Assembly (NCBI GenBank): GCA_005116955.1
Contig: SWDI01000003.1
Span: 1-64,000, forward strand
DNA from: Nitrospira sp.
Lineage (GTDB): Bacteria > Nitrospirota > Nitrospiria > Nitrospirales > Nitrospiraceae
Direction of reading: 5' to 3'
Length of the DNA: 64,000 nucleotides
The translations under genes were made by a program, and so were the position numbers. The notes beneath the pieces were generated by a model. It made no database searches, had not been told where the DNA came from, and worked only from the letters and a program-made list of their open reading frames with translations. Positions 1 to 64,000 of this stretch are shown here, piece by piece. Position 1 is the stretch's first letter; every line of letters begins with the position of its first letter.

Positions 1-160
1 AGAGGGCATCGTGCCTGCGCTCGAAAGCGCGCATGCCATCGCAGAAGTCGTCAAGTTAGCGCCAAAGCTCAAGAAGTCGCAGCTCATCATCGCCAACCTT
101 TCTGGTCGAGGCGACAAGGACGTGCAGCAGGTTGCGAAGATGCGAGGGGTGGAGCTATGA
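1..160 (+). CDS. trpB: Tryptophan synthase beta chain, C-terminal fragment (cut by window edge)
   Basis: The reading frame enters at base 2 and gives 52 residues ending at the TGA at 158-160. The sequence begins [12 protein letters not shown] and contains [12 protein letters not shown], which is the conserved tail of the PLP-dependent beta subunit (the SGRGDKD phosphate-binding and C-terminal region). The enzyme condenses indole with serine to make tryptophan in the cytoplasm. Its stop overlaps the trpA start as ATGA, so the two are translationally coupled, as is usual for trpBA. Only the C-terminus is visible, so nothing can be said about the rest of the protein. Confidence 0.95.
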
Positions 161-960
161 GCGGACGATTGGAAACCACATTTCAGCGATTGCGTGACAA
201 GAAAGAGAAAGCGCTTATCGCGTATCTTATGGCGGGTGACCCTGGGTTGGCTGAAACAGAACAGCTGGTCGTCGCCTTAGAACAGGCAGGGGCCGATATT
301 ATTGAGCTGGGCGTGCCTTTCTCGGACCCGATTGCGGACGGGCCGGTGATTCAACAGGCTGCCGAACGGGGGTTGAAGAGCGGCACAACACTGCGGAAAA
401 TCCTGGCTTCAGTGACCTCGCTCAGGAAGCAGACGAACATTCCCATCGTGTTGATGCTGTACTGCAACTCCATCCACGCCATGGGCTGTGAGCAGTTTTG
501 CAAGGCTGCATCGGCGGCCGGAGTGGATGGATTGATTGTTCCCGATATGCCGCCGGATGAAGCGGGTTTGCTCAAGGGCCCGGCCGATGCAGTAGGCCTG
601 CCGCTCATTTTTCTCCTGGCACCGACCAGCACGCCAAGCCGGCGAAAGCTTGTGGCGGAAGAATCGCACGGGTTTGTCTATTCCGTCTCGTTAACCGGCA
701 TTACTGGGGCGAAACTCAGCAATGTGACGGACATCCAACAGAATGTGAAGAAGCTCAAGAAAGTCTCCGCATCGCCTGTCGCCGTCGGCTTCGGCGTGGC
801 AACGCCGGAGGACGCAGCCCGAGTCTCAAAGATCGCGGATGGCGTGATTGTCGGCAGCGCCATCGTCAAACGGATCGCGTCTCACCAGAAAGATCCCAAG
901 ATGGTCAGCCATGTTGCCGAGTTTGTCCGATCGCTCAAAACGGCGATGGCGTCGGTCTAG
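157..960 (+). CDS. trpA: Tryptophan synthase alpha chain
   Basis: This 267-residue protein has the family's usual length. It converts indole-3-glycerol phosphate to indole and glyceraldehyde-3-phosphate, passing indole to TrpB in the alpha2beta2 complex. Visible motifs are MAGDPGL near residue 25, the signature [17 protein letters not shown] with the catalytic Glu and Asp around residues 50-61, VPDMPPDEA in the middle, and the phosphate-binding [11 protein letters not shown] and GVIVGSAIV near the C-terminus. The ATG overlaps the trpB stop. A GC-rich hairpin follows 17 bases after the stop, so this is probably the last gene of its operon. Confidence 0.97.
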
Positions 961-976
961 CCAACTGCTAGGGGTA

Positions 977-993
977 GGCCTCGCGTCGAGGCC
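977..993 (+). terminator. GC-rich hairpin behind trpA
   Basis: GGCCTCG at 977-983 pairs perfectly with CGAGGCC at 987-993 around a three-base loop, starting 17 bases after the trpA stop. No T-tract follows, so it is either a weak terminator or a 3' end stabiliser rather than a classical intrinsic terminator. Confidence 0.4.
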
Positions 994-1011
994 GGAGGCT
1001 GATACAAGAAA

Positions 1012-1024
1012 CAAGATCTGACCC
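1012..1024. repeat. Solo end of the REP-transposase element (inverted copy)
   Basis: CAAGATCTGACCC at 1012-1024 is the exact reverse complement of GGGTCAGATCTTG at 1430-1442, which lies just ahead of the Y1 transposase gene. Degenerate versions of both ends flank the transposase relic at 5062-5224. The 1012 copy is therefore probably the right-hand end of an element whose body has been lost. Confidence 0.6.
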
Positions 1025-1147
1025 TAATTGCTCTAATTCTCGCTTCCTGCGGTTTCACACCGTCCGCGTATTGCCTATCTAAGCCCAAGTTTATCGATCT
1101 GCAGGTTTTGTGCGTCCATATTCATGGACTAGTTGGATAAATGCCAG

Positions 1148-1423
1148 TCACGGTGTCGTTGCCTTATCGTCAAAGCGAACCATACGAGCTACACTGGGCT
1201 TCCCATGGCAGTCCACATAAAACATCATATAGTACGCAGGTGGAATGTTCGCCTTCTTCGCATCTGGTGTCAGAAATGTGATTTCGTTTTTTGTTTCTTG
1301 CACTTCATCAAATGGTAGATCAATAAACTGTTGTCCGTTTTGCCATCCGTGTGTGGCGGAGGACAGTTTGATTAGTACTAAGGAACTCTTTTGATCCTTG
1401 TCACAGGTAGGGGGCAGTTCCAT
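1148..1423 (-). pseudogene. Galactose-oxidase-like C-terminal (DUF1929, E-set) fragment
   Basis: A 91-codon open frame matches the C-terminal early-set domain that closes galactose oxidase/kelch-type copper oxidase proteins. The recognisable core is LVLIKLSSATHGW, then QFIDLPF, then IPPAYYMMFYVD and PSVARMVRF, in the order and spacing of DUF1929 (strand, THxxxxxQ loop, PPxYYMLF, PSVA). The seven-bladed propeller that should precede it is missing. The frame begins exactly at the edge of the transposase element, whose terminal sequence supplies an in-frame TGA just upstream. I read it as the tail of a gene truncated by the element rather than a working small protein. The family match is by eye. 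Confidence 0.65.
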
Positions 1424-1429
1424 AACGTG

Positions 1430-1442
1430 GGGTCAGATCTTG
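1430..1442. repeat. Left terminal sequence of the Y1 transposase element
   Basis: GGGTCAGATCTTG lies 33 bases ahead of the transposase start and is the perfect 13-base inverse of the copy at 1012-1024. A variant (GGGGCAGATCTTG) sits at the corresponding place in the relic near 5064. The position and recurrence suggest that it is the element end recognised by the transposase. Confidence 0.6.
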
Positions 1443-1475
1443 CCTCTTGTATGACTGCTGAGCTAGACTCCACCC

Positions 1476-2333
1476 ATGGCTCGACCACTCCGCCTCGAAT
1501 TTCCCGGCGCGCTCTATCACGTCACCGCTCGTGGGAATACTCGGCAAGACATCTTTCTCGATGACGAGGACCGACAGCAGTTTCTCGCGGTGCTGACACG
1601 CGTGGTCTCCCGGTTTCATCTCCTGTTGCACGCCTATTGCCTGATGGACAATCACTTCCACTTGGTGGTGGAAACGCCGGAGGCCAATCTGTCTAAAGCC
1701 ATGCGCCAGCTCAACGGCGTCTATACCCAAGCCTTCAATCGTCGCCATCAGCGTGTTGGTCATGTCTTGCAAGGCCGCTTCAAGGCGATCATCGTAGACC
1801 GGGATAGCTATCTGCTGGAGCTCTGTCGGTATGTGGTGCTCAATCCGGTGCGCGCCAAACAGACCCGCAAAGCCGACACCTATCCGTGGTCCAGCTATCG
1901 TGCGACCGCTGGCCTCGCTCCCACACCCCCCTATCTGACAATCGACTGGCTGCTGTCTCAGTTTGGGCTGCAGCGTGCAGCCGCTCAACGGAAGTACCAG
2001 GCGTTTGTGGCGGAGGGAATCGGCCAGGGCTCACCGTGGGAGGAGGTGCGAGGCCAAGTGCTGCTTGGGAGTGAGCAGTTTGTCGAACGGTTCGCGCCTG
2101 GACTGCAAGACAAGCGGCTCTTGAAAGAGATTCCTCGACGACAGCGCTTTGCCGCCCGGCCGACGCTGAGCCAACTCTTTGGAGCCAAGACTCGGACTGA
2201 CCGGGTGCAGCGGAATGAGGCGATTCGTCGGGCGCATCTCGACCACGGCTATAGCCTCTCGGAGATCGGTCGTGCCGTGGGCTTGCACTATGCGACGATC
2301 AGCCGCATTGCGAATCCTCCAGATGCTGTTTGA
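1476..2333 (+). CDS. REP-associated (Y1/HUH) tyrosine transposase
   Basis: This 285-residue protein belongs to the Y1_Tnp/RAYT branch of IS200/IS605-type single-strand transposases. It opens with the typical MARPLRLEFPGALYHVTARGN. The HUH pair is in DNHFHLVVE near residue 61, and the likely catalytic tyrosine is in RYVVLNPVRA near residue 112. The C-terminal part carries an added helix-turn-helix-like segment (SLSEIGRAVGLHYATISRI). Such enzymes cut single-stranded DNA at REP-like hairpins. All motifs are intact, so it may be active. The gene is alone, with terminal repeats only clear on its left side. A partial second copy lies at 5081-5187. Confidence 0.9.
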   Translation: MARPLRLEFPGALYHVTARGNTRQDIFLDDEDRQQFLAVLTRVVSRFHLLLHAYCLMDNHFHLVVETPEANLSKAMRQLNGVYTQAFNRRHQRVGHVLQGRFKAIIVDRDSYLLELCRYVVLNPVRAKQTRKADTYPWSSYRATAGLAPTPPYLTIDWLLSQFGLQRAAAQRKYQAFVAEGIGQGSPWEEVRGQVLLGSEQFVERFAPGLQDKRLLKEIPRRQRFAARPTLSQLFGAKTRTDRVQRNEAIRRAHLDHGYSLSEIGRAVGLHYATISRIANPPDAV

Positions 2334-2626
2334 CGCACACGATAAGAGCTGTGTTCAACGTGCTCCATAAGACTTCCCCTCGGTTTTTATAAAAGATGTC
2401 CTCATTGTGGTCTTGTGAGTCTCTCGCCCCGTCCTTCGTAATGGTGGTCTGAAACACCATGCGCTGATGGTCGAGAAAGACCATCTTCTGATTCCGTGCA
2501 CTGCAATTGCCACCCGAATACCTCTCGCTAACTTTTCTCGCAATGCTTTGGTCATTTGGGTTTTGTTGCTACAGTAACGAAATTGCGAGATCCGGTGTAC
2601 CCTCTTTCTAGGATTCATCTACAGGC
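2334..2626. other. Intergenic region between transposase and cydA
   Basis: This 293-base stretch has short minus-strand open frames, but none shows a recognisable domain or ribosome-binding site. It presumably holds the right end of the transposase element and the cydA promoter. I could not identify either with confidence. No tRNA-like or riboswitch-like fold was seen. Confidence 0.4.
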
Positions 2627-3985
2627 ATGAACAGTGCGCTCCTCTACGATCGGCTTCAATTTGCCTTTACTGCCACCTTCCACTACCTCTTTCCGCAGTT
2701 AACGATGGGGCTGGCCTTGCTGCTGCTCTACTTGCGCAGCCGAGTATTGCTCACGGGCGATGAACATTATGAGGAAGTGGCGGACTTTTGGACGAAGATC
2801 TTCGCCCTCAATTTCGGCTTCGGCGTCGTCACTGGGATCCCGCTCGAATTTCAGTTCGGGACCAACTGGGCGCGATTTTCCAACTATGCGGGAGGCGTAA
2901 TCGGGCAAACACTGGCTATGGAAGGGGTCTTCGCCTTTTTCCTGGAATCTTCATTTCTTGGCCTCTTGCTGTTTCGGAAGCGATTCAGCCGCCGGGTGCA
3001 ATGGGTTGCCACTCTCATGCTCTTTCTCGGTACCTGGTTGTCGGGCTACTTCATCTTGGCCACGAATGCCTGGATGCAGCACCCCGTTGCCTATCAGGTA
3101 GCAGCTGATGGTCGGGTGTTCGTCACCAGCCTGAGCGGGCTGCTTACGAACCCGTGGCTCTTCTGGCAATTCGCGCACACCATGACAGCGACGGTTGTCA
3201 CGGCGTCCTGTGTAGTTGCTGCGATCGGTGCGTATTACTTGTTATGCGGTCAGTATCTGCCCCATGCAAAAACGTTTCTCCGCACCGGTGTCGTCTCCGC
3301 CGCGATCGCATCCGGACTGATGGTCTTCCCCACGGGGCACGGCAATGCTCACCAGGTGTTCCAATATCAACCGGTCAAGGGGGCAGCGTTTGAGGGGCTT
3401 TTTACGACGGAGCGAGAGGCCGGTCTCTATCTGGTGGGGCAACCCAATCTTGAAACGATGACCATCGACAACCCGATTGAGATTCCTGGAGCGCTCAGTT
3501 TTCTCGTGTACAAAGACCTCTATGCCAAAGTAAAGGGGCTTGATGCGTTTCCCCGTAACGAGTGGCCGGATAATCTTCCGCTCCTCTACTATGCGTACCA
3601 TGTTATGGCGGGTTTGGGGACGCTGTTCGCCCTCCTCTTTGGCGTGGCCCTTCTCGCTCTGTGGCGGGGCTGGTTGTTCAATATGAGATGGCTGCTGTGG
3701 TGGCTGATGTTGTGTGCCCCGTTCCCTTACATTGCCACCTCTGCTGGGTGGATGACGGCTGAGCTGGGACGGCAACCCTGGCTTGTCTATGGCTTATTGC
3801 GTACATCGGAAGGCACCTCGCCGCTCGTGCATTCGGGGAATGCCCTCTTTACCTTGATCGGGTTTTTGGGATTATATCTGCTGCTCGGTGTGCTGTTTGT
3901 CTTGCTTGTCAGCAAAATCATTCGACAGGGGCCTGCCTCGACTGACGTGCCGGTAATGTCCGCTCATCATGGAGCAGGCGCGTAA
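2627..3985 (+). CDS. cydA: Cytochrome bd ubiquinol oxidase subunit I
   Basis: CydA carries the haems and the quinol site of the bd-type terminal oxidase in the cytoplasmic membrane and reduces O2 to water. Key residues fall almost at E. coli numbering: His19 (FHYLFPQ), Glu99 and Glu107 (AMEG, FLESSF), His184 (QFAHTM), and Met376 followed by GRQPW. In the quinol loop Lys251 and Glu256 (KGAAFE) are kept. At 452 residues it has the short Q-loop form. It is followed directly by cydB with a one-base TAATG overlap. All functional residues are present, so this is a canonical oxidase rather than one of the divergent bd-like proteins. The high O2 affinity is inferred from the family. Confidence 0.96.
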   Translation: MNSALLYDRLQFAFTATFHYLFPQLTMGLALLLLYLRSRVLLTGDEHYEEVADFWTKIFALNFGFGVVTGIPLEFQFGTNWARFSNYAGGVIGQTLAMEGVFAFFLESSFLGLLLFRKRFSRRVQWVATLMLFLGTWLSGYFILATNAWMQHPVAYQVAADGRVFVTSLSGLLTNPWLFWQFAHTMTATVVTASCVVAAIGAYYLLCGQYLPHAKTFLRTGVVSAAIASGLMVFPTGHGNAHQVFQYQPVKGAAFEGLFTTEREAGLYLVGQPNLETMTIDNPIEIPGALSFLVYKDLYAKVKGLDAFPRNEWPDNLPLLYYAYHVMAGLGTLFALLFGVALLALWRGWLFNMRWLLWWLMLCAPFPYIATSAGWMTAELGRQPWLVYGLLRTSEGTSPLVHSGNALFTLIGFLGLYLLLGVLFVLLVSKIIRQGPASTDVPVMSAHHGAGA

Positions 3986-5022
3986 TGGAAATGGCGTGGT
4001 TTGTCATTGTTACCGTGATGTTGGCCATGTATGTGGTCTTGGATGGATTTGATTTCGGCGTCGGCATGGTCTATCCGTTCGTTGCTCATACTGAAGCGGA
4101 TCGGCAAACGGTGCGTGCCTCAATCGGTCCGGTGTGGAACGCGAATGAGGTGTGGTTGATCGCGGCCGGCGGCGTGCTGTTTTTCGCCTATCCCAAGGCC
4201 TACGCGGCTGGATTCAGCGGCTTCTATCTCGCGCTCATCCTTGTCTTGTGGCTGCTCATCTTTCGCGGTCTGGCGTTGGAACTGCGGGAACAGGTTGACC
4301 ATGTGTTGTGGCGGCAGGCATGGGATACAGCCTTTACGACCTCCAGTGTGCTCCTGGCAGTGGTCTTCGGCACGGCGCTGGGCAATTTAATTCGTGGGGT
4401 GCCTCTCAATCGAGACGGGTATTTCTTTGTTCCACTCTGGACTGACTTTCAGCCTGGAGCGGCGCCAGGGATTCTTGATTGGTTCACCATGCTGCTGGGA
4501 CTGAGCTGTACGGTGATCCTGGCGTTCCATGGAGCCAACTACCTTGTCATGAAAACCGAAGGCCTCCTGTATCAACGGACCGTCTCGGCCGCCCGGATCC
4601 TCGGGTGGATGTCGGCAGGGTATACAGTATTGACCGTGATTGCTGTGCCTCTGGTTCAGCCTAGCTTGGCTCTCAACTTTTCCAGGAATCCCGTGGTGTA
4701 CCTTGCACCCTTGATCGGGGTCATCGCTCTGGGGTACAGCTTGTATTTCAGGATCCGTGGGCGTGACACTTCTGCGTTTCTTGCTTCCAGTGTGTTTATC
4801 TTTCTGATGCTTGTCAGTGTGATGTTTGGCATGTATCCGAACATCTTGGTCTCAACGACTGACCAAGCACTCAGCCTTACTGTGTATAATGCAGCTACCG
4901 ATTCCTATGGGTTAACCGCTGGGATTAGCTGGTTTGTGGGTGGGTTCCTGCTCATTCTGACCTACCAGATCTATCTCTATTCCCAGTTTTGGGGAAAGAC
5001 TCGGGCGGACGACGCGCATTGA
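3985..5022 (+). CDS. cydB: Cytochrome bd ubiquinol oxidase subunit II
   Basis: This 345-residue polytopic membrane protein pairs with CydA in the bd oxidase. It starts with a hydrophobic helix and the hallmark VLDGFDFGVGM, followed by GPVWNANEVWLIAAGG, both strongly conserved in CydB. About eight further hydrophobic segments follow. The start codon overlaps the cydA stop, so the pair is one translational unit. No CydX-like small peptide was found behind it. The next 40 bases lead straight into transposon debris. Confidence 0.95.
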   Translation: MEMAWFVIVTVMLAMYVVLDGFDFGVGMVYPFVAHTEADRQTVRASIGPVWNANEVWLIAAGGVLFFAYPKAYAAGFSGFYLALILVLWLLIFRGLALELREQVDHVLWRQAWDTAFTTSSVLLAVVFGTALGNLIRGVPLNRDGYFFVPLWTDFQPGAAPGILDWFTMLLGLSCTVILAFHGANYLVMKTEGLLYQRTVSAARILGWMSAGYTVLTVIAVPLVQPSLALNFSRNPVVYLAPLIGVIALGYSLYFRIRGRDTSAFLASSVFIFLMLVSVMFGMYPNILVSTTDQALSLTVYNAATDSYGLTAGISWFVGGFLLILTYQIYLYSQFWGKTRADDAH

Positions 5023-5061
5023 TTGCGCGGCACGCTCCGTTCCGCTCACGTGTTATAGGAA

Positions 5062-5224
5062 TAGGGGCAGATCTTGCTCCTGGGAGTAAGCAGTTTGTCG
5101 AACGGCTGGCCACGGCTATAGTCTCTCAGAGATCGGCCGTGCCGTGGGCTTGCATTCTGCGACCATCAGCCGTCTTGCGAATCCCCGAGACAGTGGTTGA
5201 CATGCACAACCAGGTCTGACTCTC
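5062..5224 (+). pseudogene. Internally deleted relic of the Y1 transposase element
   Basis: Bases 5081-5104 match 2067-2090 of the intact transposase gene (coding GS-QFVER), and 5110-5187 match 2243-2321 (the terminal helix-turn-helix). About 150 bases between them are deleted and the two parts are in different frames. The relic has a variant left end (GGGGCAGATCTTG, 5064-5076) and a degenerate right end (ACCAGGTCTGACTC, 5209-5222), so it looks like a short non-autonomous derivative. It cannot encode a functional enzyme. Confidence 0.75.
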
Positions 5225-5309
5225 GATCTTTTTCTGCTTGTGTGTTCTCAGGAATGAGTTCGAACCACGAGAAAGGATCTGAGCGAAGGCTTGGGACTGG
5301 TCCACATGG

Positions 5310-5843
5310 TTATTCGCGATCCGGTCCTATTGAGCGAGGAGGCCCATCTCGATGTGCCCGAGGGTCGACTGGTAGATCTCCCCGATCATGGTGCATCTTG
5401 CGTTGATTCTTTTTGTCCTTGTGGCGGCTTCCCCGACGATGTTGACGATCGGCTTGAAGGTTCTGTCGATCATGCCGGACTTTCTGATCGTCGTGACGAA
5501 GGTGTCGCTGATCTGGATGAAGTTGTGCCTCATTGACTTGGTCCCGTGTTTTCTGCCGAAATTGTTGCCCGTCTCGACGAAGTACGTCTTTGTCCTGCTG
5601 GAGATCCTGACGGTCCGTCCGGGTATCCTGTATGTTGGGAGGGAGGTCTCGGTGCTCATCACCTAACTCACGAGGATATCCACGAAGGTCCGACTTATTT
5701 TTCGGTATCTCGCGCCACAGGTGTCGCGGCTCCGGGGCTCCCTTACTCAATTCTGTCTCGGGGAAGACGGCCTGGGCTGGGCTCGATCCGCTAGTGAGCA
5801 GGGCTATGGCTATACTCACCTGCATGGCTTTTGGGTACCTCAT
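5310..5843 (-). CDS. Secreted Asp/Arg/His-rich repeat protein of unknown function
   Basis: The 177-residue product has a signal peptide of about 25 residues (MRYPKAMQVSIAIALLTSG, then AQA). The mature part is extremely hydrophilic, with a loose periodicity of the type DRQDLQQDKDVLRRD, recurring as RHLRHDDQKVRHDRQNLQ. This pattern suggests a long charged alpha-helix or coiled coil rather than a globular enzyme. A GAGGGAG ribosome-binding site sits seven bases before the ATG, which supports this strand over the competing open frames. The final third becomes rich in His and Lys (HKDKKNQRKMHHDR), so metal or polyanion binding is possible but not shown. No domain was recognised. Confidence 0.6.
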   Translation of the reverse strand: MRYPKAMQVSIAIALLTSGSSPAQAVFPETELSKGAPEPRHLWREIPKNKSDLRGYPRELGDEHRDLPPNIQDTRTDRQDLQQDKDVLRRDGQQFRQKTRDQVNEAQLHPDQRHLRHDDQKVRHDRQNLQADRQHRRGSRHKDKKNQRKMHHDRGDLPVDPRAHRDGPPRSIGPDRE

Positions 5844-6025
5844 GGTTGCTCCCTCTCATTGGATCGTGACCTGCTTTTTGATGTGTTCCCGATCTTTGTA
5901 ACTATAACGATTGCCTTCTGGCTTGTCGTGGTCGGTGACAGAGTTAGATGGATTGGGCAGTAAGGCCAATCCAACGTGCAGGAATTTTTATCTCAGGCGT
6001 TTGGTTGCTGGTAGAGTGGTGGGAA

Positions 6026-6631
6026 TCAGCGCTTGGTCTGGGGAGGCATGTACTTGATCATCTCGTCGGCGAGTTCTTTTGCGATTTCTTTCAGACTCGG
6101 CTTAATGAACATATAGCTATTGGAACGTTCATGGCGCGCTTTCCAGACCGTGGTGCCGGTTGTGGCGTCGATCAGACGGAGGCTTAGCCCCACTCGCCCG
6201 ACATTATCTCCTTCCTTTCGTACATATTCCCAGGAGTTGATGCGTACTACCAAGAAGGAGTCTACGCTGAGCGCTTTCCCGAGCTTGATAGCGGAATCCT
6301 TATCAGATTGGCCGGTCATCTCCAAACGGGAGAAGTAAAACACGAGCGAGTCAAATGCTTCTTTCGAGGCCTGGAAGATATCGGTCACGTTTTCGGGCGA
6401 GACGACCCGTTCGATATTTCCCTGTCGATTCAGGGCGACGGCCAAGACTTCTTGAATGTCTTCCCGGGCGCTGTCGTATTGGCTGGCCATCGGCGGTAAT
6501 ACGGCGATGGCCTGCGGTCGAAATACCTTAGCACCTGGGCCTTCCCACACTTCCTGTAATCCGCCGCAGCCTCCGAGCAGCGCGAGGAGGGTCATCATGG
6601 ATATGATATGGACAGATGATCGAGTCAGCAT
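6026..6631 (-). CDS. Putative lipoprotein, CsgG/GNA1162-like
   Basis: This 201-residue protein has a hydrophobic leader ending in a lipobox (LALLGGCGG, Cys near residue 22), so it is probably anchored in the outer membrane. The body contains IAVLPPMASQYDSARED and later VDSFLVVRINSW and GLSLRLIDATTGTTVWKARHE. That layout (an IAVLPP strand, then 'attribute converted to work' strands near the end) is seen in CsgG-, LpoB- and GNA1162-like lipoproteins. It lies 15 bases downstream of the beta-barrel gene on the same strand, so the two probably form an operon. The exact family and role are uncertain. Confidence 0.65.
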   Translation of the reverse strand: MLTRSSVHIISMMTLLALLGGCGGLQEVWEGPGAKVFRPQAIAVLPPMASQYDSAREDIQEVLAVALNRQGNIERVVSPENVTDIFQASKEAFDSLVFYFSRLEMTGQSDKDSAIKLGKALSVDSFLVVRINSWEYVRKEGDNVGRVGLSLRLIDATTGTTVWKARHERSNSYMFIKPSLKEIAKELADEMIKYMPPQTKR

Positions 6632-6646
6632 AGGCCTAGTATACCA

Positions 6647-7792
6647 TTAGAATGTGACTGAAATAGAAGCGGAAACCAGGGCACCCTTTTCCCTGAAGTC
6701 ATACCCGCCTCCGGCATCGGCACGAAAGTTAAACCATCGGATGCCTAGCCCCGCCGTGGGGACAAAGGGGGTGGATGCATCCTGCATGTTCTTGAAGGTC
6801 CCGATCCTAAACGAGAGAAATTCCGACAAGATCGTCTGTTCGAGTCCTAAGCTTAGGAGCTGGCTTTTCACCCCCGGGACGAAGGTCTTGTTCGAGATTG
6901 CATCGACATCGGCCGACAACGTGAGAGAAGAGTATGGATTGATTGCGAAGCCGAATCGGACCTGTGGCTCCAGCTTTAACTCGCCTCCACCGGCAGCATC
7001 AAAGGTCGGCTTGTTGAGGTCTTTGGCGATGACGGCAAATCGAATCCAGGAAGATGGGCGATAGATGGCTCCGAGGTCTATGCCATAGGTCGTTGAGATA
7101 TTGGGTTTTCCAAAATGATCGGTTGTGCTGACACCGCTCCCACCAGTGAGGTCTGTAGAACCGTTGTACGCAGCACCCTGGATGACCTTTGCCGTGATGC
7201 CAATTGAGAAAGTTTTGTCTGAAAAGGCATAGGCATAGGAAAAGGCCAACTGCCTGGCTTCGAGACCGCGAAGAGCCATCTGGCCCGCCACGGTGATGGG
7301 AGTTCCCGGTCCACCTGGTTGCGAGGCTTGTACCGGGGTTGAGACGAACCCACCGCCGGTTGCCACATCAGACACGTTGAATCCGAACGCATGTTCGCCA
7401 AGATGTCCTTTAACGTACAGACCGGCCGAGCCGTTGACCGAGACCGTTGCGCCTGGCTGATTGATGCGATCAGCGATGCTCTGGCCTTTTGCCAAATTGC
7501 CCGGTGAGGTATCGCTGGTCGTGAAGTTCTCCAGATCATGAAGCGCATCGCCCAGGCCGCGGCGATCGATCGCCAATCCTCCTCCCTGGACGCGGACATC
7601 AACAGTCTGGGTCATGGCCAAGCCGGCGGGGTTCCAGTAGGTGGCGAGGGCATTGGTCGTCACGGCGACTCCAGCGCCTCCCATCCCCATCGCTCGAGGG
7701 CCCACGATCACAAATTCGGCTGTCGAGCCGTAGGAAGGCCAGGCTGAGGCCAGCAGCAGAATGGCCATTCGGAGCCATGGCGAGCAGCGCAT
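6647..7792 (-). CDS. Outer-membrane beta-barrel protein, TraF/UPF0164 (PorV-like) type
   Basis: A 381-residue protein with a signal peptide (MRCSPWLRMAILLLASAWPS). The mature start GPRAMGMGGAGVAVTTNALATYWNPAGLA is the signature of FadL/TraF-like barrel proteins with an N-terminal plug. The rest alternates short amphipathic strands and ends in an aromatic residue (ASISVTF), as barrel proteins do for BAM recognition. I chose the ATG at 7790-7792 because GAGGATCTGAC precedes it, whereas the upstream ATG at 7810 has no ribosome-binding site. The cargo, if it is a transporter, cannot be read from the sequence. The gene leads into the lipoprotein gene at 6026-6631. Confidence 0.75.
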   Translation of the reverse strand: MRCSPWLRMAILLLASAWPSYGSTAEFVIVGPRAMGMGGAGVAVTTNALATYWNPAGLAMTQTVDVRVQGGGLAIDRRGLGDALHDLENFTTSDTSPGNLAKGQSIADRINQPGATVSVNGSAGLYVKGHLGEHAFGFNVSDVATGGGFVSTPVQASQPGGPGTPITVAGQMALRGLEARQLAFSYAYAFSDKTFSIGITAKVIQGAAYNGSTDLTGGSGVSTTDHFGKPNISTTYGIDLGAIYRPSSWIRFAVIAKDLNKPTFDAAGGGELKLEPQVRFGFAINPYSSLTLSADVDAISNKTFVPGVKSQLLSLGLEQTILSEFLSFRIGTFKNMQDASTPFVPTAGLGIRWFNFRADAGGGYDFREKGALVSASISVTF

Positions 7793-7868
7793 GTCAGATC
7801 CTCGAATCAATCAGCGGTCTTGCGAGTCTAGAGAAGGAATGATTGTTCGTCAAGAAATCACGGTCTGT

Positions 7869-7895
7869 TCACCCGTTAGGAAAACGCGCGGGTGA
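7869..7895 (-). terminator. Possible terminator behind lolD
   Basis: TCACCCG (7869-7875) pairs with CGGGTGA (7889-7895) around a 13-base loop, 15 bases past the lolD stop and ahead of the barrel gene. There is no T-run after the stem on the minus strand, so the call is weak. Confidence 0.3.
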
Positions 7896-7909
7896 GGCGG
7901 TGCAAGGGA

Positions 7910-8575
7910 TCACGAAACGATTTGTCCATCCCGCATATGAATAATCCGGTCAGATTGAGCGGAGAGTTTGTCGTTATGGGTCACGATCACGAACGTGGTT
8001 CCACGTGTGTTGTTCAAGCTGCGCATCAATCCAAATAATCCGTCCCCGCTGCGCGTGTCAAGGTTACCGGTTGGCTCATCGGCCAAGACCAAGTCAGGTT
8101 TTTGTATTAACGCACGTGCCATGGCGACACGTTGTTGCTCACCGCCCGAGAGTTCTCCTGGCTTGTGATGCAGGCGGTCCCCTAATCCGACTTCCGTGAG
8201 GAGGGCTGTTGCGGCAGCCTTGACGGAAGCGGGTTCGCGACGTTGCACGAGGGCCGGCATGCAGGCATTTTCCAACGCGGTGAACTCGGCAAGGAGATGA
8301 TGAAATTGAAACACGAACCCGATCCGCCGATTCCGGAACTCTGCTTGTTGAGGATCCGTCATTTGAAAGAGGTCCTGTCCATCAAATGTGACCGTCCCGC
8401 TGGTCGGTTTATCAAGGGTCCCGATAATGTGGAGCAACGTGCTCTTGCCGGCTCCTGAGGCTCCTACGATCGCCACCAGCTCGCCGCGTTGAATTTCAAG
8501 GTTCACTTCCTTGAGGACTGGCAGTTCATAGGACCCCATCGAGAAAGATTTATGGAGATTGGTGACTTTAATCAT
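7910..8575 (-). CDS. lolD: Lipoprotein-releasing ABC transporter, ATPase subunit
   Basis: This 221-residue ATPase has Walker A GASGAGKST near residue 40, the ABC signature LSGGEQQRVAMARAL, Walker B DLVLADEPTG and the H-loop IVTHND. Its size and the motif FQFHHLLAEFTALEN are typical of LolD/MacB-type ATPases. The permease gene lies just upstream on the same strand, which supports LolD. The complex extracts mature lipoproteins from the inner membrane and hands them to LolA. A 98-base spacer with small inverted repeats separates the two genes, which is wide for an operon. Confidence 0.88.
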   Translation of the reverse strand: MIKVTNLHKSFSMGSYELPVLKEVNLEIQRGELVAIVGASGAGKSTLLHIIGTLDKPTSGTVTFDGQDLFQMTDPQQAEFRNRRIGFVFQFHHLLAEFTALENACMPALVQRREPASVKAAATALLTEVGLGDRLHHKPGELSGGEQQRVAMARALIQKPDLVLADEPTGNLDTRSGDGLFGLMRSLNNTRGTTFVIVTHNDKLSAQSDRIIHMRDGQIVS

Positions 8576-8593
8576 GTTCAGTGATGAGTGGTG

Positions 8594-8667
8594 AGGACTG
8601 AGGGCTGAGGCTAGGAATATTACGATAGGAAGTACGACTCAGTCCTCGGCCTTCAATTCTCAGTCCT
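8594..8667. repeat. Short inverted and direct repeats between lolC/E and lolD
   Basis: AGGACTGAG at 8594-8602 is the inverse of CTCAGTCCT at 8638-8646, and the latter recurs directly at 8659-8667. The 98-base spacer is built from variants of one 'ctgaggactgag' word. It looks like a small intergenic repeat inserted between two operon genes. The two alternative hairpins could act on transcript stability. Confidence 0.5.
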
Positions 8668-8673
8668 GCGAAT

Positions 8674-9951
8674 CTATTCATACCGCAACGCGGCAACCGG
8701 TTCCAGCTTCGCGGCCTGATTTGCAGGATAGACCGTCGCCAAAAAGCTGATCAGGATGGCGGAGCCGGCCACAAGGAGCACGTCCTCGGCCAGCACATGA
8801 ACTGGAATGCTCGAGATGTAGTACACACTTGGGTCGAACGTCCAAAACGTTTGAATCAGCCAGAGAAAGGCATAGCCCAATGGAATGCCGATGCCGGTTC
8901 CCGCAAATCCGATGATCAATCCGTTCAGCATGAAAATGCGTCGGATACTGCGCTTTGTCGCACCCATGGCCTTGAGGATGGCAATTTCTTTCTGCTTCTC
9001 CGTTACGATCATCGTCAAGGTGCTGACGATATTGAAGGAGGCCACGATCGTGATCAAGACAAGCAGGAGAAACATCATCGTCTTCTCCAGCTTCAGGGCC
9101 GAGAAGAGGTTGCGATTCATCTGCATCCAATCTCTGGCTCCATGGCTGAATCCCAGCTCCTGTTCGATCGTGTGGGCGATCTCTCCAGCGCGAAACACAT
9201 CCGTGACCTTGACTTCGATTCCACTCACGCTCGAGCCCAGGTTGAAAAATTTCTGTGCCTCGCTGAGTTCGATATAGGCAAACGACGAATCGTATTCAAA
9301 CATGCCTGAATGGAATAGGGCGACCACGGCGAACGTTCGAATTTTTGGCACCATCCCCATCGCGCTGATCGGGCCGACGGGAGAGACCACATTGACCGTA
9401 TCGCCAACAAACACTCCCAGTCTGAGCGCCAGCTCTTTGCCGAGAATGATGCCAGGTTTTTCAACGGAGCGGAGATCGCCTTGAGGGTCGTCGGCCGGGG
9501 CCTGCATGACTTTCACTGGAGTGAGCAGGTCGAGCAGCTGTCCCGCTGTGATGTTCTTGGCGAGTTCGGTGACATTGGCTTCTCGTTTCGGGTCGATTCC
9601 GCGCAGGATAATCCCTTGTACCCCACTCTGCGCGGTAAGGAGCACTTGGCGGAACACAAATGGCGTGGCTGCAATGACGTCGGGGACCGTCTGGATCTTG
9701 TCGGTCAGACGGTCATAGTCGGTCATGTGCTCTTTCATTCGCTCTTGGACGATGATATGGGCCGTCGTCCCGAGAATCTTGCTTTGAATGTCTTCCCGGA
9801 AGCCGGTCATGATGCCGACTGTCCCGATCAGCGCCGCCACTCCCAGCGTAATCCCAGCCACTGATACAAAGGTATTTAGCGAGATAGTCCGGTTGCGCCG
9901 CTTGGCGCGCAGGTAGCGGAGTCCAACAAAGATTTCATAGGGAAGCGTCAC
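8674..9951 (-). CDS. lolC: Lipoprotein-releasing system permease (LolC/LolE type)
   Basis: This 425-residue permease has an N-terminal transmembrane helix (SLNTFVSVAGITLGVAALIGTVGIMTGF), a periplasmic MacB-like domain of about 230 residues, and three C-terminal helices with LTMIVTEKQKEIAILKAMGAT, the coupling segment of LolC/LolE. Only one permease gene is present, so the transporter is probably a homodimer, as in many bacteria outside the gammaproteobacteria. It starts with GTG, overlapping the lysS stop by four bases. The subunit name C or E cannot be assigned strictly. Confidence 0.87.
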   Translation of the reverse strand: MTLPYEIFVGLRYLRAKRRNRTISLNTFVSVAGITLGVAALIGTVGIMTGFREDIQSKILGTTAHIIVQERMKEHMTDYDRLTDKIQTVPDVIAATPFVFRQVLLTAQSGVQGIILRGIDPKREANVTELAKNITAGQLLDLLTPVKVMQAPADDPQGDLRSVEKPGIILGKELALRLGVFVGDTVNVVSPVGPISAMGMVPKIRTFAVVALFHSGMFEYDSSFAYIELSEAQKFFNLGSSVSGIEVKVTDVFRAGEIAHTIEQELGFSHGARDWMQMNRNLFSALKLEKTMMFLLLVLITIVASFNIVSTLTMIVTEKQKEIAILKAMGATKRSIRRIFMLNGLIIGFAGTGIGIPLGYAFLWLIQTFWTFDPSVYYISSIPVHVLAEDVLLVAGSAILISFLATVYPANQAAKLEPVAALRYE

Positions 9952-11435
9952 GAGGATTTCTCTGGTCTGAGCTGGGGGAAGAGAACGACATCGCGGATGG
10001 ATGCTTGATCGGTGAACAACATGATCAGTCGGTCGATCCCGATCCCTTCTCCTGCGGTCGGTGGCATTCCGTATTCAAGGGCGCGAAGAAAGTCCTCATC
10101 GACGAGATGAGCCTCTTCATCGCCCGCCTCCCGCTGAGCCGCCTGGCCTTCAAACCGTTCACGTTGGTCCAATGGATCGTTCAACTCGGAAAAGGCATTC
10201 GCAATTTCTCGCCCGGCAATGTAGAGCTCGAATCGGTCTGTTAGGGACGGATCCGCATCCTTCCGTCTGGCGAGCGGAGAAATCTCGATTGGGTAATCGG
10301 TAATAAACGTAGGTTGTTGCAAATGAGGCTCGACGGTTTTCTCAAAAATCCCGTTGACGATCGTAAACAACGAGGCCTTCGGATCCACCGGGACGTTGAG
10401 CCGTTTGGCGGCCGCCAATGCCTGCTCTCGATCCTGGAGGACCGATGGGTCGAGGTGATTCACTTCTTGGATGGCTTGGTGGTACGACCACCGACGCCAC
10501 GGAGGCGTGAGGACGATCTCGTGCCCTTGGTAGGAAATAACCGTTTTGCCAAGAACTTGTTGGGCCAGGCTCGAAACCAGTTCTTCAGTGAGCGCGATTA
10601 GGTCGTGATAATCCGCGTACGAGACGTAGAACTCCAGCATCGTGAATTCAGGGTTGTGGATCGTCGAGATGCCTTCATTCCGGAAGTTGCGATTGATCTC
10701 GAATACGCGCGGAAACCCACCGACGATGAGGCGCTTCAAGTACAATTCCGGCGCGATACGCAAGTAGAGCTCAATGCCGAGCGCGTTGTGGTGTGTGACA
10801 AAGGGTTTGGCCGCCGCTCCTCCGGGAATGGGGTGCATCATGGGTGTTTCGACCTCAAGAAACCCTCGCTCGATGAGAAAGGTTCTGATGCCGGCGATGA
10901 TGCGGCTCCTGGTCGAAAAGATCTGATGGACCTGAGGATTGGCGATTAGATCGACATAGCGCTGCCGATACCGGGTTTCGACATCCGTTAAGCCGTGCCA
11001 CTTTTCCGGGAGCGGGCGAAGCGCTTTACTGAGAAAGGTCAGGTGATGGACCTCGACCGTGAACTCATTCGTCTTGGTGCGGAACAACGTTCCTGTGACG
11101 CCGATCCAGTCGCCGAGATCGAGCTGCTCGACGATGGTGTAGGCTTGTTTGGAGAGAAGATCTTTTTTGAGATACACCTGGAGGCGATCGGACCCGTCTT
11201 GCAGGACAGCAAATCCGGCCTTCCCGAAACGGCGTAGGGCGACGACTCGTCCCGCAAGTGTGCACGAGACCTTCTCCTGCTCTAACGTCTCCTTGGTCTT
11301 TTCACCATGCAGCATGAGTAATTGTCCGGCCCGATCCTTGACCTCGAAGCGACTGCCGTATGGAGCGACGCCGGCCTCTCGAAGGAGCTCGAGTTTCTTG
11401 ATCCGCTGTTGCCGCTGTTCGTTCAGTTCGTCCAT
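9948..11435 (-). CDS. lysS: Lysyl-tRNA synthetase, class II
   Basis: This 495-residue cytoplasmic enzyme charges tRNA-Lys. The N-terminal OB-fold anticodon-binding domain (about residues 55-165, with VALRRFGKAGFAVLQDG) is followed by the class II catalytic core. Motif 2 is seen in FRNEGISTIHNPEFTMLEFY and motif 3 in GEGIGIDRLIMLFTD near the C-terminus. The length is normal. The gene sits between prfB and lolC/E. A four-base overlap with lolC/E and a 20-base gap from prfB indicate one transcription unit. Confidence 0.97.
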   Translation of the reverse strand: MDELNEQRQQRIKKLELLREAGVAPYGSRFEVKDRAGQLLMLHGEKTKETLEQEKVSCTLAGRVVALRRFGKAGFAVLQDGSDRLQVYLKKDLLSKQAYTIVEQLDLGDWIGVTGTLFRTKTNEFTVEVHHLTFLSKALRPLPEKWHGLTDVETRYRQRYVDLIANPQVHQIFSTRSRIIAGIRTFLIERGFLEVETPMMHPIPGGAAAKPFVTHHNALGIELYLRIAPELYLKRLIVGGFPRVFEINRNFRNEGISTIHNPEFTMLEFYVSYADYHDLIALTEELVSSLAQQVLGKTVISYQGHEIVLTPPWRRWSYHQAIQEVNHLDPSVLQDREQALAAAKRLNVPVDPKASLFTIVNGIFEKTVEPHLQQPTFITDYPIEISPLARRKDADPSLTDRFELYIAGREIANAFSELNDPLDQRERFEGQAAQREAGDEEAHLVDEDFLRALEYGMPPTAGEGIGIDRLIMLFTDQASIRDVVLFPQLRPEKSS

Positions 11436-11455
11436 CTTACCCTTGAACCATTCTG

Positions 11456-12602
11456 CTATAGGTCGTCGTCCGGTCCGCCGACCAGTGAGAGTTGATCACT
11501 TCCCTTCCCCAGTTTCTTCTTCAAAAAGGCCTCAATGAACCCATCGAGGTCCCCGTCCATGACGGCTGAGACGTTACTGAGTTGATGACCTGTCCGGTGG
11601 TCTTTGACCATTTGATAGGGCTGGAACACGTACGACCGAATTTGGCTGCCCCATGCAATGTCCTTCTTCTCGCCAACGATGGCGTTGAACTCCGCTTCCT
11701 TTTTCTTCTGTTCCAATTCGAAGAGGCGCGCCTTCAAGATTTTCATCGCACCATTTCGATTCTGCAGCTGGGAGCGTTCGTTCTGGCATTGCACGACGAT
11801 ACCGGACGGCAAGTGCGTAATCCGGATGGCGGTTTCCACTTTATTGACATTCTGTCCTCCGGCACCGCCTGCCCGAAAGGTATCGATCCGGAGGTCCTTG
11901 TCTTCAATCTCGACGTCGATATCCTCGCTCAGTTCAGGATAGACGAAGACGGACGCGAACGACGTATGCCGCCGCTTGTTGGAGTCAAACGGGGAAATGC
12001 GCACTAAGCGATGGACCCCAGCTTCCGCCTTCAGATATCCATAGGCATAGGGGCCCGTGATCGAGATCGTCACACTCTTGATACCCGCCTCGTCGCCGGG
12101 CAACAAGTCCAGTGTGTCCACCTTGAACTTCTTGTGTTCCGCCCACCGCACGTACATGCGAAGAAGCATCTGTGCCCAATCTTGGGATTCTGTACCGCCG
12201 GCACCGGGATGAATCGCGACGATGGCATTATTGGAGTCCAGCTCTCCTGACAGGAGAAGCTCGACACGCAGTGTGGCGAGGCGCGGTTCCAACTGATTCA
12301 GCTCACTCGCTAGCTCGGTCTCCAGAGCCGAGTCGCCGCTTTCGTGGGCCAGCTCAAGCAGCGCATCCACATCACCCATTTTGGTCTCGATATCGCGCCA
12401 TTGCTGCAGCTCTCGCTCGATCGTCGCCTTTTTCCGGCTCACCGCGGCGGCGGCACGGGCATCGTTCCAGAAGTGAGGCTGGCTCATCTGCGCTTCCAGC
12501 TCTTGCAAGTCGGCCGTCATATGAGCGAAGTCAAAGATGCCCCCGTAGTTCAGAGACTTGTTCAGCAAGAGAGCGAACACGAACTGCCACGTCTTCTATC
12601 AT
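11456..12602 (-). CDS. prfB: Peptide chain release factor 2, expressed by programmed +1 frameshift
   Basis: RF2 terminates translation at UGA and UAA. The long open frame carries the RF2 recognition tripeptide SPF ([11 protein letters not shown]) and the catalytic GGQ ([11 protein letters not shown]). The real start is not in that frame. An ATG at 12600-12602, eight bases after a perfect GGAGG, opens a 23-codon frame that ends ...LRGHL at an in-frame TGA (12531-12533), followed by C. A +1 slip at CTT joins it to the main frame (D-F-A-H-M...), giving about 381 residues. This is the classical autoregulatory arrangement, in which low RF2 raises frameshifting. The gene lies 21 bases behind lnt and 20 ahead of lysS. 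Confidence 0.95.
12530..12543 (-). promoter_or_regulatory. prfB programmed +1 frameshift site
   Basis: On the minus strand the bases read CGGGGGCATCTTTGAC. In zero frame this is CGG GGG CAT CTT TGA C: a G-rich internal Shine-Dalgarno-like stretch, the slippery CTT, the UGA stop and the poor +1 context C. Layout and spacing match the well-known E. coli prfB element, except that CAT replaces TAT. The stop codon is the substrate of RF2 itself. Confidence 0.93.
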
Positions 12603-12623
12603 GCCACGATCCTCCTTCTTCGG

Positions 12624-14240
12624 TCATGCCGGCGTGATAACCGTCATGACTGGTTCCTTCGTGCGGAAATAGCTGAACAGCCACAAAAGCGCGCAGATTA
12701 TAACACAGGCGTGGGCAAACACATCGCCGTAATAGCTGTAAAACGTGCGGGCTTGTCTGGTCGGGATCATCGCGTACGATGCCTGCTCGATGAAGAGAGG
12801 TGTCGTGTCGATGATCTGTCCGAACGGATCGATGAACCCGGAAATCCCGGTGTTCGCCGCTCGCGCGAAGGCCAAATGATTTTCCACTGCGCGAAAGACA
12901 ACCATGGCGAAGTGTTGGGCGGGGGCCGAGGACGGTCCAAACCAGCCGTCGTTCGTGATCGTCACCAGAAACTCCGCGCCGTTCGCTGCGAACTGACGGA
13001 CCAAATCCGGGAAGATGACCTCATAGCAGATCGCCACCCCAAACTTGACGGGTCGGGAACCGGACGAACGTTCCGTGTTCCATGATTTTGGGCTGAACGA
13101 AAGAGTCGTCGGTCCCGGCCCTGATTCGAAATCGCCGATGCCTTCGACGAGTTTGTCGAGGAAGAACAGGAGTGATGATTTGAGAGGGATGTATTCTCCA
13201 AACGGGACGAGATGGTGTTTGTCATAACGGCCAAGGACCATGCCGTCTGTCCCCAGCAGATACGCGCTGTTCAACAGGTAGGGGCGGCGATCAGGGTAAA
13301 ATCTCAAGGCCGGGCTGCCTAGGAGGATCGGTGCCTGCGCACGTTCCGCCCACGCGATCAGCTGCAACTGATACTCTTTCTCCCTCTCCAAAATAAACGG
13401 TGTCGCTGCCTCGGGCCACACGACCAAATCGGCACTGGTTCCCAGTTGGGCCGTGAGGCGGTCAAACGTCCGCATTGTTTCGTCGCGGACGGACGCATCC
13501 CACTTCACCGCTTGATCGATGTTCGGTTGAACGACACCGACGGTAATGAAGGTTTTCGGGTTTTGCCGATCTCTATCGCTTAGGACCGCCGAACTATAGA
13601 ACCACGATAGCAGCATGCAGGCTGCCGCGGTCGTGAGGAGTTCCCACGGGAGCTTGACCGGGTGACATCCACGGAAAAACGGCATGATCCACATGAACAG
13701 CTCGGCGAAGGCCACATTCACCAGGACAATGAGGAAGGAGATGCCGTACACACCTGTGTGGTCTGCCACCTGAATCAGGTCTAGTTCGCGATATTGCGAA
13801 TAGCCGAGGAGACACCATGGAAGGCCGGAGAGCAGGTAGGTACGGAACAACTCGAGTGCAACCCAGAAGCAGGGTGCAAAGAAAATCCCATAGCGTGGGA
13901 TGAGCTCACGCAACCAGACGACGGCAAGGCTATAGAGTCCGACGTAGAGCCCGAGATAGCTGGTCAGTAGCAGCAAGATTGCGTAACTCACGGGTTCGGG
14001 AACCTTGCCATAGGTCGTCATGGCGGTGACGACCCAGGCCATGATGCCGGTGAATCCGACGAGACCGCTTAGCCAGCCGATCCAAAAGGCTCGCCGTTTG
14101 GAACATTGGTCGAGTGCGAGATGGAGGGGAATCAGGACGATCCAGGCCAGTAATCCAAGATCAAACTTTGGAAAACAGAAAGGCAAGAGCAGTCCGCTCG
14201 CGCAGGCAAAGAGGATCTGACGCGAACGAGCGTGGTCCAT
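12624..14240 (-). CDS. lnt: Apolipoprotein N-acyltransferase
   Basis: This 538-residue inner-membrane protein has about six hydrophobic helices in the first 215 residues, followed by a periplasmic nitrilase-fold domain. The catalytic Glu-Lys-Cys set is recognisable in VVWPEAATPF, GRYDKHHLVPFGEY and GVAICYEVIFPD. It adds the third acyl chain to lipoproteins, the last maturation step before Lol export. Its position in one minus-strand run with lolC/E and lolD therefore makes functional sense. A final helix precedes the C-terminus. The length is close to that of the family (about 510). Confidence 0.95.
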   Translation of the reverse strand: MDHARSRQILFACASGLLLPFCFPKFDLGLLAWIVLIPLHLALDQCSKRRAFWIGWLSGLVGFTGIMAWVVTAMTTYGKVPEPVSYAILLLLTSYLGLYVGLYSLAVVWLRELIPRYGIFFAPCFWVALELFRTYLLSGLPWCLLGYSQYRELDLIQVADHTGVYGISFLIVLVNVAFAELFMWIMPFFRGCHPVKLPWELLTTAAACMLLSWFYSSAVLSDRDRQNPKTFITVGVVQPNIDQAVKWDASVRDETMRTFDRLTAQLGTSADLVVWPEAATPFILEREKEYQLQLIAWAERAQAPILLGSPALRFYPDRRPYLLNSAYLLGTDGMVLGRYDKHHLVPFGEYIPLKSSLLFFLDKLVEGIGDFESGPGPTTLSFSPKSWNTERSSGSRPVKFGVAICYEVIFPDLVRQFAANGAEFLVTITNDGWFGPSSAPAQHFAMVVFRAVENHLAFARAANTGISGFIDPFGQIIDTTPLFIEQASYAMIPTRQARTFYSYYGDVFAHACVIICALLWLFSYFRTKEPVMTVITPA

Positions 14241-14355
14241 CGTGCTGTACCTTATCCAAAAGATTCGATGACTTGCAAGGGAATGCTTGAACTATCAGCG
14301 ACTTGGAAAGGTCGCCACGTGCTTTTCCCCGATAGAATGAGGTATTGTAACTGAT

Positions 14356-14685
14356 ATGGAGCGCCGTCGGCATCGTCGAGCCCCTGTTCACGTGAAGAGC
14401 CTGCTTCAGGAGAACTCGCACGAGGTGGAGGGGGAGGCCGTCGATCTGTCACTCGGCGGCGCGCGGATTGAAAGCTCCCTTGTGGTTCAACCAGGAAGAC
14501 AGATCGCCGTCAAGCTGATTGTTCCAGGGGATGACACATCGATCCTGATCGAGCACGCTCAGGTGCAATGGGCGGTCGATCGAACGTTTGGGGTTCGGTT
14601 TGTTGATTTACCGGAGCATGAGTTGGATGAATTGGAACAGTTGATCGATGAAAGTATTGCGCTTGATGAAGGGAAAAGGACATGA
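14356..14685 (+). CDS. PilZ domain protein
   Basis: This 109-residue single-domain protein has the two PilZ c-di-GMP-binding signatures: RRRHRR at residues 3-8 (RxxxR) and DLSLGGARI near residue 35 (D/NxSxxG). It probably acts as a cytoplasmic c-di-GMP effector, but the partner is unknown. The gene is divergent from lnt. Its stop overlaps the start of the next small gene as ATGA, so the two products may act together. The window also encodes a second PilZ protein and a GGDEF/EAL enzyme. Confidence 0.85.
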   Translation: MERRRHRRAPVHVKSLLQENSHEVEGEAVDLSLGGARIESSLVVQPGRQIAVKLIVPGDDTSILIEHAQVQWAVDRTFGVRFVDLPEHELDELEQLIDESIALDEGKRT

Positions 14686-14897
14686 AATCCGTGAGGCCTG
14701 AGACAGAGACACAGCCCGATGACTCTCGGTTCTGGATCGGTGGCGAAGCGACCGTCGGGTCCCAAGCCCGCCGCCATATCCGTCGCCAAGCCGGGTCACC
14801 GACCTCTCTGCTCGGCGTCATCATCGGCCTCACATTCCTCGGCGGCCTTGCCCTCGGCAGCTCATTCGGTTTGCTCTGTCGGAGCAAGAACGAGTAG
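14682..14897 (+). CDS. Small single-span membrane protein
   Basis: The 71-codon frame begins at an ATG overlapping the PilZ stop. The first 40 residues are polar and Arg-rich near the membrane (RRHIRRQAG). One hydrophobic segment follows (LLGVIIGLTFLGGLALGSSF) and the protein ends in a short charged tail (CRSKNE). Coupling to the PilZ gene and the clear transmembrane segment argue that it is real, but no family was recognised. An alternate frame across the same bases is less plausible. Confidence 0.5.
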   Translation: MKSVRPETETQPDDSRFWIGGEATVGSQARRHIRRQAGSPTSLLGVIIGLTFLGGLALGSSFGLLCRSKNE

Positions 14898-14998
14898 CGC
14901 TTCTGCACTCACCCCGTGAGTCCCGCTTTAGTTCTTGACGCCACCATTTAGGATTCCACCATGGGGCTGGAGTTGTTTACTTAAGGGAGGGAAATCCA

Positions 14999-16693
14999 AT
15001 GGAGTTGCCTGGCTGTTCATTAGTCCAACGGGTTTTGTGTCTGGTTGTTGTATCACTCTTCGTCAGTATGGGAATCGCTCAAGCCGCTTCTCCCGATGAA
15101 GTGCGCCTGAAACGCAATGGGGGTCCGATTCAATCCCAGCCACAAGGCAAACCAGATCCTGACCTTCTTCCGCTTTGGGCCGCCTTGGTTGGCAAAGCAT
15201 CGGGGCCCGTATCAGTCACGTGGAGTCACCTCTGGGGCACTCCGAAAGCTGTATATGGCATGTTATCAAGTCCGATGGAGCCATCCGAAGCCTCGGCGCG
15301 GCAGTTTCTTTCCTCACAAGCTGCCCTTCTCAATCTTGAGCCTTCCTTACCTGGGTTTGTTTTGACGAGCGATAGGAAGACGTCGATGGGCCATGTCTAT
15401 GTGTTCAGCCAAAGGGCCGATGGTGTGCCAGTGTATGGGGGAGAATTGAAGATTCACTTTGACCGTGACGGTCACGTCGTCGGTCTGATTAACACCTCTG
15501 TGCCGAGCGCGAAACTGCCCGCGACGGTTCCCTCTCTGGAGCCTGAGCAGGCAATCCAGGCGGCCAAGGGACACATTCCTCCGGGCCTTAGCGATAAAGA
15601 AGAGGTAGCAGACGGGCCTGGACCGTCTGCCAAGTTGGTTATCTATGGAGACACTGGGACCCCGACACTCGCCTGGGAAGTCACGATCCATACGCATGGG
15701 CCGGCCTGGCAGGTGTTTATCCATGCACAGACAGGAAAAGCGTTGGCACCAGCACGAGATCTGAATCGCTATGTGACTGGGACGGGGCAGGTCTTTTTAG
15801 TGAACGCCATCGTGGCCGCGCGGGACAACAGTTTGCGTGATCAAAAGGATACGGCGTCAGCTGTCCCTCCAACTGTCTACCGTTCCGTGACGCTTATGGG
15901 ATTGGATGGGAGCGGCTTTCTGGATGGCATCTATGCCTCCAGCAGCAGCTCGAAACGGCGGGTGTCCTCGGCGAGTCAGACGTTCGTGTTTGATCGCAGT
16001 GAGAATGGGTTCAGCGAAACCATGGGCTATTATTATTTGGATTATGCGCAGCGCTATATTCAATCCCTTGGGTTTCCCACTGTCAATAACCGGCAGCAGG
16101 TCTTCAGTGTCGACCGCTCCAAGAAGGACAATTCCTTTTATCAACTGTCTACCAAAACCATTACCTACGGGACCGGCGGGGTCGATGATGCGGAAGATGC
16201 CGACGTCGTGTGGCATGAGTACGGACATTCCATTCTCGACGATCAAGTGCCGGGCTATGGGACGACGCTGGAAGCGGATTCGATCGGAGAGGGATTCGGT
16301 GACTATTGGGCCGGTACTCTTGGCGCGCAGCTCAGTGAAGGGTTTCAAGATGCCTGCGTGGCAGAGTGGGATGCCACCTCCTACTCGTCGACGACACCAC
16401 CCTGTCTTCGCCGGCTAGACGGGACTAAGCACTATCCCGAGTCAGTTGTTGGCGAAGTCCACGACGATGGAGAAATGTGGTCGGCCGCCCTGTGGCAGAT
16501 TCGGGCGGCAATTGGCGCGACGAAAGCTGATACCGTCGTTCTCCAACATCATTTCCTCCTAACTCCCGATACCTCGTTCAATCAAGCAGCGGATGCCTTA
16601 GTCACGGCAGCAACTGGTCTGGGCTACTCGGCGACAGATGTGAACGCAATTCGGACCATTCTCCAGAATCGTGGCTTCACAGTGACTCTGTAG
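14999..16693 (+). CDS. Secreted zinc metalloprotease (M36/M4-like)
   Basis: This 564-residue protein starts after a GGGAGG ribosome-binding site and has a signal peptide cleaved after about residue 29 (GIAQAASP). A propeptide with FTP/PepSY-like features spans roughly residues 40-250 (GHVYVFSQRADGVPVYGGELKIHFD). The catalytic part has HEYGHSILDD (HExxH, about residue 405) and the third zinc ligand in EADSIGEGFGDYW. This layout fits fungalysin (M36) or thermolysin-like (M4) enzymes activated by propeptide removal. The role is probably extracellular protein degradation. It stands alone, with transposon and DGR-like relics behind it. Confidence 0.82.
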   Translation: MELPGCSLVQRVLCLVVVSLFVSMGIAQAASPDEVRLKRNGGPIQSQPQGKPDPDLLPLWAALVGKASGPVSVTWSHLWGTPKAVYGMLSSPMEPSEASARQFLSSQAALLNLEPSLPGFVLTSDRKTSMGHVYVFSQRADGVPVYGGELKIHFDRDGHVVGLINTSVPSAKLPATVPSLEPEQAIQAAKGHIPPGLSDKEEVADGPGPSAKLVIYGDTGTPTLAWEVTIHTHGPAWQVFIHAQTGKALAPARDLNRYVTGTGQVFLVNAIVAARDNSLRDQKDTASAVPPTVYRSVTLMGLDGSGFLDGIYASSSSSKRRVSSASQTFVFDRSENGFSETMGYYYLDYAQRYIQSLGFPTVNNRQQVFSVDRSKKDNSFYQLSTKTITYGTGGVDDAEDADVVWHEYGHSILDDQVPGYGTTLEADSIGEGFGDYWAGTLGAQLSEGFQDACVAEWDATSYSSTTPPCLRRLDGTKHYPESVVGEVHDDGEMWSAALWQIRAAIGATKADTVVLQHHFLLTPDTSFNQAADALVTAATGLGYSATDVNAIRTILQNRGFTVTL

Positions 16694-16735
16694 ATTCCGA
16701 TCGCCAGCTTTCATCTACGGATAGGAGCGGCGGTT

Positions 16736-16828
16736 TCAAGTTCCAAGTGCAACGGGTGAATGATGGCGCAATTGCGCATAGACTTCCAGGGGCGTCGCAA
16801 AGTCGAGACATTTTCGTGGGCGCGTGTC
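16736..16828 (-). pseudogene. IS30-family transposase, C-terminal relic
   Basis: The minus strand reads TRPRKCLDFATPLEVYAQL and ends soon after with a TGA at 16736-16738. N-RPRK-L-TP-EV is the hallmark C-terminus of IS30-family DDE transposases. The frame is closed by a stop only a few codons further upstream, and nothing else of the transposase is present. It is too short for an active gene. It marks a former insertion next to the FGE/Avd relics. Confidence 0.7.
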
Positions 16829-16862
16829 AGTTCCATCCGTTCACGTATCGTCAGGACTATCA

Positions 16863-16879
16863 TGTGTTCCATGAACACA
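16863..16879. repeat. Short perfect inverted repeat in the relic region
   Basis: TGTGTTC (16863-16869) and GAACACA (16873-16879) are exact inverses with a three-base spacer. The repeat lies between the IS30 relic and the FGE-like fragment. It could be an old operator or an element end. No neighbouring intact promoter is obvious. Confidence 0.35.
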
Positions 16880-16914
16880 ATTATAGTCTATAAATGGGTG
16901 TTACAGTCCACTAG

Positions 16915-17258
16915 TACCCGATAAGACGCTGGCGAATTTTGGGCACAGCGGCTTTACCGAATATGGTGTGCTAACTACTGATGTGGGGTCGTTTGAGAGA
17001 GGGAAAAGTCCCTACGGCGTGTATGACATGGCCGGTAATGTCTGGGAGTGGGTAGCGGACTGGTACGACGAGAACTATTACAGCAAGAGCCCGGCACGTA
17101 ATCCCAAAGGCCCTACGAGCGGCGAGTATAGGGTGCTCCGCGGTGGCTCCTTCGTCGATATTACGGACTTTATACGCTCTGCGTACCGATTATGGTACGC
17201 ACCCACGTTCCGGGGCGTCGGTATCGGGTTCCGTTGTGCTCAGGACGTTCCGAAGTAA
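16915..17258 (+). pseudogene. FGE-sulfatase-fold C-terminal fragment, likely DGR variable protein relic
   Basis: The open frame covers the C-terminal third of a formylglycine-generating-enzyme-fold (C-type lectin-like) protein. Landmarks are SPYGVYDMAGNVWEWVADWY, then YRVLRGGSF, RSAYR and IGFRCAQD before the stop. The frame is readable from about 16887, but similarity starts near LANFG at about 16929. The start region and first two thirds are missing. In many DGRs this domain is the diversified target, with its variable region between RGGS and GFR. Here most codons in that interval end in C or T (GTC, GAT, ATT, GAC, TTT, TAC, TTC, GGC, GTC, GGT), the pattern expected from adenine-templated mutagenesis of AAY codons. 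An Avd-like relic follows 88 bases downstream. Confidence 0.7.
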
Positions 17259-17346
17259 CCTTTTCGCTTTGACCCTGTTTTCTTTTCTCCGGATCTTGGC
17301 TCTTGATTTCTTGCCGTGAAGCATCGTATCCGAGTCGGGGGTCGCC

Positions 17347-17496
17347 ATGACCGACGAAGGGACCAGCAGCCTTCCCACCGCCGTCACGAAGACCTACGAT
17401 GTGTTGCTCTGGCTCATCAACCACGTGGGGAAGTTTCCACGCTCGCATCCGTTTGTGCATGCTGACGGAGTAGCCCATTCCCCCCTTTACCTGTGA
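17347..17496 (+). pseudogene. Avd-like (DGR accessory four-helix-bundle) N-terminal fragment
   Basis: A 49-codon frame contains KTYDVLLWLINHVGKFPRSH, a close match to the first helix and turn of the bacterial Avd family (K-TYD-x2-LWL-x3-x-KFPRSH-F). In full-length proteins about 70-90 further residues follow. Here similarity stops after FVHADGV and a TGA follows within nine codons, so the gene is truncated. Avd binds the DGR reverse transcriptase and is needed for mutagenic homing. No reverse transcriptase gene or template repeat was found in the window. A minus-strand frame over the same bases has no domain and is rejected. Confidence 0.7.
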
Positions 17497-17612
17497 CCCT
17501 CACGCCCAAATCAAACGGTTCGAAATCGGCGGCTTGCCGCTGTTGTGATGCCTATGGTACCGTGAAAATCACGTCTCTGTAGTGCAATGAAATGATGAAA
17601 CCTGGAGTGACT

Positions 17613-18392
17613 ATGCGATCGGTTTTGAGTGTGGGAGCCTGCGTGCTGTTTGGTCTAGTGGCATGGTCTGGGGTGTGCGGGGCGGAAGAGCCTCTCACGA
17701 TGACACAGTCTGACGAGTATTTCCCTGATACGATCGGAAGCCGCTGGACCTATCGTGGCCACATCAACGAAGGGCCGCTCCAGACGATCGAACTGAAGTT
17801 TTTCACGAATGTGTCGACGGTCACCGAGACGAAGACCATCAAAGGCGTCACCGTGATGGTGTTCCATGACACGAATCCTGGGAATCATGGCCCGTCGGAC
17901 AGTTACTATCGTCGGGACCAGGTTGGCATCGTCTATTACGGATCGGAGCCAGGGACCCCACTAGAAAAACAGATCACTCCCTACCAGATATTTCGGTTTC
18001 CCTTAATCGTACCGTCTTCATTTCAGCAGTTTGATCGTACGGGCATCGACTTCGGGACCGATATGGATCGAGACGGAACAGATGAAAAGGTTGATACGCA
18101 GGGATGGAGTAAGGTGATGGGCCGCGAAACCGTCACGGTTCCGGCAGGGACCTTTCCGGATGCGGTGAAGGTGGAAGCGCGGATGAATATGAAGATTCAT
18201 TTGTCGGGCAGCCATCGGACCGTTTCCGGTATCGATGTGATGACGGCCTGGTTTGCCAAAGGGATCGGATTGGTGAAGTATGTGGAGCGTCAAGAATTAT
18301 CTGCGGTCAAGGAGGACCGAGGCGTCGTGACGGAAATCACGGAAGAACTTGAAGAACACGACATCAAGCCTCTCAAGGCCTCACTGAATTGA
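17613..18392 (+). CDS. Secreted protein of unknown function
   Basis: Of two possible starts I prefer the ATG at 17613, which has GGAG five bases upstream. The ATG at 17592 would only add MMKPGVT. The 259-residue product has a signal peptide (MRSVLSVGACVLFGLVAWSG, cleaved near GVCGAEE). The mature part begins with YFPDTIGSRWTYRG and is rich in beta-strand. It ends with a segment of the type 'WFAKGIGLVKYVE', common in bacterial secreted DUF3108-like proteins that report loading of a ligand or sugar. No catalytic motif is visible. It converges on putA and overlaps its 3' end by 12 bases. Confidence 0.7.
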   Translation: MRSVLSVGACVLFGLVAWSGVCGAEEPLTMTQSDEYFPDTIGSRWTYRGHINEGPLQTIELKFFTNVSTVTETKTIKGVTVMVFHDTNPGNHGPSDSYYRRDQVGIVYYGSEPGTPLEKQITPYQIFRFPLIVPSSFQQFDRTGIDFGTDMDRDGTDEKVDTQGWSKVMGRETVTVPAGTFPDAVKVEARMNMKIHLSGSHRTVSGIDVMTAWFAKGIGLVKYVERQELSAVKEDRGVVTEITEELEEHDIKPLKASLN

Positions 18393-21329
18393 TTCGAATC
18401 CACGACGGAGAGTATTTTCGGTGATCACACGGGTGATCATGAACTGAGAGAGGTAGTCTTCCCCCCCGGCTTTTGCGCCTACCCCTGAGAAGCGGTGCCC
18501 ACCGAATGGTTGACGAGAGACAAGGGCACCGGTGGTTGGTCGATTTAAGTACAGATTCCCTACATCGAACCGCTCGCGGGCCATCGCAAGATTGGCAGGA
18601 CTCCTGGCATAGACCCCTCCGGTCAACGCATAGTCAGTCGCATTCGCAATTCGAATCGCCTCGGCGAAGCTGTCTGCCTTCGTGACCGACAACACCGGTC
18701 CAAAGATTTCCTCCTGGGCCACACGGTGATGCGGTTGGATATCGACAAACACCGTCGGCCCAACAAAATATCCATTCTGATCTGTGGTGCGCTGCACGAG
18801 GAGCTGGCCCTCTTCGAGGCCGAGTGAAATGTAGCGTTGGATGGTCGCTTGGGCTCGTGCGTCGATCACGGGCCCCACTCTGGTACCTGGTCTCGAGGGA
18901 TCACCGAGGTCCAAACTCAGCACGGCCTCACGCAGGCGGGACACAAAGGAGTCGTAGATGGTGCGATGGACGATGACTCGGGAGCAAGCCGAGCATTTCT
19001 GCCCCGCGTAGCCGGAGAACGATGCGACGACGCCGGCAATCGCTTCGTCAAGATCCGCCGTCTCGTCGACGATGATGGCATTCTTCCCACCCATCTCAGC
19101 AATCACCCGCTTGACCATAGGCTGTCCTGGGCTCACGCGTGCTGCCTCGGCCAAGATGTGGAGCCCCACGGTCTTCGATCCGGTAAACGCGATTGTTACG
19201 ACTTGGGAATGTGCGACGAGCGCTTGGCCGACCTCTGGCCCACCCGGGAGGCAGGTCAAGCATCCAGCCGGTACACCGGTCTTGATGAAGATGTCCGTGA
19301 GCAGAGTTCCTAAACCGGGCGAGCGGTCCGATGGTTTGAATAGCACTGGATTGCCGGTCGCAAGTGCCGCAGAAACCATTCCGGCGGGGATGGCGAGTGG
19401 AAAGTTCCATGGTGCGATGACGACGGTCACACCGCGCGGTGCATAGGTGCGCTGGTTGAGCTCTCCTGGACGGTTGCCTAATCGTACTGGTCTAGCCAGA
19501 CGGTCCATCTCGTCTGCATAGTAGCGAAGGAAGTCGATCGCTTCTGCGACATCCGCGTCGGCCTCCCGCCAAGGCTTGCCGACTTCGAAGATCTCCCAGG
19601 CCGCAAGCTCGTAGCGACGGCGGCTCATCTCCAACGCTGCCTGACGCAGGATGTCAGATCGGTTTTCCGGCGACTTCTGGCGCCACTGGTCCCATTGCGT
19701 GAGTGCCTGTTCGATAACTCGGTCCAGATCGGATAGCGCTGCGCTCTGCACACGGGCCACGACTTCAGTGGGTCTACAAGGATTGCGGGATTCCAGCCAT
19801 GGGCCGGTCAGCCTCAGTTGAGAAGACCTGACTTCCCAACGACGGCCCAGGTGAGACCTGACCGATGCAATCGCTGCCTGCATGGCCTCACGAATAGGGG
19901 CCTGAGAAAAATCGCTGTGTGGTTCGTTCGCAAAACTGCGTGAGTCCTGCGTTCCTGTATTTGGGACATGAACCGAGGCGACCGGAGGTGCGAGCAGCAG
20001 CGCCAGCGGTTGGGACTGGACATATTCTTTCTGTAGAAACGATTCGTTCGACGTATTTTCCAAGAGCCGCCGCACCAGATAGGCCATACCGGGGAGCAGC
20101 CGACCCACAGGACTGTATAGGCGGACACGACGGCCTAATTTGACCATGGCTTGCTGGAACGGCTCCGCCATGCCGAAGATCATTTGGAACTCGCGCGCAT
20201 CAGGGGCCAGGCCCCGTGCTTCCGCATGGGCTTCGATGGCAGCTAACGTGCGAAGATTGTGCGTGCCGAACGCGGGTCGGATCAGATCGGCGTGTTCAAA
20301 TAGCACTGGAATCAATCGCTCGTACTGAATGTCGGTCTCTGCCTTCTGGTCAAACAGCGGTGGGGGCCAGCCTGCTTGCCGGTATCGAACTGTGTCTGAA
20401 TCCCAATAGGCGCCTTTGACCAATCGGATCGTGATCGGAGCCTGACGCCCGCGAGCCCAGGACACGAGATCCTGGACGTCTCGTTCGGTGTCTCGGTGAT
20501 AGGCCTGCAATGCGAGACCAGCATAGGGATAGGATCGGTAGGCCGGCTCTGCGAAGAGCTGCTTGAAGATATGCAGGATCAGGTCTTTGGTCTCCGCCTG
20601 CTCCATATCAAAAATCAATCCAGCTGGCAGCGACTGCGCAAGGTCCACCAGTGGACGGAGACGTGTGGCGACCGACTCGTAACTTCCATCGGGATCGATC
20701 GGGTCCAGTCGAGAGGAGAGAGCCGAAATCTTGAGCGAGAGTTGCACGCGCGGGATGGACCCCAGGTGGTCTCGTTCCAGCAAGTGATTGGAAGGCCAGG
20801 GCTTCGTGGCGCGCTCTAGTTCAAGTAAGGCGTTCAGACACTGGTCACGGTAGCGATCAGCTTCCTGCTCGCTGATGGTGGCCTCGCCCAAGAGATCAAC
20901 AGACCAGGCTCGTCCCTCGTCCCAGAGTTGCGATAGGGTCGGCACTGCGTCTTCGATAGAGGCTCCGGCGATGAACGATGTGGCCATCTGTTCGATCTGT
21001 TTCCTGATCGACTGACCAGTAAGACGGGCACCCACCCTGGTTGCAGTCAGGGCCTTCCATCCCCACTGAAGGCCGAAGAGTTCCCCGATGGTGTGGCCAA
21101 AATATTCTTCGGCCAGTGCGACGACTCGTTCATCGTCCTGAATGACCGGAAGGACATCGATGAAGTGGAATAACCGAGTCTTAAACGACGCATCCTTCAT
21201 TGCCAGATTGATCACCGAATGGGACCACCAGCGGCCATCAAAAATGGAGGGTGAAAGACCGGCCGACAGTTGCGCAAGCTGTTCGCCAATGCGGAGGATG
21301 GCTGGCTCAAGAGAAGGTGAGGTGGTCAT
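18381..21329 (-). CDS. putA: Bifunctional proline dehydrogenase / P5C dehydrogenase
   Basis: At 982 residues this is a minimal type A PutA without an N-terminal DNA-binding domain. The FAD-dependent proline dehydrogenase barrel occupies roughly residues 120-430 (RVQLSLKISALSS, IRLVKGAYWD, GTHNLRTLA). The NAD-dependent aldehyde dehydrogenase domain fills about 500-970 (VTVVIAPWNFPLAI, VIAEMGGKNAIIVD with the catalytic Glu, GYAGQKCSACSRV with the catalytic Cys, and QEEIFGPVLSV). The two sites channel P5C, turning proline into glutamate and feeding electrons to quinone. No PutA-specific regulator is visible. A TATACT box 36 bases upstream on the minus strand (21365-21370) may be its -10. Confidence 0.95.
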   Translation of the reverse strand: MTTSPSLEPAILRIGEQLAQLSAGLSPSIFDGRWWSHSVINLAMKDASFKTRLFHFIDVLPVIQDDERVVALAEEYFGHTIGELFGLQWGWKALTATRVGARLTGQSIRKQIEQMATSFIAGASIEDAVPTLSQLWDEGRAWSVDLLGEATISEQEADRYRDQCLNALLELERATKPWPSNHLLERDHLGSIPRVQLSLKISALSSRLDPIDPDGSYESVATRLRPLVDLAQSLPAGLIFDMEQAETKDLILHIFKQLFAEPAYRSYPYAGLALQAYHRDTERDVQDLVSWARGRQAPITIRLVKGAYWDSDTVRYRQAGWPPPLFDQKAETDIQYERLIPVLFEHADLIRPAFGTHNLRTLAAIEAHAEARGLAPDAREFQMIFGMAEPFQQAMVKLGRRVRLYSPVGRLLPGMAYLVRRLLENTSNESFLQKEYVQSQPLALLLAPPVASVHVPNTGTQDSRSFANEPHSDFSQAPIREAMQAAIASVRSHLGRRWEVRSSQLRLTGPWLESRNPCRPTEVVARVQSAALSDLDRVIEQALTQWDQWRQKSPENRSDILRQAALEMSRRRYELAAWEIFEVGKPWREADADVAEAIDFLRYYADEMDRLARPVRLGNRPGELNQRTYAPRGVTVVIAPWNFPLAIPAGMVSAALATGNPVLFKPSDRSPGLGTLLTDIFIKTGVPAGCLTCLPGGPEVGQALVAHSQVVTIAFTGSKTVGLHILAEAARVSPGQPMVKRVIAEMGGKNAIIVDETADLDEAIAGVVASFSGYAGQKCSACSRVIVHRTIYDSFVSRLREAVLSLDLGDPSRPGTRVGPVIDARAQATIQRYISLGLEEGQLLVQRTTDQNGYFVGPTVFVDIQPHHRVAQEEIFGPVLSVTKADSFAEAIRIANATDYALTGGVYARSPANLAMARERFDVGNLYLNRPTTGALVSRQPFGGHRFSGVGAKAGGEDYLSQFMITRVITENTLRRGFESIQ

Positions 21330-21556
21330 CGATCGTCCTGAAAAGAATGACTCTGTGTGGTTTCAGTATACATCCCAGACGACTAGTGGTCATCGTTCTT
21401 TGCTGCCCCAGTCGGCGCATGGAGGATAGCCCGACCGGCCCATTTCATTTCACGTGGTGCATCCCTTATGATAATGGGATCAGGCGTGATGGCGCTTCGA
21501 TGAGAGGCGCCACTACTGAACGATGCGGTCGAACATACCTGAACTGGAGACTATCT
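21330..21556. other. Divergent intergenic region putA/mrp
   Basis: These 227 bases separate two divergent genes and must hold both promoters. On the minus strand TATACT at 21365-21370 is a plausible putA -10, but its -35 is poor. On the plus strand TTATGATAAT near 21467 is a possible -10 for mrp. An open frame running through the region in phase with mrp has no ribosome-binding site and no domain. Confidence 0.35.
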
Positions 21557-22432
21557 ATGGCTGATGAACATGCCCATGGGACGCAACAACCCCAGGGAAA
21601 AGATAATTTGATTCCTGGTGTCAAACATGTCGTGGCGATCAGCAGTGGGAAGGGTGGAGTCGGGAAGTCCACCGTGTCGTCCAACCTGGCGTGTGCTTTG
21701 GCGCTGGCCGGTGCGAAGGTCGGTCTCTTGGACGCGGATCTCTACGGTCCGAATATCCCCATGATGATGGGGTGTACCACCGGCCCTGAACAGAAGGACG
21801 GCAAAATCATTCCGGTTGAGAACTACGGGGTAAAATTAATTTCCATGGCGTTTCTCGTGCCGGAAGAAACCGCGCTGGTCTGGCGTGGTCCGATGGTCCA
21901 TCAATACCTGCAAGCTTTTTTTCGAGATGTGCTCTGGGGGGACTTGGACTATCTGCTGATCGATCTACCGCCAGGCACTGGTGATGTGCAGCTTTCCTTG
22001 TCACAAATGGTTCCGTTAGCTGGGGCGATCACCGTGACCACGCCGCAAGAAGTTGCGCTCTACGATGTTCGTAAGGGTATGACGATGTTTCAAAAAGTCA
22101 ATGTTCCGCTTCTTGGCATTATCGAGAATATGAGCCACTTTGTGTGTGGCCATTGTGGTGAGCGGACGGAGATTTTCTCCTATGGTGGGGGCGAGCGGGC
22201 AGCCGCCAAGGTCAGTGTGCCGTTCCTTGGCCGGATCCCGATTGATCCAGCCATTCGAGATGGGGGCGATACCGGCCATCCCATCGTCGTGGCCAATCCG
22301 GCATCCCCTCAGGCTGAGGCGTTTCGGGATATTGCAAAGAAGGTTATGGAAGCACTCGGTGGTGCTGAGAAAAGTGGTCTGTCAGTCGATAGTTTGCTCA
22401 AGAAGATCAAGCAGCCATTTAGTAGCAATTGA
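21557..22432 (+). CDS. mrp: Mrp/NBP35-family iron-sulfur carrier ATPase
   Basis: I place the start at 21557 (MADEHAHG), preceded by GGAG at eight bases. This gives 291 residues. The deviant Walker A SSGKGGVGKST lies near residue 35, then LLDADLYGPNIPMMMG and IDLPPGTGDVQLS. The conserved CxxC is in FVCGHCGERTEIFS, where a [4Fe-4S] cluster is held between monomers for transfer to apoproteins. The N-terminal DUF59 domain found in some Mrp proteins is absent. A Rieske ferredoxin gene follows after 24 bases and lipA, an Fe-S enzyme, lies in the same run. Delivery to these neighbours is plausible but not shown. Confidence 0.92.
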   Translation: MADEHAHGTQQPQGKDNLIPGVKHVVAISSGKGGVGKSTVSSNLACALALAGAKVGLLDADLYGPNIPMMMGCTTGPEQKDGKIIPVENYGVKLISMAFLVPEETALVWRGPMVHQYLQAFFRDVLWGDLDYLLIDLPPGTGDVQLSLSQMVPLAGAITVTTPQEVALYDVRKGMTMFQKVNVPLLGIIENMSHFVCGHCGERTEIFSYGGGERAAAKVSVPFLGRIPIDPAIRDGGDTGHPIVVANPASPQAEAFRDIAKKVMEALGGAEKSGLSVDSLLKKIKQPFSSN

Positions 22433-22456
22433 ATGGTCTCATAGTGGAGGGAAGGC

Positions 22457-22768
22457 ATGGCGGAGTTTGTACGTGTTGCAGCCCTAACAGATGTCACGCT
22501 CGGGCATGGGATTGTGGCAGAAGCCAACGGGAAGACGCTGGCCGTATTCAATGTGGATGGGACGATCCATGCGATCAACAATACTTGTTGCCATCGGGAG
22601 GGGCCATTGGGCGAGGGAGAATTGGAAGGCAACATCGTCACCTGTCCGTGGCATGGCTGGCGGTTCGATGTGACGACCGGCTCGTGCATGAATAACCCAT
22701 CCTCGAAGGTGGAAGCCTATCAAGTGAAAATCGAAGGCAATGATGTGAAAGTATTACTGGATGTCTGA
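22457..22768 (+). CDS. Rieske-type [2Fe-2S] ferredoxin
   Basis: This 103-residue soluble protein has a complete Rieske signature: C-x-H in TCCHREGPL and C-x2-H in TCPWHGWRFD, spaced as in NirD and dioxygenase ferredoxins. There is no leader or membrane anchor, so it acts in the cytoplasm as an electron carrier or a reductase small subunit. It follows mrp closely (GGAGGG ribosome-binding site at 22446-22451). No oxygenase or nitrite reductase large subunit is adjacent, so its partner is unknown. Confidence 0.9.
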   Translation: MAEFVRVAALTDVTLGHGIVAEANGKTLAVFNVDGTIHAINNTCCHREGPLGEGELEGNIVTCPWHGWRFDVTTGSCMNNPSSKVEAYQVKIEGNDVKVLLDV

Positions 22769-22815
22769 CGTCATGCTCTTACTATCGCCCGTTACCTCGG
22801 ACGGAGGGAGAACGT

Positions 22816-23181
22816 ATGCCTGTCTCTGCGAATGATCAAACGGATATCGCGGCCGCGCTCGTGCGCCTCTACGTCTTTTTGACTCAGTACCTCGATCGTT
22901 GCTTTGATGAAGCAGCTCGGAAGAGCTATCCGGATTCCGACCTCCAAGGGCACCTTGATGACACACGACGCCAGCTCATGGAGATTGTGTCGGTGAATCC
23001 TGTTGTGAAGAGAAAGCTCGCCGACGAGTGTGACCGAATTCTGGCGCTCGGCGCCTCCTGTCTCACATCTGGTGCGGCCGATCCCAAGATTCGAGAGATG
23101 ATTCAAGCGGAACGGGCCATACTCAAGAACAAGACTATCGCGTTGAGTGACTTGGTTGCCGTGTATCGAGCCTTAGCATGA
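22816..23181 (+). CDS. Conserved hypothetical helical protein
   Basis: The 121-residue product is predicted mostly helical and soluble, with no leader. It begins MPVSANDQTDIAAALVRLY after a good GGAGGG ribosome-binding site and contains a long charged stretch (RRQLMEIVSVNPVVKRKLADE). No motif I recognise is present. The next gene starts at the base after its stop, so it belongs to the mrp-Rieske-lipA run. Confidence 0.6.
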   Translation: MPVSANDQTDIAAALVRLYVFLTQYLDRCFDEAARKSYPDSDLQGHLDDTRRQLMEIVSVNPVVKRKLADECDRILALGASCLTSGAADPKIREMIQAERAILKNKTIALSDLVAVYRALA

Positions 23182-23559
23182 ATGATGGATGGAGAAGGGC
23201 TCGATAAACATCAGCTCGCTGGGTTGGACAACCGGGAACGGGGATTTAGCAGACCGGTTGAGTTTGAACGTGTAGGAGAAGGCTATCGAGCGTTGTTACG
23301 GTATGAGACCGTCCGCGTCACGACGGAGATTCATCCGACCCAGGATGACGCACTCACTATCTTGATCCAGACGTTGCATAGTCAGGGTTACCGGCAGCTC
23401 AAAACTCAAAGGAGTTTTCGCGACGGGATCTATCTGGGTTCACAGGAACTGTGGGTAGAATATCCGGATCCTCCACAAGCTGAGCCTGAACGACCTAGCC
23501 TTTGGGTGAAAGTTCTCAGTTGGTTCCGATCCAACTCTTCGGATGGATCACGTTCATGA
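23182..23559 (+). CDS. Conserved hypothetical protein ahead of lipA
   Basis: This 125-residue soluble protein starts immediately after the previous stop. Its middle part (YETVRVTTEIHPTQDDALTIL, cut here at HPTQD for the core) looks like a small alpha/beta domain with a 'LIQTLHSQGYRQLKTQ' helix. A proline-rich linker (YPDPPQAEPERP) precedes a hydrophobic, Trp-containing tail (LWVKVLSWFRS). The stop overlaps the lipA ATG, so translation is coupled. The family and function are unknown. Confidence 0.6.
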   Translation: MMDGEGLDKHQLAGLDNRERGFSRPVEFERVGEGYRALLRYETVRVTTEIHPTQDDALTILIQTLHSQGYRQLKTQRSFRDGIYLGSQELWVEYPDPPQAEPERPSLWVKVLSWFRSNSSDGSRS

Positions 23560-24464
23560 GTTTTGTCCCATTGAGCGATCTCCGATCTTCAGCGACAGAT
23601 ACGCAGCCCCTCGCAGATACGAGCCGGCCTCGCCTTCCATCCTGGTTTAAGGTCAATGCGAAGACAGGATCAGACTATCTTGATATCAAACAGACGATGG
23701 AGCGGCTCAAGCTCCACACAATCTGCGAAGAGGCTCGTTGTCCAAACCGATGGGAATGTTGGAATGCCCGTACTGCGACGTTCCTGATCCTGGGCGATAT
23801 CTGTACGAGACGATGTCACTACTGTTCAGTCGAGACCGGAAGGCCGCTCGCAGTAGATGAGAAGGAACCAGGTCGTGTCGCGGAAGCGGTGTGGGCTCTT
23901 GGTCTGCGACATGCTGTGATCACATCAGTGAATCGTGACGAATTGCCTGATGGCGGAGCCTCAGTCTTTGCTGACACGATCAGACAGACCAGACGGATGA
24001 ACCCGACGTGCACGATCGAAGTGTTGATCCCGGATTTTGAAGGCAACGAGGAAGCACTCGCAACGGTCTGTGCGGAAAGGCCGGAGATTCTGAATCACAA
24101 CATTGAAACCGTCAGGCGGCTCTTCCCATCGATTCGCCCGCAAGGGAAATATCAACGGTCAATTGACTTGCTCGCGAGGGCGAAGGAGCAAGGGGTGAAG
24201 ACGAAGTCCGGTTTGATTCTTGGCATGGGGGAGACGTTCGACGAAGCGCGTGACGTGATGCGTGACCTCCGAGCAGTCGCTTGTGACATCCTCACCATCG
24301 GCCAATATCTCCAGCCGACGAGAGACCATCTGCCGGTCGCCCGGTTCTATGACCCATCCGAATTTGCTGCACTCAAAGAAGAAGGTCTCGCCATGGGTTT
24401 TGGCCATGTCGAATCAGGACCGCTCGTCCGTAGCTCTTATCACGCAGAGCAGCAGGCCTCTTAA
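23556..24464 (+). CDS. lipA: Lipoyl synthase
   Basis: The start at 23556 overlaps the previous stop as ATGA and yields 302 residues. The radical SAM cluster motif is CTRRCHYC, and the auxiliary sulfur-donor cluster motif is CEEARCPNRWEC (C-x4-C-x5-C), both diagnostic of LipA. The C-terminal RSSYHAE supplies the serine that ligates the auxiliary cluster. It inserts two sulfurs into octanoyl groups on the lipoyl domains of 2-oxoacid dehydrogenases and GcvH. A longer upstream in-frame extension from 23502 exists but lies inside the previous gene. It meets the methyltransferase gene tail to tail. Confidence 0.96.
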   Translation: MSFVPLSDLRSSATDTQPLADTSRPRLPSWFKVNAKTGSDYLDIKQTMERLKLHTICEEARCPNRWECWNARTATFLILGDICTRRCHYCSVETGRPLAVDEKEPGRVAEAVWALGLRHAVITSVNRDELPDGGASVFADTIRQTRRMNPTCTIEVLIPDFEGNEEALATVCAERPEILNHNIETVRRLFPSIRPQGKYQRSIDLLARAKEQGVKTKSGLILGMGETFDEARDVMRDLRAVACDILTIGQYLQPTRDHLPVARFYDPSEFAALKEEGLAMGFGHVESGPLVRSSYHAEQQAS

Positions 24465-25261
24465 TTTGAGGCCCGTTTCCATCCTGAGAGCACACAACGC
24501 TGTGCGATCAGCGGGGTGAATCGGGTAATGTCTTGAGCGATGTCAGTCATGAACCGATCGGCGAGGGGCTGATCCTCGAAACATTCGTACACGTCATCGA
24601 GAAAGCCACCACGAAGCAGCGGGTGATGGAGAAACTCATGGCCAGGGCCAGTTGCCACTTCAAGCGGATACTCGATAGCCTCGACCCGTTCAAGATCGAG
24701 TTCCTGAAACCATCTTCGTCCATCCTGGGCTGACGGACGTTCCTTCAGGTAGTCGTGAAATCGCTCTCGTTCCTTGATCAACCCCTGATGAACCATCGCC
24801 TGATCCACTCGCTGCCACAGTGAATCGAATGTTCCATAGGACGGAAAGGTCAGGACGAGCTGGCCTCCTGGGGCGAGCTGTTTCACCAAACCTCGAACCG
24901 CTTCGAACCGATTGGGGCGAAAGAACATGACGGAGAGATTGCCTGTGATGCGATCGAAGGTCTGCAGATTAGGAGGGAGGGCGCGCATGTCCGCGCAGTC
25001 GAAACGGAGCCACGGTAATTGTGAGCCTTGAATGGCTCTTGCACGAGCGACCTGACCGGCGCTCACATCGATGGCTAGTACTTCGCCGGAAGAGCCGACC
25101 TGCTCAGCGAGATAGAAGGCCGGAATGCCGTGGCCGGAGGCGACATCGAGGATTTTTAGACTGGGGCGAAGGTCTAGATGCTGAAGTAACGATTCGGCAA
25201 ACGGTGTAGACCAATAGTCGTGCTTCGGCAGGGGCCAGTGAAGAGCAGGTGAAACATTCAT
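24461..25261 (-). CDS. Class I SAM-dependent methyltransferase
   Basis: This 266-residue protein has the Rossmann motif I ILDVASGHGIPAFYLAEQV near residue 37, followed by VLAIDVSAGQVARAR (motif post-I acidic Asp) and FDCADMRALPP (motif II). The fold is that of UbiE/methyltransf_11-type small-molecule methyltransferases. The substrate cannot be inferred. It overlaps lipA by four bases in opposite orientation, which does not suggest a shared function. Confidence 0.82.
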   Translation of the reverse strand: MNVSPALHWPLPKHDYWSTPFAESLLQHLDLRPSLKILDVASGHGIPAFYLAEQVGSSGEVLAIDVSAGQVARARAIQGSQLPWLRFDCADMRALPPNLQTFDRITGNLSVMFFRPNRFEAVRGLVKQLAPGGQLVLTFPSYGTFDSLWQRVDQAMVHQGLIKERERFHDYLKERPSAQDGRRWFQELDLERVEAIEYPLEVATGPGHEFLHHPLLRGGFLDDVYECFEDQPLADRFMTDIAQDITRFTPLIAQRCVLSGWKRASN

Positions 25262-25291
25262 GTTAGAAAAATGAGGGGAGCATGCTTGGTT

Positions 25292-25507
25292 TCACACCCG
25301 CACAAAATATGGAATTGCCATTAATGCTGCTCCAACAAAGACGAGCAAGTAGACGTTCTCAACAAAGTAGGGAAAGACGCAGAGGGCCACTCCAACGCAC
25401 AACGGGACAATGGCCTTTTGTCTTTTGCCATAGATGGCAAAACCGGTACCAATCGATCCGAAGATGATACTCCAGATCAGGGCTGCGGTATTTCCCAGCT
25501 CAAACAT
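25292..25507 (-). CDS. Small integral membrane protein
   Basis: From the ATG at 25505-25507 the product is 71 residues and almost wholly hydrophobic, with about three membrane segments (IWSIIFGSIGTGFAIYG, AIVPLCVGVALCVFPYF, VYLLVFVGAALMAIPYFV). It starts ten bases after the pgm stop on the same strand, so it may be cotranscribed. A longer start at 25546 would overlap pgm and adds a Pro/Arg-rich stretch unlike a membrane leader. The function is unknown. Confidence 0.65.
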   Translation of the reverse strand: MFELGNTAALIWSIIFGSIGTGFAIYGKRQKAIVPLCVGVALCVFPYFVENVYLLVFVGAALMAIPYFVRV

Positions 25508-25517
25508 AGCTGGTTTC

Positions 25518-27164
25518 TCACGTGGCTGACGGCAGGGCCTTGGCAATCAGGGCCTGCGCTTCCTCTTGTATCTGCTTCAGATGCGTGTGCCCCTTAAAGC
25601 TCTCCGCATAGAGCTTGTACACATCTTCTGTCCCAGAGGGCCTGGCGGCGAACCAGCCGTTCTCCGTCACGACTTTCAGTCCACCGATAGCCGCGCCGTT
25701 ACCAGGAGCCTTGGTGAGCATCGCCACGATCCTATCTCCGGCCAGCTCCGTGGCCTTCACTTGCTCAGGCGAAAGTTTAGAGAGAATGGTTTTCTGCTCT
25801 GGTGTAGCAGGCGCATCAATCCGTTCATACACCGGCTCGCCCAGTTCGTTCGTGAGGGCTCGGTACAACTCGGACGGATCAAGGCCGGTCTTCGCCATCA
25901 TTTCGGCAGCCAGCAGGTCCATGATGATGCCGTCCTTATCAGTCGACCAGACTGTTCCATCACGTCGGAGGAACGAGGCACCGGCGCTTTCCTCGCCGCC
26001 AAAGCCAAGCGAGCCATCGAGCAGACCGCTGACGAACCACTTGAAGCCGACCGGTACTTCCACCAGTTTCTGTTTCAGCTTGGCCGCGACGCGGTCGATC
26101 AAGCTACTACTGACTAAGGTTTTGCCGATCTTGGCATCGGATTTCCAGCCGGGACGGCTGGCAAAGAGGTAGGCAATCGAGACGGCCAGGTAATGGTTCG
26201 GATTCATCAAACCTGAACGAGTGACGATTCCGTGCCGGTCATTATCAGCATCATTGCCGAAGGCCACATCAAAGCGATCTTTTAAGGCAATGAGATTTGC
26301 CATGGCGTAGGGAGAAGAGCAGTCCATTCGAATCTTGCCGTCCCAATCCAAGGGCATGAAACGGAACGTTGGATCGACGGCTGGATTCACGACCTCGATA
26401 TTCAATCCATAACGTTCGACAATCGGTTGCCAGTAGGCCACACCGGACCCGCCGAGCGGGTCGATCCCAAGCTTGAGCCCAGCGGCTTTGATGGTGTCCA
26501 TATCAACCACATGGCGTAGATCGCTCACGTAGGCTCCGATATAGTCGTGCTGATGTGTGGTTGATGCTTGTCTGGCCTGTGCAATGGAAAGACGTTTCGC
26601 TCCGTACAAGTTGGTGGCGAGAAGGGCATTGGCTCGATCCTCGATCCACTTTGTAATCTGTGTATCAGCTGGGCCGCCACTCGGCGGGTTGTACTTGATC
26701 CCGCCGTCTTCCGGGGGATTGTGCGATGGGGTGATGATGATACCATCGGCCAGACCAGAGGTGCGGCCTCGGTTGTAGCTAAGGATGGCATGAGAGATGA
26801 CGGGCGTCGGTGTAAAGCCCTCGTCTTTGTCGATCATGACCTCGACACCATTGGCGGAAAGGACCTCAAGGGCCGTGACAAAGGCCGGTTCCGACAGTGC
26901 ATGGGTGTCTTTCCCCAAATACAGCGGCCCAGTCGTGTGCTGCGCAGCCCGGTATTCGCACACTGCCTGAGTGATGGCCACGAGATGGTTCTCATTAAAG
27001 CTGTGTTTGAAGGAAGAGCCGCGATGGCCTGACGTACCGAATGACACGCGTTGTTCTCGGACAGATGGGTCTGGTTTTTCGGTCGAATAGGTAGAGAGGA
27101 GTTTTCCCACATCCACCAGAATCGAGGCGGGCGCTGGTTGTCCTGCACGGGAATGAGTCGCCAT
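25518..27164 (-). CDS. pgm: Phosphoglucomutase (alpha-D-glucose phosphate-specific)
   Basis: This 548-residue enzyme interconverts glucose-1-phosphate and glucose-6-phosphate, linking glycolysis with glycogen and cell-surface sugar synthesis. Motifs are [13 protein letters not shown] near residue 45, the phosphoserine loop [16 protein letters not shown], the metal loop NDADNDRHG, the sugar loop [15 protein letters not shown] and the phosphate-binding [10 protein letters not shown] near the end. The length is typical for the E. coli Pgm subfamily. It is divergent from the AsmA-like gene. Confidence 0.95.
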
Positions 27165-27437
27165 AGGAGAGGTGTAGTTCTAATGTCTGGTCGCTGTCAA
27201 CTGTAGAGGGCCCATGTATGCGAAAATAAGACCGCACTCTTGTCCGGTATTAAGAAATGGTGGTTACCTCGGAGGATCTTTTCCGTCTTACGTGTGGACG
27301 GCGATCGGATGTAGGGTGTCCTGGAACTCTGAAATAGGAGTGGAGAAACCCCTTATAGAACGCTGAGTTCATGGATTTTGAACGATTGATCCGGTAAGAT
27401 GCCGATAAGGACTTGTCCGTAATCTGAAGGGGGTGGC
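27165..27437. other. Divergent intergenic region pgm / AsmA-like gene
   Basis: These 273 bases hold the promoters for two divergent genes. I found no convincing -35/-10 pair, no strong hairpin and no RNA-like structure. A GAAGGGGGTGG stretch just before 27438 is the ribosome-binding site of the AsmA-like gene. Confidence 0.35.
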
Positions 27438-30400
27438 GTGTTCCGTCTTCGGCTTGCGCTTGTGATCGTACTCGCCTTCGTGGTGTTGGCCGTTGCGTTC
27501 CTCTCATTTTCGAGGGAGCTGACTGGCCAAGACTATCTCAAGGATTTTGTCCTGGAACAGCTTGAGGAAAGTCTGGGTAGAAAGATCGACGTGCATCGCG
27601 TCAAGTTTGTGATATTCCCGAGTATTCGCGTGGAACTCACCGAGGTCAAGATTCATGATCCTCAATCAGAACAGGTAGTCCTGACGGCTAAGCGTATTGA
27701 TTTGGTCTTACGCCTCCTGCCACTCCTCAAAAAACAAGTTGTCGGTAAGCGATTGTTGATCGAAGAGCCAACGCTCACGCTTCGGCGGAACGAACGCGGT
27801 CGATGGAATATCTCCGATGAGTTGAACGGGCCCGTGGATGTCGACCAGCACACGATGGATATGATGGCGCGGACACTCATGATCAGAGAGGCGACGCTCA
27901 TCAACGGAACGATCACGGTCATTGATGCCGCCAGACCCGATGGCATTCGGTCTCTCAAGTTGGAGCACGTCGAGTGTAGGTTGCTGGTTCGGCCTGATCG
28001 TGGTTTCGCCGAAGTCCATGTGTCAGCAGCTCATCAAGGAGAATCAGGTCTATCGGCTGTGTCACTGAATGGTGTCATAAAACGAGCAGAGCCCTCGGTG
28101 TCGTTGTCTGGTGAAGAGGTCGCTGAATCGGCCACAAGATTTCAGCTCGAAGGACAGATCGACGCCACAGATCTCAACATCCGGGACGCGGCTGACTTTC
28201 TTGGCCCCAGGCCGGTGTCTGAGCATCTTCAAGGGGCGTTGAATCTCAAGAGTATCGTTCGCGTGATGCCGGGTGTGTCTGGATATGACATGGTTCTGTC
28301 AGACATGACCGCGCAGTTGAATAACATCACACTGAGAGGAAAGGCCAATCTGGCCGGCCTGCTGACTCCTCAGCCGACGTTTGCCGTCACGTTCAGCAGT
28401 TCTCTGGTTTCCCTCCCGCAGCTCCTGAAAACCATTCCCCCGGACTGGATCCATGCGCAGCTCCCAGCCCTTCTGGCTGATCGCCAGATCGACGGCAAGG
28501 TGCAAGTGGTGAATGCAACGCTCACTGGGTCCGCGACGAGAGGCCCTCAACTTTCGACGATCGGAGAGTTTCATGTCAGCGAAGGTCGCGGCTTGATCGG
28601 TAATGATCGCATCGCCGCGAAAGACCTCGCGGCAGTGGTGGTGGTCGAGACTGGGCGTGTTCGGATTGCGAAGATCACTGGAATGTATGGGGCAATGCAG
28701 ATCACTGGCGGAAAGGCGGAGGTGTCGTTTCTCGATGCTGGCCCATGGCTGGGATTGGAGATCACGGGAGAGACGGCGGCAGTGCAGCTCGTCGAGTTTC
28801 TGGCGAAGACTGTGAAAGCAGAGCGAGTCACGCAGTTGCTCGCCGGTATCCGTGATGCTGAGGGGACGGCACAATCCACATTTCGCCTCGTGGGACCGTT
28901 GAATCAGCCCGGTGGGATCACCTTTGCGGGTGGGGAGATCATCGCCCGTCAAGTGAGTCTCACTCATGTGAATTTACCGGATCGTGTGACCGGGATGCAG
29001 GGAAGATTTGTCTTGGCCGATGGAGCCACACAGTTCGATCAAGTCGCCGGACATCTTGGGGGAACTGCTGTGCAGGTTCACGGTACCGTTACCGGAGGAC
29101 CTCAAAGCCACTATCAGGATTTTATTATTCGTACGCGCGGTGATGCGGCGCAGATGGTTCGGTTGTTTCGTTCCTCGGTAATTGAACAGAGTGCATTCGA
29201 GGGGGTGTTCAGCTCAACAATTGCAGTCTCTGGTTCGACGGCGAGACCGCATATCCAAGGGTCCGTTGTGTTGGATGAGGCCAAAGTCGCGTTCGGGGTG
29301 ATTGCAAAACCCGTCGGTCCTCGCGCCACTGTGGAGTTTGAAGGGGTGATGCCTCAGTCCAGCAGCATCAAGCTGCATCGCATTGAGCTGGTGTTGCCCG
29401 CTGTGACCATTCCCGCTAAGGGAACCATGCAGTTCGGGAATGGCTTTCTGATCGATATGGCCGTGGCGACCGGTACGGTATCGGTATCCAGTCTTCCGGA
29501 ATGGCTAGCCAAAGATGGGCTTGAAGCCGGGAATATCGAAGTCTCGCTTGATGTCAAAGGAAAGGAGCCGGATTGGAAGACCTGGCGGGTGACCGGATGG
29601 ATGGGACTGACGAACGGGCTGATGCAGGTAAAAGGGATTGATGGGCATCTACAAGATTTCTATGCCCGCGTAAAGTTTGCCCGCAACGAGGTCGAATTCA
29701 AGCAGCTATCGTTTAAGGTTCAAGGGAGTGACGTCGCCATAGAGGCCACGGTTCGAAATTGGACGGCGAAGCCGATTGTTACTGGCAAGATCGAGTCCAA
29801 CCAATTCGATTTGAGTCTGGTGATTCCAAAGGGGGAACGGACTCCGATCCGGGAGTTCCTCGAAACGTTGGCGGCGACCAGCCACGTCACTATGGCTGTG
29901 GCCGTGGCGCGTGGCCGATACAAGCATCTAAAATTCGGTTCGCTTGCCGCTCGAGTCAATATTCAGGACGGAATGCTTGATATCGATCGTCTTTCCGGAG
30001 AGTCCACCCATGGACAAGTGGCCGGACGGCTCGTCGTGCAACTTCCCCCCAAAGCACCGGCGGATTTTGACCTGTCATTTAGGGCTACCGGAGTCGAATT
30101 TGAAGACCTGTTGCGGCTGACCAAAGCGCAGGTCCATAGCGCATCGGGAGAGATTCGCTTGAGCGGTGTGCTTCGCGGGCATGGGCGCAACCCGCATGGG
30201 GTCTATCCTTCATTGAACGGCAAAGTCGAGTTGTTGTTGGAAAATGGTCGCATCCTGAAAACGAATGAGCGGGCAGTCTGGAAGATCATTAGTCTGTTAA
30301 ACCTCCCGGCTGTGTTACAAGGGAAAGTCGATCTTGAAAAGGAGGGGCTGCCATACAACAGAATTTCTTCTACCATTGCCATTCAAGATGGGATGTTTCA

Positions 30401-30797
30401 GACGGAAAATCTGATCATCGACAGCCCAATTCTGAAAATTACAGCAGCCGGGAATTATGACTTGCCGACAGACCAGCTGGATCTGGCCGTTGCCGTGAGT
30501 CCGTTCGGGTCATACTCACAATTCCTTAAGACGATTCCGCTCTTTGGGCGAATCGTTGCGGGGGACCGCAAGGGCATCGCCACGGCGATGTTCACTGCGA
30601 AGGGAGCGCTGGAAGATCCCGAGGTCACCTATTTGCCGGTCAAGTCCTTTGCGGCCGGCCTATCGGGGTTGGCCCAACTGGCCGTCGATGTTCTAACGAA
30701 CACATTGACGCTGCCAATGGATTTGGTGGCACCGGATGAAGAGTCTGGAGTGCGACCGAGAGACATGACTCCATCGACGGCTCCCGCCGTGCCGTGA
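27438..30797 (+). CDS. AsmA-like giant envelope protein
   Basis: This 1119-residue protein starts at GTG after AAGGGGGTG. An uncleaved signal anchor (LALVIVLAFVVLAVAFLSF) is followed by ELTGQDYLKDFVLEQLEESLGRKIDVHRVKFVIFPSIRVEL (the first helix-strand module of AsmA/DUF748 proteins). The rest is a very long run of beta-strands, and a C-terminal AsmA_2-type block has GNYDLPTDQLDLAVAVSPFG. Such proteins (AsmA, TamB, YhdP) form hydrophobic grooves that bridge the periplasm and move phospholipids to the outer membrane. Which paralogue this is cannot be decided. Confidence 0.85.
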   Translation: MFRLRLALVIVLAFVVLAVAFLSFSRELTGQDYLKDFVLEQLEESLGRKIDVHRVKFVIFPSIRVELTEVKIHDPQSEQVVLTAKRIDLVLRLLPLLKKQVVGKRLLIEEPTLTLRRNERGRWNISDELNGPVDVDQHTMDMMARTLMIREATLINGTITVIDAARPDGIRSLKLEHVECRLLVRPDRGFAEVHVSAAHQGESGLSAVSLNGVIKRAEPSVSLSGEEVAESATRFQLEGQIDATDLNIRDAADFLGPRPVSEHLQGALNLKSIVRVMPGVSGYDMVLSDMTAQLNNITLRGKANLAGLLTPQPTFAVTFSSSLVSLPQLLKTIPPDWIHAQLPALLADRQIDGKVQVVNATLTGSATRGPQLSTIGEFHVSEGRGLIGNDRIAAKDLAAVVVVETGRVRIAKITGMYGAMQITGGKAEVSFLDAGPWLGLEITGETAAVQLVEFLAKTVKAERVTQLLAGIRDAEGTAQSTFRLVGPLNQPGGITFAGGEIIARQVSLTHVNLPDRVTGMQGRFVLADGATQFDQVAGHLGGTAVQVHGTVTGGPQSHYQDFIIRTRGDAAQMVRLFRSSVIEQSAFEGVFSSTIAVSGSTARPHIQGSVVLDEAKVAFGVIAKPVGPRATVEFEGVMPQSSSIKLHRIELVLPAVTIPAKGTMQFGNGFLIDMAVATGTVSVSSLPEWLAKDGLEAGNIEVSLDVKGKEPDWKTWRVTGWMGLTNGLMQVKGIDGHLQDFYARVKFARNEVEFKQLSFKVQGSDVAIEATVRNWTAKPIVTGKIESNQFDLSLVIPKGERTPIREFLETLAATSHVTMAVAVARGRYKHLKFGSLAARVNIQDGMLDIDRLSGESTHGQVAGRLVVQLPPKAPADFDLSFRATGVEFEDLLRLTKAQVHSASGEIRLSGVLRGHGRNPHGVYPSLNGKVELLLENGRILKTNERAVWKIISLLNLPAVLQGKVDLEKEGLPYNRISSTIAIQDGMFQTENLIIDSPILKITAAGNYDLPTDQLDLAVAVSPFGSYSQFLKTIPLFGRIVAGDRKGIATAMFTAKGALEDPEVTYLPVKSFAAGLSGLAQLAVDVLTNTLTLPMDLVAPDEESGVRPRDMTPSTAPAVP

Positions 30798-30809
30798 GGG
30801 GCTCGATTC

Positions 30810-30838
30810 TTGACCGACCCACGCCCCCATGCTAGCAT
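30810..30838 (+). promoter_or_regulatory. Sigma70-type promoter for the M24 peptidase gene
   Basis: TTGACC (30810-30815) and TAGCAT (30833-30838) are separated by exactly 17 bases and lie about 65 bases ahead of the ATG at 30905. Five of six -35 bases and four of six -10 bases fit the consensus. Confidence 0.55.
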
Positions 30839-30904
30839 CACCAAAGTTAAGGCTTTGTCATCCCACGGGTTTCCATTCAAATCTGCTGTCCCATTAGCAT
30901 ATAC

Positions 30905-32053
30905 ATGAAACGCGCTACCGTCTCCCAACCAGAATTAGCCACACTGTTCATCGCCGCCAGCGAGCAGGACTCGAATCTGTACTATGCCACGCACTTCATG
31001 GCACCAGACCCGTTCATCTATTTGGAAATTAAGGGTGAGCGGTTGATGGTCATGAGCGATCTGGAAATGGATCGTGCCAGGACTCAAGCCTCAGTGGATC
31101 GAGTCTTGTCCTACTCGGAAATTGAACAGAAGGCGAAGAAACAGGGAATCAAAGACCCGACCGCAGTTGATATCGTCCATGTGGTGTTGAAAGAGTCCAA
31201 GATCCGCCGTCTTTCGGTGCCTGCGAATTTCCCGGTGATCCATGCCGCGCGATTACAAGAGCGAGGATACAGTCTCAAACCAAAGCGAGACCCGTTTTAT
31301 GAACAGCGTGTGCTGAAGACGGCGGAAGAAGTACGTCATATCGAAGACGCGCAGCGGGCCACGGAAGAAGCCGTGGCCGCAGCCCACACGCTATTACGCC
31401 GGGCCGAGATCAAGGATGAGCAACTCTGGCTTGATGGCGAGGTGGTGACCTCGGAACGGATCAAAAAGGTTGTCAACGTGAAGCTCATGGAGCGGGACTG
31501 TATTGCCCAGCATACGATTGTGGCAGGGGGAGAGCAGGCCTGTGATCCACACAATGAAGGGAGTGGACCGTTGCCGGCTCATCGCAGCATTATTTTTGAC
31601 GTCTTCCCTCGGTCGGCCACGAGTCGCTATTTTGCCGACATGTCGAGGACGGTGATCCGTGGGAAGGTGAGCCAGGAACTCAAACGGCTGTATGGTGCCG
31701 TGAAGGATGCTCAGGAAGACGCCATCGACAAGATTAAAGATGGCGCGGATGGCATGAAGATTCATCAGGGCATCTGCGCGCGTTTTGAAAAGGCCGGATA
31801 CAAGACCGGTTTGGTGAATGGACGCATGCAAGGGTATTTTCATGGGACTGGACATGGAGTGGGGCTCGATATTCACGAAGCGCCACGGATCAGTCGAACT
31901 GGGTCACTCCTCCAAGAGGGCCATGTCGTCACGGTTGAACCAGGGCTGTATTATCCAGGATTGGGGGCAGTCCGAATTGAAGACATGGTGCTCGTCACCA
32001 AGGATGGATGCCGGAACCTCACCAATTTCCCAAAAATCTTCGAGCTCGGATAG
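30905..32053 (+). CDS. Xaa-Pro peptidase, M24 family
   Basis: This 382-residue cytoplasmic protein has an N-terminal creatinase-like domain (about 1-150) and a pita-bread catalytic domain. The five metal ligands are visible in FDVFPRSATSRYFADMSRT (two Asp), GTGHGVGLDIHE (His), VEPGLYYPG (Glu) and GAVRIEDMV (Glu). It resembles PepQ/PepP-type aminopeptidases that remove residues N-terminal to proline. The substrate is not known. It precedes archease and rtcB with a 66-base gap. Confidence 0.88.
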   Translation: MKRATVSQPELATLFIAASEQDSNLYYATHFMAPDPFIYLEIKGERLMVMSDLEMDRARTQASVDRVLSYSEIEQKAKKQGIKDPTAVDIVHVVLKESKIRRLSVPANFPVIHAARLQERGYSLKPKRDPFYEQRVLKTAEEVRHIEDAQRATEEAVAAAHTLLRRAEIKDEQLWLDGEVVTSERIKKVVNVKLMERDCIAQHTIVAGGEQACDPHNEGSGPLPAHRSIIFDVFPRSATSRYFADMSRTVIRGKVSQELKRLYGAVKDAQEDAIDKIKDGADGMKIHQGICARFEKAGYKTGLVNGRMQGYFHGTGHGVGLDIHEAPRISRTGSLLQEGHVVTVEPGLYYPGLGAVRIEDMVLVTKDGCRNLTNFPKIFELG

Positions 32054-32119
32054 CTCACTTCAGGACTGCACTCTCCCCACGATGGGTTCAGATTTGCGTA
32101 TCACTTTGAGTGACACTCG

Positions 32120-32557
32120 ATGTCCCACTCATTCCGCTTTCTAGATGACATTGCCACGGCTGACTTGGCGTTTGATGCGTCCGGTGATTCTCTCCAAGAA
32201 CTCTTTCACGGGGCTACGTGTGCGGTCATCGACGCGATGGCCGATCCTTCGACAGTCGGGTCTACCTGGCGGAAATCAGTGGAACGAACAGAAGAGGATC
32301 CTGCCGAACTGTTGTTCGATTGGCTCTCGGATCTGGTGTACTGGAAAGATGCGGATGGAGTCGTATTCAGTACATTCACACTCACGATCACATGTGGAGA
32401 CGACGGCTCTTGGCATCTGAAGGGGGAGCTGTGTGGGGAGTCGGTCAATGGATTGGTGCAGGTGTTGCGGAACGATGTGAAGGGGATTACAAAACATCTG
32501 TATCACGTCAGGCAAGAGGGCATGGGATGGAATGCGCGGGTGGTGGTGGACGTATGA
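32120..32557 (+). CDS. Archease, RtcB-activating factor
   Basis: This 145-residue protein matches the archease family: the start SHSFRFLDDIATADLAFDASG with the conserved metal-binding Asp, then DPAELLFDWLSDLVYW, and the C-terminal VKGITKHLYHVR. Archease speeds guanylylation of RtcB and allows multiple turnovers. Its stop overlaps the rtcB start as ATGA, and this pairing is characteristic of the family. Such a gene pair indicates RNA repair by 3'-phosphate ligation. Confidence 0.92.
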   Translation: MSHSFRFLDDIATADLAFDASGDSLQELFHGATCAVIDAMADPSTVGSTWRKSVERTEEDPAELLFDWLSDLVYWKDADGVVFSTFTLTITCGDDGSWHLKGELCGESVNGLVQVLRNDVKGITKHLYHVRQEGMGWNARVVVDV

Positions 32558-34005
32558 AGCTCCACACAGAGATGAGGGTCAATCGGATTACCGATGAGGT
32601 GTGGGAAATCCCCATCAGCGAGAAGTCTGGCATGCTGGTTCCAGCACGAATCTATGCCACACCGACCATTCTTCAATCGATGGATGCCGGAGTCTTCGAG
32701 CAAGTGACAAATGTGGCGTGTCTCCCTGGAATCAGACGTTATGCGCTGTGCATGCCGGATGGACATTGGGGCTACGGTTTCCCCATTGGAGGCGTTGCCG
32801 CCTTTGATGTCCGTACCGGGATTATCTCGCCTGGCGGTGTCGGGTATGACGTGAATTGCGGCATGCGGCTTATGAGGACCAATCTCACGCAGCAGGACGT
32901 GCAGCCATTGCTCGAACGATTGATGACGGAATTATTCCGGAGAGTACCTGCCGGGGTCGGTGCGAGCGGGGCTGTACGGCTGGACCACTCGTCGTTCGAG
33001 GATGTCATGGTCCGCGGGGCTCGATGGTGTATTGAAAACGGTTATGGTTGGCCTCAAGATCTTGAAGCGATAGAAGAGAGAGGCTGTATCGCCGGGGCCG
33101 ATCCGTCGAAAGTCAGCGACCAGGCAGTCAGTCGAGGGATCAATCAACTGGGAACTTTGGGATCGGGGAACCACTACCTTGAGGTGCAGGTGGTCGCATC
33201 CGATAGGGTCTTTGATCAAAAAATAGCCTCAGCCTGGGGTATCACCGGGCATGATCAGATTGTTGTGATGGTTCACTGCGGATCCCGTGGGTTCGGGCAT
33301 CAGGTCGCAAGTGATTATCTCAAAGTATTTGAGAAAGCGATGCGACGATATGGAATTTCCGTGAACGACCAGCAACTGGCCTGCGCCCCGTTCACATCAG
33401 TGGAAGGGCAGGACTATTTTTCGGCTATGAACTGTGCGGCCAACACCGCTTTCGCCAACCGCCAGGTCATCAACCATCAGATCCGAGAAGCCTTTGCCGC
33501 TGTATTCGGCCGATCGGCAGAGGAGCTGGGTATGGAGCTGGTCTATGACGTGGCGCATAACATCGCCAAAGTCGAGCGATATCCGGAGGGCGATCTGGTC
33601 GTCCATCGGAAAGGTTCAACAAGAGCATTAGGGCCGGGGAGTCCTGATCTCTCGCCACGGTATCGGACGACTGGTCAACCGGTCATTTGCGGCGGCTCCA
33701 TGGAAACCGGGTCCTATCTATTGGCCGGAACTCAAGCTGCGATGAGTGACACCTTTGCGTCAACGATGCATGGGTCTGGGCGCACGATGTCACGTGCGCA
33801 AGCAAAGAAAACCATTCGGGGTGAGCAGGTCCAGAAGCAAATGAAACAGCGAGGCATTCTCGTGAAGGCCGTCTCGATGTCGGGCCTGGCCGAGGAGGCG
33901 GGCTTCGCGTACAAAGACATATCCGAGGTGGTCGAGACCGTCGATCGAGCAGGAATTACCAAGAAAGTGGCGGAGCTTCGACCGATCGGGAACATCAAAG
34001 GATAA
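32554..34005 (+). CDS. rtcB: RNA-splicing ligase RtcB
   Basis: The start at 32554 is fixed by the ATGA overlap with archease and by MKLHTEMRVNRITDEVWEI. It gives 483 residues, the family length. RtcB joins RNA 2',3'-cyclic phosphate or 3'-phosphate ends to 5'-OH ends using GTP and Mn2+. Metal and active-site motifs are GVGYDVNCGMRL, GSGNHYLEVQ, VHCGSRGFGHQV, CGGSMETGSYLLAG and STMHGSGRTMSR, the last with the His that is guanylylated or near it. No RtcR or RtcA gene is near, so control is not evident. A longer frame from 32218 runs through archease in another phase and is not coding. Confidence 0.95.
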   Translation: MKLHTEMRVNRITDEVWEIPISEKSGMLVPARIYATPTILQSMDAGVFEQVTNVACLPGIRRYALCMPDGHWGYGFPIGGVAAFDVRTGIISPGGVGYDVNCGMRLMRTNLTQQDVQPLLERLMTELFRRVPAGVGASGAVRLDHSSFEDVMVRGARWCIENGYGWPQDLEAIEERGCIAGADPSKVSDQAVSRGINQLGTLGSGNHYLEVQVVASDRVFDQKIASAWGITGHDQIVVMVHCGSRGFGHQVASDYLKVFEKAMRRYGISVNDQQLACAPFTSVEGQDYFSAMNCAANTAFANRQVINHQIREAFAAVFGRSAEELGMELVYDVAHNIAKVERYPEGDLVVHRKGSTRALGPGSPDLSPRYRTTGQPVICGGSMETGSYLLAGTQAAMSDTFASTMHGSGRTMSRAQAKKTIRGEQVQKQMKQRGILVKAVSMSGLAEEAGFAYKDISEVVETVDRAGITKKVAELRPIGNIKG

Positions 34006-34571
34006 TCCAACCCTTTCGTTCAGATTCGATTCACCAGCAACATTGCATTAAGCAAGTCGAACTTCATCCCCATCAAAAAGAGTCTTCCAATAGCTCACTG
34101 GTAACAGTGTGAGAGCGCTCAGTCGCTAGCCTTCCTAGCGGGAATACGAGCTCTTCTTCTCCATCCGCTTAAGGTCGCCGCTGGTTTTCATCCAATGCTT
34201 TACCAATCAGAAATTGCTGCTATCGTCGTTTCAGATGCACCCGGAACGGGAGGTATCCGTTGTTTGGTCATCTGGATAGAGGTGAGAATAGCCATGACAA
34301 TTAGGCACATGCGTCGAGCCGTGCGATGGTCGGTCTTGGCTGAGTGAATGAAAGGGTTCGAAGCGATGGCTTGTTCGGGAGATGTGTCATTAGTCCCAGC
34401 TGTGTTCACTGAGGCGGAGGCGGAATATCACTGCGTTCGGTGAGCAATAGAGGGGTTGTCGGTAAAGGGGCTGGTCCGGATCACAACCACAAGGGGCCTG
34501 CGCAGGCCCTGTCCGTTTTTTCGTTGGACTGCACTGGATTTCTGAAAACCGTAAGGAAAAACTATCCTGAC
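34006..34571. other. Long intergenic region between rtcB and the GGDEF/EAL gene
   Basis: This 566-base stretch has no convincing gene. Just behind rtcB are two small stem-loops: CACTG/CAGTG with a GTAA tetraloop (34097-34108), and CGCTAG/CTAGCG with a five-base loop (34124-34140). They may end the rtcB transcript or belong to a small RNA. A 69-codon minus-strand frame (34200-34409) has a short hydrophobic stretch but no ribosome-binding site or family. A separate terminator-like hairpin lies at 34494-34521. No c-di-GMP riboswitch pattern was seen. Confidence 0.45.
34494..34521 (+). terminator. Intrinsic-terminator-like hairpin in the leader of the GGDEF/EAL gene
   Basis: GGGCCTGCGCAGGCCC (34494-34509) is self-complementary, and TTTTTT ends the motif at 34516-34521. 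It lies only about 50 bases before the ATG at 34572, so it either ends a short upstream transcript or attenuates the signalling gene. Confidence 0.6.
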
Positions 34572-36719
34572 ATGGAAGAAGAACACGAGAAGACTTCCGC
34601 ATTGATTTTGGTCGTCGATGACGATGAGTTTTTCAGAACATTCGTCCGTGAGGCGCTGGAACAAGTAGGGTTCGAGGTGTGCGAAGCGTCGAATGGTGCA
34701 CAGGCGCTCGAACAGTTTGCCTCGCGGCGTCCGGACCTGATTGTGATGGACGTCGTGATGCCGGTCATGCATGGATTTTCTGCCTGCGCAAAACTTCGTG
34801 AGTCGGCAGAGGGGAGCCGTGTGCCGATCTTGATCATGACCGGCTTGGACGACGCCGATTCGATTGCCAGTGCGTACGAGCACGGGGCGACTGATTTCAT
34901 CGCCAAACCGATGCATGCGGCTATCCTAGGGCATCGGGTGCGGTACATGTTGCGTGGAAGCATCACGCTCAACGCACTGCTGCGCAGCGAAGCACGGCTT
35001 GGCCTGGCGCAACGGATCGCCAAGATCGGTAACTGGGAGTGGCATCCCCCTACGGATCGCTTTACGGCGTCGCCGGAACTCTGTCGGTTAATGGGCATTC
35101 GGCTCCAAGAGTTCGGAGGGACAAAGGGAGCCTTTCTCAATATGGTCCATGAAGAGGATCGCGATCGTGTCGACCACGCACTGAAGTCGATTCTTGGAGA
35201 GCGGAAGCCGTGCGATATCGATCATCGGATCATCCTGCCGAACGGGGGTGAGTTTGCCGTGAATATGCAGGCCGAGGCGGTATTCGATGATCAGCTGAAG
35301 TCGTTAACGATTGTAGGAACAGCAAAGGACATCAGCGAACGAAAGCGCTCAGAACGGGAAATCCACCGGCTGGCCTATTATGACAGCCTGACCGGGCTGC
35401 CGAACCGTGTCTTATTCAAAGATCGTGTCACGCAAGCGCTGGCCCATGCACATCGTTACCAAACGATTCTGGCGGTTTTGTTCCTCGACTTGGATCGATT
35501 CAAAATCATCAACGACACGTTAGGCCATAACGTCGGCGATCTACTCTTAAAGCAGGTAGCGGACCGTTTGGCGGATTCTGTCCGGCATAGCGATTCAATT
35601 GGCCGGTCGGTGGAGCAGGGCGAAACGCACGAACTCGCCCGCTTAGGTGGAGATGAGTTTACCGTGTTGCTGACCAACATACGGGATGCTCAGGATGCCG
35701 GGACAGTCGCGCGTCGCATATTGGAAGCGTTGTCCAAGTCGTTCTTGATCGATGGGCATGAGATTTCTGTAACGGCCAGTGTAGGGATCGCGATCTTTCC
35801 AACTGATGGAGATTCGGTGGATCTTCTGCTGAAGAGTTCGGACGTCGCGATGTATCACGCCAAAGAGGAGGGTCGTAACAACTTTCAGTTCTATTCGAAA
35901 ACTATGAATGCTTTGGCGGCAGAGCGACTCGAGATGGAAAACGATTTGCGGAAGGCGTTGGAACGCCACGAGTTCATCGTGTATTACCAGCCACAAGTGG
36001 AAATTCGGACCAACCGGATCGTGGGTGCAGAAGCCTTGGTTCGATGGCTTCATCCTCATCGGGGAATGTTGTTGCCTGCCGAGTTTCTTCCCGTGGCGAT
36101 TGAGACAGGAATGATTCAGAAATTGGACCAAGAAGTGTTGTTCGTGGCGTGCCGGCAAAACAAAGCATGGCAAGATGCGGGGTGCACTCCCATTCGGGTG
36201 TCAGTCAACGTATCCAATTCATTCTTTCACGGGGCCTTGTTGACGAGCGCCATCGCGAGGGCATTACAGGAAACCCAGCTTGATCCGGAATGTCTTGAGT
36301 TGGAATTAACAGAATCCATCACCATGCGGCATGTAGAGGCGTCCATCACCATGCTGCAGGAGCTCAGGGCCATGGGCGTCAGGCTGTCGATCGATGATTT
36401 TGGGACCGGCTATTCCTCGTTGAGCCATTTGCAGCGGTTTCCCCTAAACATCCTCAAAATCGACCAATCGTTTGTCCTGGGTGTGACACGCAACGCGGCC
36501 AATGCCTCAATTACTCGCGCCATCATCTCTCTTGCTCACAGCATGAATCTTTCCGTGTTGGCAGAGGGTGTGGAAACAGAGGAACAGTTGGAGCTACTTC
36601 GTCAACAAGAGTGCGATCAAGTCCAGGGGTATATATTTGGTCGGCCTATGCCTGAAGAAGAATTTGTGGAGCTACTCGCACGGACCAGCTCTCCGCCTCG
36701 CAACAGACGGGCAGCATAG
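34572..36719 (+). CDS. Response regulator with PAS, GGDEF and EAL domains (c-di-GMP turnover)
   Basis: I choose the ATG at 34572 (MEEEHEKTSALILVVDDD), giving 715 residues. The receiver domain covers about residues 10-125 with Asp60 in IVMDVVMP as phospho-acceptor. A PAS domain (about 145-260) is followed by a diguanylate cyclase domain with an exact GGDEF (RLGGDEFTVLL), but no RxxD inhibitory site at the usual place. The phosphodiesterase domain has EALVRW, ELTES, DDFGTGYSSL, KIDQSF and AEGVET, all catalytic residues intact. Both activities are therefore possible, and which dominates cannot be told. No cognate kinase is adjacent on this strand. A PilZ protein follows and a hybrid kinase converges. 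Confidence 0.93.
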   Translation: MEEEHEKTSALILVVDDDEFFRTFVREALEQVGFEVCEASNGAQALEQFASRRPDLIVMDVVMPVMHGFSACAKLRESAEGSRVPILIMTGLDDADSIASAYEHGATDFIAKPMHAAILGHRVRYMLRGSITLNALLRSEARLGLAQRIAKIGNWEWHPPTDRFTASPELCRLMGIRLQEFGGTKGAFLNMVHEEDRDRVDHALKSILGERKPCDIDHRIILPNGGEFAVNMQAEAVFDDQLKSLTIVGTAKDISERKRSEREIHRLAYYDSLTGLPNRVLFKDRVTQALAHAHRYQTILAVLFLDLDRFKIINDTLGHNVGDLLLKQVADRLADSVRHSDSIGRSVEQGETHELARLGGDEFTVLLTNIRDAQDAGTVARRILEALSKSFLIDGHEISVTASVGIAIFPTDGDSVDLLLKSSDVAMYHAKEEGRNNFQFYSKTMNALAAERLEMENDLRKALERHEFIVYYQPQVEIRTNRIVGAEALVRWLHPHRGMLLPAEFLPVAIETGMIQKLDQEVLFVACRQNKAWQDAGCTPIRVSVNVSNSFFHGALLTSAIARALQETQLDPECLELELTESITMRHVEASITMLQELRAMGVRLSIDDFGTGYSSLSHLQRFPLNILKIDQSFVLGVTRNAANASITRAIISLAHSMNLSVLAEGVETEEQLELLRQQECDQVQGYIFGRPMPEEEFVELLARTSSPPRNRRAA

Positions 36720-36801
36720 GTTTTTAGAGCCGCAGTGGTGGAATTGTTTTTGATCGGCATAACAAAGAACACGTAATCCATAGTATCTTGGGAGTCAATC
36801 G

Positions 36802-37152
36802 ATGGAACAACGGAAGGATGCGCGGTTTCCCGTTCAATTTCGGAGCTCATTCAGCTCAACAAACGTTGTCTCGGGCGAAGGAGCGCTGAGCGACCTGTCG
36901 ATTCGAGGCTGCCGCGTTTGCAGTCTCATTGACGTCAAGCCCGGTACGGCTCTTCAGTTACGGGTTCACACCTCTGATCACCAACTCCCTATCCAGATTT
37001 CCCAAGCCGTCGTCCGGTGGTATCGAGCCAGTAGTTTCGGATGTGAATTTGTGAACCTCAGTCCGGATGAGTGGGCGAGGCTCCACCACGTAATGAAGGA
37101 ATTAGAGAAGGAACCATTCCAACGACAGCAAGAAGACACCGAAGCCGCCTGA
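36802..37152 (+). CDS. PilZ domain protein
   Basis: This 116-residue single-domain protein contains RKDAR at residues 4-8 (RxxxR) and DLSIRGCRV near residue 32 (DxSxxG), the two c-di-GMP contact motifs. It lies 82 bases behind the GGDEF/EAL gene and may be its effector. An alternative start was not needed: the ATG at 36802 places RxxxR at the N-terminus, as in the family. A perfect 14-base palindrome follows at 37174-37187. Confidence 0.87.
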   Translation: MEQRKDARFPVQFRSSFSSTNVVSGEGALSDLSIRGCRVCSLIDVKPGTALQLRVHTSDHQLPIQISQAVVRWYRASSFGCEFVNLSPDEWARLHHVMKELEKEPFQRQQEDTEAA

Positions 37153-37173
37153 TCTTCCACGTTCTCCGCGGCT

Positions 37174-37187
37174 GTTGGTATACCAAC
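37174..37187. repeat. Perfect palindrome between converging genes
   Basis: GTTGGTATACCAAC is a 14-base perfect palindrome in the 125-base gap between the PilZ gene and the converging histidine kinase gene. It has no loop and no T-tract. It could be a protein-binding site or a weak shared terminator. Confidence 0.35.
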
Positions 37188-37277
37188 CAGAGTCCAATAA
37201 TAGTCGAACGGTGTTGTACCTTGCGCTAGTGGAGCGGAGCATCCCGTCCAGAACTCGTTGAGAAGAGTGATCCGCAA

Positions 37278-40091
37278 TCAGGCGGCTTTCGCGCGGAACG
37301 TTCCTTCGAAAATCCTACAGGCCATCTCGACGCTTTGCTCGAGGGGTTCGAGAAGGTTGGTTGCGACATCCAGCTGCTCCTCGCGCGCGAGCCGTTCGAT
37401 TTCTCCGGAGTGATGGGCGGCGGCGAGGGCTCCCACTTGTGCGCTGGCGGATTTCAACTGATGAGCCTCAGCGTTGAGCCTTGTCACATCTCCGGTGTGA
37501 ATAGCTTTGCGGATTTCTAGGATCAGCCGCCTGGAATCGGAGAGGTAGAGGGAAAGAATTGTCTGCAAAGCGCCTGGATGTTCTGATCGTTCCATGGCCA
37601 GCAAGTTGTTCCATATGGACTCGTCGATCAGCGGAACGCTCAACGGATCATGATGGGTGCTCTTGCTTGCAAACATCACCTGAGGTGCGGGCTGATGTTC
37701 GAGTGGTTTCGTCACCATCCAACGTTGGAGAGCGGCTCGCAAGCCTTCTTGCGAAAAAGGCTTTGAAAGGTAATCATCCATCCCAGCCGCCAGGCACTTG
37801 TCCCGATCACCTTCCATGGCATTGGCCGTCAAGGCGATGATGGGAATATGGTGACCGATACCGACCGAGGCTTCATGCTGGCGAATGGCGGCCGTTGCGG
37901 CGAACCCGTCCAGGACCGGCATCTGGCAGTCCATGAACACGAGATCATAGCGTTGCCTCGATACGGCCTCAACAGCTTGCTGACCATTCTCGGCCAGGTC
38001 AACGTGGTAACCCAGAAACTCTAACATCCCCAACGCCACTTCACGGTTGACCGGGTTGTCCTCGGCAAGGAGGATTCGCTTGTTGCTGACTGTGGGTGGT
38101 GGGGTTGCGCATGCCGTGATCGGAGCGGCCTCTGCCGCAGCATATCGTTGCCGCAGGAGGCAATCCCGAAGCATCGACTGTCGGGCCGGTTTCCGGAGCC
38201 AGGCAAAAAAGTTGGATGATGCCGTCTGTCCTGGAGATGAGTCCGGTTCGACCGAACTGAGGGCCAGCAGTGGAATGGTCCGCAGTGCGGGGTCGGCTTT
38301 CATCACGCGGGCGAGCTCGATGCCATCCATGTCAGGCATGTGAATGTCGATGATCGCCAGATCGACGGGCTTGCGCTCAGTCACGGTCTGTTTTAATAGA
38401 TCTAAAGCCATTGCCGCACTGTCGGCGCTGATGGTCTCGGCTTCCCAGCCCTGTAACTGCGCTTCGAGAATAAAGCGATTAGTTGCGTTGTCGTCGACAA
38501 TCAGGACTCGGGTGCCTGCGAGCGATCGACTCAACGCCGACTCCGTCGAGTGCTGCTTCGAGTCGTACCCCAGTTGCGTGGTGAACCAGAAGGTGGAGCC
38601 TTGGCCTGGCACGCTCTCGATCCCGACCTGGCCTCCCATCAAGTGAGCCAGTTGTCTCACGATGGCCAAGCCGAGTCCTGTCCCGCCAAACCGTCGCGTG
38701 GTTGAGCCGTCCGCTTGTGAAAATGCTGTAAAAAGGCTCTTCTGCGCTGCTTCTGGAATCCCGATCCCTGTATCCCGCACCTCGTACTTCAACGTCACCT
38801 GGTTGGCTTTCCGCGAGAGGCAGTGAACCCGGACGGCCACTCCCCCTCGCTCGGTAAACTTCATGGCATTCCCCACGAGGTTCAATAGGACTTGTCTCAG
38901 CCGAACTGGATCGCCGATGACCGCATCTGGAATCTCGTTTGGCAAGAAACAGGTCAGCTCGACCCCCTTTTTACCCGCTGGTTCGGCGAAGAGTTCCACG
39001 GCTTCTTCCACCGTCTGCCGGAGGCCAAACTCGATCTGTTCCAACTCCAGCTTGCCGGCCTCGATCTTGGAAAAGTCCAGAATGTCGTTGATGATACTGA
39101 GAAGCGCGGTCCCGGACCGTTGAACGGTTTCAGTCATCTGCCGTTGACGGTCGGTCATCTGTGTAGTCAATAGGAGTTCAGCCATGCCGAGAACCCCATT
39201 CATCGGGGTTCGGATCTCGTGGCTCATGTTGGCAAGGAACTGTGATTTAGCCACATTGGCGGATTCGGCGGCTTCCTTGGCTTTGACCAGTTCCGCCGTG
39301 CGCTGGGCTACCTCGCGCTCAAGTTCTTCTTGATGCCCCTGGAGTTGTTCGTGCTGAAACTGAATTCGCTCCAGCATCGCATTCAACCCATTGACCAAGA
39401 TCCCAACTTCATCATGGGGAGGGACAAGCTCCGCGCGGAGTGAGTAATCCTGGGTGTTCGAAACGGCTTGTGTGGTGGCAACCAGATTGAGTAAGGGGTC
39501 AGTAATGGCACGCTGGAGCCGCCGTGAAACAGAGAACGCCACCAGGCTTGATAGAAGAAATATGACCAGCGCGATCAAAGCTGACCGTCGGAGACGCTGA
39601 TCCATTTCATCGAGGTCGGATTGGACAAGCACCCAGCCTATGATCTGCCCATCCAGAGAGATGGGCGTTGCGAGTTCGAGGAAATGATTCTCCACGCGGC
39701 TTTGTCTTGTACCTGTCAGTTCGACGGAGCGGGCCGTGCGGTGAGGTGTGTCGGCCTGACTGGTCCTCTCGGATCTCTCATACGTGGCGAAGGGTGTTTT
39801 GTCGGAGGAAAGGATTTCCGCAAACACGATGTGCGGGTCTTGCCTGAGTGTGGATAATGTGTCGGCGGCAGATTTTTCATCTCGAAAGGTGAGTGCGGCC
39901 GTACTGTTGGTTCCGGTCACTTCGGCCAATGCAGTCATACGTCCTTCGATCGTATGCCGGAACGACATCAGGTCATTCACGACGAAGGCAATGAGGAACA
40001 GGAGCAACGCGAGCCCGGTTGAAAGCAGGGTCATTCCTGTCAATTTGCGCTGAATCGGCCAGTAACGGAATGAAGAGAATTGTACGTTCAT
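37278..40091 (-). CDS. Hybrid sensor histidine kinase (CHASE8-HAMP-HisKA-HATPase-REC-REC-Hpt)
   Basis: This 937-residue inner-membrane kinase has a first helix at about residues 17-38, a CHASE8-like periplasmic domain ([21 protein letters not shown]) and a second helix near 170. HAMP, HisKA ([19 protein letters not shown]) and an ATPase with DTGIGIP and [13 protein letters not shown] follow. Two receiver domains come next ([14 protein letters not shown] and [13 protein letters not shown]), then a C-terminal Hpt domain ([13 protein letters not shown]). It is therefore a full phosphorelay. It is the last gene of an operon with a TonB-dependent receptor and a YfiR-like protein, one base after yfiR. 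This suggests that it senses a signal passed on by the periplasmic YfiR-like protein, which is inference. Confidence 0.93.
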
Positions 40092-40092
40092 G

Positions 40093-40758
40093 CTAGGGAT
40101 TACCCTTTACGATGCGGGTAAGCTTCATGAGCTGCGAGCTGACTTTCAGCGGGGTGCGCTGAACAGCCCCCAAATTCATATCAAGTTGCACGCGGTTGTC
40201 GACCAGTCGCATGTTGAGCATGATGCCGGCCTCCGCACAGGATTCCACGTCACACACGGTGAGCACGGGTGCGTTGTGAAGGCTGCGAAGGATCTCTTTG
40301 GTCTGCGTCACGTCTCCGGGGCTGACATACAGCATCTGACACCCGTCCATTGCATTGCCTGATTGAAGTCGCTTGATGACGATGGCGCGTTCTTGTGCCG
40401 TCTTTCCCGCAATGGTGTCCAGGCTCGTCCCAAAGGGATCGCTCCCCAACACACAGATCATGAAGGGCGTGGTTCTTTCAGCGGACGTGGTGGCCGGCCA
40501 TTCGACGAACTTTGAAAAATTGTAGAGAAATGCCGCCTTGAGCACATATTCGGCTGCAGGTTCTTGAGCTTGTGCAGATGTGCCGTTGCTTATGGTACAG
40601 AGGCTCAGGCTACAGAGAATTGCCAGCGTGAGGCGGAGGCTGCCACAGGTGCTGCCCTTCCGAGAGGGGGGAGCTTGTTGGGCCGTGTTGCACGTCCCAT
40701 TGAGGCCAGTGTGGTGCTCCCAGCTTGTCCGCCGACATGTGATGCGACGTGGAGCCAT
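40093..40758 (-). CDS. YfiR-like periplasmic protein (DUF4154)
   Basis: The 221-residue product has a rather long N-terminal region before a hydrophobic signal segment ([22 protein letters not shown]). The mature part starts [19 protein letters not shown], the hallmark of YfiR/DUF4154, and ends [14 protein letters not shown]. In Pseudomonas, YfiR represses the diguanylate cyclase YfiN from the periplasm. Here a CHASE8-type kinase, whose sensor resembles that of YfiN, is the next gene. The start codon overlaps the receptor stop by one base. The start could lie further downstream than 40758 because the n-region is unusually long. Confidence 0.87.
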
Positions 40759-42848
40759 CAGAATCGCCAGGTCACTTTTCCATAGACGCTGCGTTGGATT
40801 TCCGTCGGTGCGGAGGTGAGGATCGGTTCTCTAAATTCAGGACGATGGGAATCCAGCAGGTTTTGTCCCACGAGCGAGAGCTCCCATTGCTTCGTTGGCC
40901 TCCAGCCCAGGCGAAGATCAAGCGTCAGGTAGGATTGGATTTGCGCGACGGGAAGCCGATCGACATAGCGGCCCCACAGGTCCAATTCGGTATTGTAGGG
41001 CAGTGACATCAAGGACCGAATCGAAAATTGATGCGCAGGGCTTTGGCCGTTCGCGTTTCCCGCCGTGGGGTCGGTGGTGCGGTCGGTATAGAGGTGCATT
41101 TGCAGATAGGTGTAGGAGGGTTGAAGGCGCCACCATTCGGTCGGGTGCCATTCTACAGCAGCTTCGACGCCATAGGTTTCGGCTCGCAGGTGGTTGGTGG
41201 CATTGAACGGGATCAGCAGATGAGCGGGGGACGGAGTCGTTTCGAGTAGCGGCGTTCCGGGCTCGGTCGTACGAAGGTCTTTGTAGGCATTGTAGAAGGC
41301 GGCCACGTCGACCGAGAGGGTGCTGCTGAGCTGGTTGCGATAGCCGATTTCATAGGCCAAGGATTTCTCGTTGCCGTACCCGCGGTTTCCCACGAGGGCT
41401 GCGAGAGCCGGCAGTCCTAAGGTCGCCGCACTGGGAGGCGTCGTGACTTGGTTAATGCGCACGTCGTCTTCCGCCCGTGAAGGGGTGCGGATAGCTCGCG
41501 AGACGGATGCCCAAATCGTTTGATGTGGGGTGGGGGTCCAGCGGAGCCGGCCGTTCGGTTGGATGACCAGACCGGTCAGGTCGTTGTGTTCGACTTTGGT
41601 GCCGAGCGTGAGGGTCACGGTTTTCGGCAGCAAGGTGATCTCATCTTGGAGAAATCCGCTCCAGAGATTCAGCAGCCGGCTCCGTGGCGAAAATTGAATG
41701 GTTGAGCTATTGACCAGCTGGTCATTGGTGAAGCGGTAGCCGAGGCCCCAGACCACATTCTGTCTGGCGCCCAACGCAAAGTGATGCTGAAAGTCGATAT
41801 CGGCGATATCGCGTTTTTCCCCGATCTGAGGGCTCGCTCGTTCACTGCGGTCGTAATACAGTTGCAAGGAGAACCTAGAGGTTGGCGAGACGACATGGGT
41901 CCAGCGTCCCAGAAGATTCCCTCCCGTCACCCGGACTTTGATATCCGAGGTTTGGGAGAACGGGGTGACCAGGGTGGGCTCGGTGAAGCGATCCCGGTAG
42001 TCTCCATTGTAATAGTCGCCCTGCAGTGTCAGGGTATCTCCATTGTTTAACGTGTGATCGAGGCGCATGCCGCCGCGCGCTTGCTGCCAGCGATCGGTGC
42101 CCGGATCGCCTGTGGCGGTGGCTTGATTACCTCTGGCAAAAAACTTTCCATACATTCGAATGTGGGTATTCTCGGCCAGTGCCATCCCGTATCGTATGCC
42201 GGTGAACCCGCGTTCCTCGGTTCCTGCTCCTCCCACCACGAGGCCGCCCTGCGTGTCCTTGGCTTTTTTTGTGATGATGTTGATGACGCCATTGACGGCG
42301 TTGGCGCCCCAGAGTGTCGCGCCAGGTCCGCGAATCACTTCGATGCGGTCGATATCTTCCATCAAGGTATCCTGGACATCCCAGTACACCCCCGAGAAGA
42401 TCGGTGTGTACACGGAACGACCGTCGATCAAGACGAGTAGTTTGTTGGCAAACCGGCCGTTAAAACCGCGCGATGAAATCGCCCATTTGTTTGAATCGAG
42501 CCGGGCCACTTGCAGGCCAGGAACCATCCGGAGCGCTTCCGGAATGCTGGTGGCGCCGGAGCGCCTGATGTCTTCCTGGGTCAGTGCGAAAATCGCCGCC
42601 GTTGTCTGTGAGAGTGGTTGGGCTTGTTTATTGGCGGATGTCACTTGAATGTTCAACAGCTCTTCGAGACTCAACTCGGTCAGATCGGAAGCTGCCGCTT
42701 GTTGCGGGTCTGGATCAGCAGCCAGGGCTTGCTGAGCGGTGGGCGGGCACAAGGCTAATCCGGCGAGGTACAATGCCAGCAGGCAATGAGCTCTTCGTGC
42801 GTCTTTTCCTCTGCCTCGAATCTGTTGCGTCATATTGCGATATTCCAT
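40758..42848 (-). CDS. TonB-dependent outer-membrane receptor
   Basis: A 696-residue receptor begins after GGAGGT eight bases upstream. It has a signal peptide and a linker TELSLEELLNIQVTSANK. The plug domain is EDIRRSGATSIPEALRMVPGL, then VLIDGRSVY and IEVIRGPGATLWGANAVNGVINI, followed by a 22-strand-like barrel ending in GKVTWRF (terminal Phe). The ligand is unknown. No uptake ABC genes are near, and the next two genes encode a YfiR-like protein and a kinase. A signalling or sensing receptor is therefore as likely as a nutrient transporter. No cobalamin riboswitch was recognised upstream. Confidence 0.9.
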   Translation of the reverse strand: MEYRNMTQQIRGRGKDARRAHCLLALYLAGLALCPPTAQQALAADPDPQQAAASDLTELSLEELLNIQVTSANKQAQPLSQTTAAIFALTQEDIRRSGATSIPEALRMVPGLQVARLDSNKWAISSRGFNGRFANKLLVLIDGRSVYTPIFSGVYWDVQDTLMEDIDRIEVIRGPGATLWGANAVNGVINIITKKAKDTQGGLVVGGAGTEERGFTGIRYGMALAENTHIRMYGKFFARGNQATATGDPGTDRWQQARGGMRLDHTLNNGDTLTLQGDYYNGDYRDRFTEPTLVTPFSQTSDIKVRVTGGNLLGRWTHVVSPTSRFSLQLYYDRSERASPQIGEKRDIADIDFQHHFALGARQNVVWGLGYRFTNDQLVNSSTIQFSPRSRLLNLWSGFLQDEITLLPKTVTLTLGTKVEHNDLTGLVIQPNGRLRWTPTPHQTIWASVSRAIRTPSRAEDDVRINQVTTPPSAATLGLPALAALVGNRGYGNEKSLAYEIGYRNQLSSTLSVDVAAFYNAYKDLRTTEPGTPLLETTPSPAHLLIPFNATNHLRAETYGVEAAVEWHPTEWWRLQPSYTYLQMHLYTDRTTDPTAGNANGQSPAHQFSIRSLMSLPYNTELDLWGRYVDRLPVAQIQSYLTLDLRLGWRPTKQWELSLVGQNLLDSHRPEFREPILTSAPTEIQRSVYGKVTWRF

Positions 42849-43221
42849 GGGCCGGCACCTCCAGCTTCAGGACGGGTGCCTTCAGTATGAGTTATGACCA
42901 ACCCTGCTGCAGGGCGCAGATAGCCGTTCATGCACTGTATCGGCCGTTGTTAAGCCCAGCTTAAGGGTAGGAAATCTCGGCTCTGGCGGATTCCACCCTA
43001 TAGTTCTCGGCCCGGTCAGGTTCGGAAAAGACAGGGGGATGTTCTCGGTGAGATCGGGCGCAGCATCCCGTATGACCGAGGTTTTCGCTATTTTCCGGCA
43101 ACAGTAGTGAGTTTCTGTCGGAAGATCACGCAGGCGGTCTGAGGTTTTCCGTTTCGATGAAGAGGGCAGCTGTTCGGCAGGCGTTTCGCAGCTTCTAGGC
43201 GAGTGCAGTCAGCCGGTGCGC
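42849..43221. other. Intergenic region upstream of the receptor operon
   Basis: This 373-base region separates the receptor gene from sthA, both on the minus strand. It should hold the receptor promoter and the end of the sthA transcript. Apart from a hairpin beside the receptor ribosome-binding site (42854-42880) I see no gene, no clear promoter and no B12-box-like element. Confidence 0.4.
42854..42880 (-). promoter_or_regulatory. Hairpin overlapping the receptor ribosome-binding site
   Basis: On the minus strand GGCACC (42875-42880 plus complement) pairs with GGTGCC (42854-42859), whose first bases are the end of the GGAGGT Shine-Dalgarno sequence before the receptor ATG. Pairing would partly mask the ribosome-binding site, so translational control is possible. 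The stem is only six base pairs. Confidence 0.35.
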
Positions 43222-44637
43222 CTACGCGGCTTTGGCCGTTCGACGTTTTGCCACTTGGCCCAGGATATCCAGTGCGGCAATGCGGTAGGCTTCGGCATAG
43301 GTTGGAAAGTTGAAGACATTGTCGATAAAGGATTCGATTGTTGAGGAGCTCTGGAGTGCCAATTGTCCAAGATGTACCAATTCCGTGGCTGAATCTCCAA
43401 CAACCTGTACCCCGAGTAGCCGTTCGCCCGCAGGATCAGCCACCATCTTAAGGAGGCCGTAGCCGGCTCCCGATATCTGCGCACGCGCGATTTCTTCAAA
43501 CTTTGCCCGTCCGATTAGCGGGTCTTTGTATCGCTCACGAGCGCTCTTCTCATCAAGGCCAATACTGGCCATTTCAGGAATCGTATAGATGCCAAGCGGA
43601 ATCGTTGACGCCGCATCACCGATCGGGAGGTTCAGGGCGTGACGGACCGCTCGTCGACCCTGTTCCATGGCTTTGGAAGCCAGGGCCGGGCCGCTGACCA
43701 TATCACCCACGGCGTAGATGTGCTCGATCGAGGTCTGACAATACTGATTGACCGGGATTAGTCCTTTATCCGATACCGTGACGCCGGCTGCCTCGAGATC
43801 CAGGTCTTCGATATTGGCTTGTCGCCCAAGGGCGACCAACATCTTTTCACTCTTCACCATGGTTCCGTCATGCAAGGTCGTGATGACATGCGCCATCTGG
43901 TCCCACCGAACCTCTGTGATTTGACATCCGCCTCGATAGTGGCTGCCGTACCGTTCAAGGCTTTGCACAAACTGATCAACGAGCTCTCGATCCATGAATT
44001 GTAGAGGATAGGGTGCACGGTCGATCAGAGTGACCTCAACCCCGAGCAAGGCAAAGATGGACGCATACTCGCAACCGATGACCCCACCACCGATCACCGT
44101 CAGCGATTGCGGTAGGTACAGCATGGAGAGGAGTGAGTCGCTGTCGAGGATATGTTCATGGTCGACGGGAATCTCCTGCGGACTTCTTGGACGTGACCCC
44201 GTAGCCACGACGATGGTCCCGGCTATCATTTGTTGCTGTGCGCCATCGACGGTTTGCATCTCGATGGTGTGCTCATCCAAGAAATGTGCTCGGCCGTGAA
44301 GCAGAGAGATGCCATTGCGTCGAAGTTGCTGGCTCATGAACGAGTCGTGCGCCTGAACGACGTGTTCAAGACGGCTCAAGAGCGTGGCAATGTGCATATC
44401 CGGCTTCAGGCTGAATTGGAATGCTTCTCCTGCCCGCTTGAGTCGATCGAGATGGAGGGCGCTTTCTCGTAATGTTTTGCTAGGAATGGTTCCACGATAG
44501 ACGCAGCTGCCTCCAATCCCGCGTTCTCGTTCAATGAGGGCAACCCGTTTACCGGCCTTGGCGCCCTGGACCGCCGCTTTCTGTCCAGCGGGACCTGCTC
44601 CGATCACAATGATGTCATACGTGCTTGGTGTACTCAT
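43222..44637 (-). CDS. sthA: Soluble pyridine nucleotide transhydrogenase
   Basis: This 471-residue flavoprotein has the FAD-binding GAGPAGQKAAVQGAKAGK and a second Rossmann GGGVIGCEYASIFALLG. It carries GGSCVYRGTIPSKTLRES where dihydrolipoamide dehydrogenases have C-x4-C. Here the second Cys is Thr, so the redox disulfide is lost, as is typical of SthA. It transfers hydride between NADPH and NAD+ in the cytoplasm. Dimerisation-domain sequences (IPEMASIGLDEKSARE) are present. The ATG overlaps the HDOD gene stop by four bases. A mercuric reductase or Lpd is unlikely because of the missing Cys. Confidence 0.9.
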   Translation of the reverse strand: MSTPSTYDIIVIGAGPAGQKAAVQGAKAGKRVALIERERGIGGSCVYRGTIPSKTLRESALHLDRLKRAGEAFQFSLKPDMHIATLLSRLEHVVQAHDSFMSQQLRRNGISLLHGRAHFLDEHTIEMQTVDGAQQQMIAGTIVVATGSRPRSPQEIPVDHEHILDSDSLLSMLYLPQSLTVIGGGVIGCEYASIFALLGVEVTLIDRAPYPLQFMDRELVDQFVQSLERYGSHYRGGCQITEVRWDQMAHVITTLHDGTMVKSEKMLVALGRQANIEDLDLEAAGVTVSDKGLIPVNQYCQTSIEHIYAVGDMVSGPALASKAMEQGRRAVRHALNLPIGDAASTIPLGIYTIPEMASIGLDEKSARERYKDPLIGRAKFEEIARAQISGAGYGLLKMVADPAGERLLGVQVVGDSATELVHLGQLALQSSSTIESFIDNVFNFPTYAEAYRIAALDILGQVAKRRTAKAA

Positions 44638-45497
44638 AGGTTCATGGCATTCACGATGGTTAACACCTGATCTTTTGTCAGCAGGAGTTTATCGATGTCT
44701 TGAGGGTACAGGTTTAATTCAGCAAAGACGGAATGATCGCGAAGGGTGTCCTCCGGCATTTCGTCAGGTGTCAGAAGATGACTGGCTAATCGATTGGCCA
44801 CACAGGTCAGCAGGCACTCCTGACGGAACTCTGTCGCATGGTCGTAGTCTCCGCAGTACTGAATGGCCACTGCGACTTGTTTGGGGAGGCCCCACTTGTC
44901 GGCGATCATGGACCCCACTTCGGTGTGATAGCCGGCCATCCAGCCAGACAGTACGGGTTTCTCAAGAGCGATGCGCTGTTGACTTGCAAGGGTCGTCGCA
45001 GTTCGCAAGACGACGGGCTTTCCGATGGCGTGCAAGAGACCGCAGAGGTAGGCACTTTCGACGTTGACTCGCCTCATGCGAGCGACTTCCTTGGCGAAGG
45101 CTCCGCTTGCCAAGGAGTGGCGCCACAGATGTTTTACATCGTCTTCGTATCCTGGTACTTTGAAGGCGCCGGTTTTCAGGGATGCGGTAAAGGCGATTTC
45201 GGACAGCAAGGTAATGCCTAGCATGGCCACAGCGTGCTGGAGCGAGACGACCGGACTGCGGGGCATATAGGCCGGCGAGTTGGCAATCCGGAGAACGTGT
45301 GCGGCGAGCGCTTGGTCTTGATGAATCAATGCTGAGAGCTTGGCCGCATCGGCATTTGGATCTGACGCGAGTGCCATCACTTTGCTGGCAGCTTGCGGGA
45401 GCAAGGGAAGTTCGACGTCGCCGGTTTTAATTTTCTGAACTAAGGCCTGTTCGAGCTGCTCAAGTTGACTCGCGGCCGGCTGGATGTCAGAAGGCAT
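44634..45497 (-). CDS. HDOD domain protein
   Basis: I place the start at the ATG at 45495-45497, which has GAGGAG eight bases upstream. A TTG five codons earlier has no such signal. The 287-residue protein has an HDOD domain over residues 30-230 (ELPLLPQAASKVMALASDP, VLRIANSPAYMPRSPV, SLQHAVAMLG, LHAIGKPVV). HDOD is related to HD phosphohydrolases but usually lacks catalysis and acts as a signalling adaptor. Coupled translation with sthA is seen. The link to its function is unclear. Confidence 0.87.
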   Translation of the reverse strand: MPSDIQPAASQLEQLEQALVQKIKTGDVELPLLPQAASKVMALASDPNADAAKLSALIHQDQALAAHVLRIANSPAYMPRSPVVSLQHAVAMLGITLLSEIAFTASLKTGAFKVPGYEDDVKHLWRHSLASGAFAKEVARMRRVNVESAYLCGLLHAIGKPVVLRTATTLASQQRIALEKPVLSGWMAGYHTEVGSMIADKWGLPKQVAVAIQYCGDYDHATEFRQECLLTCVANRLASHLLTPDEMPEDTLRDHSVFAELNLYPQDIDKLLLTKDQVLTIVNAMNL

Positions 45498-45622
45498 AGA
45501 GGGGCTCCTCAATGAGGACTATCTATCGATGACCGTCCTTTGTCGGTTGCTTCCCGAGGAAAGTTGAGCGGTCGTGACTTGGAAATGGTCGCCGACCATA
45601 CAATTATCTGTTTTGAGAGGGA

Positions 45623-46063
45623 ATGATGTATCAATATCCATTCATGATAGGGGTGTTGTGGGTGGCAATCGCTGGATTAAGCGTCCCGCAGGGCGTCGCC
45701 GCTGAGTCAAATGCTGGGACCGAGAAGATCGTCAAAGAGGCCCGCGAGACGATCGAGGCGACCAAGGAGTATACCGTTCAGCAAAAGGAGGCGATTGAGC
45801 GGAAAGCGCATGACGAGTTGGTGGCGCTTCAACGGCAAATCGTCGAACTGCGTGGGAAGGTGACCAAAGCGTCTGAAACGACACGAGCAGAGCTACAGAA
45901 GTCACTGCATGAGCTCGAGAAGAAGAAAGATGGTGCCAAAGAGCGGTTGGACGAATTGAAGGGTGCCACGGATGCCAAATGGCATGAAGTGCAGGAGGGG
46001 ATGAGGACGGCTCTGAACGAACTCAAGCAGTCATATCAGAAACTGCTGTCCCATCTCCCATAA
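45623..46063 (+). CDS. Secreted coiled-coil protein
   Basis: The 146-residue product has a signal peptide (MIGVLWVAIAGLSVPQGVAA) cleaved after about residue 27. The mature part is almost entirely charged helix (ETIEATKEYTVQQKEAIERK onwards), with heptad-like spacing of Leu and Ile and high Glu/Lys. It is probably an elongated periplasmic coiled coil. No ligand motif is seen. GAGAGGGAATG provides its ribosome-binding site. The cupin gene follows 35 bases behind it. Confidence 0.7.
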   Translation: MMYQYPFMIGVLWVAIAGLSVPQGVAAESNAGTEKIVKEARETIEATKEYTVQQKEAIERKAHDELVALQRQIVELRGKVTKASETTRAELQKSLHELEKKKDGAKERLDELKGATDAKWHEVQEGMRTALNELKQSYQKLLSHLP

Positions 46064-46098
46064 ATAGCGTTGACGTGTTCACTCATGGAGTCTTGAGG

Positions 46099-46419
46099 AT
46101 GAAGGTGGTTACACTCGCCGACTATCAACAGTTCAGCAGTGACAAGATGAAGAAGAATAACCTGTTTCAAACGGAGCGGTTCTTCTGTGACATCTATTGC
46201 TTAGAGCCTGGTCAGGAGCAAAAAGGACATGTTCATGGCCATCAGGATAAGGTGTATATCGTGATCGAGGGGCACGGGACGTTTCAGGTCGGCACCGAGC
46301 AGCGAGTACTTGAGGTAGGGCAGGGCACGATGGCTTCAGCTGGAGAAGAGCATGGTGTGAAGAATCATACAAGCGGGCGGCTTAGGGTACTGGTCTTTGT
46401 CGCACCGAATCCATCTTGA
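46099..46419 (+). CDS. Cupin domain protein
   Basis: From the ATG at 46099 (GGAG eight bases upstream; a GTG at 46075 is the alternative) the product has 106 residues. Cupin motif 1 is seen in GHVHGHQDKVYIVIEGHG, with two His and a Gln as possible metal ligands. Motif 2 is in VGQGTMASAGEEHGVKN, with a His. It is a single beta-barrel metal-binding protein. The reaction, if any, is unknown. It is followed by a strong bidirectional hairpin. Confidence 0.85.
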   Translation: MKVVTLADYQQFSSDKMKKNNLFQTERFFCDIYCLEPGQEQKGHVHGHQDKVYIVIEGHGTFQVGTEQRVLEVGQGTMASAGEEHGVKNHTSGRLRVLVFVAPNPS

Positions 46420-46450
46420 TAGATCCAGGGGATTGCTGTTTGCTCTGAAA

Positions 46451-46491
46451 GACGAAGAGGAGAAGCGGTCTCCCGCGTTCTCCCCTTCGTC
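46451..46491. terminator. Bidirectional terminator-like hairpin between cupin and tkt genes
   Basis: GACGAAG (46451-46457) pairs with CTTCGTC (46485-46491), and inside it GGAGAA pairs with TTCTCC. The stem is long with small bulges. It lies between converging transcripts. There is an AAA flank at the left end, giving T on the minus strand. It can serve as terminator for both the cupin gene and the tkt transcript. Confidence 0.6.
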
Positions 46492-46512
46492 TGTCGGATC
46501 AGAATCGGATGA

Positions 46513-46608
46513 TTATAGCTTATAGTCCGTATGGTCGGACGGCTTTCCGTCCTTGCCGTGGCAACTGGTGCAGTTGATATCCATATTGGACTCGCCGCAA
46601 TAAATCAT
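46513..46608 (-). CDS. Tiny open frame with a CxxCH haem-binding motif
   Basis: A 31-codon frame starts 24 bases behind the transketolase stop and ends before the terminator hairpin, so it should be transcribed. It includes NCTSCHGKDGKPSDHTDYKL, a typical cytochrome-c-like CxxCHG site. There is no signal peptide or distal Met region, and only a weak GAG-type ribosome-binding site. It could therefore be a remnant of a c-type cytochrome or a cytoplasmic metal-binding peptide. It was too short for routine gene finders. Coding status is uncertain. Confidence 0.4.
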   Translation of the reverse strand: MIYCGESNMDINCTSCHGKDGKPSDHTDYKL

Positions 46609-46631
46609 GGTCGCTCGCTCTGGAAGACCGG

Positions 46632-48497
46632 TTACGTGATGATCCGCTTCGCTGCCTCGACAATGGATCGCACGCCGATCCCGTAGTGATCCACGAGCTC
46701 TTCCGGTTTGCCACTATGGGGAATTTCTCGAACGGCGAGTTTGTGGACAGCGATGCCTTCGGAGCTGACCGCGCTGAGGACCGCATCTCCAAGGCCTCCA
46801 TGGGCATAGTGATCTTCTACCGTCAGAATTCGTCGTTGAGTTGCGCGTCCACTCTCCACCAAGGTTGTCTGGTCGATGGGCGCGATACTATAGAGATCGA
46901 TCACACGGACGGCGATCCCAGCTGCTTTAAGTTGATCATGGGCTTTTAGCGCTTCAAACAGCGTGACGCCTGCGGCCACAATAGTGAGGATATCTGATGT
47001 GCTCTCCCGGATGACTTTGCTGCCGCCGATGTGGAATCGTTCATCCTGTCCATAAATCACCGGGGTCTTCGGTCTTCCCGCACGGACATAGACCATCCCT
47101 TTGTGCTGCGCGGCGGCTTCGAGCAAGCGATAGGTCGAGTTGCCATCCGAGGGATAGAGCACCGTCACATTCGGTTGCACAGCCATCATCGCGATGTCTT
47201 CAAGCCCCATTTGTGACGGGCCATCTTCACCGATACTCACGCCGACGTGTGTGCCGACGAGTTTGATATTTGAGCCGCTGATGGCAGCCATGCGAATGAA
47301 ATCGTACGCACGGCTGAAAAAGCAGGCAAAGGTGGCGGCAAAAGGGATCTTGCCGCATGCAGCCAGACCGGCAGCGGCTCCAACCATGTTCTGTTCCGCA
47401 ATGAAATTCTCGAAAAACCGATTGGGGAATTTCTTGCCGAACTTGTCCGTATAGGTCGAGTTTTTGACGTCAGCATCCAGTACAACGACCAGGGGATTGA
47501 CCGATCCTAAGGCCTCCAGGGCGGTACCAAAGGCCTCACGTGTGGCGACGGCATCCCCGATCTTGTAGGGCGGTGGCGGGATTGTGCCGATAGTGACGGG
47601 AGCGGCGCTTGGAGCCGAAGGTGTGTGGATCTGAATGGTGGCACCGTTCGGGCTCAATTGTTTGGTGAGCTCATCGATTGCCTTCTGGGTCTCCTCGCCT
47701 TTCTTCAGCGGTTTGCCATGCCAGTCTGCCCTGTCTTCCATGAAGGAAATACCCTTGCCCTTAAATGTTTGGGCGAGTAACACGGTGGGCCGTCCTGTGG
47801 TGCGAGCGGCTTCATCGAAGGCCTTCAGGAGCGCGGAGAGATCATGACCATTGACGACCATCGCATGCCAACCGAATCCGGCCCAGCGGGAACGGTATGC
47901 GTCCATATCGTGCTGCAACATCGTGGGATCGCTCTGTCCAAGCCGGTTGATATCGACAATAGCGCAGAGATTATCTAACCCGTGCTGCCGTCCGACCTCG
48001 GCTGCTTCCCACACCGAGCCTTCGACAGATTCACCGTCTCCCATCAACACATAGGTGCGGTGATCCAGCTTGTCGACGAACTTGGCATTCAAAGCAATAC
48101 CGACCCCAACCGAAAGTCCTTGCCCCAGTGAGCCGGTGGCCATATCAACAAATGGCAAGCGGGGCGTGGGATGTCCTTCGAGGTCAGACGTTAAGGTACG
48201 TAACTTTAAGAGATCGCTTGTCGGAAAGAGCCCGGCTTCAGCCCACGCAGCATAGAGTAGTGGAGCTGCATGTCCTTTTGAGAGGATGAAGCGATCGCTG
48301 TTGAGCGCTTTGGGATTCTGAGGATCGTAGCGCATGACGGAGAAAAACAAGGCGGCCACGATATCGGCAGCTGAAGCACAGCTCGAAGGGTGGCCGCTGC
48401 CAGCCTCACTGGTGGCCCGCACACTGTTGATGCGGAGTTGGGTTGCCTTGTTGTGTAAGGCGTTGAGTAATTCAGGGGAAGCAGCTAAACCGGCCAT
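46632..48497 (-). CDS. tkt: Transketolase
   Basis: The ATG at 48495-48497 has AGGA eight bases upstream. An earlier in-frame ATG at 48584 has none. The 621-residue enzyme needs thiamine diphosphate. Motifs include SEAGSGHPSSC, ILSKGHAAPLLYA, the TPP site MGDGESVEGSVWEAAEVG, the second-domain FIAEQNMVGAAAGLA and the signature GEDGPSQMGLEDIAMM. It moves two-carbon units between sugar phosphates in the pentose phosphate pathway. At 621 residues it matches the shorter transketolase type. A terminator lies upstream at 48615-48640. Confidence 0.95.
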   Translation of the reverse strand: MAGLAASPELLNALHNKATQLRINSVRATSEAGSGHPSSCASAADIVAALFFSVMRYDPQNPKALNSDRFILSKGHAAPLLYAAWAEAGLFPTSDLLKLRTLTSDLEGHPTPRLPFVDMATGSLGQGLSVGVGIALNAKFVDKLDHRTYVLMGDGESVEGSVWEAAEVGRQHGLDNLCAIVDINRLGQSDPTMLQHDMDAYRSRWAGFGWHAMVVNGHDLSALLKAFDEAARTTGRPTVLLAQTFKGKGISFMEDRADWHGKPLKKGEETQKAIDELTKQLSPNGATIQIHTPSAPSAAPVTIGTIPPPPYKIGDAVATREAFGTALEALGSVNPLVVVLDADVKNSTYTDKFGKKFPNRFFENFIAEQNMVGAAAGLAACGKIPFAATFACFFSRAYDFIRMAAISGSNIKLVGTHVGVSIGEDGPSQMGLEDIAMMAVQPNVTVLYPSDGNSTYRLLEAAAQHKGMVYVRAGRPKTPVIYGQDERFHIGGSKVIRESTSDILTIVAAGVTLFEALKAHDQLKAAGIAVRVIDLYSIAPIDQTTLVESGRATQRRILTVEDHYAHGGLGDAVLSAVSSEGIAVHKLAVREIPHSGKPEELVDHYGIGVRSIVEAAKRIIT

Positions 48498-48614
48498 GGA
48501 CGATCCTTTCAGGATAGAGATCACAACGCGCGTAGGTGTTGGTTGTACACTTCTGCAGAAGTTGCTAGGGCGTGAGGCTAACAAATCAGCGAGTAGAGGT
48601 CAATGAAGAGATGC

Positions 48615-48640
48615 GCTCCCCTGGCAAGATCCAGGGGAGC
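48615..48640 (-). terminator. Strong hairpin behind the FN3 lipoprotein gene
   Basis: GCTCCCCTGG (48615-48624) and CCAGGGGAGC (48631-48640) form a perfect ten-base-pair stem with a six-base loop, 34 bases past the FN3 gene stop and ahead of tkt on the minus strand. The downstream U-tract is weak, so it may be factor-assisted. Confidence 0.6.
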
Positions 48641-48674
48641 TGGAGGAGTAGTGATGGCTTGGCGAACGGTTTGC

Positions 48675-49256
48675 TCAGCCTTGAGCAGCGGATGTGACCA
48701 CGACTATCTCATTTGAACAAGGAGTTTCTGCTTCACTTTCCGATTCACCGAAAGCGCTGATTGCGAAGAAGTAGGCTGTATGAGGTTCGAGTCCGGTAAT
48801 AGTGGCCGGGGGGGGGCCAACCCGTTGGCTTTCCTCGTAGGAACATGAGCCATGTTCTCCGGAAGATCGTTTCCCATAGTGAATAAAGTAACCTTGCACA
48901 TTGGGATCAGAGGAGGCATCCCAGTTCATCTGTGCAGTGGCCCCAGTCGGCGGAGGAGGTTCAAGGCTTGCCTCCGCAGCCTCATCTGGAAGAGGCTCTA
49001 TTTCTGTGGATTCCATGGAAATCGTCGGATCGTCCTGTTCATTTGCAGCGGTCTCGGTAGAGGTGGTGTCTGCCTCTGTGTTCTCACTCGGTTGATTGTC
49101 CGTCGGTGTAGAGAGGGAGGAAATGCTTGGTCCACCCTGTCCGTTGTCGCTACACCCGGCAAGTGGGAGGACAATGGTGCTCAAAGCTAACAAGGAGACT
49201 AATGCGATAGTGAGATTCCGGAGAACCGGAATGATCGAAGGTTTCGGTCTTAGCAT
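48675..49256 (-). CDS. Lipoprotein with a fibronectin type III domain
   Basis: This 193-residue protein has a lipobox VLPLAGCSD (Cys near residue 35). An acidic, Ser/Thr-rich linker of about 55 residues (SENTEADTTSTETAANEQDD) comes next, then an FN3 domain of about 90 residues: AQMNWDASSDPNVQGYFIHYGKRS, cut here at NVQGYFIHYG as the C' strand, then ITGLEPHTAYFFAISAF and NEIVVVT. The domain probably displays a binding module on the cell envelope. No enzyme domain follows. It has its own terminator-like hairpin. Confidence 0.8.
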   Translation of the reverse strand: MLRPKPSIIPVLRNLTIALVSLLALSTIVLPLAGCSDNGQGGPSISSLSTPTDNQPSENTEADTTSTETAANEQDDPTISMESTEIEPLPDEAAEASLEPPPPTGATAQMNWDASSDPNVQGYFIHYGKRSSGEHGSCSYEESQRVGPPPATITGLEPHTAYFFAISAFGESESEAETPCSNEIVVVTSAAQG

Positions 49257-49513
49257 ATGAAATACTCCTCACTCATGAAGTGCGATATGGCTAGCTGGCT
49301 TCAGTAGACTAGGGACAATGTCCTGCGTATTAAGCAACTGTCGTGCCTGCACGATCGATCATGTAAGCCATTACTAATAAAGAAGTTATATATTCTTTCG
49401 AACAATAGAAAATGCTAGGTGTGAATGGTTCAACCTTCAAGTACCTACAATGGTCATGGCCAGGTAGGTTCTTTCAGTCACCAACTATTGTGACAAAAGA
49501 CTAACGGGAGATA
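49257..49513. other. AT-rich intergenic region between FN3 lipoprotein and TauE/SafE genes
   Basis: This 257-base stretch is markedly more AT-rich than its surroundings, especially around 49370-49420. It presumably carries the FN3 gene promoter on the minus strand. I could not fix a -35/-10 pair. No coding frame or RNA fold stands out. Confidence 0.35.
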
Positions 49514-50362
49514 TCAAGAAGGGATCTGTCGGGGATCTGGGCGGTCTCGGAAAAATCGAAACAGCAGGTAGCCGTTTATCAGGACTACGATCGACAAGAT
49601 GCTGTAGGTTGTGAGGGTAGACGCAAGGTTTAACTCAACTAACACTCGAGACAGACCGAATCCTACTATCAGCCCGTCGAACGCCATGCAAATGCGCCTG
49701 AATGTTTCAGGATCCATCAAACGGATCAGATAGGTACCGAGTGGAATACCGATAATGACGCTGGGAACGATATAGGGGATTATTTCCATGCTGCCGGCAC
49801 TGTAGAAACCGATAAATCCGTAAGCGATGGCTGTGAGTGAAGACTCTGTCAGGCGAATGATCCCCAATGCAGCGCGGAAGTCTTGTTTCGGATAGCCTTG
49901 ATTGTTAAAGAGGAGAGCCAAGGGGGGGCCAGAAATTGTCGTAAGGGAATAGAGAGTACCGAGCCCCACTCCAAATGGTACACCTATAGCTTTTTCAGCG
50001 CGAATGGGTTTCCGAATGCCCGCTGCCTGGAGCAGAATCAAGGGCAGCAGAAAAAGATAAGTGACGAACTTGATCCATGCTGGCTGCACCAAAAAGAGAA
50101 GATAGCTGCCAATACCCACTCCGACCGCCAGGCCACCAAGAATTGGGGCAACGCGCCAGAAGACATTGGGGATGCTCTTCCGATTGATGAAGAGAACATA
50201 CGCGTTGATGACGAGTTCGATGAGTACGAGGGCTGGGTTCAAAATGCGATTGGTGAAAAACAAGAGGGCGACAGGAACCGTAATGGAGGAGAAGCCGTAC
50301 CCCAACGCGCCGTTCGCTGTGGCAGCGACAAATGTAATGAGGACTAGAACGACTACGTCCAT
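49514..50362 (-). CDS. TauE/SafE (TSUP) family permease
   Basis: This 282-residue protein is highly hydrophobic with about eight membrane segments. It contains the family's duplicated motif around GALGYGFSSITVPVALLF and GVGLGTLYSLTTISGPPLALL. TSUP proteins export or import sulfite, sulfoacetate, thiosulfate or other organic anions. It starts six bases behind the Rrf2 gene on the same strand. A regulator-transporter pair suggests that the permease is controlled by the Rrf2 protein in response to sulfur or redox status, which is inference. Confidence 0.88.
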   Translation of the reverse strand: MDVVVLVLITFVAATANGALGYGFSSITVPVALLFFTNRILNPALVLIELVINAYVLFINRKSIPNVFWRVAPILGGLAVGVGIGSYLLFLVQPAWIKFVTYLFLLPLILLQAAGIRKPIRAEKAIGVPFGVGLGTLYSLTTISGPPLALLFNNQGYPKQDFRAALGIIRLTESSLTAIAYGFIGFYSAGSMEIIPYIVPSVIIGIPLGTYLIRLMDPETFRRICMAFDGLIVGFGLSRVLVELNLASTLTTYSILSIVVLINGYLLFRFFRDRPDPRQIPS

Positions 50363-50368
50363 GAGTGC

Positions 50369-50803
50369 TTAGCCTTTAGGATGGCCGGCGGCAAAGTCGG
50401 CAAGCGAATAATGATCGAGAATACCAGCAATCGCATCGCGGACTGTGCCCATTACTTGCTGTACAGGACAACGCGTCTTATTGGCATAGGGACAATCGCT
50501 GCATTTTTGGTACGCCGTCTTGCTAACGCAGCCGATTGGCGCCAGCGGACCATCCAGGATGCGTATGACTTGACCGAGGGTGATCTCGTTCGGCTGTTTA
50601 ATCAGGTCATATCCTCCGTTTACCCCACGTCGGCTGGAGACGAGTCCAGCTCGTTTGAGCGTGAGAAGAATCTGCTCCAAGAATTCAACGGGGATGTGCT
50701 GGCGATCGGCAATGTCGTGGCGCTGCAGCGTGGTCTTTTCGTGAGCGAGTGTGAGCTCCACCAACGCCCGGAGGCCGTATTCACTTTTCTTCGAGAGTTT
50801 CAT
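50369..50803 (-). CDS. Rrf2-family transcriptional regulator
   Basis: This 144-residue regulator has a winged helix (MKLSKKSEYGLRALVELTL to SSRRGVNGGYDL). Its C-terminal cysteine cluster is in GCVSKTAYQKCSDCPYANKT and the following RCPVQQ: four Cys that could hold an Fe-S cluster, as in IscR, NsrR and RsrR. It is transcribed ahead of the TSUP permease. A palindrome just upstream (50820-50831) suggests autoregulation. There is no obvious Shine-Dalgarno sequence before the ATG. The ligand (cluster, NO, redox or O-acetylserine type) is not clear. Confidence 0.9.
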   Translation of the reverse strand: MKLSKKSEYGLRALVELTLAHEKTTLQRHDIADRQHIPVEFLEQILLTLKRAGLVSSRRGVNGGYDLIKQPNEITLGQVIRILDGPLAPIGCVSKTAYQKCSDCPYANKTRCPVQQVMGTVRDAIAGILDHYSLADFAAGHPKG

Positions 50804-50819
50804 AATCTAGAGTTAGTTT

Positions 50820-50831
50820 ATCAATATTGAT
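50820..50831. promoter_or_regulatory. Palindromic operator candidate for the Rrf2-TauE operon
   Basis: ATCAATATTGAT is a perfect 12-base palindrome, 16 bases ahead of the Rrf2 start codon on the minus strand. A regulator binding there would block the start of transcription or translation. It is AT-rich and distinct from the surrounding sequence. Confidence 0.45.
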
Positions 50832-50992
50832 TACAATAGAGTAAGCCGCAATGGTTCGTCAAGGTCAAAGTTTTCGAGATGAGTGACCTTCGGTAATCTC
50901 ACATTTGTTCCAGTATCTACTCCCAGCTTTTATTCCCTTCCTGCATCCATTAAGATAGGCGTCGGTTATCTTTCTCCGCCACGAGGCTATTT

Positions 50993-52354
50993 TTGAAATC
51001 CAAGATTGTCTTTTCTTGCCAAACCTGTGGACATCAGGCGCCACGGTGGCTCGGCCGCTGTCCTGACTGCGGTGGCTGGAATACGATGAAAGAGGAGCGG
51101 CAAGCGGCGATCGGAAAAGGTCGTCCTGCTGCGATGAAGACAGCTCAGCCCAAGGCCACGCCCATCGGTGACATCGAAGTCGTGGGAGAGGATCGTCGGC
51201 TCACCGGGATTGGTGAATTCGATCGAGTCCTGGGAGGTGGAGTCATTCCGGGCTCGGTAATTTTGATCGGGGGCGATCCTGGAATTGGCAAGACGACGCT
51301 GCTCTTGCAGGCCTTGCCACGGTTAGCGACAAAGGCAGCGCCGGTTCTCTACGTTTCCGGAGAAGAGTCTCCCCGGCAGATCAAGATGCGTGGGCAACGG
51401 CTGGGTATTGAACATCCCCATCTGCTGATCTTGGCTGAAACCTCCCTTGAGCAGATTCTGAAAACGGTGCAGGAAATTGAGCCGGCCGCAGTGGTGGTCG
51501 ATTCGATCCAAACGGTGTATACGGAACAAATTACCTCCGCTCCCGGTAGCATCAGCCAAGTTCAGGAAGTGGCGGGACAGCTCATGTGGTTTGCCAAGCG
51601 GGCTGGTGTGCCGGTTTTCATCATTGGGCATGTCACTAAAGAAGGGGCGATTGCAGGGCCACGGTTGCTGGAGCATATCGTCGATACAGTGTTGTACTTT
51701 GAAGGAGATAAGGGGCACAGCTACCGGATTCTACGGGCCGTCAAGAATCGTTTTGGATCGACCAATGAAATCGGGGTCTTCGAAATGAAGGATGTCGGGC
51801 TCGAAGAGGTGAATAATCCATCGGAATTGTTTCTGGCGGAACGTCCTCAACGGAGTACCGGGTCGGTGGTTGTGTCGAGCCTCGAAGGGACGCGGCCGAT
51901 ACTGGTTGAACTGCAAGCGTTGGTTTCCTCAACCACCTATGCGATGCCCAAGCGAATGGCGAACGGGGTGGAGGTCACTCGAGTATCGCTGTTGCTCGCG
52001 GTCATGGAGAAACGGCTGGGGGTGCATCTTTCCGGACAGGATGTGTATGTGAATATTGTGGGAGGGATGCACGTCGACGAACCAGCGATTGACCTGGGGA
52101 TCGTAGCCGCTGTCACATCGAGTTTACGGGAAATGCCTGTCGAGCCGGGGACGTTACTGTTGGGGGAGGTCGGTTTGGGTGGAGAGGTACGTGCCGTCAG
52201 TCAGGCTGAACTGCGTATTCGTGAGGCCGCGAAGATGGGGTTCAAACGGTGCATTCTGCCTGAACGAAATCTGGCGAAGCTCGATCCCATCGACGGCATG
52301 GAGCTCATTGGTATTCAGGAAGTGCGAGAGGCATTGGATGTGGTGTTGGCGTAG
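50993..52354 (+). CDS. radA: DNA repair protein RadA (Sms)
   Basis: This 453-residue protein starts at TTG, eight bases after GAGG. A four-cysteine zinc finger (CQTCGHQAPRWLGRCPDCG) leads into a RecA-like ATPase with Walker A GGDPGIGKTTL, a KNRFG motif (VKNRFGSTNEIGVF) and a Lon-like C-terminal domain (LGVHLSGQDVYVNIVGG). It is a branch-migration helicase in recombination and DNA repair. Its length is normal. The convergent shadow frames carry no domains. A run of plus-strand genes follows. Confidence 0.96.
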   Translation: MKSKIVFSCQTCGHQAPRWLGRCPDCGGWNTMKEERQAAIGKGRPAAMKTAQPKATPIGDIEVVGEDRRLTGIGEFDRVLGGGVIPGSVILIGGDPGIGKTTLLLQALPRLATKAAPVLYVSGEESPRQIKMRGQRLGIEHPHLLILAETSLEQILKTVQEIEPAAVVVDSIQTVYTEQITSAPGSISQVQEVAGQLMWFAKRAGVPVFIIGHVTKEGAIAGPRLLEHIVDTVLYFEGDKGHSYRILRAVKNRFGSTNEIGVFEMKDVGLEEVNNPSELFLAERPQRSTGSVVVSSLEGTRPILVELQALVSSTTYAMPKRMANGVEVTRVSLLLAVMEKRLGVHLSGQDVYVNIVGGMHVDEPAIDLGIVAAVTSSLREMPVEPGTLLLGEVGLGGEVRAVSQAELRIREAAKMGFKRCILPERNLAKLDPIDGMELIGIQEVREALDVVLA

Positions 52355-52418
52355 AAAGAGCGAAGCAAGCGGCAGACCAGGCTCGATGCTCGCGCAACGC
52401 GCACACAAAATTTATCGA

Positions 52419-53336
52419 ATGATGATCGCAATGGGCGATGCTCTTTGCATGTGCACAGTAGAGCCTTATCCGTCTCTGCTTCCCTGTAAAGGGGGGAATA
52501 GTAGAAAAGCAAGGCTCGCGCACTTTACTGGTGTTTGCATCGTGATCTTTATGTTGGCTGGTTGTACTCTCGTCACACCAAAAGAAGAAACACCGCTCAA
52601 GCCGGTGACGGCGCAGGAATTGACAGCTCTTTTGCGCCATCGTGAAGCGGCTATTCAATCCCTGAAGGGATTGTTCAGCGCGAAAGTGCGGGGCGGGCTC
52701 ATTCCCATTGCGGCACGAATGGAGGGCACGGTCTACTACCGTCGTCCGAACGCGTTGCGGCTGAGAGGATTTACTTCTCTTGGAAACGAGCTGTTCGACC
52801 TTGTTCAAGCGGATGATCTGTACAGGCTCCGCTTGCCTCTGGAGGGAAAGACCTATACTGGTCATCAGTCCGACATGAAAGATGCAGGGAAACTGGCTCG
52901 ATTCTCTCAGCTGAGTGTTTGGGCGGTCGGTGGCGTGTTGGGGACGAATGCCATTGCCAGGGATGAAGTGGTGAAGGTCGTGGAAGACAGAGGCCGATAT
53001 CGTCTCGACGTCTATGCGCCAGCAACCGGGGGAACGAGTCCCTCGCGTCTGCCGATCCGCCACCTCTGGTTTGACCGCCGACTTCTCGTGGTACAGGAAG
53101 AGTGGCTTGGGTCGAGCGGGGAGGTCGAGGCGACGATTCAGTATGACGATTTTAGGCCGCTCGAGGAGTTGAAAAGTATTCCAGCACAGGCCATCGGCGA
53201 TCAGGATGTTCGGCTATTTCGCCCGTTCAAGATTTCTCTCGAAGATGGTCGCGGACAAGGCTCCGTGCAAGTCATTTTCCACGAGATGCATCACAATCAC
53301 GTGATACGGGCGGAAGACCTAGGTCAGATCTCATAA
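52419..53336 (+). CDS. Envelope lipoprotein, LolB/DUF4292-like
   Basis: Start choice is uncertain: in-frame ATG codons lie at 52419, 52422 and 52449. The 305-residue version has a long n-region before FTGVCIVIFMLAGCTLVTP, a lipobox with Cys near residue 48. The mature part (LLRHREAAIQSLKGLFSAKV, then YYRRPNALRLRGF) shows the half-barrel pattern of LolA/LolB-like DUF4292 proteins that shelter lipids. It probably sits in the outer membrane. It precedes tsaB by six bases, so the two are cotranscribed. LolB proper is a possibility. Confidence 0.7.
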   Translation: MMIAMGDALCMCTVEPYPSLLPCKGGNSRKARLAHFTGVCIVIFMLAGCTLVTPKEETPLKPVTAQELTALLRHREAAIQSLKGLFSAKVRGGLIPIAARMEGTVYYRRPNALRLRGFTSLGNELFDLVQADDLYRLRLPLEGKTYTGHQSDMKDAGKLARFSQLSVWAVGGVLGTNAIARDEVVKVVEDRGRYRLDVYAPATGGTSPSRLPIRHLWFDRRLLVVQEEWLGSSGEVEATIQYDDFRPLEELKSIPAQAIGDQDVRLFRPFKISLEDGRGQGSVQVIFHEMHHNHVIRAEDLGQIS

Positions 53337-53342
53337 TCGTCG

Positions 53343-54134
53343 ATGAAAATCCTTGCGGTTGAAACAGCCACGACGTGGCAGAGTGTCGCGATTCTTGAAG
53401 ACGACCGTATTCTAGCGATGCATGAGCAAGAGGCCGATGGTGCGCAGGGCTCCCTCCTTTTGCCCACTATCGATCGATTGTTCTCTCAATCCGGATTGCG
53501 GCTTGGCGATCTCACTGGTCTTGCCTGTTCGATCGGGCCAGGCTCGTTTACTGGTATTCGCGTGGGTATTGCCACGTGCCTAGGACTTCGGGGAGCCACT
53601 GGTCTTCCACTCACGCTGGTACCGACACTGGAAGCCATGGCGAGGAATTTTGACGCGGCAACCGTTCCCGTCTGTCCAATGCTGGTCAGTCGTCGTGGGG
53701 AAGTGTACTGGGCGATTTTCCGTTGGACAGGGGATGGGCGATTCGATCGTGTTGTCAGTGAACAGGTTGGCCCCCCAGGAGCCCTCGCGCAGAGTCTCAC
53801 CGAACCTACATTGGTATTCGGGGCTGGCTGGTCGTCGATGGAATCGGAGATTCGAGCGGCATTGCCTGTGTCGGTCACTGTGACGGTGGGATCACACGAC
53901 GTCTTCAAACCGTCGGCTATTCACGTCGCGCGGATCGGGCTGGAACGACTTCGATGCGGTGAAATTGCCGGAGATCTGGTGATGCCGCTGTATGTCCAGC
54001 GGACCGAAGCAGAAATCCAATACGAACGGTCTGGAGGTGTGTCATCTGTTGCGAGACGCCGGCAGCGGGTTGAAACCAAAGTTGCCGCACGATTGGCTCG
54101 TGGGCGTCGGCGGTCGGATCGGCAGGATATGTGA
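53343..54134 (+). CDS. tsaB: tRNA threonylcarbamoyladenosine biosynthesis protein TsaB
   Basis: This 263-residue ASKHA-fold protein begins MKILAVETATTWQSVAI, with the conserved block SIGPGSFTGIRVGIAT CLG near residue 70. TsaB dimerises with TsaD and, with TsaE, makes t6A37 on ANN-decoding tRNAs. It is longer than most TsaB proteins (about 230) because of a basic C-terminal tail (RRRQRVETKVAARLARGRRR). The rimI gene overlaps its end by four bases. That pairing is common. Confidence 0.93.
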   Translation: MKILAVETATTWQSVAILEDDRILAMHEQEADGAQGSLLLPTIDRLFSQSGLRLGDLTGLACSIGPGSFTGIRVGIATCLGLRGATGLPLTLVPTLEAMARNFDAATVPVCPMLVSRRGEVYWAIFRWTGDGRFDRVVSEQVGPPGALAQSLTEPTLVFGAGWSSMESEIRAALPVSVTVTVGSHDVFKPSAIHVARIGLERLRCGEIAGDLVMPLYVQRTEAEIQYERSGGVSSVARRRQRVETKVAARLARGRRRSDRQDM

Positions 54135-54661
54135 GCTACGACATGGTGATGTCTGAATTTCAAATTGTCCCAGCGACACAGGATATGTTACCGGACATTC
54201 TTGCTTTGGAAGAGGCTTGCTTCTCATCCCCTTGGACGCGCAAAATGCTGGAGGCTGAGTTAACGAACAATCAATTCGCACATTTTCTTGTTGCGAGGCG
54301 GCGAGAGGAGTCGCTGCCACAGGCCGAACCCACGATTATCGGGTACCATTGCTTCTGGATTGTCTTTGAAGAGCTGCGATTGATGAATTTAGCGGTACGA
54401 GAGTCGATGCGGAGAAGAGGGGTTGGAAAAGCGCTTGTCACCGAAGCTCTTCGTCTGGGATTGGAACAAGCAGCTACTCGAGCAGTCCTCGAAGTCAGAG
54501 CCTCGAACGATCCAGCGTGTTCTCTCTATGCCCGTCTAGGTTTTGTCCAGATTGGTCGTCGCCCTCGTTACTACACGAATCCCATTGAACATGCTGTGCT
54601 GATGGAAATGCATCCGCTCGTGATCTCGAGTGGCCAGCAGCTGGCAAAGGTTTTGCTTTAG
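54131..54661 (+). CDS. rimI: Ribosomal-protein-alanine N-acetyltransferase
   Basis: This GNAT protein has the acetyl-CoA loop RRRGVGKALVTEALR and the RimI-typical start ILALEEACFSSPWTRKMLEAEL. Later come LEVRASNDPACSLYARLGFVQIG and RPRYYTNP. It acetylates the N-terminal Ala of ribosomal protein S18 in well-studied members. The GTG at 54131 overlaps the tsaB stop and gives 176 residues. The ATG at 54143 or 54149 is an equal alternative. The tsaB-rimI order agrees with other bacteria. Confidence 0.9.
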   Translation: MSYDMVMSEFQIVPATQDMLPDILALEEACFSSPWTRKMLEAELTNNQFAHFLVARRREESLPQAEPTIIGYHCFWIVFEELRLMNLAVRESMRRRGVGKALVTEALRLGLEQAATRAVLEVRASNDPACSLYARLGFVQIGRRPRYYTNPIEHAVLMEMHPLVISSGQQLAKVLL

Positions 54662-54709
54662 GGAGGTGGATCAGCTGCAACAGAGTCAATTTAACCAGGA
54701 GGTGTCGTT

Positions 54710-54949
54710 ATGTTGACGGAAGATGCGATTGTTGAACAACTTCGCCACTCCAACACCGAATTCCGGGAACTCGAAGCGTCGCATCATCGCCTGGACCTTG
54801 AACTGAACGAGCTGCAGAAGCGCCATGTCTTGACCCCGTCGGAAGAAATCGAGAAAAAACGGATGCAAAAGGAAAAATTGGTGAAGAAAGACAAGCTTGC
54901 AGAACTGATTCGTCTCTACCGTGAGCATAGGCTCGAACCGGCGCGGTAG
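54710..54949 (+). CDS. YdcH family protein (DUF465)
   Basis: This 79-residue protein follows a strong GGAGGTG ribosome-binding site. It is an all-helical coiled coil: LRHSNTEFRELEASHHRLDL, then LTPSEEIEKKRMQKEKLVKKDKL, and a basic C-terminal helix, which is the DUF465 layout (the central motif being HHxLDxEL ... EExxKKxLKKxKL). The function is unknown, although the family is very widespread. It lies between rimI and tatC. Confidence 0.85.
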   Translation: MLTEDAIVEQLRHSNTEFRELEASHHRLDLELNELQKRHVLTPSEEIEKKRMQKEKLVKKDKLAELIRLYREHRLEPAR

Positions 54950-54994
54950 CAGGTTGATCGGCCACCGATTCTGCAGGCGGCTGAATCTGTCGAT

Positions 54995-55771
54995 ATGGAA
55001 CAGGCCATTCATCCGCTCGCCTCCCACATCCAAGGCGTCAAGAGACGACTGATCATCATTGGTGCGACGGTCTTGGGTGCGTTGGTGCTGACCTTCTCTT
55101 TTTCCGCCGAAATGGTGGCATGGCTCAACCGACCATTTTCAAACCAACTGGCGTTTTATGGCCCAACGGAGGCGTTGTTCGCTTCGATCAAGGTGTCGTT
55201 GTTGGCAGCCCTCATTCTCAGTTTGCCGGTCATTTTTTATCAGTGTTGGAAGTTTATCGAGCCCGCCCTGTTGCAGAAAGAACAGCGCTGGGCGATCCCG
55301 CTCTTCGTGGTGGCTGGGGGGCTATTCGCAGTAGGGCTGGTCTTCTGCAATGTCGTGATTTTGCCGCTCGTGATCGATCTGTTCGTGAGTTTCGGACTCG
55401 ATCGTGATATCACCCCGCAGCTGAGCGTTGGCACCTATATTGATTTTAACGTGAAATTTCTCCTCATCTTCGGCTGTGCGTTTGAGTTACCCTTAGTCAT
55501 GAGTCTTGTGGCAATGACTGGAGTGGTATCAGCGGACATGTTCGCTCGTTACCGCAAACATGCCATTTTGTTGTGTCTCATTGTCTCTGCCATCGTTACT
55601 CCTGATGCCACGCTCTTTACCATGCTGTTGATGGCGGTTCCGCTGATGGCGCTGTATGAGATCGGGATTATCGGCGCTCGAATTTTTGGGCGAAAACCGG
55701 ACTCAGGGGGGATCGATTTACCGCTTGACCCGGATCTGCCGATGAATACCGCTGGAACGAGGCTACGATGA
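54995..55771 (+). CDS. tatC: Sec-independent protein translocase TatC
   Basis: This 258-residue membrane protein has six helices. Conserved features are HIQGVKRRLIIIGATVLG at the first helix, FYGPTEALFASIKVSLLAA with the signal-peptide-binding Glu after the second, and VYKF-like QCWKFIEPALLQKE. A further block is FGCAFELPLVMSLVAMTGV, followed by RYRKHAILLCLIVSAIVTPD. TatC recognises the twin-arginine signal and moves folded proteins across the inner membrane. No tatA/B gene is in the window. Its stop overlaps the beta-propeller gene by four bases. Confidence 0.95.
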   Translation: MEQAIHPLASHIQGVKRRLIIIGATVLGALVLTFSFSAEMVAWLNRPFSNQLAFYGPTEALFASIKVSLLAALILSLPVIFYQCWKFIEPALLQKEQRWAIPLFVVAGGLFAVGLVFCNVVILPLVIDLFVSFGLDRDITPQLSVGTYIDFNVKFLLIFGCAFELPLVMSLVAMTGVVSADMFARYRKHAILLCLIVSAIVTPDATLFTMLLMAVPLMALYEIGIIGARIFGRKPDSGGIDLPLDPDLPMNTAGTRLR

Positions 55772-56847
55772 GGCATCGGACTGTAAAGGCTCAGCGCATA
55801 CGCACGATCGCCTCTGTGATCGTAATGTGGGGTGCTTTTCTCTGCTTGGGCGGCGGTGAGAGTCTCCAGGCTTCCGATCCGCTGAGGATTGCAGAGACTT
55901 CGACAGCCTCGGGGCCATCTGAACAATCTGCAGCCAGCGTGCAGGCTCTTGTGATAGGGAGCGATGGAGTCCTCTATGCCGGATCCTTCGGGCATGGGAT
56001 TTTTCGAACCGTGGATCGAGGCGCGACGTGGGCTCCAGTAGGGGGTGGCATCACTGATCCGTTTATCTTGAGTTTGGCCTCCGCGAAAGACGGAGCCGTT
56101 TATGCCGGTACGTTTCGTGGTGGAGTGTTTCGCTCACGAGACAAAGGGAACAGCTGGCAGCCGGTCAATGTGGGGCTCAAACGGCTTGAGGTCAAGGCCT
56201 TATTGGTGGTGGACCACGAACTGTTTGCTGGTACCGGAGATGGCGTGTATCGCCTGCATGGCTCCGAGGATCGCTGGACGCCTGTGACGTCTGGGTTAGA
56301 CGATATTCTCGTTCATGCACTTGCTCGCGCTGCTGATGGAACCTTGTTCGCCGGGACTTCCGGTCAAGGTGTCTTTCGGTTCAGCCCTCGCTCAACCGGG
56401 TGGGTGCGTATGCGGCATGGATTGAAGGACCATGAAGGAATGATCGAAAATTTCATTCGTGTGTTGATGATTGATCAGGACCAGAGTATTTTGGCCGGCA
56501 CGTTCGACGGCGGAGTCTTTCGTAGCACCGACGGCGGACTCACGTGGCGACCAATCAGCCGGGCTCTACCCAACGACTCTATCCGGGGTATTGTATTTAG
56601 TGACGAAGGAGTCGTCGTGGCAACTGGGAACGGAATTTTTAAGACCATCGATAAGGGCAAGCAATGGATTCCCCTCAATAAGGGCCTGACGAGCCTTGCG
56701 GTGCAAGTGTTGATCGGATCGGGTGATAAAGGTCTGTACACGGGGACGAGTTCCGGGGTGTTTCGTAGCGACGATGGCGCCTCCTGGATAGCCGTCAATC
56801 AGGGGCTGGAGGTGGGAATCGCGCCCCCGCCATTTCTCTTTCGCTAA
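55768..56847 (+). CDS. Secreted BNR/Ycf48-like beta-propeller protein
   Basis: The 359-residue product has a signal peptide (IASVIVMWGAFLCLGGGESLQA) and then six or seven repeats of the type YAGSFGHGIFRTVDRGATW, recurring as YAGTFRGGVFRSRDKGNSW and LAGTFDGGVFRSTDGGLTW. These are BNR/sortilin-type propeller blades, in which each D-x-G-x-T-W Asp box closes a blade. The protein probably binds partners in the periplasm or on the surface. It is translationally coupled to tatC. Whether it is a Tat substrate cannot be told, as no RR motif precedes the signal core. The last blade ends in VGIAPPPFLFR. Confidence 0.8.
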   Translation: MRHRTVKAQRIRTIASVIVMWGAFLCLGGGESLQASDPLRIAETSTASGPSEQSAASVQALVIGSDGVLYAGSFGHGIFRTVDRGATWAPVGGGITDPFILSLASAKDGAVYAGTFRGGVFRSRDKGNSWQPVNVGLKRLEVKALLVVDHELFAGTGDGVYRLHGSEDRWTPVTSGLDDILVHALARAADGTLFAGTSGQGVFRFSPRSTGWVRMRHGLKDHEGMIENFIRVLMIDQDQSILAGTFDGGVFRSTDGGLTWRPISRALPNDSIRGIVFSDEGVVVATGNGIFKTIDKGKQWIPLNKGLTSLAVQVLIGSGDKGLYTGTSSGVFRSDDGASWIAVNQGLEVGIAPPPFLFR

Positions 56848-56867
56848 ATTTAGAAAGGACGACTGTA

Positions 56868-57380
56868 ATGGCTGAGATAGACGAGAAAACACGGGCAACA
56901 ATAGCCGTGACAAGTAAGGGCCAACCCATGGGAGAAATCGTACTCAGGTTTTTCTCGGATGTGGCGCCTGGTCACGTCACTAACTTTGTGAAGCTTTCCA
57001 AGGAGGGGTTGTACAATGGGACGACATTTCACCGGGTTATCCCTGGGTTCATGATTCAGGGAGGGGATCCCAACAGTAAGAATTCAGACCGGTCATCCCA
57101 CGGAATGGGTGGACCTGGTCATACAGTAAAGGCGGAGTTTAACAGTACGCCACACAAGCGAGGTATTGTCTCGATGGCTCGTTCGAACGATCCGGATAGC
57201 GCTGGGTCACAGTTCTTTATTTGTGTCGCAGATGCCAATTTTCTCGATTGGCAATACACGGCCTTTGGGGAGGTGGTCAGCGGAATGGAGGTAGCCGATA
57301 AGATTGTCACTATGAAGCGTGACGGGCGAGACAATCCTCTGGAGCGAGCCGAGATGACCGTCACGATCAGCGAAGGGTGA
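56868..57380 (+). CDS. Peptidyl-prolyl cis-trans isomerase, cyclophilin type
   Basis: This 170-residue protein has no signal peptide and is thus cytoplasmic. Active-site motifs are FHRVIPGFMIQGGDP (catalytic Arg), NSTPHKRGIVSMARSNDPDS, AGSQFFICVADANFLDWQYTAFGEVVSG, quoted here in parts: SQFFIC and LDWQYTAFG. It catalyses proline isomerisation. A GGACGACTGTA leader provides a modest ribosome-binding site. It resembles the short bacterial PpiB type. It lies between two envelope protein genes but shares no clear pathway with them. Confidence 0.95.
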   Translation: MAEIDEKTRATIAVTSKGQPMGEIVLRFFSDVAPGHVTNFVKLSKEGLYNGTTFHRVIPGFMIQGGDPNSKNSDRSSHGMGGPGHTVKAEFNSTPHKRGIVSMARSNDPDSAGSQFFICVADANFLDWQYTAFGEVVSGMEVADKIVTMKRDGRDNPLERAEMTVTISEG

Positions 57381-57397
57381 ACGGGAAGAGGTGAGAT

Positions 57398-58138
57398 GTG
57401 AGCTGCAAGGAGACTAATAATCGGACAGGCTGGATCATGACCGGACTCCTCGCTCTGTACTCTGTACTGTCGGTCGGTTGTGCCGCTCCGCATGTGCCAG
57501 CGCGAATTATTTACGAGGATCCGGTCAATTTTGTGCGGTTGGAAGAGGACTCGGAAGTGCTCGCGGAATGGCCACCGAGTCACCATACTCATCCGTTTAT
57601 AATCGAACCGGATAAATTAAGGACGATTTTGTCGGGTTTGAAGGTGCAGGAGCATTGGATTACGCTGCAGCGGTGGATGCGAGGGGAGTCTCCCTTGGTT
57701 CCGGCCTTCACGGAGGAGGAGTTGGCTCTCTTGTCTGTGCATCTATCGGAGGCGCTGGCTGAGGCGAAGGACAACGAACGAGTGACCTTTTATTTGAGCC
57801 AGCCGCAGACATTCGCCCGGCGAATTATCACGACGGGTGGATTCTACGTCCATGGGACGGAACTGCACATTATTCTGGGAAATTGGAAAATTATTTACGG
57901 CATCCCAGCCTATGGGATGATCTATGATCGGCGTTATCCGATGCGACCAACCGCCGCGAAAGGCTTTGATTTAAGGTTTGAACCAGCTGAGGCCGTTGTT
58001 CCGATGAAGAGCAGCCTACTAGACGGAGTTTTAGCCAATGCCAAGGACGAACTCATCATCGATCTGACCAAGCTCGATCCACCCGATCCAGAAGTTTCTC
58101 TCATACGATCGTGCTTGAATCATGTGTCTCTGTGTTAG
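57398..58138 (+). CDS. Lipoprotein of unknown function
   Basis: The GTG at 57398 follows GAGGTGAGAT and opens a 246-residue frame. An ATG at 57437 is an alternative. The leader GLLALYSVLSVGCAA shows a lipobox with Cys near residue 28. The mature protein contains PFIIEPDKLRTILSGLKVQ, then LALLSVHLSEALAEAKDNERVTF cut here at LSEALAEAKDN, and GTELHIILGNWKIIYG. This is a mix of strands and helices without a known motif. It ends in a region near the mannosyltransferase gene but on the other strand. Confidence 0.65.
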   Translation: MSCKETNNRTGWIMTGLLALYSVLSVGCAAPHVPARIIYEDPVNFVRLEEDSEVLAEWPPSHHTHPFIIEPDKLRTILSGLKVQEHWITLQRWMRGESPLVPAFTEEELALLSVHLSEALAEAKDNERVTFYLSQPQTFARRIITTGGFYVHGTELHIILGNWKIIYGIPAYGMIYDRRYPMRPTAAKGFDLRFEPAEAVVPMKSSLLDGVLANAKDELIIDLTKLDPPDPEVSLIRSCLNHVSLC

Positions 58139-58218
58139 CGACTGCGGGTGGCATGGTTCACTCTCAATTGGATGCAGGAAGGGCTTGCTGGAAGACTCGA
58201 AAAATGAAGCGAAATGTC

Positions 58219-59214
58219 TTAGCGACTGCCTAGACCCAAAAGATACATACGGGGTACTTCCATTAGCGCTTCGGCGATGGACTGCCAGCCGAGTTTGCTT
58301 TGACCTTCAATGCGATCACAAAAGCGGATGGGTAGCTCATCCACATCCGCACCCAGCTGCATGGCCCGCCAGGCGAGCTCCACTTGAAAGATGTACCCTT
58401 TTGCTCGGACGGTGGCGAGGTTCATCCGTGCTAAGAGCTCACGACGATAGCAGCGGAATCCTCCTGTCCAGTCGTGGATGGTCGAGCCCAGGAAGAGGCT
58501 GACGTAGGTATTCCCGCAGCGAGAGACGAAGCGACGGCGGGCGTTCCAGTTCTCGGTCCCGCCGCCAGGCACGTAGCGACTTCCGATCACCAGGTCGGCA
58601 GTATGGCTTCGGTGTACCAGGCGGGGCAGATCCCAGGGGGCATGGCTGAAGTCACAATCCATTTCGATGATGAGACTGTAATCCCGCTGCAGCGCCCACG
58701 TGAATCCCGCGAGATAGGCTGGTCCAAGTCCTTCTTTGTGTGGCCGGTGCAGGACGTGCACATGCCCATGTCGGCAACTGAGCTGGTCGGCTAACTCTCC
58801 GGTCCCGTCCGGGGAGTTGTCATCCACGATCAAGATATCGGCGACAAGATATTGTCTGATTGCCTGAACAAGCGGCTCAAGATTGGCGCGTTCATTGTAC
58901 GTTGGGAGGACAATGAGAATCGATTGTTTGAAAGCGAACGGTGAGGCGGGGATGAGCGGTGTACCTGCCCCCACTTGGGAATATCCTAGAGACTGGTTTT
59001 CAGTCGGATTATGTGGGCTGATGGCAATCCGTGCGCTGTCAGCGCCACGGGCGATGAGCTCTTCAGCGAGTTCAAAGTTTGGTACAGCGTAAGCTTCATC
59101 CATGCCCAGCTTCCGGAGAGGCGTTGCACCGTCATCCTTGCCGATGGGATGGAAGTGTATGAACGGTGCGGGAGCTTCATCGAACGGCGGAGCGATTGAT
59201 TGGCTACCGGACAT
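58219..59214 (-). CDS. Family 2 glycosyltransferase, polyprenol-phosphate mannose synthase-like
   Basis: The catalytic GT-A part starts near residue 95 with ILIVLPTYNERANLEPLV and includes ILIVDDNSPDGT, IIEMDCDFSHAP and the acceptor-loop region WTGGFRCYRR. It resembles Dpm1, which makes polyprenyl-phosphate mannose or a related lipid-linked sugar at the membrane. Unusually about 90 residues precede it (FHPIGKDDGATPLRKLGMDE, ARGADSARIAISPHNP), without clear homology. Either the start is later, for example at a GTG near codon 82, or this is a real extra domain. No membrane anchor is seen at the C-terminus. Confidence 0.8.
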   Translation of the reverse strand: MSGSQSIAPPFDEAPAPFIHFHPIGKDDGATPLRKLGMDEAYAVPNFELAEELIARGADSARIAISPHNPTENQSLGYSQVGAGTPLIPASPFAFKQSILIVLPTYNERANLEPLVQAIRQYLVADILIVDDNSPDGTGELADQLSCRHGHVHVLHRPHKEGLGPAYLAGFTWALQRDYSLIIEMDCDFSHAPWDLPRLVHRSHTADLVIGSRYVPGGGTENWNARRRFVSRCGNTYVSLFLGSTIHDWTGGFRCYRRELLARMNLATVRAKGYIFQVELAWRAMQLGADVDELPIRFCDRIEGQSKLGWQSIAEALMEVPRMYLLGLGSR

Positions 59215-59517
59215 GGAATGGTTTGCCTAGGGCATGGCTATTAGGGGATGGTGAGCTGTCTGCTCACGAAGGATGTGAGGAAGAATGGGCGTAAGACGCG
59301 TGAGGCTACACGGGACATGATAGAACGACAGAGTGCTCTCCTTAGTTAAAGTCGTGGGTATTTTAGTCGACAGCAGTGAGGTGCGCAAGAAGAGATTCAG
59401 TCAGCTATGTCAGAGTGCTGGTTGCGCGTTTTGACAGTGCGGGAACGGCTATGCTACAGTCCGCGATCCATTGATATTGCAGGCTTTTCTATCACTTAAC
59501 CTCTGAAGGAACACTGT
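59215..59517. other. Intergenic region upstream of the FAD oxidoreductase gene
   Basis: This 303-base stretch lies between divergent genes. Apart from the promoter at 59431-59460 and the ribosome-binding site GAAGGAA just before 59518, I see no gene or fold. Confidence 0.5.
59431..59460 (+). promoter_or_regulatory. Sigma70-type promoter for the FAD oxidoreductase gene
   Basis: A perfect -35 TTGACA (59431-59436) is followed after 18 bases by TACAGT (59455-59460). The leader to the ATG would be about 50 bases, with GAAGGAA as ribosome-binding site. Confidence 0.6.
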
Positions 59518-60870
59518 ATGAGCGGGACACAGACGCAAGTGATTGTTGTGGCAGGAGCAGGACCGGCTGGGATGGCCGTTGCCAGCACGCTCTCGAAGGC
59601 CGGCCACGAAATCATTATTCTCAATCGTGATATCAAATTCGGTGGATTGGCTGAATACGGGATCTTCCCCTCTAAGCTGAAACTCCGTGGCGGGCTCAAG
59701 AAACAGTACTGGGAACTTCTTCAGCAGAAGAACGTCCATTATTTTGGGAATGTCTCCATCGGGACCGGAAAGGACCTCACGGTCGAAGATGTGCGCGAGC
59801 TGGGTGCGAACGCGGTGGTTTTTACGATCGGTGCGCAGGGGACCAAGGCCATCGGTGTCGAGGGGGACTCGGCTCAGGGCGTGTTTCACGCAAAAGATGT
59901 GGTTTATCACTTCAATCGTTTACCGGGCTTCGGCGACCGTCCATTTGAAATGGGGCAACACGTCGCTGTGATCGGGGCGGGAGATGTGATGGTGGATATT
60001 GCCCACTGGTTGGTTCGCTATAAGAAAGTTGCGAGGGTCACGGCCATCGTAAGACGGGGTCCCGTGGAACGTAAGTACAATCCCAAAGAGATACGCAGTA
60101 TTTGTGCCAACATGGACCTCGAGGGGATCAAAGTTGAGTTTGAGCGCATCAAGGACCGTCTTGCCAAGGTTGGCCAGAATCCCGATGAGGTTTTGAAGGC
60201 ACTCACAGACGAATTTACCAAATGTGAGGCGAAGGTATCCGAGACGAAGATGGGGTTCCGTTTCCTTGCGTCCCCGAAGCGTATTCTGGTTGATGGCAAT
60301 AATCGGGTTCGTGGACTTGAAATGGAAGACAACAGACTTGATCCGAAGGGTGAGGATACGGTCGCAGCGGGCTTGAAGGCGTATTATGAGTTTCCTTGTG
60401 ATTCAGTTGTCTTTGCCGTCGGGGACAAGGTGGATGAGACTGTCGGGTTACCCTATAAGAATGGTATGTTTACCACGAACCCGAACAAGACCGGGAATGA
60501 CCCCGATGATGCGCTCTTCCAGGCCTACGATGAATCGGCAGGCAAGGTGATGGACGGTGTATTTTTGGCCGGTTGGGCTCGGAAAGCCAGCGAGGGCCTC
60601 GTTGGTGTCGCGAAGCGTGACGGAGATTGGTGTGCAGAGGTGGTCGAGCGGTATCTTGCAGCCAAGGCAGGTGAGGGAGACGTGAATATCGTTCTGGGTC
60701 GGTTGCATGCGCGTTTGAAGCAACGTCAGAGTCGTCCGGTCGATGTGAATGGGTTGCGGGCACTGGATGTGGCAGAACACTCATTCGTCGAGAAGTCCGA
60801 TTGTATCGGGGAGTTCAAGTTTTCAGCCAATCAGGAGATGCTCAAATACATTGAGCAGAGGAAAGTGTGA
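59518..60870 (+). CDS. FAD-dependent NAD(P)H oxidoreductase, GltD/FprA-like
   Basis: This 450-residue flavoprotein has the FAD Rossmann VVAGAGPAGMAVAS at residue 10, with a glutamate synthase small-subunit-like segment FGGLAEYGIFPSKLK. A second nucleotide-binding fold, AVIGAGDVMVDIAHWLVRY, is for NADPH. FLAGWARKASEGLVGVAKRDG is the usual C-terminal FAD contact. The N-terminal Fe-S domain of true GltD is missing. It is closer to adrenodoxin reductase/FprA-type ferredoxin reductases. A link to low-potential ferredoxin metabolism is likely but not shown. It has its own strong promoter. Confidence 0.8.
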   Translation: MSGTQTQVIVVAGAGPAGMAVASTLSKAGHEIIILNRDIKFGGLAEYGIFPSKLKLRGGLKKQYWELLQQKNVHYFGNVSIGTGKDLTVEDVRELGANAVVFTIGAQGTKAIGVEGDSAQGVFHAKDVVYHFNRLPGFGDRPFEMGQHVAVIGAGDVMVDIAHWLVRYKKVARVTAIVRRGPVERKYNPKEIRSICANMDLEGIKVEFERIKDRLAKVGQNPDEVLKALTDEFTKCEAKVSETKMGFRFLASPKRILVDGNNRVRGLEMEDNRLDPKGEDTVAAGLKAYYEFPCDSVVFAVGDKVDETVGLPYKNGMFTTNPNKTGNDPDDALFQAYDESAGKVMDGVFLAGWARKASEGLVGVAKRDGDWCAEVVERYLAAKAGEGDVNIVLGRLHARLKQRQSRPVDVNGLRALDVAEHSFVEKSDCIGEFKFSANQEMLKYIEQRKV

Positions 60871-60891
60871 AGCATCTGGAAGGCTTCATCT

Positions 60892-61752
60892 TCACGCATG
60901 TCCCCATTTAAGTTTTTCCCGCAACACTTCGTAGTAGTGACTTTCTGGAAATCTGATCAATTGGGTCCGATAGTCTGAAGTTTGAATGACTGCGGTATCT
61001 CCTTGTGTGATGGAGACGCCGACCTGCCCATCAAGTGTGGCCATCGATCCCTCATCCTTACTTGTCAACGTTGCTTCAATGACGACATTGCCGGGCAGGA
61101 TTAAGGGGCGATGTGTCAGTGTGTGTGGGCAGATAGGCGTCAGGATGAGCGCCTGTAGGGCGGGATTCATGATAGGCCCTCCGGCAGAGAGCGAGTAGGC
61201 CGTAGAGCCTGTCGGTGTGCCAATGATCAGGCCGTCCCCTCGCAGATTCGTCACGAACTGGCCATTAATGGCGATGTGGAGTTCAATCATGCGAGCCAGG
61301 GTACCTTTGCTGATGACGACATCGTTGAGTACGATGCCTTTCGCAACGGTTTCCCCATGCCGATGGATGTGGGTGGCCAGCATCAGTCGTTCATCAAGGG
61401 TAAAATCGTTGGCAAATACCCGTTCGAGGGAAGGATAAAGGTTATCCAATCGGACTTCCGTTAAGAATCCAAGGCCCCCCATGTTAACACCCAGGATGGG
61501 AATGCTCCGTTCTGCTGCGAGCCGTGCGGCATTGAGAATGGTGCCGTCCCCTCCGAGCACCAAGAGAACATCGGCTTTCTGAGCTAGTTGAGTCTTGGGA
61601 ATTCCTCCGACCTCGTTCAAGAGTGCTGCAGATGTAGTATCGAGCAAGACATCAATGTTACGGGCACGGAGCCAGGCAGCCACGCCGAGCAGCGTGTCTC
61701 TTACTTCGGGGAACTTGGGCTTGGTCAAGATCCCTATGCTTTTACTTTTCAT
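60892..61752 (-). CDS. nadK: NAD kinase
   Basis: This 286-residue cytoplasmic enzyme phosphorylates NAD to NADP. The GGDGT motif appears in VLGGDGTILNAARLA near residue 66, followed by GVNMGGLGFLTEV, LRGDGLIIGTPTGSTAYSLSA (cut at GTPTGSTAYSL) and LDGQVGVSI. Size and motif order are normal. It is divergent from clpC and convergent with the oxidoreductase gene. Together with sthA the window thus encodes two NADP(H)-balancing enzymes. Confidence 0.95.
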   Translation of the reverse strand: MKSKSIGILTKPKFPEVRDTLLGVAAWLRARNIDVLLDTTSAALLNEVGGIPKTQLAQKADVLLVLGGDGTILNAARLAAERSIPILGVNMGGLGFLTEVRLDNLYPSLERVFANDFTLDERLMLATHIHRHGETVAKGIVLNDVVISKGTLARMIELHIAINGQFVTNLRGDGLIIGTPTGSTAYSLSAGGPIMNPALQALILTPICPHTLTHRPLILPGNVVIEATLTSKDEGSMATLDGQVGVSITQGDTAVIQTSDYRTQLIRFPESHYYEVLREKLKWGHA

Positions 61753-61920
61753 GGATACCAGGCATATGGTTGGGCGAAGGAGGAGTGTGATTGTATCGGG
61801 ATGCTGATTTTCATGTCAACGGAAAGTCCATTGAGGTTCTGGTCCTGTTGACACAGCAGCACAAGAGAAGGGATGGGGGTGAGGTGGTCTTCAAGTCGCT
61901 GTCTTGTTCTCCGCTCAATC

Positions 61921-61949
61921 TTGACTCTCAATCATACTGTGGTTAGAAT
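61921..61949 (+). promoter_or_regulatory. clpC promoter
   Basis: TTGACT (61921-61926) and TAGAAT (61944-61949) are spaced by exactly 17 bases and lie 71 bases ahead of the clpC ATG, where AAGGAGG gives a strong ribosome-binding site. This is one of the best sigma70 matches in the window. Confidence 0.7.
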
Positions 61950-61956
61950 CACAGTA
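61935..61956. promoter_or_regulatory. Inverted repeat overlapping the clpC -10 box
   Basis: TACTGTG (61935-61941) and CACAGTA (61950-61956) are perfect seven-base inverses, eight bases apart, bracketing the TAGAAT -10 element. This is the classic position of a repressor operator. No match to CIRCE or CtsR sites is apparent. Confidence 0.55.
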
Positions 61957-62019
61957 AGGTTTTTCAAGGGTTTTGCTCGAACGCGGCCAGGAGTTTCTAC
62001 TCTCTGAGAAGGAGGCAGG

Positions 62020-64000
62020 ATGTTCGAACGATTCACGGACAAAGGTCGAAAGATCATCATCCTCGCGCGCGAGGAGGCTGAGCGGCACCAAAACGACTAT
62101 CTAGGGACTGAACATCTCGTCCTGGCCATCCTCCGTGAGTCTGATGGCATTGCCCTTATGATTCTGAAAAAGATGGGGCTTTCCACTGAGCAGATCAGGT
62201 TGGAAATCGAGCGAAATCTGCCCGGCGGCGGAGCGACGATGACGTTTGGGGAAATCCCATTTAGCCCACGCGTGAAGAAAGTTATTGAATATGGCGTTGA
62301 AGAGGCTCGCCTGTTGGGGCACAACCACATCGGTAGTGAACACCTGCTTCTTGGACTGTTGCGGGAAGAAGAGGGGATCGGTGGGAAAATTCTTCGGAGT
62401 TTGGGCGCGAATCTTCTGACGGCGCGTCAGCTGACTGTCACATTTTTGCGGAAATCTGCTCCACGTGAGCGTGATCGAAAGAGCAATACCCCGGCGTTGG
62501 ATGAGTTTGGTCGTGATCTGACGCAGATGGCTCAAGAAGGTCAATTGGACCCGGTGATTGGTCGAGCTGATGAAATTGAACGTGTGTTGCAAATTCTCAG
62601 TCGGAGAAGCAAAAACAATCCCGTCCTTATCGGCGAGTCTGGTGTGGGAAAGACCGCGATTGTCGAGGGACTAGCTCAGCGCATCATTCAATCCGAAGTT
62701 CCTGACAACCTGCTCTCTCGTCGGGTCATCGCCTTGGATCTAGGGTCGCTCGTGGCAGGCACAAAATATCGTGGACAGTTTGAAGAACGCCTCAAGGTGG
62801 TCATGAAGGAGATTGTCCAAGCGGGCAATATCATTATCTTCATCGATGAGCTTCACACCCTCGTTGGGGCTGGGGCTGCGGAAGGGTCCATTGATGCTTC
62901 CAATATGTTGAAGCCGGCCTTATCGCGCGGCGAGATCCAATGCATTGGGGCTACGACCTTGGACGAGTATCGAAAGCATATTGAAAAAGATGGTGCTTTG
63001 AAACGGCGATTCCAACCCATCCACGTTCAGCCGCCCAATCTCGACGAAACGGTCCGCATTATCCAAGGGCTTCGGGATCGATACGAAGAGCATCATGGAG
63101 TGGAAATCACGGAAGACGCCATTGTTGAGGCCGTGAAGTTGGCGGATCGATACATCACCGACCGGTTCCTTCCGGACAAGGCGATCGATTTGATCGACGA
63201 AACGGGCTCGCGTGCCAAACTCCAGACCTACGCCCTCCCTTCTGAATTGAAAGCGATGGAGCAAGAGCTGAAGAAGGTGTCGCGAGAGAAGGAGCTCTCG
63301 ATCTCCATGCAGAATTTCGAAGAGGCCGTACGGCATCGTGAGGAAGAAGAGCGGCTGCGCAAGCTGCTCGACGAATCGAAGCGAGAATGGAAGAAGAATC
63401 AGGAAAAGAATAAGCCTGTGATCGGTAAAGAGGATGTCGCCTATGTTGTCTCAAAAATGACCGGTATTCCGCTCTTTAAGTTGGAAGAAGAAGAGTCCAA
63501 CAAGCTTTTGCGCATGGAAGAGTTTCTCCATAAACGAGTCATCGGTCAAAATGAGGCGATCTCTGCGGTTGCTCGTGCCATCCGTCGTTCTCGTGCCGGT
63601 TTGAAGGAAGCCAAGAAGCCTATTGGCTCGTTCATCTTTCTCGGGCCCACAGGTGTTGGAAAAACGGAACTGGCCAGGACACTGGCAGAGTTTCTGTTCA
63701 ACAGCGAAGATGCGTTGATTCGTGTCGATATGTCTGAATACCAGGAAAAATTTACGAGCTCGCGGCTCTTCGGCGCGCCTCCCGGCTATGTGGGGTACGA
63801 AGAAGGAGGGCAGCTGACCGAGAAAGTTCGCCGTCGGCCTTATTCCGTTGTATTGTTCGATGAAATTGAGAAGGCGCATCCGGATGTGTTCAATGTTCTC
63901 CTTCAAGTATTAGACGACGGCGTGCTGACCGATAGTCTTGGACGAAAGATTGATTTCAAAAATACGGTTGTCATTATGACGTCCAACATCGGGACGAAAA
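62020..64000 (+). CDS. clpC: ATP-dependent Clp protease ATPase subunit ClpC (3' end beyond window)
   Basis: The start ATG at 62020 follows AAGGAGGCAGG. The visible 660 residues show the N-domain double repeat ([19 protein letters not shown], then [20 protein letters not shown]). The first AAA module has Walker [10 protein letters not shown] and Walker [13 protein letters not shown]. The middle region has a UVR-type helix ([18 protein letters not shown]), and the second AAA module has [10 protein letters not shown]. ClpC unfolds proteins for ClpP. The reading frame runs off the window edge at 64000, inside the second AAA domain. The upstream promoter and palindrome suggest stress control. Confidence 0.96.

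Follow-up and report, generated by a model that had tools for sequence, protein, structure and literature searches.

Remains of a diversity-generating retroelement, very probably decayed in place, in a Nitrospira genome

The window, i.e., the whole stretch of DNA that was analysed, corresponds to the first 64000 bases of contig C3 in a Nitrospira genome (G000; 3.65 Mb in 8 contigs, 99.84% complete). A preliminary description had taken a gene tail and the truncated avd gene behind it for the relic of a diversity-generating retroelement (DGR). In these systems an enzyme, a reverse transcriptase (RT), makes an error-prone copy of a template repeat (TR), the errors falling at adenines, and this copy replaces the end of a target gene. 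The features at the locus are as follows.

16729..16824, minus strand: 96-bp repeat, 100% identical to C3:266098-266193 (L172:11901-11996)
16931..17258, plus strand: C-terminal fragment of a DGR target with the FGE-sulfatase fold (PF03781), with a 75% DNA match to genome G058 from 16931
17139..17237, plus strand: core of the variable region (VR), RGGSFVDITDFIRSAYRLWYAPTFRGVGIGFRC, where mismatches to the TRs of relatives are concentrated at template adenines
17259..17346, plus strand: target-avd spacer, 88 bp, kept in the intact locus of genome G016
17347..17461, plus strand: avd, first ~38 codons (NF033474 match, DNA homology to genome G054), the frame staying open to 17496 in unrelated sequence
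17462..17527, no strand: 66 unmatched bases at the deletion scar, in place of 1860 bp in G054
17528..18392, plus strand: right flank resumes with a match to G054, including the gene of a 266-aa protein (17592-18392)

The frame of the target fragment is open to a stop codon at 17256-17258 and matches PF03781 well over the curated cut-off (E 1.2e-25, 91.1 bits against 23.3), bearing out the proposed FGE-fold tail. The match covers profile positions 161-254 of 255, i.e., the C-terminal third only; the N-terminal part of the target and the first ~160 of 255 FGE positions are missing, in agreement with the earlier statement that the first two thirds had been lost. The earliest start codon in register, GTG at 16968, lies within the FGE domain, and the effector domain which accompanies a variable FGE domain in putative antigen sensors is absent from the window.

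Beginning with an ATG at 17347, 88 bases past the target stop, the avd stub runs for 49 codons and ends at 17496. It scores 20.2 bits against the NCBIfam Avd model NF033474 (curated cut-off 80; E 5.7e-4), with residues 13-42 on profile positions 4-33 of 104, and is thus a homologous start of avd rather than an Avd protein in the sense of NF033474 or bAvd (PF22296). A Pfam search with the stub gave no match, its PHROGs match has an E of 0.33, and the profile search of its own genome for Avd missed it. Despite the weak HMM score, the homology to avd is secure from direct comparison: measured against the complete avd of G054, the stub is 77% identical in protein (43 residues) and 89% identical in DNA (116 bases). 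The 49-codon frame had been read as the start of Avd; this holds for ~38 codons, whereas the last ~11 are unrelated, DNA homology ending at about 17461, where avd is indeed cut short. Close matches to the 49 residues were found in G054, G017, G016, G052, G058 and G006 (66-79% identity). When 79 Nitrospira genomes were searched with the Avd model, 40 had a match at E <= 0.001 and 7 one above the cut-off; we take many of the weaker matches to be distant Avd relatives.

Intact counterparts occur within the genus. In both G016 and G058 an FGE-domain target is followed by avd, the RT and a template repeat that includes the reading RGGSWNNEPDNVRSANRNRN; the enzymes carry YADD or YVDD together with IGNQTSQ, and Pfam confirmed RVT_1 and bAvd on the intact loci. 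The G016 target combines trypsin and FGE domains, while a TIR_2-FGE fusion is the target in G058 and in Nitrospira sp. RSF1 (taken to be G017). Such TIR-FGE or trypsin-FGE targets of intact or less decayed relatives (L189, L094, L090) resemble putative antigen sensors elsewhere in bacteria. Enzymes at least 45% identical to the G016 RT over a substantial stretch are present in 10 of the 79 genomes (G012, G013, G016, G017, G020, G036, G054, G058, G060 and G066), those of G020 and G060 being partial and that of G036 interrupted by stops; in G037 there is a short remnant with stops (71 residues at 47% identity). Target, spacer and avd of the window align as a block to G016 (82% over 425 bases), with 9 mismatches in 108 bases of spacer alignment over 17235-17346.

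The gene order at the orthologous place in G054 shows what the window lacks. There contig C10, which starts just before avd and leaves the target outside, carries avd, the RT, the TR and then the right-hand genes of the window; the 266-aa protein gene adjoins the DGR site in relatives. Window 17346-17461 matches G054 95-210 (89%) and window 17528-22761 matches G054 2071-7274 (79%), and from these two collinear alignments it follows that 1860 bp in G054, comprising the remainder of avd, the RT, the TR and the stretch after it, stand against the 66 unmatched bases. The suggested comparison with relatives places the loss of RT and TR, which had been noted as missing, between defined ends.

A second lineage has decayed differently. 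At the same place G017/RSF1 has a complete 633-residue TIR-FGE target and an avd cut at about codon 44, followed by a VapBC-type pair (PIN toxin confirmed by Pfam, partner judged by eye) where RT and TR would be, while its right flank is that of the window at 90% identity. These ends differ from those of the window, so the loss has distinct ends in two lineages, and with the G054 cassette this supports the earlier proposal that the cassette decayed here. With the right-hand 266-aa gene as query, 80 orthologous named loci were recovered, some with little upstream sequence. An upstream match to the FGE target or VapBC of RSF1 was present in 4 (RSF1, KAN-bin2, ACE_NIT12 and L199) and to avd in 1 (RSF1); no RT was found upstream in these 80, again given the short upstream sequence of some. 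The RSF1 island is located between 1793 and 5936 of locus L189, and its flanks are nearly contiguous in CG24B (L188), which may reflect a gain in some lineages or a loss in many.

The variable region retains the adenine signature. Over a 99-base template core, mismatches were split into those at template adenines and those at other bases. Against the TRs of relatives, the window VR differs at 23/30 adenines and 13/69 other bases (G058), 23/30 and 14/69 (G016) and 22/29 and 15/70 (G054), i.e., mainly at adenines; beside an intact enzyme, the G016 target differs from its own TR at 11/30 and 0/69. As a further yardstick, the RSF1 target differs from the G016 template at 12/30 and 1/69. Against G016, no such bias is seen in the flanks (adenines 5/29 and others 10/65 before the VR, 3/16 and 6/92 in the spacer, 3/22 and 10/90 in the avd stub). 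Among four spacer comparisons, however, one is adenine-biased (G052, 14/25 against 16/85), and that with G058 is weakly so (6/15 against 12/90). The Fisher test is by itself unspecific because template adenines mark variable residues, and several FGE paralogs with no other sign of a DGR also reach p 0.001-0.01 against the TRs. It is therefore the low non-adenine mismatch (13-15 of 69-70 in the window, against 22-41 of 69-70 in those paralogs) and the flank control that carry the argument. The 14/69 non-adenine mismatches to the G016 template are close to the divergence before the VR (15/94), as would be expected if the VR froze long ago. A candidate IMH-like stretch at the 3' end, TATCGGGTTCCGTTGTGC, is identical in the VR and the G058 TR. 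The predominance of codons ending in C or T noted earlier was confirmed by eye: they make up 16 of the 25 codons that separate RGGS from GFR.

From the gene order with its intact counterparts, the synteny, the deletion ends and this adenine signature, we conclude with high confidence that 16931-17461 contains the remains of a Nitrospira DGR which decayed in place. The preliminary description had staked this reading on the placing of the stub among Avd proteins and on a template or an RT being found; the stub is weak by HMM and clear by direct comparison, and relatives carry both enzyme and template.

It had also left room for a target still served in trans, and one alternative of very low probability is a remote target cassette still diversified from a DGR at another site in the genome; the avd stub would then have come along when a duplication brought the target here. 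Within the searches made, the genome has no DGR enzyme. A PF00078 search returned one RT, a group II intron protein (TIGR04416, cut-off 300 bits, score 406; on this model the G016 and G054 DGR enzymes reach 146-147), and the G016 RT as query found only this protein, at 27% identity. As the sole RT found is of the group II intron type, service in trans is unsupported, and with no DGR-type RT found in this 99.84%-complete genome and no TR at the locus, the relic does not count as a working DGR. Trans service is indicated in the genus, where the remote FGE target G054:C5:230715-231052 (L114, L170) shows 15/29 adenine and 1/70 other mismatches to the C10 template, a sign of such service by an intact Nitrospira DGR, and the genome of the window does contain an orphan TR. 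The latter, on contig C2, differs from the window VR at 24/30 adenines and 21/69 other bases, a worse fit than the 13-15 of 69-70 with the TRs of relatives. Moreover, the window target is without its front, and the relic occupies the place of the core cassette in G054, not that of a remote copy.

This orphan TR is part of a second dead DGR. With the template region of G054 as query, a 79% match was obtained at C2:917213-917318, where the DNA reads as 39 residues and was judged a template from its AAC/AAT codons; directly before it lies a scrap of an RT C-terminus (16 of 23 residues shared with the G020 enzyme, E 8.7e-6 in a 19-kb target), adjoined by an IS3 transposase (353 bits). About 280 bp downstream of the template there is a PIN toxin gene (PF13470), whose Phd-like partner falls below its cut-offs. 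The orphan TR and RT scrap at G000:C2:917213-917343 (L187, L057) make up this second dead DGR. The suggested search for a template in the window's own genome did find a TR-like copy here, but one that fits another target better. That target, a complete FGE gene at C5:236088-236876 (L040), is separated from the C2 template by 16/30 adenine and 4/69 other mismatches and is probably its frozen target: a whole target and its template survive without an enzyme having been found. Another FGE protein, at C1:255521, differs from the C2 template at 22/30 and 18/69. The stretch after the C2 template (L187:9025-9226) is 89% identical to the stretch after the avd stub of G033 (L101:1232-1429), which suggests a loss in G033 limited to the end of avd, the RT and the TR.

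Equally improbable is that the FGE tail and avd stub have been kept for a function, for instance by encoding a small protein that is expressed or by donating sequence to other FGE genes through recombination. Such retention would agree with the 27-32 codons before the VR, in which differences from relatives are mostly silent (dN/dS 0.05-0.14 in three scorable comparisons, silent sites being saturated in a fourth) and which show no visible decay at the protein level since the loss, and with the avd stubs of 11 of the 79 genomes, many of which end near the same codons. The model search, however, misses stubs of less than ~40 codons and so itself sets the lower edge of these ends; the fragment is without most of its FGE domain; and the tails behind truncated avds vary by locus, for which reason a conserved mini-protein was considered and dropped. 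That an ordinary FGE-family gene fragment has a chance Avd-like frame behind it is highly improbable and contradicted by the synteny: FGE domains are common in the genome (19 matches) and the Avd profile match alone is weak, but fragment, spacer and stub form one block with the intact G016 locus and the right flank is common to the complete avd-RT-TR of G054.

The left end of the relic lies at a point of rearrangement. Window 11500-14906 has its counterparts on other contigs in relatives (96% to G017:C6), unlike the relic and its right flank, which match G017:C12; for the protease-like gene at 14999-16693, none of the six relatives searched gave a DNA match; and the 96-bp repeat sits between this gene and the FGE fragment. 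It is from these three that the relic is placed at a rearrangement point. The protease-like gene resembles metalloproteases, with weak NCBIfam matches to M36/M4. The six relatives searched have copies of ~100 bp, the best one per genome being 90-96% identical. The minus strand of the window copy reads RPRKCLDFATPLEVYAQLRHHSPVALGT-stop and may encode the end of an IS30-type transposase; an NCBIfam search with 28 residues of the repeat gave no match. The identical repeat lies near two FGE fragments of the genome (window 16729-16824 and L172:11901-11996) and is possibly a transposase end. The left scar may be IS-related.

The proposed history is as follows. The ancestor would have had a target consisting of an effector-like domain, TIR as in two relatives or trypsin-like as in a third, and a C-terminal FGE-fold domain, followed by avd, the DGR RT and the template repeat, and its FGE surface would have varied between cells through adenine-mutated copies of the template. 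On the left, a rearrangement or deletion with a multicopy repeat at the scar may have taken the target front and the first two thirds of the FGE domain; on the right, a deletion would have taken the remainder of avd, the enzyme and the template. This would leave a frozen target tail lacking a normal start, together with an avd stub, both most likely without function. The sensor role of the target and the order of the left and right losses belong to what we infer.

Truncated avd genes recur in the genus. Fourteen truncated avds in 11 of the 79 genomes were inspected (one each in G000, G006, G009, G015, G017, G033, G035, G052 and G062, three in G020 and two in G055), other short weak matches being outside this set. 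All 14 lack the C-terminal part, with no avd match in any frame past residue 72 of the 119 in G016 avd, and one of the G020 stubs is also frameshifted. Those of G009, G015 and G035 have common downstream sequence and were therefore counted as one event. To the right, G015 and G013 are collinear (93% over 7163 bp, starting at 10844 and 9859, respectively), with 741 bp in G015 that include a PemK toxin gene standing opposite 1635 bp in G013 with the avd remainder, RT and TR. A DGR-type enzyme is absent from 9 of the 11 stub genomes and lies elsewhere in G017 and G020, an absence which is provisional because most stub genomes are drafts. A hotspot with site specificity around avd codons 42-49 was considered but is not claimed: stubs under ~40 codons escape the model search, the window stub itself having been missed, so that the apparent lower bound, close to the end of many stubs, may reflect the limit of detection.

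Toxin genes or their partners lie near several of these stubs: by Pfam, PIN (G017, G020), PemK (G015, G033), ParE (G015), HigB (G052), nucleotidyltransferase and HEPN (G006), and DUF433 and DUF5615 (G055). By eye, no toxin gene was seen near the stubs of G000:C3, G055:C1, G062 and one of G020. Such pairs also adjoin intact loci (Phd-ParE at G013, PIN at G058); by eye, none was seen within 2.6 kb at the intact loci of G016, G054, G012, G058:C47 and G066. From 312 PIN and PemK genes in 68.2 Mb of 17 genomes (sizes rounded), ~0.24 of 23 DGR or relic loci, some of which stop at contig ends, would be expected to have one within 2 kb downstream; 6 do (G017:C12, G020:C170, G020:C155, the G015 lineage, G033 and, from a separate Pfam search, G058:C135). 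A Poisson estimate over 22 loci, with a 2-kb window chosen post hoc and the genome-wide density as baseline, puts six at 2e-7 and five at 5e-6. Toxin-antitoxin genes of different families are commoner beside DGRs and relics than the density of the two toxins predicts (L103, L100, L101, L098, L099, L104, L108, L089, L094, L187), and clustering in defence islands is the plain explanation.

A replacement of the RT by toxin-antitoxin pairs was also considered and is weakened, at the orthologous locus of the window, by VapBC occupying this position in KAN-bin2 (L206) and L199, with no avd detected there, and by a different PIN toxin in ACE_NIT12, as well as by the pairs beside the intact DGRs of G013 and G058; at the G013/G015 locus it may still apply. 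A rather doubtful further idea is that hypervariable sensor loci of Nitrospira have repeatedly been frozen by excision of the DGR core, hard-to-lose toxin-antitoxin pairs at the border limiting the deletion ends. If true, it would explain why avd stubs are often beside PIN, PemK, HigB, HEPN or similar toxin genes, and such pairs would act as a brake on deletion inside defence islands.

Precedents in Treponema, cyanobacteria and Thiohalocapsa place the relic in a class already known; a text search of PMC8867640 gave nothing of relevance. According to the report on Treponema denticola (PMC4891356), some isolates have target genes without RT or TR, believed to be remnants of lost core DGRs. The likeness is in target genes left after the loss of the core; unlike there, the deletion ends in the window are placed against avd-RT-TR at the orthologous locus of a relative, and a broken target remains together with an avd stub. 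In Thiohalocapsa PB-PSB1, transposons and MITE-like repeats have degraded DGR loci (PMC10907252). Shared with these are targets of the FGE/CLec type that belong to putative conflict systems containing TIR or peptidase parts, the loss of RT or TR at some loci and the scars of mobile elements, but some targets there are thought to be diversified in trans, whereas no DGR enzyme was found in the genome of the window. The cyanobacterial variable-protein paralog all3226 (PMC7517822) has remnant TR-VR homology and no RT nearby; it too is a target without diversification machinery, though a dispersed paralog, and not the core locus itself as in the window. Also comparable are the intact Nitrospira DGRs, which share the spacer and avd start (G016, G058), the avd start and right flank (G054) and the type of TR, but in which, unlike the relic, avd, RT and TR are kept.

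The evidence thus supports well a fossil of a known system, not a new one, whose loss is unusually well documented. Among the matches listed from open-licence PMC full texts, no title or visible abstract reports Nitrospira DGRs or DGR relics. DGRs have mostly been described where they are apparently active, and their ending is less documented. In this case two DGRs have died within one genome, and other members of the genus keep intact counterparts; an orphan template is left, along with at least one whole target that still matches it. This provides base-level examples of the loss of a hypermutation system and the fixation of its targets in an environmentally important genus of nitrifiers.
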